From contig JABGPV010000027.1 of assembly GCA_018644785.1 (NCBI GenBank), positions 1 through 29,853 of the forward strand: a DNA stretch of 29,853 nucleotides, written 5' to 3'. The number at the start of each line of letters is the position of its first letter. Positions within the stretch are counted from its first letter, which is position 1. Below are positions 1 through 29,853 of the stretch, one piece after another. A program made the translations under genes and the position numbers. The notes under the pieces were generated by a model, which worked only from the letters and a program-made list of their open reading frames with translations, had not been told where the DNA came from and searched no databases. The stretch comes from Deltaproteobacteria bacterium (GTDB taxonomy: Bacteria; Desulfobacterota; DSM-4660; Desulfatiglandales; Desulfatiglandaceae).

Positions 1-363
1 GTAATTGACCACAAGCCACACTCCGCAGAAAACAAAATTCAACCCTTTTAACATCAATGTGGGGTAACCGTAACCATCGGCATTGAGGCTGCCCGCAGCA
101 CACATGGCCCCCACAAAGAGGGTGTGGATATGGTCTGCCGTGTAGATAAACATGAAGAGGGACAAAAGCTGAAAGGCAGACACATAGGCAAATATGACAG
201 AGACAAGGTAGGTTTTCCGCTCAAGATTCAGCTGGGTGGGGGCGCCGCTCGAAAGATCCCAGGACCGGATAATCCGAATACCCGTAAAAGACGCATAGGC
301 GGCAAACGCAGCCACAAGCAATGAGGCCGATATCAGGGCTATGATACCGGGATTCAGGATCAC
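1..363 (-). CDS. Integral membrane protein, N-terminal part (runs off the window start)
   Basis: The first 121 codons are visible and the rest lies beyond base 1. I chose the GTG start at 363-361 because it overlaps the stop of the upstream ABC ATPase in a GTGA arrangement, typical of translational coupling. Hydrophobic stretches at about residues 6-26, 51-74 and from 103 onward suggest a multi-pass inner-membrane protein. Between them is a conserved-looking TADHIHTLF...GAMCAAGSLN stretch (75-94), whose His and Cys residues could matter for a redox or transport role. Coupling to an ABC ATPase suggests it is part of, or works with, that transporter. It does not look like a canonical FtsX/MacB permease in the visible part. 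I do not recognise its function. Confidence 0.7.
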   Translation of the reverse strand, partial: MILNPGIIALISASLLVAAFAAYASFTGIRIIRSWDLSSGAPTQLNLERKTYLVSVIFAYVSAFQLLSLFMFIYTADHIHTLFVGAMCAAGSLNADGYGYPTLMLKGLNFVFCGVWLVVNY

Positions 364-1046
364 TTTTCGGCCCCATTTTCCACGATTTCACCGTCCCGTA
401 AACCCACAACACGATCCACCCCGTCATATCCTGACACCAGGGGGTCATGGCTGGCGATGAGGATGGTTTTTCCGTCCTCTTTAAACCCGACCATGAGGGC
501 CATAAACTGCCTGGACAATTTCGTGTCCAGATGGGCTGTGGGCTCATCGGCGATGATGACGGAGGGATCGTTAATCAGCGCCCTTGAAATGACCACCCGT
601 TGCTGTTCACCACCGGAGAGGTTCTCCACCTTTTCATGGGCCTTTGGTCCCATATCGAGTCGCCGAATAAGATCCTGAGCCTTTTCTTTCACGACTGCAT
701 GCTTTCTTCCCGTGGGATAGACGGGAATCATGATATTTTCCAGCACGGTGATGCCCCTGATCAGGTTGTAATCCTGAAAGATGAAGCCAAAGGTGTCCCT
801 GCGAATACCCGCGGCAAATCGTTCCGGAAGGCTGGTTGTCTCACGGCCTTTCACCGTGATCCTTCCGGATGTGGGTCTCGACATACACCCGATAATACTG
901 AGCAGGGTGGTTTTGCCGGAACCGCTGGGCCCTTTGAACACCGTCATCCGGCCCATCTCGATGCGTAAATCAATGCCCTTCAGCGCCTCAAAAGCGTTGG
1001 CCCTGCCCATGTTGAAGGTCTTGTTAATATGAGACAGCTCGATCAT
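360..1046 (-). CDS. ABC transporter ATP-binding protein, LolD/MacB type
   Basis: 228 residues, the usual length for a stand-alone LolD/MacB/FtsE-type nucleotide-binding subunit. Walker A GPSGSGKTT is at residues 39-47, the Q-loop Gln at about 91 (IFQDYNL), the signature LSGGEQQR at 143-150, Walker B IIADEP with D167/E168, and the switch His at 200 (IASH). The family powers substrate extrusion or lipoprotein/peptide handling by a partner FtsX-like permease, which is not visible here. The next gene downstream is a membrane protein overlapping by 4 bp. A good promoter lies upstream (1120-1148). The substrate cannot be read from the sequence. Confidence 0.9.
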   Translation of the reverse strand: MIELSHINKTFNMGRANAFEALKGIDLRIEMGRMTVFKGPSGSGKTTLLSIIGCMSRPTSGRITVKGRETTSLPERFAAGIRRDTFGFIFQDYNLIRGITVLENIMIPVYPTGRKHAVVKEKAQDLIRRLDMGPKAHEKVENLSGGEQQRVVISRALINDPSVIIADEPTAHLDTKLSRQFMALMVGFKEDGKTILIASHDPLVSGYDGVDRVVGLRDGEIVENGAEK

Positions 1047-1119
1047 GTTTCACCCGCTCACCTGGATCGGATCAGGCTCAATATAACCTTTAATGATGGA
1101 AAAATACTTCATGAAATTC

Positions 1120-1148
1120 AGTATATGCAAAAGGTGGGACAGGGTCAA
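1120..1148 (-). promoter_or_regulatory. Candidate sigma70 promoter for the ABC/membrane protein operon
   Basis: On the minus strand TTGACC (1148-1143) is followed after 17 nt by TATACT (1125-1120). It lies about 70 nt upstream of the ABC ATPase start and is divergent to the alcohol dehydrogenase promoter. Prediction from sequence only. Confidence 0.55.
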
Positions 1149-1184
1149 GAGTTGCGATTCACGGGGTGCAAGTCATGAAATGAA

Positions 1185-1213
1185 TTGAAAAATCTTTTCT
1201 GTTCGATTAAACT
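1185..1213 (+). promoter_or_regulatory. Candidate sigma70 promoter for the alcohol dehydrogenase
   Basis: TTGAAA (1185-1190), 17-nt spacer, TAAACT (1208-1213), about 44 nt before the ATG at 1258. The -35 matches 5/6 and the -10 4/6. The surrounding DNA is A/T rich. Confidence 0.4.
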
Positions 1214-1257
1214 CAACTTTCATTAATTAAAAGATATGTTCCTTTTGATAAAAGACG

Positions 1258-2433
1258 ATGACAACCCCATATCACATTTCAAATACGCCTGAATTATTAA
1301 TGGGCTGCGGCTCGGCCCATAACCTATACGAGTTGACAGACCGATACAAAGGCCCTGTCTTAATTATTACCGGCGACCGCACATGGGAAAACATTCGCTT
1401 CTGCCCCGGTTTTCTGGATAAATTGAAATCCACAAACCGATTCGCAGGTCTTGTAAAGATTATTCATGAGCCCTCTCCGGATGACATTGATAACGCTGTC
1501 AAGCGTTATCAGGACAAAAAGATGGGTTGTGTTGTCTCCATTGGCGGCGGCAGTGTCATGGATGCCGGAAAAGCGATTTCAGCCATGTTGAAATCGGAAG
1601 GGAGTGTCAGAGACTATCTTGAAGGGATTGGGAACAGAGTTCCCACCGGTCGAAAAGTCCCCTTCATTGCGGTGCCCACTACTGCCGGCACCGGGAGTGA
1701 GGCAACCCAGAATGCGGTGATTTCCGAGCATGGACCGGAAGGGTTTAAAAAATCCCTCCGCCACATGAATTACGTTCCGAATATGGCTGTCGTAGACCCG
1801 GAACTAACGGTAAGCTGCCCGCCCGAAACGACCGCTGCAAGCGGCATGGACGCCTTTACACAGTTGGTTGAGTCTTATCTGTCAACCCGGGCAAACCCCT
1901 TTACGGATGCTCTGGCCTTTGATGCCATCGGCAGGCTGTATGGTTCACTTGAACAAGCCTACAGGCAAGGCGAGACCCTTGAAGCCCGTTTTGAAATTGC
2001 CTATGCCGCCTACATTTCCGGCATCACGCTGGCCAACGCGGGGCTGGGCCTGGTGCACGGTTTTGCGCAACCCCTGGGCTCCCTTTTCGGAATCCCCCAC
2101 GGTGTCGTGTGCGGGACCCTTATGGCGGCAGTGAACCGGGTTACAGCCCAAAAGCTTACCCGTCATGGGATGGAAAGCAGTACGGCATTTAAAAAATACG
2201 TTAAAATCGGAAAATTATTCGCCGGCTCCCAGGCCAAAGGGGATGTTTACTATCTGGACTTCTGCATCAATGAGATTGAGAGACTGACCGAAGAATTAAA
2301 ACTGCCCCTTCTCTCAGATTATGGAATAACCGGAAAGGATTTCGATAAAATCATCGTTTCCACCGGCTTGAAATATCATCCGGTCCAATTGAATGAAAAG
2401 GATTTAGTGTCAATTTTGAGACATCGGGTGTAA
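1258..2433 (+). CDS. Iron-containing (group III) alcohol dehydrogenase
   Basis: 391 residues, normal for the family. These enzymes interconvert alcohols or polyols and aldehydes/ketones with NAD(P) and one divalent metal. The N-terminal half carries the nucleotide-binding GGGSVMDAGKA (96-106) and PTTAGTGSEAT (140-150). The C-terminal metal site has D198 (GMDAF), H267 (LVHG) and H281 (IPHG), with H267 and H281 spaced 14 apart as in FucO. The position of the second FucO ligand (D+4) is Gln202 instead of His. The ribosome binding site before 1258 is weak but no better start is seen. It is followed 22 nt later by the C_GCAxxG_C_C gene. The substrate is unknown; a polyol or hydroxyacid would fit the nearby sugar genes. 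Confidence 0.9.
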   Translation: MTTPYHISNTPELLMGCGSAHNLYELTDRYKGPVLIITGDRTWENIRFCPGFLDKLKSTNRFAGLVKIIHEPSPDDIDNAVKRYQDKKMGCVVSIGGGSVMDAGKAISAMLKSEGSVRDYLEGIGNRVPTGRKVPFIAVPTTAGTGSEATQNAVISEHGPEGFKKSLRHMNYVPNMAVVDPELTVSCPPETTAASGMDAFTQLVESYLSTRANPFTDALAFDAIGRLYGSLEQAYRQGETLEARFEIAYAAYISGITLANAGLGLVHGFAQPLGSLFGIPHGVVCGTLMAAVNRVTAQKLTRHGMESSTAFKKYVKIGKLFAGSQAKGDVYYLDFCINEIERLTEELKLPLLSDYGITGKDFDKIIVSTGLKYHPVQLNEKDLVSILRHRV

Positions 2434-2455
2434 TCATTTTTGATATGGGCGTGAA

Positions 2456-3031
2456 ATGGAAACAATAAAGATGAAAAATGAAGAACTGTTGGCAAAAGCA
2501 TTTGAGCGGGGTTTTGAATTTGAAAAAAAATATCACGGCTGTGCCCAGTGCGCAGTTGGTGCCTTGTACGACGTCTTCCCGGAATTGAGGAATGAAGCCG
2601 TATTCAGGGCCGCCAGCGGTCTCGGCGGTGGCCTCGGGTTGACGTGCAAAGGGCACTGCGGTGCTCTGACAGGGGGGGTCATGGTACTCAGCCAGTTATA
2701 CGGGCGCGAGTTGACCCAAATCGCCGATCCGGACCGAAAGCGGGCGGTGGCCTTTCGTCTGGGCGAAAATATGGCACGGAAGTTTCTGGATGAATACGGC
2801 ACCATCATCTGCGAGAAAATCCACCAGAAAGTGATGGGAAGATCTTTCAGCCTTCTGGACCCAAAAGACAAAGAAGCCTTTGAAGCAGCGGGTGGGCACG
2901 AAACGGCCTGCCCTTCCGTCGTCGGCAATGGGGTTCGATGGGCGGCTGAATTGCTCGTGGAGGAAAGGGAGAAAGAACTGAATATCCAACCAACACCAAA
3001 CCGTTATTTTAACATCCCCCGATCCACCTGA
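2456..3031 (+). CDS. C_GCAxxG_C_C family putative redox protein
   Basis: 191 residues. The family signature is visible: HGCAQCAVGAL (C29, C32), TCKGHCGALTGG (C64, C68), then isolated C119 and C152. The family is thought to bind a metal or Fe-S centre or to use reactive cysteines in electron transfer, but no reaction is established. It is probably co-transcribed with the alcohol dehydrogenase 22 nt upstream, suggesting a redox partner or accessory role (inference). The start is either ATG 2456 or ATG 2471 (MKNEELL); neither has a strong ribosome binding site. No signal peptide or membrane segment, so probably cytoplasmic. Confidence 0.8.
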   Translation: METIKMKNEELLAKAFERGFEFEKKYHGCAQCAVGALYDVFPELRNEAVFRAASGLGGGLGLTCKGHCGALTGGVMVLSQLYGRELTQIADPDRKRAVAFRLGENMARKFLDEYGTIICEKIHQKVMGRSFSLLDPKDKEAFEAAGGHETACPSVVGNGVRWAAELLVEEREKELNIQPTPNRYFNIPRST

Positions 3032-3084
3032 AAAGTTAGCGTTTTCTTTCATCTATTTTCCTATTCACACACCCTTTTTGAATA

Positions 3085-3116
3085 TTGACATTAACATATT
3101 ATTGCAATATTATTTC
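3085..3116 (+). promoter_or_regulatory. Promoter with candidate GntR operator (site A), upstream of the E3-like gene
   Basis: TTGACA (3085-3090), 17-nt spacer, TATTAT (3108-3113). The sequence ATTGCAATATTATTTC (3101-3116) covers the end of the spacer and the -10 box. It is matched by similar motifs at 16336-16351, 17856-17871 and 18116-18131, each at the same distance from a TTGAC -35 box. The promoter is near consensus; the operator role is an inference. Confidence 0.6.
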
Positions 3117-3238
3117 ATTATAGATCTGCAGCCAATTTAAGGTTAAGCCTGTTAAAGAAAACTGGAAGAATAAAATGGTTCTAATCGTTTCAACAACCAT
3201 TAACAAAAATGATTAAACCGGCAAAAGAGGTGAAGCAT

Positions 3239-4612
3239 ATGAAAGATGTAATTGTCATCGGAGGAGGAGCGGGCGGGGTACCCGCAGCCATCAGAGCGGC
3301 GCAACTGGGAGCGGATGTGGCCCTTGTTGAAGCCGGAGAATTCGGCGGGCTATGCATGAACAGGGGTTGCGTCCCTTTCGGACATATGATGCTGGCATCG
3401 AATGTACTTGGGGCAGTTTCATTCGGGAAAAAACTGGGATTAAACTTTGATGACATCACCAGGGATTATGCGGAACTGAAAAAGCGGCAGGATGAACTCA
3501 TCGGTTTCATGCGGATGGGTGTCAGCAGCACGTTGAAGAAAAATAAAATAGAGCTGATTGAAGGAAAGGGAGAACTTTTCGGAAACGGAAAAGTGACGGT
3601 TAATGGCAAGAGTATTTCGTGCAAGAATGTCATCCTGGCCACAGGCGCAACCTGGGTGAAACCCGATTTTCCCGGAAGCGACATTGAAGAAGTCATTAAC
3701 AGCGATGACCTGCTGACCGCGGATGAACTGCCGGAACGCGCACTGCTATTCGGTCGCAGCCCATGGCTCCTGGAAATCGCTCAATTTCTCCACCGGTTTG
3801 GCAAGAAGGTGGTCCTGGCCACACCTGGAAAATCGATTCTTGCAAACGAAAGTAAGGCCATCCGGACGCGTCTGAATAAAGCGCTGAAAACCGAAGGGAT
3901 TGAAATCAAACGTGAGGCTGAAATCACGGATATCAAAAAACAAAAGGGTGGCCTTTCAGTAGCGCTCAATTTCAAGAAAGGGAGCGATACCGTTTTAGTG
4001 GATCGCATTATCCATATTGAAAGAGCACCCTCGTTGAAAGGCTTGGGTCTTTCGAGTGTCGGCCTTGATGAAAACGCCGAAGTCCTGGAAGTGGACCGAA
4101 GGATGGAAACAACCGCGAAAGGAATTTATGCCATCGGAGACCTCACCGGTCCCCAGGAACGTCATTACTCCCATTTGTCTTCAGAAGGGGCCATCGTTGC
4201 CGCGGAAAATGCCATGGGATTGAACAGCACCATGAACCCATTAACCTTCACCCGCGTCCTGTTTACACAACCCCAGGTGGCCAGTGTGGGAATGACGGAA
4301 AAAGAAGCCAAGAAAGCCGGCCATGATGTGATTGTGGGCTCCGCCCCCTACGGGATGAACCCTCTCGGCATGCTCCTTTCGGAAAACGAAGGGATTGTGG
4401 AAGTGGTGGCGGATCAGAAATATGGAGAAGTCCTCGGCACACACTTTGTGGGAAGCAATGTGGCTGAAATGGCCGGGCAGGCCATCCTTACCATCCAGAT
4501 GGAAGGGACACTGGAAGATCTGGCAAGGGCCTCTTTCCCCCATCCGACGCTCAGCGAATCCCTTCCGGAGGCAGCACGAAATGCGCTGGGGAGGCACATA
4601 TATCTGCCCTGA
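3239..4612 (+). CDS. Dihydrolipoyl dehydrogenase-like FAD disulfide oxidoreductase (E3)
   Basis: Pyridine-nucleotide disulfide oxidoreductase of 457 residues, the E3 length. N-terminal FAD fold GGGAGG (8-13), redox-active Cys pair C39/C44 (GLCMNRGC), a central NAD fold, a second FAD motif around YAIGDLTG, and the C-terminal HPTLSE with H435/E440, the His-Glu base pair of lipoamide dehydrogenases. I chose ATG 3239 over 3209 because AGAGGTG sits at 3226-3232. Usual E3 proteins have IPSK after the second Cys; here it is VPFG. It lacks a linked E1/E2 but shares its promoter motif with the E1/E2 operon at 18278, so it is the likely E3 of that complex. Mercuric reductase-like or soluble transhydrogenase-like activity is less likely. 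Confidence 0.85.
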   Translation: MKDVIVIGGGAGGVPAAIRAAQLGADVALVEAGEFGGLCMNRGCVPFGHMMLASNVLGAVSFGKKLGLNFDDITRDYAELKKRQDELIGFMRMGVSSTLKKNKIELIEGKGELFGNGKVTVNGKSISCKNVILATGATWVKPDFPGSDIEEVINSDDLLTADELPERALLFGRSPWLLEIAQFLHRFGKKVVLATPGKSILANESKAIRTRLNKALKTEGIEIKREAEITDIKKQKGGLSVALNFKKGSDTVLVDRIIHIERAPSLKGLGLSSVGLDENAEVLEVDRRMETTAKGIYAIGDLTGPQERHYSHLSSEGAIVAAENAMGLNSTMNPLTFTRVLFTQPQVASVGMTEKEAKKAGHDVIVGSAPYGMNPLGMLLSENEGIVEVVADQKYGEVLGTHFVGSNVAEMAGQAILTIQMEGTLEDLARASFPHPTLSESLPEAARNALGRHIYLP

Positions 4613-4663
4613 ATAATGGTGTGCCCAATCTGAAACCGATGATCCGAAAATAGGAGAAATATC

Positions 4664-5110
4664 ATGATCAAAAAAGTTCTGGTGGCGGTGGACGGTTCTG
4701 AACACTCGTTAAAAGCCGTCGATTATGCGATTGATGTTGCTTTGAAATATGAAAGCGAGATCTATTTGCTTCATGTGATCGACAAAGTGGAGATTCCTGA
4801 AGAATTAAAAAAATACGCCAGTGTTGAAAAAATTGAGGACCCACCCGAATATCTCGTTTTTACCGAAATCGGAAATCGCATCCTTAAGAAAGCGGAAGAT
4901 CAGGCCCGAAAAGAGGGCATTAAAAAAATACATGCCATCATTCAGGAAGGGAATGCCGCAGAAAAAATCACGACGTTCGCCCGCGACAACCACATTGACT
5001 GGATTTTCATGGGAAGCCGGGGATTGGGAGGCGTCAAAGGCCTTCTCATGGGAAGCGTTTCCAACAAAGTCTGTCACCTGACGGAATCCACCTGTATCAC
5101 CGTAAAGTAG
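4664..5110 (+). CDS. Universal stress protein (UspA family)
   Basis: 148 residues, a single Usp domain. It begins with the typical KKVLVAVDGSEHSLKA strand-helix and ends with the ATP-binding GSRGLGGVKGLLMGSVS loop (G-2x-G-9x-G-S type). An AGGAG box lies before ATG 4664. It sits 51 nt after the E3-like gene and 23 nt before the FGGY kinase, so it belongs to the same operon. Usp proteins bind ATP/AMP and help survival under stress or starvation; the specific role here is unknown. Confidence 0.9.
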   Translation: MIKKVLVAVDGSEHSLKAVDYAIDVALKYESEIYLLHVIDKVEIPEELKKYASVEKIEDPPEYLVFTEIGNRILKKAEDQARKEGIKKIHAIIQEGNAAEKITTFARDNHIDWIFMGSRGLGGVKGLLMGSVSNKVCHLTESTCITVK

Positions 5111-5133
5111 TGCCGTTCAAGGAGGAGCTTCTC

Positions 5134-6687
5134 ATGACCGTTAAAGAAGGCCCATACGTCATGGGCATAGACGGCGGAACCGAATCCATTCGAATCGGTT
5201 TGTTTGATCTCAAGGGCAATCTTCTTCACAGCAGCAGCAAGGCCTACAAAACCCACCACCCCCAATCGGGTTGGGCGGAACAGGACCCGGAGGCTTGGTG
5301 GACTTCCCTCAAGGAAGCCATGGCCGAACTTCTGGGGAATTCAGAGGTTGATCCCGGTTCAATCAAGGGAATCGCCGCGGATACCACCTGCTGCACCGTG
5401 GTATTCCTGGATCAACACATGAATCCGCTGAGCAATGCCCTATTATGGATGGACGTGCGTGCGGCCAAAGAGTCCCGCTTTATCGCCCAAAGCGGGCATC
5501 CGGCTTTAAAGTACAACGGTCATGGCAATGTGAGTGCCGAGTGGATGCCCTGCAAAGCCCTTTGGATGAAACGAAACAAACCCGATGTCTATTCAAGGGC
5601 CGCCGTAGTATGCGAGTATCAAGACTTCATCAACTATCGACTGACCGGGCAAAAAACCGCCAGCATTAACAATGCATCGGTCCGGTGGTATTATGATGAG
5701 GAGAATGGCGGATTCCCGGCCTCCTTCTATGAAGCCATCGAACTGGGTGACCTGCTGGACAAATTCCCTTCCAGGGTCCTGGATATGGATCAACCGGTGG
5801 GAGGACTCACCCGTGAGGCCGCATCCCAGTTGGGGCTCAAGGAAGGAACCCTTGTGGCCGAAGGAGGCGCCGACGCCTTCGTGGGCATGGTGGGTCTGAA
5901 CGTTATTGAACCGGGAAGGCTGGCTTTCATTACCGGATCCTCTCACCTGCATCTCGGGATGGCATCAAAGGCTTTCCACGCAAAAGGGATCTTCGGAACC
6001 TACCCCAACGGGGTGCTTCGGGGACAGCATACAGTCGAAGGGGGGCAGATTTCCACCGGTTCCATCCTCAAATGGTTTAAGACCCATTTCCTGAAGGGAC
6101 AAGCCATGGAAGCCGAAGCCTTGAACAAAGGGCTCTACGAGATGATGGACGAAAAGGCGCAAGAAGTTCCCGTGGGCTCGGAAGGGCTCATCGTCCTGGA
6201 TTCATTTCAGGGGAATCGCACCCCTCTGGTGGATCCGAATCTCAGGGGAGCCATATGGGGTCTCAGCCTGAGGCACGAACCCGAACATGTTTTTCGGGCC
6301 ATTCTGGAAGGGATTGCCTACGGTACGGAATTTATTTTTCGTCAATTCCGTGAGGCCGGGTATGACACAAAGGAGATTTTCGCCTGCGGCGGCCCCACCA
6401 AAAGCCGTCTCTGGATGCAAATTCATGCGGATGTGAGCGGCGTACCCATCGCCATCCCCAAAGTTCAGGACGCGCCGCTTTTGGGATCCGCCATCCTGGC
6501 TGCCGTTGCCTCGGGACTCTACCCCGATGTCAAGAGTGCGGCGGAAAACATGGTCACCATATCCCGGCTCATTGAACCCGACCAAACAAATCATGAGGCA
6601 TACGGTTTTTATGTGGACCGGTACATCGACACATACGAACAAATGTCGGCATTGATGCATCAAATGACGGCACATCTGCGTTCATAA
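5134..6687 (+). CDS. FGGY-family carbohydrate kinase (ribulokinase-like)
   Basis: About 517 residues, two actin-like ATPase domains. The N-terminal phosphate-binding strand reads MGIDGGTESIRIGLFDLKG, and GWAEQDPEAWW follows, as in COG1069-type ketose/polyol kinases. GGADAFVGMVG carries the expected catalytic Asp, and the C-terminal ACGGPTKSRLWMQIHADV is the adenine-side glycine-rich motif. I chose ATG 5134 because AAGGAGGAG at 5119-5127 precedes it; an upstream GTG at 5110 overlapping the Usp stop is less likely. The reaction is ATP-dependent phosphorylation of a ketose or polyol. It is one of three FGGY kinases in this window; the other two are on the opposite strand and only distantly similar. 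Confidence 0.9.
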   Translation: MTVKEGPYVMGIDGGTESIRIGLFDLKGNLLHSSSKAYKTHHPQSGWAEQDPEAWWTSLKEAMAELLGNSEVDPGSIKGIAADTTCCTVVFLDQHMNPLSNALLWMDVRAAKESRFIAQSGHPALKYNGHGNVSAEWMPCKALWMKRNKPDVYSRAAVVCEYQDFINYRLTGQKTASINNASVRWYYDEENGGFPASFYEAIELGDLLDKFPSRVLDMDQPVGGLTREAASQLGLKEGTLVAEGGADAFVGMVGLNVIEPGRLAFITGSSHLHLGMASKAFHAKGIFGTYPNGVLRGQHTVEGGQISTGSILKWFKTHFLKGQAMEAEALNKGLYEMMDEKAQEVPVGSEGLIVLDSFQGNRTPLVDPNLRGAIWGLSLRHEPEHVFRAILEGIAYGTEFIFRQFREAGYDTKEIFACGGPTKSRLWMQIHADVSGVPIAIPKVQDAPLLGSAILAAVASGLYPDVKSAAENMVTISRLIEPDQTNHEAYGFYVDRYIDTYEQMSALMHQMTAHLRS

Positions 6688-6706
6688 AAGGAGGGACTGA
6701 AAAAAA

Positions 6707-7540
6707 ATGGCATTTATCACGACCAACGACGGTGTAAAGATCTATTATGAAGAAACGGGCCGGGGCAAGCCGCTGGTCCTGATTCATGGCTGGTCCTGCT
6801 CGGGCAGGTTTTTCAAACGAAATATCCCTGAACTTGCAAAATCGTTCCGGGTGATCAATATGGACCTCCGGGGGCACGGTCTGTCCGAAAAACCACAGTG
6901 GGGCTACCGCATCTCTCGAATGGCCAAAGACGTAAAAGATTTGATCCAAGCCCTTGATTTGAAGGACGTCACGCTGCTCGGGTGGTCCATGGGCGGTTCG
7001 GTCATCTGGAGTTATCTGGATCTGTTCGGCAATGAGCACCTGGCCAAGACCATCATTGTGGACCAGTCTCCCCGTCAATATTATACGGGTGAATGGACAT
7101 GGGGGGGCGGGTGTATTGATGCCGAGGCCCTGGCGGTACTGACCACCCGATTGGAATATGATGTGGAAACTGTGTCCAAGGGAACTACCTGGGGATGTCT
7201 AACAAAGGAACCCACACCGGAAGAGGAAGCCTTCTTTGTGGGGGAGATGCAAAAATGCCCCGGATGGATTCAGGGGGCCATCATGGCGGACCACACCCAC
7301 CTGGACTGGCGAGACCTTCTGCCGAAAATCAACATTCCAACACTGGTGCTGGTGGCCAGGAAGAGCAAGATTTTCCCCTGGCAGGGGAGCGCCCATGTGG
7401 GAGAACAGATCCCCGGCGCTAAAACCGTCTTTTTTGAAGAGGGCGGACACATGCTGTTCTACGAGGAACCTGAGAAATTTAACCGGGTCGTGACGGATTT
7501 TGTTCTTGAAAAAGTTTGGGGGGAACGAAGGTCCTGTTAA
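6707..7540 (+). CDS. Alpha/beta hydrolase
   Basis: 277 residues, one alpha/beta hydrolase fold. The oxyanion HG is at 27-28 (LIHGWS), the nucleophile elbow GWSMGG gives S94, and the base is H248 (GGHML). The usual acid after the penultimate strand is not obvious (LVLVARKSKIFP), while D119 in IIVDQSP is a possible replacement. An AAGGAGGG box lies upstream of ATG 6707, and the gene follows the FGGY kinase after 19 nt, so it ends that operon. It could hydrolyse a lactone or ester of the imported sugar compound (inference). It converges with the nitrilase-family gene with an 8-nt gap. Confidence 0.85.
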   Translation: MAFITTNDGVKIYYEETGRGKPLVLIHGWSCSGRFFKRNIPELAKSFRVINMDLRGHGLSEKPQWGYRISRMAKDVKDLIQALDLKDVTLLGWSMGGSVIWSYLDLFGNEHLAKTIIVDQSPRQYYTGEWTWGGGCIDAEALAVLTTRLEYDVETVSKGTTWGCLTKEPTPEEEAFFVGEMQKCPGWIQGAIMADHTHLDWRDLLPKINIPTLVLVARKSKIFPWQGSAHVGEQIPGAKTVFFEEGGHMLFYEEPEKFNRVVTDFVLEKVWGERRSC

Positions 7541-7548
7541 CGGGGAAC

Positions 7549-8289
7549 CTACCAGTGCCAATCAAGCCTTGTTTCGTCCATATCAAAGGTGAGAAGCTGT
7601 TCCTCGGTCTCTCCCGCTTCAGCAATGACCACCCCGTTAGGCCCCACAATCATGCTGTGGCCCAGATTGATTTCACCTCGGTAGGAACCCACTGCGTTGG
7701 CCTTGCACACAAAAAAATTGTTTTCGCATGCTCTGACAATGGGAAGGGCACGGTTTTTGTCGATTTTTAACCGCGCCTCATTGACGGGATAATAGTGGGC
7801 GCAGGAAATCAGAAGCACCTCTGTCCCCGCTTCCTTGAGCTTTTGCGTCAACGTGGGAAAGCTCTGGTCACGGCAGATGATGGTCCCAAGGGTCAGATTT
7901 CCGGAACGAAAAGTCAATAGATCCGTCCCTCCCTGGAAGTATTTCTTTTCAAAGGAAACCAGATGCGTCTTATGATAAAAAAGCTTTTCACCGTCCCTCA
8001 GAAGGACAACGACGCTGTTGTATAGCTGATCTTTCACCCGGTATGGGGTCCCCACCACCAGGTTAATGCCCAATTCTTTCACCAGGGCCTCAAGCTCATC
8101 AATAGCACCGTTGATTTCATGGGAGGTCAGCTTTCGGAACGCGTCATAAATATAGCCGGTAATGCTGGTCTCCGGAAAATTCACCAGATCCACACCCCGG
8201 GCATGGGCCTTTCTGGCCCATGCCTTGATGTTTTCAACATTTCGTTCCACTTCCGGATAAAGGTGGATTTGGGCAGCGGCAATTTTCAT
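7549..8289 (-). CDS. Carbon-nitrogen hydrolase (nitrilase superfamily)
   Basis: 246 residues, complete nitrilase fold. The catalytic triad is readable: E40 (NFPETS), K107 (YHKTHL) and C139 (IICRDQS). Family members hydrolyse amides, nitriles or carbamoyl groups, or transfer acyl groups; the substrate is unknown. It is the last gene of the minus-strand transport/kinase operon, 12 nt after an FGGY kinase, so an amide-type nutrient or metabolite-repair role is possible. Cytoplasmic; no signal peptide. Confidence 0.85.
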   Translation of the reverse strand: MKIAAAQIHLYPEVERNVENIKAWARKAHARGVDLVNFPETSITGYIYDAFRKLTSHEINGAIDELEALVKELGINLVVGTPYRVKDQLYNSVVVLLRDGEKLFYHKTHLVSFEKKYFQGGTDLLTFRSGNLTLGTIICRDQSFPTLTQKLKEAGTEVLLISCAHYYPVNEARLKIDKNRALPIVRACENNFFVCKANAVGSYRGEINLGHSMIVGPNGVVIAEAGETEEQLLTFDMDETRLDWHW

Positions 8290-8301
8290 GAAGCCCCCTT
8301 T

Positions 8302-9864
8302 TTAACCCCAGTGCTTCTTCTGAACGGCTGCAATTTTGTCGTACACGCCGGCATTTTTAAGGGCCAGGAAGGTATCCTTAAAAATCCCGAATACATCCTG
8401 GTAAACAACATGGTTCTCCATTTTGGGTTCGATGGAGTCAAAGGGATGAACCATATTTCCCACCGCCTCTTCCACTGAATCGAAAATCCCGGCCCCCGCG
8501 GCGCCTAAAATGGTCGCCCCCAGGGTGGTGCATTCGGAGACCTTGAGCCTTTCAACCGGTCTTCCGTAAACGTCCGCCTGGATCTGATTCCAGAGGGATG
8601 ATTTGGCGCCCCCACCCGACAACCTTATGCTGTCGAAGGGTTTCCCCAGGACGCTCTCCATGGCATCCACAATCATCCGCAACTCGTAGGCGCCCCCTTC
8701 CATAATGGATCGGGCCATCATGGCCCGGTCGTGGATCAAGGAGAGGCCAATAGCGCCTCCTCGGGCGTTGTCAACGTAATGGGGGGTCACTTGACCGGAG
8801 AAAAAAGGAAAAAAGATATTGCCCTTGCACCCCACCGGGGCCGATGCGGCCTGGGCGCCGATGATGTCGTAAGCGTCCATGCCCAACTGTTCTGCCGTTT
8901 GTCTTTCCACCTGACCATAGGTGTCTCTCCACCAGCGCAGACAGACCCCGGTGGCAAAGGCGAGCCCTTCCATATCCCATTTGTGGGGAATGGCCGACCC
9001 ACCCATGAGGACCAGATGTTCCGGATCCGATTTCCGTGAATCGATGTGGGCCACCATGACCGAAGCGGTGCCGATGGTAATCTCCGCCAACCCTTCACGG
9101 ATGACGCCGGCGCCGATGGCGGCGCACTGTTGATCTCCCCCGCCGAAACAGATGGGCATCCCTTGTGCAAAACCGGAAGCCTCGGAAGCCTCTTTGGAGA
9201 CCACACCCACCTGCCGGGCCGGGGTCTTCATGGGAGGCAGTTTATCCATGGGCAGTTTGATGAGATCGCAAAGTTCCCTGGACCAGTCCAGGGCGGCAAT
9301 ATCCATCATGCCATTGAGGGTAATGGATGCCGGATCGGATGAGATGTCTTCAGAGCCGAATTTGTGCAGAAAGAATTCCTGTCCGTTAAGAATCAGATGG
9401 GTCCGATCCAACAGTTCCGGTCGCTTGTCCACCACCCATTTCATCTTGGCATAGGACCAGAGGCCGGATAGCGTCACACCCGAGATGTCATGGTACCGGT
9501 CATCCCCCAGATTTTCCCTGATCCAGGCCAACTCCTCCCCCGCCCTTCCGCAGGACCACACGATGGAATCGGCCAGCGGGTTCAAATCTTTGTCCACGCA
9601 AACAAAGGTTCCGCGCTGGCTGGAAAGTCCCAGGGAGGCGATCTCGCCGGTATCCACACCCGTCTTCGAAAGAACTTCCTTGCTGGCCTCACACATATGG
9701 GTCCACATGAGATCCATGTCCTGTTCCACCCAGCCCGGATGGGGGTAGGAACAGGGATATTCCCGGTAGGCCGTGCCAACGATATTTCCCTCGGTGTCTG
9801 CAATCATAACGGTGACGCCGGTGGTGCCTGCGTCTATACCGGCCAAGAGTTTCTTGCTAGCCAT
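8302..9864 (-). CDS. FGGY-family carbohydrate kinase (xylulokinase-like)
   Basis: 520 residues. The N-terminal GIDAGTTGVTVMIAD is the ATP-phosphate strand, HPGWVEQDMDLMW follows, GGGDQQCAAIGAG carries the catalytic Asp, and RLSGGGAKSSLWNQIQADV is the C-terminal FGGY signature region. It phosphorylates a ketose or polyol with ATP. AGGAGG lies before ATG 9864. It is separated by 36 nt from another FGGY kinase upstream. The two are diverged paralogues rather than a recent duplication, so they may act on different substrates or form a heteromer (inference). Confidence 0.9.
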   Translation of the reverse strand: MASKKLLAGIDAGTTGVTVMIADTEGNIVGTAYREYPCSYPHPGWVEQDMDLMWTHMCEASKEVLSKTGVDTGEIASLGLSSQRGTFVCVDKDLNPLADSIVWSCGRAGEELAWIRENLGDDRYHDISGVTLSGLWSYAKMKWVVDKRPELLDRTHLILNGQEFFLHKFGSEDISSDPASITLNGMMDIAALDWSRELCDLIKLPMDKLPPMKTPARQVGVVSKEASEASGFAQGMPICFGGGDQQCAAIGAGVIREGLAEITIGTASVMVAHIDSRKSDPEHLVLMGGSAIPHKWDMEGLAFATGVCLRWWRDTYGQVERQTAEQLGMDAYDIIGAQAASAPVGCKGNIFFPFFSGQVTPHYVDNARGGAIGLSLIHDRAMMARSIMEGGAYELRMIVDAMESVLGKPFDSIRLSGGGAKSSLWNQIQADVYGRPVERLKVSECTTLGATILGAAGAGIFDSVEEAVGNMVHPFDSIEPKMENHVVYQDVFGIFKDTFLALKNAGVYDKIAAVQKKHWG

Positions 9865-9900
9865 TGTTGAACCTCCTGTTGGGTCTCGTTGATGCCTTGT

Positions 9901-11460
9901 TTATTCGGAAATAAGCGGAACCAGATCATCGTGAAGGGATTGAACAAGATTGAAGCAGTCAAGCAAGGGGCCGTTGAGGATCTCATTTCGCCTCTGGGCC
10001 ATTTTTTCATAGAACGAGGTGGCCTCGGCCCGTGGCTTGAAAGTGTCTTTAAAGGTCACCCATTTTTTGATGGTCTCTTTCATATCTTTGATGGCCCCCA
10101 CGCCGTAGGCTGCCAGCAGGGCATTGCCCAGGACCGCGCCTTCAGATTGGGAGGGAATAAGATATTCCAGGTTCATCATGTCCGCTTTGATCTGATTCCA
10201 GATCCGGCTGTTGCTTCCGCCGCCCGCTCCAATCATCTGGTTTACGGGAAATCCCGCATCCCTCAGCATAAGGGTCCAGTGCAGATATTCAAAGGCGACC
10301 GATTCCAGCATGGAACGCCACATATGCCCAGCCTGGTTAGAACCTCTGAGCCCCAGCCAGGTACCGCTGGCCGTGGGCCAGGAAGGGGAGGTTCGTCCCT
10401 GGAGAAAGGGGAAGAACATGGCATAATCGGAGCCGGCCGGCACTTTTTCCGCCAGCTTGTCCAGTTCCCTATAGACCTCGTCCACGCCCGGCTTCATGAG
10501 AATTTCATCCCTGTACCAGCGCAGGCTGAGTCCGCCTGCCGGGATAAAGGCCCAGGGAAGATATTGATCCTCAAAAGTATTCATGGCGTTGACCAAGATC
10601 TTCTTCTTGGTAATGTCCGCGTTCACGTCGCTCAAGGCAAAGGCTGCGATGGATGCGGTCCCCGCCACGTCAAAGGACATGCCCACATCCGTCAAACCGG
10701 ACCCCAGGCAGGATTGCATGATGTCGCCTGCCCCGGCAACCAGCGGAATACCCGGTTTGAGGCCCAGTTTTGCAGCCTCCTCCGCACAAAGTTCCCCTAC
10801 CACATCCCAAGGTTTCACTACCCTCGGCAGCATTTCGTGGGGCAAACCGAGGAGATCAATCTGTTTCTCAGACCAATCCCTCTTTCTGGCATCAAAACCG
10901 ATAATCCATCCCGATTGATGGGCCCAGTCCACAAATGCGTCTTTCGCCTTGAGGCCTCCCAGTATTCCCATCACATAATGGGCGCAGCCAACCACTTTTT
11001 TTGCGTTTTTACGGATGTCGGCGTTATTGGCGAGCATCCATTTGAGGACAACGGGGGGCATGTAGGCGGCAGGCTCCGCGTTTCCGCTCTCCTCAGCCCA
11101 GAGGGGGTCGACGCCTTCCAGTGCCCGAGCCTCTTTTTGGGCCCGTCCGTCCAGATAGGGGATATAAGGACCGATGGAGTTCCAGTCCGTGTCGATGGGA
11201 ACAATGCCGCAGATAATACCGCTGCAACTGATACCGCCCACCTCATCAGGATCCACCTTTCCCTTGGTGACACATTCCTTGATGCCTTCAGCCACCACAC
11301 GATAGAATTGTTCAGCCTCCATTTCCGCCCATCCAGGCTTGGGATAGAGGATTTCATGCTCCCGGTAAGCATCGGCGACCAGTTGCCCATCAATGGTGTA
11401 TATGGCAACCTTGGTTCCCATGGTGCCACAGTCATAACCGATATAGTAACGTTTCGTCAT
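9901..11460 (-). CDS. FGGY-family carbohydrate kinase
   Basis: 519 residues. N-terminal IGYDCGTMGTKVAIYTIDG, then KPGWAEMEAEQF, the catalytic region GAGDIMQSCLGSG with its Asp, and GAGGGSNSRIWNQIKADM near the C terminus. AGGAGG precedes ATG 11460, and the gene starts 26 nt after the ABC ATPase, so import and phosphorylation are encoded together. Expected role: ATP-dependent phosphorylation of the imported sugar or polyol in the cytoplasm. The exact substrate (xylulose, ribulose, erythritol, glycerol-like) cannot be assigned from motifs. Confidence 0.9.
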   Translation of the reverse strand: MTKRYYIGYDCGTMGTKVAIYTIDGQLVADAYREHEILYPKPGWAEMEAEQFYRVVAEGIKECVTKGKVDPDEVGGISCSGIICGIVPIDTDWNSIGPYIPYLDGRAQKEARALEGVDPLWAEESGNAEPAAYMPPVVLKWMLANNADIRKNAKKVVGCAHYVMGILGGLKAKDAFVDWAHQSGWIIGFDARKRDWSEKQIDLLGLPHEMLPRVVKPWDVVGELCAEEAAKLGLKPGIPLVAGAGDIMQSCLGSGLTDVGMSFDVAGTASIAAFALSDVNADITKKKILVNAMNTFEDQYLPWAFIPAGGLSLRWYRDEILMKPGVDEVYRELDKLAEKVPAGSDYAMFFPFLQGRTSPSWPTASGTWLGLRGSNQAGHMWRSMLESVAFEYLHWTLMLRDAGFPVNQMIGAGGGSNSRIWNQIKADMMNLEYLIPSQSEGAVLGNALLAAYGVGAIKDMKETIKKWVTFKDTFKPRAEATSFYEKMAQRRNEILNGPLLDCFNLVQSLHDDLVPLISE

Positions 11461-11486
11461 GGATTCCGCCTCCTACGGGATATTTT

Positions 11487-12602
11487 CTAGAAATAGGCTT
11501 TTTCGGTTTCTCGGTTGAACAGGTGCATCTTGTTTTTCATCACATCCAGCCAGATTTTGTCACCCATCTTAATATCGTGGTCCACGGATACCTTAAGTTT
11601 GAGTTTATTATTGGGGATCTCGATATCCACTATCATCTCTTCCCCCAAGGGTTCGGTCACAATGACGTCCGCGGGAAAATTATCTTCTCCGCCCTTTTTT
11701 CCGCTGACAATGAAGTTCTCGGGCCGAACACCCAGCACCACCTCTTTAGGTTTGGATGAAGGATCACCGTTGTTTTCCTTATAGCGATCGATCAGATCCG
11801 AAGGGAGACTGATCCTGAACGACTCGTTGACCAACTGCCATTTTTCTCCGGTGACATCAAGGTCGCAATCGATGAAATTCATGGGCGGATCCCCCACAAA
11901 CCCCGCCACAAACTGATTCACGGGGCGGTTGAAGATTTCAAAGGGGGTCCCCACCTGTTGCAGCACACCAAAATTCATAATGGCGATACGATCGGCCATG
12001 CTCATGGCTTCCATCTGGTCATGGGTCACGTAGATCATGGTGGTGCCTAAGGTGCGCTGCAGGAGTTTCAATTCTCCCCTCATGTGGGTGCGGAGCTTAG
12101 CATCCAGATGGGAAATGGGTTCATCCAGAAGGAAAACCTGGGGCTCCCGCACAATGGCCCGCCCGATGGCCACCCGTTGTCGTTGACCGCCGGAAAGCTG
12201 TTTCGGGTAACGGTCGAGAAAATCCGTAATCTCAAGGATCTCCGCAGCCTTCTCTACCCTTTTCTTGATTTCGGCGTCGGAATATTTCTGTTTTCCCACA
12301 CGCAGGGGAAATGCCATATTGGCAAAAACTTTTTTGTGGGGATAAAGGGCATAGGTCTCAAAAACCATGGCGATATCCCGATCTTTCGGTTCCACCTCAT
12401 TGACCACATGATCTCCGATAAGAATCTCCCCCTGGGAGATTTCCTCCAGACCGGCAATCATTCTAAGGGTGGAGGATTTGCCGCATCCCGAAGGCCCCAG
12501 AAGGCTGAAAAATTCCTTGTCTTTACAATCCAGAGACAAGTCCAGAACCGCCTCCACCTTTCCATACCGCTTCCAAACATTATTAAGTGTTACTTTCGCC
12601 AA
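11487..12602 (-). CDS. Carbohydrate ABC transporter ATP-binding protein (MalK/UgpC type)
   Basis: 371 residues, NBD plus C-terminal TOBE/OB regulatory domain as in MalK/UgpC. Walker A GPSGCGKSS is at 36-44, signature LSGGQRQ at 136-142, Walker B LLDEP with D160/E161, and switch H194. Two deviations: the Q-loop position is Glu82 (VFETYALYPH) and the D-loop is SHLD instead of SNLD. I recall such changes from a polyol/glycerol-type subgroup of these ATPases, but could not verify this. The start is a TTG at 12602 with GGGAG about 8 nt upstream; no ATG fits. It energises uptake together with the two permeases upstream. Confidence 0.9.
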   Translation of the reverse strand: MAKVTLNNVWKRYGKVEAVLDLSLDCKDKEFFSLLGPSGCGKSSTLRMIAGLEEISQGEILIGDHVVNEVEPKDRDIAMVFETYALYPHKKVFANMAFPLRVGKQKYSDAEIKKRVEKAAEILEITDFLDRYPKQLSGGQRQRVAIGRAIVREPQVFLLDEPISHLDAKLRTHMRGELKLLQRTLGTTMIYVTHDQMEAMSMADRIAIMNFGVLQQVGTPFEIFNRPVNQFVAGFVGDPPMNFIDCDLDVTGEKWQLVNESFRISLPSDLIDRYKENNGDPSSKPKEVVLGVRPENFIVSGKKGGEDNFPADVIVTEPLGEEMIVDIEIPNNKLKLKVSVDHDIKMGDKIWLDVMKNKMHLFNRETEKAYF

Positions 12603-12662
12603 AACCGATTCTCCCGTAAACGAACTCAGTCGAGTTTTTTTAGGATTAAAGTGACTTTTTAT

Positions 12663-13565
12663 TTACTGTCGTACGGCGCCCATGGTCATTCCCTGTACCA
12701 GATACTTCTTCACCAGAAGCCCCAAAAAAAGCATGGGGGTGATGAGAATGGTTCCGGCGGCCATGATGCCGCCCCATTGAATGGCAACCGTGCTGTGCAG
12801 CTCAGCCGTGGCCACGGGAAGGGTCTTGGCGCCCTGCTGCCCGAAGACGCTGGCAAAGATGAAGTCATTCCATGAAAACACCAGACAGAGGATTAGGGCC
12901 GCCACTATCCCGGGCATGGCCAGGGGCAGGATAACCTTGTAAAAGGCCTGGATGTTGGAACATCCGTCCACCTTGGCCGCTTCCTCCACTTCCACGGGGA
13001 TATCTTCGAAAAAGCTCCTCATGAACCATACGGCAAAGGGGAGATCAAATGTGGTATAGGCCAGAATAAGCCCCACCAGGTTTCGCCCACGGAGGGCCTC
13101 CAACAGCCCCAGCCCGGTAAAGATGGAATAGAGGGGTACCATAACCGCCACAACCGGCGCCATACGGGTGGAGAGTATCCAGAAGGAAAGATGCTGTTCC
13201 CCCTTGATTTTGCCCCGTGCCAACCCATAGGCCGCCAGGGCCCCGAAGGCCACGGAGATGACCGATGCGGAGCCTGCGGCAACGATACTGTTGACGATAT
13301 AGGTCAGAAAATGTTCTTCCACAAACAGGTTGTGATAATGACGCAAAGTGGGCGTAAAATTGAACATCTTCTCGAAAGCCCCGGCCCAGTCGCCGATGTC
13401 CGGAATCTGAAAAGCGTCCCGGAGTTCCTTTAAGGAGGAGAGGACCATAATGAGCAGGGGGAGGGTGGTCCAGAGAAAAAAGGCGGCAATGGCCACATAC
13501 ATGAGGGTTCGCCAGAAGGCTCTCTTTCTCTTGGCCGCCCTGCTGACCAGTTCAGCTTCAGCCAT
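12663..13565 (-). CDS. Carbohydrate ABC transporter permease (MalG type)
   Basis: About 300 residues. I chose the start at 13565 (MAEAELVSR), which overlaps the end of the preceding permease by 8 bp and has GGAGGTGGG immediately upstream; a longer frame to 13598 lacks a ribosome site. The first membrane segment lies near residues 20-40 and several more follow. The EAA loop VEEAAKVDG...LPLAMPG, which docks the ATPase, is present in the C-terminal third. Binding-protein-dependent transport inner-membrane component. Confidence 0.9.
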   Translation of the reverse strand: MAEAELVSRAAKRKRAFWRTLMYVAIAAFFLWTTLPLLIMVLSSLKELRDAFQIPDIGDWAGAFEKMFNFTPTLRHYHNLFVEEHFLTYIVNSIVAAGSASVISVAFGALAAYGLARGKIKGEQHLSFWILSTRMAPVVAVMVPLYSIFTGLGLLEALRGRNLVGLILAYTTFDLPFAVWFMRSFFEDIPVEVEEAAKVDGCSNIQAFYKVILPLAMPGIVAALILCLVFSWNDFIFASVFGQQGAKTLPVATAELHSTVAIQWGGIMAAGTILITPMLFLGLLVKKYLVQGMTMGAVRQ

Positions 13566-14550
13566 TGTTGCCCACCTCCTTCTTCTTAAAGACCACATTC
13601 ACAAAAAACATGCCCATGATAATGGTAAAGAGCAGCAGGATAAACCCGATGGCCGCTCCCCGTCCGAACTCGAAATAGCGGAACGAAACATTATAGAGGT
13701 AAAAAGGAAGAATCTTGGTGGTATCCGCAGGCCCTCCTTTCGTTAGCACGTAGATCAGATCAATCAAGCGGACGTTATCCATGAAGCGCACCACAACAGC
13801 AATGAGCAACACCCCTTTGATATTGGGCAGGGTCACCTCCAGAAACGTTCGCACGGGGCCGGCCCCGTCCACCCGGGCCGCCTCCAACTGATCCTGGGGC
13901 ACCGCCTTGAGGCCCGCCAGAACGATGAGGATGATCAGGGGTGTCCACTCCCACACATCCGCCGCCACCACCGCCATGAATGCGGTAGACGGCATAAAAG
14001 GAAGCAGCCATGGCTTGGCATTGGCCAGAATGGTCTCCCCGCCCATGAGACCGGTGGATTTGAGGAACCAGTACCCCCAGCCGAATGAAACATTATATAG
14101 AAACCGAAAGAGGTACCCCACCACAATGGGGGCCACCATCATGGGCATGACAAAAATGACGATGAAGACATTTTCGAATTTTGCATTGTTGATGAGCATG
14201 GCGACACTCGTTCCCACGATCATCTCGATAGACAGGCAGAGGATAAAGTACCAGACCAGGAGTTTGACGCCGTTTAAAAACGGCTCATCATCCAGAAGGC
14301 GTACATAGTTGTATAGACCCACCCACACATCCTTCTCTCCGGGATCCATGGCGGTCTCTTTAAAACTCATGACCACCATCCAGATAAACGGATAGATGGT
14401 AATGACCGCCAATACGATAATGGTGGGCAGCATGAGCCAGAGGTGGAATGGGAGCATTCCTTTTATTTTGTTGAATAATCCTTGATTCGGGCCGGATCCC
14501 TGATACACGGGTAGAGGAGGGCTTAAGGTCTCTTCTTTCGGATGAGTCAT
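13558..14550 (-). CDS. Carbohydrate ABC transporter permease (MalF/UgpA type)
   Basis: 330 residues with about six membrane segments, the first near residues 38-60 (LWLMLPTIIVLAVITIYPF). The EAA motif (LEAARVDGAG...TLPNIKG) is present. It pairs with the MalG-type permease to form the translocation pore, and the two genes overlap by 8 bp. The binding-protein gene lies upstream, about 95 nt away. Confidence 0.9.
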   Translation of the reverse strand: MTHPKEETLSPPLPVYQGSGPNQGLFNKIKGMLPFHLWLMLPTIIVLAVITIYPFIWMVVMSFKETAMDPGEKDVWVGLYNYVRLLDDEPFLNGVKLLVWYFILCLSIEMIVGTSVAMLINNAKFENVFIVIFVMPMMVAPIVVGYLFRFLYNVSFGWGYWFLKSTGLMGGETILANAKPWLLPFMPSTAFMAVVAADVWEWTPLIILIVLAGLKAVPQDQLEAARVDGAGPVRTFLEVTLPNIKGVLLIAVVVRFMDNVRLIDLIYVLTKGGPADTTKILPFYLYNVSFRYFEFGRGAAIGFILLLFTIIMGMFFVNVVFKKKEVGNNG

Positions 14551-14645
14551 GATAACGAATCTCTCTTTTATTAATCCCTATTCAGGTTAAATAAGGCCCG
14601 ACCGGGGGGTACCGAGTGGCACCCCGGCAGGGCCGTGAAAGGCGT

Positions 14646-16184
14646 TTACACGCGATAAAGACGATCGGTTTTCTTTTTTATGGCATCGCAGGATTCTTTG
14701 GGAGACTTGAGGCCGCTGACGCACTTATGGATTTCCGAAGTCTGAATCTGAATGTACTCGTTAAACTTCACCACCTTGGGTCCCACCACGAACTGGGGTT
14801 TCCAGATACTCTCCAGAATGGGGCCGTAGGTGAGGGCATTGGGCATCAAGGGAACTTCATTCACCATCACCCCTTTTTCCATTTCCACCGGCTTGGCCAG
14901 TTTTTTCATGGGAGCGGTTTTCCGATCAAATGCCTTTTTCACATCCGGCATTTCAAAAACCGATTTCCGGGTGGGGGTGCCACCCACATCCTTTAAAACC
15001 ATGTACTGGGTGTCGTGGGAAGTGGACCAGAGTGCGAAAAGATAGGCCGCCTTCTGCAGGTCGTTTTTAGCCCAACGATTAATGGCAATACCACCGATAC
15101 CGCAGTTGGTACCGTTAACGGCCTTGCCCTTGCCCACGATCCATTCGGGAGCGCCCTTGGGGCAGAGTTCATAGACGGTACGGCCGCCGGCTGCCTTGGA
15201 CTGTCTCGGATCCTCAACAACCGCTGCAAACTCGCCATACTGGGGCTGCATGGCTGCGAGTCCCGTAATATAGGCGGTGTTGGCACCCGACCAGTCGTTG
15301 GTGAGAGAGTCGGGATGGGCGTATTTCATGAGTTCTTTATAATTGCCCATGGTCATGATGGATTGCTCGTCCCCCCATTTACAGGGTCCCGGTTTGTTGC
15401 TGCCGAAGTAATCGTCAAAATCCCATTCCAGCCACATACCGTTGGCGTAGGAAACCCGCTGGTAGTCCAACTGGCCACCCCATCCTTCACGGCCCTGAAG
15501 GGCGATACCGTATTTGACATCGGGGAATTTGGCTTTTTTGAAAAATTTACAAATTTCCAAAACATCTTTCCAGGTGGTGTCTTTGGTATACACCAGGGGT
15601 TTTCCGTATTCAGCTTCAAAATTGGGGGAGTATTTTTCGAACAAGTCTTTTCGGTACATCATGACGGCCACGGCATTATCGTACGGGTAGGCCGCAATCT
15701 TGGGGTCACCGAAAAAGCGCCCGGTAATGTCCAAAAAGCGATTGAGCCACACATCATTTCCTACGCCGTTGGGAACCTTGGGCAGACTCGGATCTTTTTC
15801 AAAAGTGCGAAGATCAGAAGCATGTTTATAGAAAGGAGCACCAATAGGTTTGTCCTGGGAATAGAAGCAGGCATAGGCCCCTGTTCTTCCCCTCACATCA
15901 ATACCCACCTTTTCGGCCACGATGTCCAGATGCTCTTCAATGATCTCGATGTCGATTCCGGTGAGATCCGTAAATCCTTTCACCTTACTTTTGATAGCAG
16001 CGGTTGGCGGTGTGTCTTCAGACATAAAAACAATTTTGGATCCGGAAAATTGTTTCCATTTCTGATCGTTCCCTGCATGGGCCAGTTGAGTTTTTGAAAA
16101 TGGTGATTTCACAATCGTACCACCCACAAGCACCATCCCTCCAAGACCCATTTTCTTCAGTACCTCACGACGCGTCAAGTCCAT
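14646..16184 (-). CDS. Extracellular solute-binding protein of the carbohydrate ABC transporter, Tat signal
   Basis: 512 residues, longer than a typical maltose-type binding protein and closer to large polyol/glycerol-type ones. The N terminus has a twin-arginine motif TRREVLK (R5, R6), a hydrophobic stretch and a likely signal peptidase site after AHA (residue 37), so export is probably by the Tat pathway. I chose ATG 16184, 6 nt after GGAGGG; a GTG at 16187 is in frame but too close. It captures the substrate in the periplasm and delivers it to the permeases encoded downstream. First gene of the operon, preceded by the operator-type promoter at 16336-16367. Confidence 0.9.
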   Translation of the reverse strand: MDLTRREVLKKMGLGGMVLVGGTIVKSPFSKTQLAHAGNDQKWKQFSGSKIVFMSEDTPPTAAIKSKVKGFTDLTGIDIEIIEEHLDIVAEKVGIDVRGRTGAYACFYSQDKPIGAPFYKHASDLRTFEKDPSLPKVPNGVGNDVWLNRFLDITGRFFGDPKIAAYPYDNAVAVMMYRKDLFEKYSPNFEAEYGKPLVYTKDTTWKDVLEICKFFKKAKFPDVKYGIALQGREGWGGQLDYQRVSYANGMWLEWDFDDYFGSNKPGPCKWGDEQSIMTMGNYKELMKYAHPDSLTNDWSGANTAYITGLAAMQPQYGEFAAVVEDPRQSKAAGGRTVYELCPKGAPEWIVGKGKAVNGTNCGIGGIAINRWAKNDLQKAAYLFALWSTSHDTQYMVLKDVGGTPTRKSVFEMPDVKKAFDRKTAPMKKLAKPVEMEKGVMVNEVPLMPNALTYGPILESIWKPQFVVGPKVVKFNEYIQIQTSEIHKCVSGLKSPKESCDAIKKKTDRLYRV

Positions 16185-16187
16185 CAC

Positions 16188-16615
16188 GTACCCTCCTTTT
16201 CTCTTAGGTTAAAGGTTTTACAATGATAAACAAACCTCCCGCCACAACAGCCGGGTTCATTCACGCTATGAAAGAACAAATTTCATGAACATTTTCTCAA
16301 TGTCTTCCCCTATACGGGGTTGCTTTTTTCACAATGTAGCAATATTATACTGTTGTAAGATTGTCAAGCAGGGACTCACGTCTCTGACCAAAAAAAGTAA
16401 TCGACGCTGGCGATTGGGAAGTCCTTGGCTGTCAATACAATTTGGCACACATGACTCCATGCACTTAATCCTGCGGCAATGACCCAAACAAAACGCCTTT
16501 TACTGAGGTTCACATACGGTTGCTTTTAAAACGCCGGGCGTACTTTTTCGGCCATAGTACAGCAGAAATGAATTTGGAGTCCATTATTTAAATCTATGAT
16601 CTTGGAGAAAAAACC
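16188..16615. other. 428-bp divergent intergenic region (binding protein / VOC protein)
   Basis: Holds the promoter and operator-like site for the minus-strand transport operon (16336-16367) and a leader of about 148 nt before the binding-protein ATG. The leader contains a small CCCC/GGGG hairpin near 16310-16320. GGAG before the VOC start lies at the right end. I see no convincing promoter for the VOC gene and no gene; a 65-codon frame at 16285-16482 overlaps the operator and looks spurious. Confidence 0.6.
16336..16367 (-). promoter_or_regulatory. Promoter with candidate GntR operator (site B), upstream of the transport operon
   Basis: On the minus strand TTGACA (16367-16362) is followed after 17 nt by TATTGC; a TATAAT also lies in the spacer at 16349-16344. 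The plus-strand motif GTAGCAATATTATACT (16336-16351) shares GCAATATT with sites A and C and starts exactly 10 nt from the -35 box. Outer arms ACAA (16331) and TTGT (16353) flank the AATATT core symmetrically. Operator role inferred. Confidence 0.55.
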
Positions 16616-17050
16616 ATGGTAAAGAGTTTCTTGCATGTGGGTGTGGGCGTAAGAGATCTTGAAGAATCAATTCGTTTTTACATGGAAGTCATGGGGATGG
16701 AGGAAGAATACCGTTCCCATAACGAGGGAGAGAAGATCAGTCGCATTGTTGATGTGGAAAACGCTGATCTTGACGTGTGCATGTTGATCAAAAACAATCT
16801 TAGGATTGAGTTGCTGGCCTACAAAAGCGCGAAGTCCAATGACGAGCCATCCTTTATAAGACAGGATGCCATCGGCCTGACGCACCTGGCCTTCCTGGTG
16901 GACGATGTGGATAAAGAATATGAAAGGATCAAGACATTGGGTTACTCATTTAACGCACCCCCCATGGTCGCCAGGAAAAACGGCCCCAAAATCACCTACT
17001 TCAGAGGCCCGGACAACGTCATCATCGAAATTTATCAGAAGATGGGTTAA
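16616..17050 (+). CDS. VOC-family protein (glyoxalase / methylmalonyl-CoA epimerase-like)
   Basis: 144 residues, two beta-alpha-beta-beta-beta units. The four metal ligands expected for glyoxalase I/epimerase-type members are all present: H7, E65, H90 and E138. The last strand reads YFRGPDNVIIEIYQK, typical of the fold. GGAG precedes ATG 16616. The reaction could be methylglyoxal detoxification, epimerisation of an acyl-CoA, or a sugar-derived isomerisation; motifs do not decide. It converges with the GntR regulator, their stop codons overlapping by 4 bp. Confidence 0.85.
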   Translation: MVKSFLHVGVGVRDLEESIRFYMEVMGMEEEYRSHNEGEKISRIVDVENADLDVCMLIKNNLRIELLAYKSAKSNDEPSFIRQDAIGLTHLAFLVDDVDKEYERIKTLGYSFNAPPMVARKNGPKITYFRGPDNVIIEIYQKMG

Positions 17051-17775
17051 TCGATAATGGCCTCAAATACCAGGTCGTACTTGTCACTCCGGTAGAGGGA
17101 CTCCTCGCATTCTATGGCCTGGCCGTTTTCCAGATAGGTGGTTCCTTTTATGAGGAAAACGAGGGTCTGTTCCTCAAGCCCCAGCAAGGCAGCAGAATCG
17201 CCCGTTATTTTCGCTATCCGCAGGTTCTGGGAATGCCTGAAAGGCTTACATCCGTAAACCGTCTCAAAGACCTTCCACAATGAAGCGGCGAGTTCTTCCT
17301 TCTGAATCCCCGGACAGAGATCCGTACGAATATACCGGGTTTCCAACATCATGGGTTCATCATTGGCCAGACGCAATCGTTCCAACTTCACGATCCTGTC
17401 ACCTTTTTTAAGTCCCATCCGCTCTCTTGCAAAGGCATTGACCGGAACCACTTTTTTGCTCAAAACCTCCGTAGAAGGGATAAGCCCCATTTCTTTCATG
17501 TTCTGGGTAAAACCCAAGACTTTTCTCAAATCCCGCTTTACCTTCCCCATGCGAACAAAGGTGCCTTTCCCCGCTTTTCGTTCCAGTAAGTTTTCATGGA
17601 CGAGATCGTTTAGGGCACGTCGTATTGTGGTGGATGAGATATCGTATCGCTCACTGAATTCACGTTCTGAAGGCAGGAGATCACCATCTTTAAATTCCCC
17701 TTTCAGGATCTTTTTTTTGAGTTCTTCCTTCAATTGATAGTAAAGGGGAACTTTGGATTGTTGGTCAATCACCAT
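17047..17775 (-). CDS. GntR-family transcriptional regulator (HutC/UTRA subfamily)
   Basis: N-terminal winged helix-turn-helix (about residues 8-75, VPLYYQLKEELKKKIL ... LLPSEREFSERY ... TTIRRAL ... GKGTFV) and a C-terminal UTRA ligand-binding domain. I chose ATG 17775 (MVIDQQSK) because AGGTG precedes it and the family begins here. A longer frame from ATG 17829 adds 18 residues, but that ATG has no ribosome site before it. UTRA regulators usually repress sugar or amino-acid catabolic genes and release DNA on binding a phosphorylated sugar or related effector. The gene lies between the transport operon and the E1/E2 operon, and an operator-like site occurs in its own promoter, suggesting autoregulation. 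Confidence 0.9.
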   Translation of the reverse strand: MVIDQQSKVPLYYQLKEELKKKILKGEFKDGDLLPSEREFSERYDISSTTIRRALNDLVHENLLERKAGKGTFVRMGKVKRDLRKVLGFTQNMKEMGLIPSTEVLSKKVVPVNAFARERMGLKKGDRIVKLERLRLANDEPMMLETRYIRTDLCPGIQKEELAASLWKVFETVYGCKPFRHSQNLRIAKITGDSAALLGLEEQTLVFLIKGTTYLENGQAIECEESLYRSDKYDLVFEAIID

Positions 17776-17855
17776 CGGTTTCACCTGCTCTCCGGGAAAG
17801 GGAATAGGGCTAAAGGAACCCTCCTTCATGCTCTGTTGTTGAATTTGAATGTGAG

Positions 17856-17887
17856 TGCGTAATATTATGATAACCGCCCGTTGTCAA
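17856..17887 (-). promoter_or_regulatory. Promoter with candidate GntR operator (site D), upstream of the GntR gene
   Basis: Minus strand TTGACA (17887-17882), 17-nt spacer, TATTAC. The motif TGCGTAATATTATGAT (17856-17871) keeps the AATATTAT core and again starts 10 nt from the -35 box, but lacks the GC step of the other sites. Suggests negative autoregulation (inference). Confidence 0.5.
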
Positions 17888-18098
17888 GGTAAAATATACT
17901 GATCAAATATGGACAATCCCTCGGAAAACCAAACTCACCCCACAGGGAGATAAAACACAAGAATCATACCGGGCTTATGATATGATGCTCAGGATGAAGA
18001 TTGAGAAATCAAGCCCCCCAACTTTGGGTAAACCCGCACCCCTAAATATTTGCTTTAAAGGATCAAAGAACACAAATGGGACATTGGCCCTTTTTTTC

Positions 18099-18131
18099 TT
18101 GACCGGTACAGTAACATTGCAATATTGTACT
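18099..18131 (+). promoter_or_regulatory. Promoter with candidate GntR operator (site C), upstream of the E1/E2 operon
   Basis: TTGACC (18099-18104), 18-nt spacer, TATTGT (18123-18128). ATTGCAATATTGTACT (18116-18131) differs from site B at four positions and sits 11 nt from the -35 box. Confidence 0.55.
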
Positions 18132-18172
18132 AAAGATATATCTGAAGACTGGGCTGGAAAGTTTAATTTTTG

Positions 18173-18198
18173 CGGAGCAAATGAGCAAATGAGCAAAC
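18173..18198 (+). repeat. Short tandem repeat in the E1-alpha leader
   Basis: Three consecutive 8-nt units, GAGCAAAT, GAGCAAAT, GAGCAAAC, about 80 nt before the E1-alpha start. Possibly chance or a replication slippage product; no known role. Confidence 0.5.
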
Positions 18199-18277
18199 GG
18201 TTTAATGAGGAGCCCCTTAAAAAACAGTCCATGTGGTTATCCTGCCGGAATGAAACCAATTCGTGAGGAGAAAGATA

Positions 18278-19276
18278 ATGAGCAATAAAACACAAAAAAA
18301 AGAGACGGCAAAAGGGAAAGGCGCCACCAAGGCTGTCAGTTCGGAAATCCTTCTAAGGATGTACCGGAATGCTTACGCAACGCGTCATTTCGAACTGAAA
18401 TGTATGGAACTTTATCGACAGGGTTTCATACGAGGCTACCTTCACCCCTATCTGGGGGAGGAGGCCATAGCCGCCGGCGCCTGCGAGGCCCTGCGTCCGG
18501 AGGACTACATTGTAAGCACCCATCGGGGCCACGGACATTGCATCAGCAAAGGGGCGGATCTCAAGAAGATGTTTGCTGAAATTATCGGCAGGGAAACCGG
18601 CTACTGCAAAGGCCGGGGAGGCTCAATGCACATGTTCAGCAAAGAAAACAACAACCTGGGGGCTAACGGAATCGTTGGGGCCGGTATTCCCATCGGGACA
18701 GGTGCCGCAATGGGTATCAAGGTCAGAAAAAGTGATCAGGTGGTAATCGTCTTTTTCAGTGACGGCGCTGCAAATCAGGGGGTTTTTCCGGAATCCATGA
18801 ATTTTGCGTCAGCCTTTAACCTGCCGGTTATCTTCATTCTGGAAAACAATCATTACGCGGTCTCCACACCGGTGGAATGTTCATTCGGGAACTGCGATCT
18901 GGCGTGTAAAGGGCCGGCCTACGGAGTACCGGGTGTCTGTGTTGAAGGAAATGACGCGGTGGAAGTTTATACCACAACCAAGAGCGCCGTAGAAAGAGCT
19001 TCGAAAGGGGAAGGGCCGACCCTTATTGAAGCCAAGACGTACCGGCATGGCGGGCATCATGTCAATGACCCCGGACTTTACATGGATCAAGAGCTCCTGA
19101 CACAATGGAAAGCAAAAGATCCCCTTGATATTTTGAAAAAGAAAATAAAAAACAAAAAGAAACTGAAAATGATCGAAGAAAAAATGGACCAGGAACTGGA
19201 CGAGGCCGTAGCGTTTGCCAAGAACAGTCCGCAACCATCCGTGGATGATTTTTTGGCAAGTATCCCCAATTTCTGA
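18278..19276 (+). CDS. Thiamine-diphosphate-dependent dehydrogenase E1, alpha subunit (acetoin/pyruvate type)
   Basis: 332 residues from ATG 18278, which follows GAGGAGAAAG; a GTG at 18263 would add five residues. The sequence has THRGHGHCISKG (81-92), typical of AcoA/PdhA proteins, and the ThDP/Mg motif SDGAANQG at 161-168 ending in EN-N at 189-191 (the usual first G is S). With the beta subunit it decarboxylates a 2-oxo acid or cleaves acetoin and passes the acyl group to E2 lipoate. THRGHGH points to the acetoin dehydrogenase branch, but pyruvate cannot be excluded. It starts the E1-E1-E2 operon; E3 is encoded about 15 kb away. Confidence 0.9.
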   Translation: MSNKTQKKETAKGKGATKAVSSEILLRMYRNAYATRHFELKCMELYRQGFIRGYLHPYLGEEAIAAGACEALRPEDYIVSTHRGHGHCISKGADLKKMFAEIIGRETGYCKGRGGSMHMFSKENNNLGANGIVGAGIPIGTGAAMGIKVRKSDQVVIVFFSDGAANQGVFPESMNFASAFNLPVIFILENNHYAVSTPVECSFGNCDLACKGPAYGVPGVCVEGNDAVEVYTTTKSAVERASKGEGPTLIEAKTYRHGGHHVNDPGLYMDQELLTQWKAKDPLDILKKKIKNKKKLKMIEEKMDQELDEAVAFAKNSPQPSVDDFLASIPNF

Positions 19277-19303
19277 TAAAACCACCAGTTAAGGAGTCAT
19301 AAA

Positions 19304-20275
19304 ATGTCTGAAATGATGTATCGGGAAGCTTTGAACAGGGCCCTTTTTGAGGAGATGAGAAGAGACCCCACGGTCTTCGTTCTGGGAGAAAACATCGGTG
19401 AACGGGGGGGAAGCTACCAGGTGACAGCAGGGCTTTTAAAAGAATTCGGTGCTGTTCGTGTAATGGATACGCCGCTTTCCGAAGCCACTTTTACGGGTGC
19501 CGCCGTGGGTGCAGCCCTTACCGGTACCAGGCCCGTTGTGGATATTCTGTTCGTTGATTTTACAACTGTCTGTATGGACGCCATCGTGAATCAGGCGGCC
19601 AAATATGAGTTCATGTCCGGCGGTCAAGGGGAAGTCCCCATGGTACTGAGAACCCAGGGGGGTGCTGGAAACGGCATTGCGGCCCAGCACTCGCAGAGCC
19701 TGGAAGCCTTTTTCTACCATATCCCGGGACTGAAACTCGTCATGCCTTCAACACCCAGCGATGCCTATGGTCTGCTGGTATCTTCCATACGAGATAATCA
19801 GCCCACCATATTTCTGGAACATAAGCTGTTGTATATGACCAAAGGGGATGTGCCCGACGAGGCGTTTAACGTTCCCTTAGGCAAGGCGGATGTCAAAAAA
19901 GAGGGTGACGATGTAACGCTCATCACCTATTCCTACATGACACTCAAGTGTCTGGAGGCCGCGGAACTGTTGGAAAAAGAGGGTATCAGTGTCGAAGTTC
20001 TGGATCTGAGAACCCTGAAACCCCTGGACCAGGAGGCCATCCTGGCATCCGCCAGAAAAACAGGGAAAGTGATCATTGTCCATGAGGCCTGTAAAAGAGG
20101 CGGGGTCGGCGGCGACATTGCAGCCATGATCATGGAAGAAGCCTATGACGATCTGGACGGACCGGTGATTCGGGTTTGCGGAAAGGATACATCGATCCCA
20201 TACAACCTGGAGTTGGAAAAGGTCTGTATTCCCACAGTGGCGGATATTATTGAGGCGGTGATCAAAATCACCTAG
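19304..20275 (+). CDS. Thiamine-diphosphate-dependent dehydrogenase E1, beta subunit
   Basis: 323 residues, the normal length. Transketolase-type pyrimidine-binding domain first (YREALNRALFEEMRRD, GENIGERGG, DTPLSEATFTGAAVGAA), then the C-terminal domain (TLKPLDQEAILASARKTGKVIIVHEA). The segment SGGQGEVPMVLRTQGGAG and AAQHSQSLEAFF are characteristic of AcoB/PdhB. It forms the alpha2beta2 E1 with the upstream gene, 27 nt away, with an AAGGAG ribosome site. Confidence 0.92.
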   Translation: MSEMMYREALNRALFEEMRRDPTVFVLGENIGERGGSYQVTAGLLKEFGAVRVMDTPLSEATFTGAAVGAALTGTRPVVDILFVDFTTVCMDAIVNQAAKYEFMSGGQGEVPMVLRTQGGAGNGIAAQHSQSLEAFFYHIPGLKLVMPSTPSDAYGLLVSSIRDNQPTIFLEHKLLYMTKGDVPDEAFNVPLGKADVKKEGDDVTLITYSYMTLKCLEAAELLEKEGISVEVLDLRTLKPLDQEAILASARKTGKVIIVHEACKRGGVGGDIAAMIMEEAYDDLDGPVIRVCGKDTSIPYNLELEKVCIPTVADIIEAVIKIT

Positions 20276-20330
20276 CGCGTGCCCGGACCATTTTTCCATA
20301 TTTATCATTATTTAAGGATGAACATATACC

Positions 20331-21695
20331 ATGGCGACAAAGATTATGATGCCCCAAGCGGGGCAGGATATCACGGAAGGCAGGATCGTAAAATGGCTGA
20401 AAGCAGAAGGGGACGCGGTCAAAGAAGGAGAATCCATCTGTGAGGTGGAAACCGAAAAGGTTGTCTTTGAGGTGGAATCTCCTGCCGATGGCATACTTCT
20501 GAAAATCGTTGTTTCGGACGGAGAAAAAGCTGAAATCTTCTCCACCATCGGCATTGTGGGGGCCGAAGGGGAAACGGTTGACCTTAAGGAATTTCTAAAA
20601 GAAGGAGCAGAAAAAGAAAAAGGAATTGACGTTTCCCATATTCGAAAACAACTGTCCAAAAAGGGCGGGGGGGGCGGCGGCAAGCTCAAAATCTCCGGCA
20701 GGGCCAGAAAACTGGCCAAAAAAATGGGGGTTGATCCCGAGACCATTGAAGGGAGTGGCCCCGGCGGCCGAATCGTGGAAAAGGATATCATGGCAGCGGC
20801 CGAATCGGATGGAGACACATCGGTGCGGATATCCCCCGTGGCCCGAAAAATGGCGGAAGAGTACCGTATTAACATCCGAAAACTGCAAGGGTCGGGACCC
20901 GGCGGTCGAATCGTGAAAGAGGACGTTCAGCAAGCGATTGATGGTACACCGGACCAAGGGGCACCGGCTGGAAAACCCGCCAAAACAGGTGCTAAAGAGG
21001 TCAGGGAAGTGGTGCCCATCCGTGGGGTCAGGCAGGTCATCTTTGAAAGGATGCATCAGAGCCTGCAGCAATCCGCTCAGTTGACCATCAGCAGCGAAGT
21101 GGACGTAAAGGAACTGGTCCGCTTTCGAACGTTTTTGGGTGAGGGCCCTGAGGACGAGCGCATCAAGGTCTCTTACAATGCAATCCTCTTGAAAATGCTG
21201 GCAAAAGCCCTTGAAGACCATCCGAGAATGAATGCCTCCGTCGTGGAAAATGAGATCTGGGAGTGGAAAACGGTCAATCTGGGGGTTGCGGTAGACGTTG
21301 AAGAAGGTCTGGTAGTCCCCGTGATTCGGAACGCCAATGAGAAAAATGTGGTCACCATTCAAAATGAATTGAACGACCTGGCGGCCCGGGCCAAATCAAA
21401 AAAACTGGTTCCTGATGACCTTCAGGGAGGCACTTTCACCCTGACCAACATGGGGTTTCTGGATGTGGATACCTTCACACCCATTATCAATCCCCCTGAA
21501 AGCGGCATTTTGGGTGTGGGAAGGATCGTGGAAAAACCGGTGGTGGAAAACGGCGAGATTTCAGTTGGAAAAAGAATGGTTCTGAGCCTGACCTTTGATC
21601 ACCGGATCATCGACGGTGCGGACGGGGGCCGTTTTCTGAAAAAGCTAAAGACTTATATTGAAAACCCGTATATCCTCATGGCTGTTGGAAATTGA
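20331..21695 (+). CDS. Dihydrolipoyl acyltransferase E2 with two subunit-binding domains
   Basis: 454 residues. Residues 1-80 form one lipoyl domain with the lipoylated Lys at about 43 (VETEKVVFEVES). Two peripheral subunit-binding domains follow, at about 118-156 (KISGRARKLAKKMG ... GSGPGGRIVEKDI) and 165-203 (RISPVARKMAEEY ... GSGPGGRIVKEDV); most bacterial E2 proteins have one. The catalytic acyltransferase domain spans about 225-454 with DHRIIDG at 423-429 (H424). It moves the acyl group from E1 to CoA and forms the core of the complex. The lipoyl segment ETEKV differs from the commoner ETDKA, as often in acetoin-type E2. Confidence 0.92.
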   Translation: MATKIMMPQAGQDITEGRIVKWLKAEGDAVKEGESICEVETEKVVFEVESPADGILLKIVVSDGEKAEIFSTIGIVGAEGETVDLKEFLKEGAEKEKGIDVSHIRKQLSKKGGGGGGKLKISGRARKLAKKMGVDPETIEGSGPGGRIVEKDIMAAAESDGDTSVRISPVARKMAEEYRINIRKLQGSGPGGRIVKEDVQQAIDGTPDQGAPAGKPAKTGAKEVREVVPIRGVRQVIFERMHQSLQQSAQLTISSEVDVKELVRFRTFLGEGPEDERIKVSYNAILLKMLAKALEDHPRMNASVVENEIWEWKTVNLGVAVDVEEGLVVPVIRNANEKNVVTIQNELNDLAARAKSKKLVPDDLQGGTFTLTNMGFLDVDTFTPIINPPESGILGVGRIVEKPVVENGEISVGKRMVLSLTFDHRIIDGADGGRFLKKLKTYIENPYILMAVGN

Positions 21696-21719
21696 TTTTC
21701 CAATATGGGCCTTTTTTTT
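21685..21719 (+). terminator. Weak hairpin plus T-run at the end of E2
   Basis: TTGGAAA (21685-21691) pairs with TTTCCAA (21697-21703) around a TTGAT loop, and eight T lie 8 nt later (21712-21719). The hairpin includes the E2 stop codon and the gap to the T-run is long, so partial termination is possible at best. Confidence 0.35.
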
Positions 21720-21793
21720 GAATTATCGGTTGCTTCAGTGGAAATCCACTAAAGACCGGTGTTGCAGTTTTCTTTACTGGTGAATCAGGCGGG

Positions 21794-22693
21794 GTGATAT
21801 TTTCCCTGATTTTTGTCATGTTATCCGCTTCTGCACTTAAATTAGTTGTCTTTGGATCATTGCTTCAGTGGCTTGAAGAGAACCTGCAAGGCCTGGATGC
21901 CCTCGTATTTGACATCGACGGTGTCTGGCTGATTGACAATTCCCTGGTACCGGGCAGTCTGGAATTGATGGCTGCGTTGAGGCGTGAAAAGATTCTGTTT
22001 TCATTGTTAACCAACGACGCAAATCATTCCACCAGCGAAAAATCGCAATCCCTTAATCAATGCGGGCTGGAAATTTCGCACGAAGAGATTGTATCCTGTG
22101 GTGACGGTCTAAAAGGATTTGTTTCGAGCCATCAACTGGGCGAACAGACCTTCTTTGCCATGGGAGATCTTGGAAAACCCTGTTTCGGTGAAAAGGCCGG
22201 CCTTTTGATCACTCGGGAACTTGACCAATTGCCCCTCTGCAAAGGGGTCATTATCGGTGAAGATAATTATGACTGGGAAAGGGTCATTAACAGCGTGGTC
22301 AACTATTTTATAGAACGCCCTGAAAGCCTGCTGATTGTACCGAACCCCGATGAATTCTATCCCAAAACCGCCGGAAAAATCCAGATTGCCGCCGGTGGTA
22401 TAGCCAGATTCATTCAAAGGGTCCTCAAGACTTACGGCATCAGCCTGGAACCCGTCTACCTTGGAAAACCGTACGAACCCATTTTCAAACACAATCATCT
22501 TCAGTTGGAAAAAAGATTTGGCAATACCATTGATCGCCGTCGCGTTCTGATGATCGGAGATCACCTGACGTCCGATATCGCGGGGGCCAACCGTTTCGGT
22601 TATCGTTCCGCCCTTCTCCTGAGCGGTCTGACGAACAAACACCATGTGGAAAGATCCCGCATCAAACCGGAACTTTTATTCAAAGCGTTGTAA
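21794..22693 (+). CDS. HAD-superfamily phosphatase (NagD-like, class IIA)
   Basis: 299 residues from the GTG at 21794. Motif I is FDIDGVW (nucleophile Asp about residue 39), motif II the LLTND strand, and motifs III/IV LGKPYEPIF and MIGDHLTSDIAGA. The cap between about residues 100 and 230 fits NagD/4-nitrophenylphosphatase type. The first 30 residues are hydrophobic and poorly supported, so translation may begin later (ATG 21818 or beyond). Located 98 nt after E2 and 42 nt before the aldolase. Probable role: dephosphorylation of a sugar phosphate or phosphoglycolate-like compound. Confidence 0.8.
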   Translation: MIFSLIFVMLSASALKLVVFGSLLQWLEENLQGLDALVFDIDGVWLIDNSLVPGSLELMAALRREKILFSLLTNDANHSTSEKSQSLNQCGLEISHEEIVSCGDGLKGFVSSHQLGEQTFFAMGDLGKPCFGEKAGLLITRELDQLPLCKGVIIGEDNYDWERVINSVVNYFIERPESLLIVPNPDEFYPKTAGKIQIAAGGIARFIQRVLKTYGISLEPVYLGKPYEPIFKHNHLQLEKRFGNTIDRRRVLMIGDHLTSDIAGANRFGYRSALLLSGLTNKHHVERSRIKPELLFKAL

Positions 22694-22735
22694 TGGAAAA
22701 CATTTAAACCCTTTTTGAACCATTGGGAGAAAAAA

Positions 22736-23611
22736 ATGCCCATCGTGAATGCAAAAGAGATGCTCTTAAAAGCAACGAAAGAAAAGTATGCGGTCGGTGC
22801 CTTTAACGTGACCAATCTGATCCAGTTGGAGTCGGTGGTGGAGGCGGCCACCGAAAGAAAGGCGCCTCTGATTATTCAGACATCGGTAACGCCTTCCAAG
22901 TTTCTCAAACCGGAAGTGATTGGTGCCATCTACAGAACGGTGGCGGAATCAGCGCCTATTCCCATCTGTCTCCATCTGGACCACTGTACGGATGTGGCCT
23001 ACTGTAAAACCTGTGCGGATGCAGGATATACCAATATCATGATCGACGCCTCCAAGCAGAATTTCAGTGAAAACATCAAACAGACCCGGGAGGTATGCCA
23101 ATACTGTCATGCACTGGAAAATGTTTCGGTGGAAGGTGAACTGGGGACCGTCTCCGGCATTGAAGATCAGGTGAAGGTTGCCGAAGATGAGGCGGCCCTG
23201 TGTGATCCCGAGGAGGCATTGAAATTTGTCAATGAAACCGGCATCGACATTTTTGCCCCCGCAATCGGAACGGCCCATGGCGTCTACAAATCTAAGAATC
23301 CCAAACTCGATTTCGACAGGCTCGCACAAATCGCTGAACTCATTAACGGTAATGAACCCAAAATACCGCTAGTGATACACGGTGGCACCGGTTTACAGCC
23401 CGATGTGGTCAAGAAACTTGTCTCCCTGGGAGGAACCAAATTTAATGTCTCTACCGATTTAAAACATTCCCTCATTAATACGACCCATGAGTATATTTCG
23501 TCGCATCGAGACGAATATAATCCCGGGAAAATAGACATGGCTGTCAAAGAAGCCATTAAAGCAAGAATCAACTACTGGATTGATCTGCTGGGTTGTGCGA
23601 ATAAAGCGTAA
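22736..23611 (+). CDS. Class II fructose-bisphosphate aldolase family protein
   Basis: 291 residues from ATG 22736, which follows GGGAG; the frame extends upstream to 22715 without support. Class II features: HLDHCTD with the catalytic D82 and Zn-binding H83, GELGTVSG, the second His in GTAHGVYKS and the third in VIHGGTGL. Zn2+-dependent cleavage or condensation of a ketose bisphosphate. After HLDH most family members have G; here C follows. Its place between two HAD phosphatases suggests a dedicated sugar pathway rather than glycolysis; tagatose-, fructose- or other ketose-bisphosphate substrates are possible. Confidence 0.9.
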   Translation: MPIVNAKEMLLKATKEKYAVGAFNVTNLIQLESVVEAATERKAPLIIQTSVTPSKFLKPEVIGAIYRTVAESAPIPICLHLDHCTDVAYCKTCADAGYTNIMIDASKQNFSENIKQTREVCQYCHALENVSVEGELGTVSGIEDQVKVAEDEAALCDPEEALKFVNETGIDIFAPAIGTAHGVYKSKNPKLDFDRLAQIAELINGNEPKIPLVIHGGTGLQPDVVKKLVSLGGTKFNVSTDLKHSLINTTHEYISSHRDEYNPGKIDMAVKEAIKARINYWIDLLGCANKA

Positions 23612-23646
23612 TGGTTGTTCAGTGAAACAATGAAAGGGGATTAAAC

Positions 23647-24414
23647 ATGTCAACTTTAAAAGCCATATTTTTCGACCAAGACGGCGTTATCATCGACACC
23701 GAAAAGGACGGCCACCGGATCGCTTTTAATGAAGCCTTCAAAGCCTTTGGATACGATTTTGAATGGGACGTGGAACAGTATCACAGGCTTCTTCAAATAT
23801 CTGGCGGAAAAGAGCGGATGCGGCACTATTTTCACGAGAAAAGCCTTTTTGGAGACCTTTTAAAAAGTGAGGAAGATGAATTCATCAAAGACCTTCACGG
23901 GAAAAAAACCGAAATTTTTATCTCTTTAATCGAATCAGGGAAACTGCCGCTCAGGCCCGGCATCAAACGGATCATGAAAGAAGCCATGGCAAAGGGATTG
24001 AAACTGGGGGTCTGCACCACCGCCAACGAAAGATCTGCCCATGCCATCGCCAGGGGAATACTGAACGAAATTGAATTCGAATTCGTTCTTGCCGGAGAGG
24101 TGGTGAGCAAAAAAAAGCCCGACCCCGAGATTTATCTCTTGGCCCTCCGGAAAAGCGGCCTGAAACCCAATCAGTGTATTGTGGTTGAGGACTCCCGAAA
24201 TGGTATTCTGGCGGCAAAAGCGGCCGGTCTTCGTGTTGTGGCCACCACCAATGTCTATACTGAACAGGAAGATTTGAGCGATGCTGACATTATTCTGACC
24301 ACCCTGGGTGATCCTGGAAGTGAGAAGGGAATATTAAAAAAAGGGGATAAGGAGAGACTTGAATTCGATGGAGTTCTACATGTTGACCAGTTGATGAATT
24401 ATTTTTCAATTTGA
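23647..24414 (+). CDS. HAD-superfamily phosphatase (CbbY/phosphoglycolate phosphatase-like)
   Basis: 255 residues. FFDQDGVIIDTEKDGHRIAFNEAF (residues 8-31) contains the nucleophile Asp and resembles CbbY. LGVCTTANERS is motif II, KKKPDPEIYLLAL motif III, and VVEDSRNGILAAKAAG motif IV. A helical cap follows motif I. GAAAGGGG precedes ATG 23647. CbbY-type enzymes dephosphorylate xylulose bisphosphate or related sugar phosphates. It is the last gene before a large hairpin (24424-24458). Together with the aldolase it supports a ketose-phosphate pathway. Confidence 0.88.
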   Translation: MSTLKAIFFDQDGVIIDTEKDGHRIAFNEAFKAFGYDFEWDVEQYHRLLQISGGKERMRHYFHEKSLFGDLLKSEEDEFIKDLHGKKTEIFISLIESGKLPLRPGIKRIMKEAMAKGLKLGVCTTANERSAHAIARGILNEIEFEFVLAGEVVSKKKPDPEIYLLALRKSGLKPNQCIVVEDSRNGILAAKAAGLRVVATTNVYTEQEDLSDADIILTTLGDPGSEKGILKKGDKERLEFDGVLHVDQLMNYFSI

Positions 24415-24423
24415 AAACCCCTC

Positions 24424-24458
24424 TGTGAAAGTCCGGGGCTCAAGCACGGGCTTTCACA
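24424..24458 (+). terminator. Stem-loop after the E1/E2/aldolase operon
   Basis: TGTGAAAGTCC (24424-24434) pairs with GGGCTTTCACA (24448-24458) over 11 positions, one being a U-G wobble, with a 13-nt loop. No T-run follows, so it may be a Rho-assisted terminator or a 3' end stabiliser rather than a classic terminator. Confidence 0.45.
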
Positions 24459-24496
24459 ACATCTGCGCCTCTTCCGGAAGTCCTGTTCCACTTTCC

Positions 24497-24525
24497 TTGA
24501 CGAACCTGTCGATTCGCAATACAAT
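24497..24525 (+). promoter_or_regulatory. gltA: Candidate sigma70 promoter for gltA
   Basis: TTGACG (24497-24502), 17-nt spacer, TACAAT (24520-24525), about 60 nt before the citrate synthase ATG. It lacks the AATATT operator core seen at sites A-D, so gltA is probably outside that regulon. Confidence 0.6.
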
Positions 24526-24584
24526 CCAACAGCCTTTGTTTCTGTATTTAAACCCATTCTTAACCCATCAAGGAGTAAAACATT

Positions 24585-25874
24585 ATGGCCGATACAGCAC
24601 AGTTGACCGTCGATGGAAAAACATATGAGATCCCCCTGGTCACCGGCAGTGAAGGGGAAAAAGCAATTGACATCACCACCCTACGCGCTAAAACCGGACT
24701 GATCACGCTGGATCCGGGCTGCGGGAATACCGGGCTTTGCCAAAGCAGCATTACCTTCATGGACGGCGAAAAGGGCGTTCTGAGATACCGGGGCATCCCC
24801 GTGGACCAGTTGGCCGACCATTCCACCTTCAGGGAAACCGCCTATCTGCTGATCAATGGAGAACTCCCCACCCACGAGGAGTTGCAGCGCTTCAGCATGC
24901 GGCTGAACGACCACAGCCTGGTACACGAGGACATGCACGCATTTTTTGAAAATTATCCCCGCGGAGCCCACCCCATGGGCATGCTCTCCTCCATGATCAA
25001 CGCCCTGAGGGCGTTTTATCCCAGCCTTCGAGACCGGAGCCAGGAAGAAGAAATCAACATCATTTTTGCCAGGCTTCTGTCCAAGGTCAGAACCCTGGCG
25101 GCCATGAGTTACAAGATTTCCCTTGGGCACAAAGTGGTCTACCCGCGGCACGACCTCTCCTACTGCGCCAATTTTTTAAACATGATGTTTGATTCACCCG
25201 TGAGGCCCTATGAGGTGGATGAGGACCTGGTGGATGCGCTGAATGTTTTCTGGATCCTGCATGCGGACCATGAACAGAACTGCTCCACCTCATCGGTGCG
25301 AGCTGTGGGAAGCGCCCGGGTCAACCTGTACGCCGCCATTTCAGCCGGCATATCAGCACTGTGGGGACCCCTTCACGGCGGGGCCAACCAGGCGGTGATC
25401 GAGATGCTTCAGCAGATACACCAAAACGGCGGCGATACGGCCCCTTTCATCGCCCGGGCCAAGGACCGAAGCGATCCTTTCAGGCTCATGGGATTCGGAC
25501 ACCGGGTCTACAAAACCTTTGACCCCAGGGCCCGCATCATTGAAAAGGTGTGCAACAAGGTACTTAAAAAGCTTAACAGGGAAGATCCCCTCCTCCCCAT
25601 TGCCAAGAAGCTGGAGGAAGTGGCGCTGAAGGACAGCTATTTCATTGACCACAACCTCTATCCCAATGTGGACTTTTACGCCGGCATTGTTCTGCGGGCC
25701 ATCGGCATTCCTTTGAACATGTTCCCGGTCATGTTTGCCATCGGCCGCCTGCCCGGGTGGATCGCCCAGTGGAAAGAAAGCGCGGACGATCCCAAATGGA
25801 AAATATACCGGCCGCGGCAGATCTACACCGGGTCTCAAAAAAGGGATTATGTCCCCATGAAGGAAAGAGGGTGA
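24585..25874 (+). CDS. gltA: Citrate synthase (type I)
   Basis: 429 residues, like hexameric type I (E. coli GltA) enzymes, with the N-terminal extension LTVDGKTYEIPLVTG and a DPGCGNTG region. Catalytic residues are in place: H264 (GPLHGG), H306 (GFGHRVYK) and D363 (NVDFYAG), plus ILHADHEQN at about 224-232. Condenses acetyl-CoA and oxaloacetate to citrate at TCA entry. AAGGAG precedes ATG 24585. It converges with icd with a 3-nt gap. Confidence 0.97.
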   Translation: MADTAQLTVDGKTYEIPLVTGSEGEKAIDITTLRAKTGLITLDPGCGNTGLCQSSITFMDGEKGVLRYRGIPVDQLADHSTFRETAYLLINGELPTHEELQRFSMRLNDHSLVHEDMHAFFENYPRGAHPMGMLSSMINALRAFYPSLRDRSQEEEINIIFARLLSKVRTLAAMSYKISLGHKVVYPRHDLSYCANFLNMMFDSPVRPYEVDEDLVDALNVFWILHADHEQNCSTSSVRAVGSARVNLYAAISAGISALWGPLHGGANQAVIEMLQQIHQNGGDTAPFIARAKDRSDPFRLMGFGHRVYKTFDPRARIIEKVCNKVLKKLNREDPLLPIAKKLEEVALKDSYFIDHNLYPNVDFYAGIVLRAIGIPLNMFPVMFAIGRLPGWIAQWKESADDPKWKIYRPRQIYTGSQKRDYVPMKERG

Positions 25875-25877
25875 TTA

Positions 25878-27192
<1,315 letters not shown>

Positions 27193-27274
27193 TTTGAAAG
27201 TCCTTCCGGCTCTTTGCGGATTAACGTGAAGAATTGATTTTTTGAACCAAAAGTGTCAGAAGCCAAAAGCACCA

Positions 27275-27303
27275 CTCATTCCCGCGCAGAGCGTGGGAAT
27301 GAG
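27275..27303. repeat. REP-like palindrome
   Basis: CTCATTCCCGCGC (27275-27287) pairs with GCGTGGGAATGAG (27291-27303) over 13 positions with one G-T wobble and an AGA loop. The CATTCCC...GGGAATG type of palindrome is common as a dispersed element in proteobacteria. It lies in the icd/ATPase spacer and could be an extragenic palindrome moved by a REP-associated transposase elsewhere. Confidence 0.6.
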
Positions 27304-27330
27304 GGCAACGGTCCTTTCCTTCACGCCAAA

Positions 27331-27369
27331 GCTTTGGCTCGATTAAAATAATTATATTCAGCCAAAACA
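27331..27369 (-). repeat. 39-bp repeat R3, inverted relative to R1/R2
   Basis: Read on the minus strand it starts TGTTTTGGC and ends GAGCCAAAGC, with an A/T-rich centre (AATATAATTATTTTAAT). It aligns without gaps to R2 and R1 on the other side of the ATPase gene, most strongly in the TTTTGGC and GCCAAA ends. It overlaps the 14-bp perfect palindrome GCCAAAGCTTTGGC (27325-27338). Confidence 0.65.
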
Positions 27370-27393
27370 CATCTCGGTAGCCCGGTTTTGGCT
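27360..27393 (-). repeat. Inverted repeat at the 3' end of the ATPase gene
   Basis: AGCCAAAAC (27360-27368) and GTTTTGGCT (27385-27393) form a 9-bp perfect stem with a 16-nt loop. The right arm begins a degenerate further copy of the 39-bp repeat (GTTTTGGCTG ... TTTTAAT) running into the gene end. No T-run follows on the minus strand, so terminator function is doubtful. Confidence 0.5.
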
Positions 27394-27406
27394 GCGAATA
27401 AACCTT

Positions 27407-28864
27407 TTAATAAAGATCCTCCAATGTCAGCGTATTAGCCACCAGTTCTTTGGCATAGGCATTGTTTGTAACCCCAAACGTAGTTACCATGGTCAGGAAA
27501 ATGTTTTTTCCGGTTCCGGTAACCCGTCGAAAAACGTCCAGTTTACGCCGCAGGTCCTTGGCGTATTTTTTGTCAATGGTAAACTCCATTTCAGAATACT
27601 TCATTTCACACAGGTTGATTGTATCGTCTCGCCGATCAATCAACAGGTCAATCTGCGCGCCGGGAATATTGGAATTTGCAGAAGATTGATAACGCCATGG
27701 AGCTTCTGTTGTTTCAACGCTCGCGATTCCCAGGGCCGTTTTTAGCCGTAGCGCATGTTTCAAACAAAGGCCCTCAAAAGCATATCCAGCCCAAGCTCTT
27801 CGACGCGGCGCATTTTGCTGAGTTAACCAGTATCCATCCCCGGGCGACCTCTTTCCAAGTCTTCCGACCCAATCCAGAAAAAACAGAGAATATTCATCGG
27901 AAAGCCGGTAAAGCGCATCGTTTGCATTTTTGCCGAAAGGGGTCTGGGGTAGAATAAAGCCGGATTCCTCCAACTCCTCGAGACGATGGCTCGCGCTACC
28001 TCCGGATCGCAGACCGATCGACCGCAGGATTTCGGTACGTGTCAATCCCTGACGCTTTTTGGCAAGCGTTTTGATGATCTTCTGATGCTGCTCACTTTCA
28101 TCGAAAAGCGAAGTGTACAGTCTATGGAACTCATTGCGCAGAAGTCCCTGAGAGGAAAAGCATGTCTTGTCGATAATCTGAGCAGCCGACAAACCCGGTT
28201 CCGATTGTTTCAGGTAATGTGGAACCCCTCCCATGGCCATATAGAGTTCCACAATCTGGGCCCGTGTCAGATCCACACCCTGAGACTGAAGGAAGGCCTC
28301 TGTTTCGTGTAGTGTGAAGGGGAGGAGGCGTATCTGGCGTGTCAGACGGTTATGCAGCCCTCCCCTGGCAGTCACGATGTTTTGGATCATCCAGGATGCT
28401 GCCGAGCCGCAAACCACCATGATAAAATCGTTTTTCCGCGAGCCCCAGCTGTTCCAAAAGTGCTCTAAACTGGAGAGGAATTTTGAGCGCGGTGTGTTCA
28501 GCCAAGGCAATTCGTCAAAAAATACAATTCGTTTCCCCGTTTCCTTTTTGAGTATCGGCGATTCAAGAAATTGTTCCAACTGCCTAAACGCTTCAGCCCA
28601 TGAAGCGGGTCTCTGCGGTTGGATGCCCATTCCAATGGCCTTGCCAAGGGCCTGGGCGAAGTTGTCCAGCTGCTCTTTCAGGGCCGCGCCATGTTTCCCT
28701 ATGATCTCGAAGCAGATCTCGGCGTCAAAAAACTCCCTGACCAAGTGGGTTTTCCCGACACGACGTCGTCCGTAAACCGCAACAAATTCAGGATCCGACG
28801 ATTTGGAGGCGAGCCCCAAGATCCCCTTCTCCACCTTACGCCCTATGATTCGCTCTAAGCTCAT
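27407..28864 (-). CDS. AAA ATPase with C-terminal DUF234/PD-(D/E)XK nuclease-like domain
   Basis: 485 residues. Walker A GRRRVGKT is at 32-39 and Walker B VFFDELP at 114-120 (D117, E118); the CGSAASW strand follows as in the ATPase_2 (PF01637) family. A winged-helix region lies at about 265-320 (KKRQGLTRTEILRSIG). The C-terminal region has IDLLID with D406 and then CEMKYS with E420 and K422, the D-x13-ExK pattern of PD-(D/E)XK nucleases, as in the DUF234 family. The cellular function is unknown; proposals for relatives include mobile, defence or toxin-like roles. It is surrounded by 39-bp repeats (R1, R2 upstream, R3 downstream) and inserted between icd and aconitase. No strong ribosome site precedes ATG 28864. 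Confidence 0.85.
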   Translation of the reverse strand: MSLERIIGRKVEKGILGLASKSSDPEFVAVYGRRRVGKTHLVREFFDAEICFEIIGKHGAALKEQLDNFAQALGKAIGMGIQPQRPASWAEAFRQLEQFLESPILKKETGKRIVFFDELPWLNTPRSKFLSSLEHFWNSWGSRKNDFIMVVCGSAASWMIQNIVTARGGLHNRLTRQIRLLPFTLHETEAFLQSQGVDLTRAQIVELYMAMGGVPHYLKQSEPGLSAAQIIDKTCFSSQGLLRNEFHRLYTSLFDESEQHQKIIKTLAKKRQGLTRTEILRSIGLRSGGSASHRLEELEESGFILPQTPFGKNANDALYRLSDEYSLFFLDWVGRLGKRSPGDGYWLTQQNAPRRRAWAGYAFEGLCLKHALRLKTALGIASVETTEAPWRYQSSANSNIPGAQIDLLIDRRDDTINLCEMKYSEMEFTIDKKYAKDLRRKLDVFRRVTGTGKNIFLTMVTTFGVTNNAYAKELVANTLTLEDLY

Positions 28865-28871
28865 AATACCG

Positions 28872-28910
28872 TATTTTGGCCCAATTTAATGAGCCATGTC
28901 AAGCCAAAAG
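28872..28910 (+). repeat. 39-bp repeat R1
   Basis: Starts TATTTTGGC and ends AAGCCAAAAG, so its ends are inverted copies of each other (TTTTGGC/GCCAAAA). It lies 8 nt upstream of the ATPase start, in the promoter/leader region, and on the minus strand contains a TTGACA (28902-28897). 54 bp start to start from R2. Confidence 0.65.
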
Positions 28911-28925
28911 TAAAATCGAAGACCC

Positions 28926-28964
28926 TGTTTTGGCCAATTATAATGATTTATATCAAGCCGAAAC
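28926..28964 (+). repeat. 39-bp repeat R2
   Basis: Starts TGTTTTGGC and ends AAGCCGAAAC, aligned without gaps to R1 and R3. Its centre contains TATAAT on both strands, so it could include a -10 box for the ATPase gene or for the aconitase side. Confidence 0.65.
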
Positions 28965-28997
28965 CTTTGACAGCACGGGAACCTGGTATCAGCAACG

Positions 28998-29026
28998 TTG
29001 ACAGTTACGCCATAGCATTGTAAACA
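28998..29026 (+). promoter_or_regulatory. acn: Candidate sigma70 promoter for aconitase
   Basis: TTGACA (28998-29003), 17-nt spacer, TAAACA (29021-29026), about 44 nt before the aconitase ATG. The -35 is perfect and the -10 weak. Confidence 0.4.
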
Positions 29027-29069
29027 GATTAATCTGCCATATGGGCCTTCAAAGAGGAGACAAAAAACC

Positions 29070-29853
29070 ATGCAACATCCGTTTGACCGGGAAAACGCCC
29101 TGAAGATTTTATCCGTGAAACGCCGCGAACTGGGACGGGGGCTTTCTTATACCGAAAAAATCCTCTTTCTCCATGAAATACCCCGGAAAACACCCGGAAA
29201 ACTACAGCCGGGAGTCCATCAGATCTTTCTTCGACCGGATCGGGTCGCCATGCAGGATGCTACCGCCCAGATGGCCATGCTCCAGTTCATGCAGACGGGA
29301 CAGAAAAAAACCAACATCTCGGCCACCATTCACTGTGATCACCTCATCCGGGCACGGGAAGGGAGTGATATTGACCTTGAGGGCGCTTTGGACGTCAACA
29401 AGGAAGTGTACGATTTTCTCTCTTCGGCAGCCATGAAATACGGAATCGGTTTCTGGGGACCCGGATCGGGCATCATCCACCAGGTGCTCCTGGAAAATTA
29501 TGCCTTCCCGGGGGGGCTCATGATCGGAACCGATTCACACACCCCCAACGCGGGGGGCTTAGGCATGATCGCCATCGGCGTTGGCGGGGCCGACGCTGCT
29601 GAAGTCATGGCCGGACTCCCCTGGGAAACCACCTTCCCCTCACTGGTGGGGATTAAACTGACAGGTGAACTGACGGGGTGGGCATCTGCCAAAGATATTA
29701 TCCTGGAGATGCTGGAGCGATTCAGCGTCAAAGGCGGGACCGGGAAGATCTTTGAATATTTCGGCCAGGGGGCAAAAGGGCTGTCGGCGGCCCAGAAGGC
29801 GACCATCACCAATATGGGTGCTGAGCTTGGGGCCACGAGTTCCGTATTTGTCT
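29070..29853 (+). CDS. acn: Aconitate hydratase, N-terminal part (runs off the window end)
   Basis: 261 codons are visible, start ATG 29070 after AGAGGAGA. Recognisable aconitase signatures: [13 protein letters not shown] (about 61-73), TIHCDHLI (87-93), [13 protein letters not shown] and [20 protein letters not shown] (151-170). These belong to the cytoplasmic/mitochondrial-type aconitase family that binds a [4Fe-4S] cluster and interconverts citrate and isocitrate. The cluster cysteines lie further downstream and are outside the window. With gltA and icd it forms a TCA block, interrupted by the ATPase/repeat module. Confidence 0.93.

Follow-up and report, generated by a model that had tools for sequence, protein, structure and literature searches.

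A candidate single-gene ATPase-nuclease cassette accompanied by its own palindromic sites

The DNA analyzed here (the window, 29,853 bp of contig JABGPV010000027.1 from a Deltaproteobacteria bacterium) is best explained as holding one representative of a very large cassette family, in which a gene encoding an ATPase, a winged helix, and a nuclease is set between two lattices of palindromes. In relatives, the sites accompany the gene, recurring at regular spacing a short way upstream, and at one and the same place the unit is found in full, missing, or represented by one remaining palindrome. Our preferred reading, to which we assign a probability of roughly 0.56, is that of a single-gene cassette with its own binding sites, probably autoregulated, which would be gained as a unit and lost via recombination between the flanking sites. 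An earlier note on this DNA had proposed that gene and repeats form a self-contained module; the proposal is supported by the repeats found beside homologous genes and by relatives in which the unit is absent from the same site. Loci (L) and genomes (G) bear our own numbers.

Results

The protein and its repeats in the window

The window protein comprises an ATPase domain (residues ~1-225), a winged helix (~258-304), and a PD-(D/E)XK nuclease domain (~346-485), and it matches the PADLOC profile PDLC04984 for PDC-S27 over its full length (residues 4-485 of 485, E = 4.7e-189). The ATPase domain matches PF01637 (E = 5e-12) and shows the Walker A and B motifs and the fold of ATPase_2/STAND-like AAA+ proteins. 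In an alignment of 64 sequences, Asp-406 and Glu-420 are invariant and Lys-422 is kept at ≥90%, giving the D ... ExK arrangement on neighboring strands within a nuclease fold from which cleavage itself is predicted. The Walker-type ATPase joined to a D406/E420-x-K422 nuclease-like domain, recognized in the earlier note, is borne out by the PF01637 match and these conserved residues. The winged helix, overlooked there, is matched by HTH families; in the window protein itself this match is weak (best E = 0.0013, under the curated cut-off). The transposase domain of a classical transposon or insertion sequence was found neither among the 11 Pfam families matching the window protein at E ≤ 0.1 (ATPase, HTH, and unrelated weak ones) nor among the 25 of 44 Pfam families listed for the 64 homologs. 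The genes are under purifying selection, with dN/dS of 0.04-0.11 in 12 of 12 pairs.

Three repeats, R1 to R3, lie at the positions first given in the earlier note (Table 1), and the degenerate further copy that it placed at the gene end, from 27384, proves to be one half-site. A 36-base pattern (≤3 mismatches) matches at three places, 27332-27367 (-), 28874-28909 (+), and 28928-28963 (+), with no further match in the 29,853 bases and 0 in 100 shuffles of the window, and the 16-base half-site TTTTGGCYNRATATAA (≤3 mismatches) matches eight times against 2.84 expected and a shuffle maximum of 7 (n = 100), seven of the eight matches falling within R1, R2, R3, and the degenerate copy; both patterns were derived from the window copies and so measure confinement in the window, not independent significance. 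A repeat finder independently paired R3 with R2 (42 nt, 76% complementary). The half-sites alternate in direction, and their core steps on the gene strand are 34, 20, and 34 upstream and 19 and 35 downstream. By a general palindrome score, the 220 upstream bases of the window do not beat their shuffles (7 versus 10, n = 20), whereas the inverted match between upstream and downstream flanks does (15 versus 9); at the fixed threshold of the family survey, the window has 0 palindromes upstream and 2 downstream. The gene stands between icd and the aconitase gene (acn), and icd is read as two overlapping frames that break around a C run near 26810, pointing to a frameshift or a sequencing error.

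Table 1. Features of the window discussed in the text
Feature	Position	Strand	Remarks
485-aa ATPase/winged helix/PD-(D/E)XK nuclease gene	27407..28864	-	PDC-S27 family
R1, gene-proximal upstream palindrome, imperfect	28872..28910		half-sites 28874-28889 (+), 28894-28909 (-)
R2, distal upstream palindrome, imperfect	28926..28964		half-sites 28928-28943 (+), 28948-28963 (-)
R3, downstream palindrome	27331..27369		half-sites 27332-27347 (+), 27352-27367 (-)
Lone extra half-site just past stop codon	27386..27401	+	in register with R3, step 19
Sigma-70-like promoter TTGACA-18-CAAAAT inside R1	28873..28902	-	consensus match only; 1 found, 0.5 expected
icd (isocitrate dehydrogenase)	25878..27192	-	frames 25878-26819 and 26770-27192

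Palindromes flank homologous genes

The flanks of homologous genes were surveyed in 37 genome loci, 1 viral contig, 80 paralog stretches (the source genomes having as many as 39 matches each), and the window, 119 loci in all. Of these, 108 were kept; the loci set aside were L025 and L134, each with a short flank, L038, the frame of which was not resolved, and 8 duplicates. An upstream palindrome beats 20 shuffles in 79 of the 108 loci versus 10 of 90 controls, and a repeat common to both flanks is present in 62 versus 11 of 90, counts that include orthologs and are therefore not independent trials. At a fixed threshold, below which the imperfect upstream palindromes of the window fall, upstream palindromes occur in 99/108 loci versus 15/132 controls and downstream ones in 61/108 versus 24/132. 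Repeats are thus present near homologous ATPase genes, the absence of which would have spoken against the module of the earlier note. Bracketing is not obligatory, since 46 of the 108 loci have no repeat common to both flanks.

Further afield, an upstream palindrome beats 50 shuffles in four of nine plasmid homologs (nine of the 20 matches listed), those of Segatella, Butyrivibrio, Emticicia, and Phocaeicola (start codon guessed), and in none of the copies from Malaciobacter, the Desulfosarcina plasmid, and three haloarchaea; the haloarchaeal relatives share 26-27% identity (0/3 with a palindrome), and repeats common to both sides were found in 0/9 plasmid homologs. The trait reaches beyond the PDC-S27 family to sister PDC-S01-like genes (L249-L268), 10 of 20 of which have upstream palindromes and 12 of 20 repeats common to both flanks, so that these sister ATPases are useless as a negative control. 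Their palindromes are shorter and of another geometry (e.g. AGTAATGGACATTACCGTAATGGCCATTACT upstream of L254). A search of viral contigs with three exact palindrome patterns for phage-borne target sites matched 0, 0, and 1 contig, and the lone contig matched (L038/L289) carries the gene itself; with exact patterns, this result speaks only weakly against such targets.

Spacing is kept while sequence changes

Palindrome centers recur at about 27 and 54 bp, while the site sequence differs between paralogs: the distances between centers at family loci peak at 24-29 bp (78/223) and 51-56 bp (35/223), compared with 3/20 and 0/20 in controls. Half-site steps were measured in 13 loci with TTTGGC-like sites, motif and loci being picked by eye, and in most of them the spacing is kept while the sequence changes. 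Steps of 34-35 and of 18-20 bp are both present in eight of the 13, namely the window, L001, L003, L008, L015, and L030 of Bacteroidota, and L002 and L004 of Chlorobiaceae; L010 and L011 (Saprospiraceae) and L006 (Planctomycetes) show the short step only, and L005 and L009 show neither. The full repeat of 53-54 bp corresponds to about five helical turns, which would place equivalent sites on one face of the double helix. The same argument for centers 27 bp apart was dropped, as this distance amounts to about two and a half turns. Chance repeats are rejected by the controls together with the regular spacing.

Sites are specific to their own gene

Ten genomes were searched for the palindromes of two paralogs, L072 and L079, allowing ≤3 mismatches. 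Five of them carry the L072 site, each in 3-4 copies that all adjoin the gene, and the other five carry 0 copies; the L079 site was found in seven of the ten, adjoining the gene in six and standing in the seventh, G136, as one copy at the orthologous place without the gene. Reversed control patterns of both sites gave no matches in the ten genomes. For these two paralogs, a dispersed repeat family is therefore rejected, their sites being confined to the gene or its orthologous place, and the spread of repeats through a genome without relation to the gene, which would have undone the proposal of the earlier note, was not seen in the ten genomes. At the level of domains, site similarity follows protein identity weakly (partial r of 0.14 for the ATPase, 0.14 for the winged helix, and -0.05 for the nuclease), which gives a weak signal as to the domain that sets site specificity. 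An unrelated dispersed repeat does exist, a sequence of ~50 bp in the left flank of L083 (query 1471-1521) with dozens of copies in these genomes.

Position relative to the promoter

Among 92 Bacteroidota/Chlorobi-type loci with an upstream palindrome, 84 carry TAnnTTTG, which we take to be the Bacteroidota -7 box, within 110 bp of the start codon, against 7.7 expected from shuffles. Of these loci, 66 have a palindrome that overlaps the core promoter, against 70 expected if the box fell at random in the same stretch, and overlap was therefore rejected as proof of an operator. The upstream region is filled with sites, which is why they surround the promoter; the overlap adds no evidence, and the preferred reading was given less weight on this account. 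From their position, autoregulatory binding sites are plausible.

Occupied, empty, and solo sites

All evidence for gain and loss comes from rumen Bacteroidales-type genomes. Flanking sequences of 13 elements from genome G014 served as queries, nine against 60 genomes of its genus group, with five candidates scored in each genome, and four against 12 genomes. Among the matches listed, solo palindromes were found for at least five of the 13 elements, three of them with both flanks conserved, and two-flank empty sites for at least four (L082, L084, L092, and L083). For example, L079 is occupied in G135, G150, and G127 (with a damaged 5' end there) and is represented in G136 by a solo palindrome between conserved flanks, and the occupied flanks, when joined, align with this G136 sequence over 442 columns with 413 identities and no gap. 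The other solo palindromes with both flanks conserved are those of L075 in G137, by reading against G098, and of L092 in G123, this element being occupied in G127 and G098; the L075 place holds a half-site in G136 and nothing in G144 (right flank). The solo L092-type array of G123 (L288) is inverted relative to the occupied loci along with some right-flank bases, and this arrangement is an inversion at palindromes. With one flank conserved, solo palindromes were found for L088 in G098 (right flank) and for L090 in G127 and G098 (left flank). At L277 (G127) and L279 (G098), a solo L090-type palindrome is directly followed by a solo L078-type palindrome, with neither gene there.

Two-flank empty sites were found for L082 in G127, G144, and G137, for L084 in nine relatives (L212-L220) as well as G145 and G016, for L092 in G131, and for L083 in G127 (left flank in pieces), and one-flank empty sites for L072 in G136 and for L088 in G127 and G136. 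Among the matches listed, L076, L077, L078, and L085 gave one-sided flank matches only. The L083 ortholog in G098 (L270) has an internal deletion of ~600 bases of the gene, with both flanks kept. In G150, the L084 site (L222) contains a different ATPase gene instead of the cassette, and the site is possibly a hot spot. By eye, the empty sites L271, L247, L280, and L243 directly follow a terminator-like hairpin of the upstream gene. The 22-bp sequence TTTTTGCYTTGGTTTTTCGGTG stands on both sides of the occupied L082 and is single in the empty site; a flanking duplication was observed for L082 only, and none was seen at L084.

The limits of DNA homology were inspected in 37 homologous pairs (70-97% identity, some syntenic, no control): in 15 pairs the limit lies no more than 15 bp from the outer upstream palindrome, and in 22 it lies inside or beyond. 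In the L072/L130 pair, homology runs from -160 to +119 and the palindromes from -160 to +106, so that homology covers both palindromes and little more. When the fetched loci are ranked by similarity, the top 60 pairs (protein identity of ≥64%) all join loci of different genomes. The unit had been expected in all relatives if it were no module; relatives without it at the same site were found, in another lineage than that of the window. A citrate synthase search points to Desulfobacterota, with Desulfobacteraceae and Desulfobacterales among the named matches. In the phylum of the L012 genome (188 genomes, E = 1e-90), no aconitase above 64% identity to that of the window was recovered.

Discussion

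PDC-S27 and PDC-S01 are abundant, mostly unvalidated phage-defense candidates with an ATPase and a PD-(D/E)XK domain (PMC12988326, PMC13356809). The fusion of the two domains is stated there for the PDC-S27/PDC-S01 candidates in a 2026 paper, which describes the validation of most PDC candidates (PADLOC; guilt by embedding) as pending (PMC12988326), and one survey counts 3,503 archaeal and 4,562 bacterial PDC-S27 (PMC13356809/PMC12988326). The window protein resembles them in its full-length profile match and domain fusion, whereas palindromes, a lattice, or solo sites are absent from the available parts of their descriptions. Cognate flanking palindromes, lattice, and solo sites are likewise not mentioned in the accessible portion of the literature on these genes (including PMC12988326, PMC13356809, and PMC4158269), a scope that mostly excludes subscription papers.

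Several known systems share part of this arrangement. The match to the archaeal Walker-type ATPases SSO1545 (2fna) and PABY2304 (2qen) spans model residues 1-332, with the nuclease domain of the window protein outside. ORC/Cdc6 initiators share the AAA+ and winged helix folds matched by the window protein, and archaeal Orc1/Cdc6 bind inverted repeats (origin boxes), but the sites of the window family flank the protein's own gene, and we know of no ORC with a nuclease. In REP/RAYT systems, a gene for a tyrosine transposase is flanked by its own palindromes and the REPs are dispersed, unlike the sites of the two paralogs searched in ten genomes. An integron cassette is a single gene with a palindromic attC at its edge, the excision of which could likewise leave one site, whereas the cassettes described here are scattered over many contigs. 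Solo LTRs are the one repeat remaining after recombination between flanking direct repeats; here the unit holds only the ATPase-nuclease ORF and the repeats measure ~50-100 bp. A homing endonuclease gene disrupts its recognition site, whereas occupied two-sided copies carry both palindromes, if the palindrome is taken as the recognition site.

Given an ORC/STAND-like ATPase joined to a winged helix, with a cognate lattice close upstream, oligomer binding and self-control appear the most likely functions. Under our preferred reading, the winged helix would let an oligomer of the protein, ORC-like or STAND-like, bind the sites of its own gene, and binding beside the promoter would set the level of the protein. 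The ATPase and nuclease may be held ready or in check until a trigger, probably phage infection, releases the nuclease. Where flanking copies are direct repeats, the gene would drop out by recombination and a solo site would remain; a solo site with one intact palindrome is the expected product of such recombination. The unit would arrive elsewhere as a whole, with the possible 22-bp duplication as the sole clue to its entry. Among the roles that the earlier note had listed for the repeats, that of ends of a gained and lost unit is supported in relatives, and that of cleavage targets has no support, the two-sided copies retaining the sites of both flanks.

Part of these data could also be accommodated by a plain autoregulated defense gene, for which the palindromes would be operators only, the downstream copies would come from tandem duplication or act as a looping operator, and presence or absence would reflect ordinary gain and loss at hot spots. 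Sites close upstream with a promoter box nearby, the many loci without a repeat common to both flanks, strong purifying selection, empty sites that often lie just past a terminator-like hairpin, and the different ATPase gene at the L084 site in one relative all agree with such a gene. Alone, however, it fails to account for the direct copies that more than half of the loci have on the two flanks, it leaves the L072/L130 homology limited to two palindromes and little more unexplained, and promoter overlap is at chance level; we consider this account possible, on balance unlikely. That the repeats are unrelated to the gene, as dispersed REP/MITE-like repeats or terminators present by accident, is highly improbable: hairpin-like intergenic palindromes are common and one dispersed short repeat exists in these genomes, but the cognate-only occurrence for two paralogs, the regular spacing, and the controls argue against it.

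The empty sites, the solo sites, and the 22-bp direct repeat that borders L082 and is found once in the empty site would also suit a self-mobilizing element, either a transposon or a homing element, that lacks a classical transposase and whose ATPase-nuclease cuts at or beside the palindromes and moves the unit; Tn7-type elements likewise pair a nuclease with an AAA+ protein. Yet solo sites retain one whole palindrome, as from homologous deletion and not from end-cutting excision, the most similar pairs of loci include none in one genome, the palindromes of two paralogs have not spread elsewhere in the ten genomes searched, no duplication was seen at L084, and occupied two-sided sites keep their palindromes, unlike those of homing endonucleases, all of which makes self-mobilization improbable. 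A broader proposal, which we regard as distinctly doubtful, is that PDC-S27 and PDC-S01-like genes form an unrecognized class of self-addressed cassettes, each with a private lattice of 54-bp period (of other geometry in the sister genes) read by its own ORC-like ATPase-nuclease, with tens of versions with different sites per genome (39 matches in one) and a lattice serving both self-control and the gain, loss, and inversion of the unit, which would make them a new kind of mobile defense element.

From a practical point of view, the palindrome lattice is a concrete DNA substrate to test and provides a ready-made binding assay, and it offers a view of how defense-candidate genes are gained and lost. 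Dozens of paralogs in a single cell, differing in their sites, would provide a natural collection of DNA-binding specificities built on a shared scaffold.
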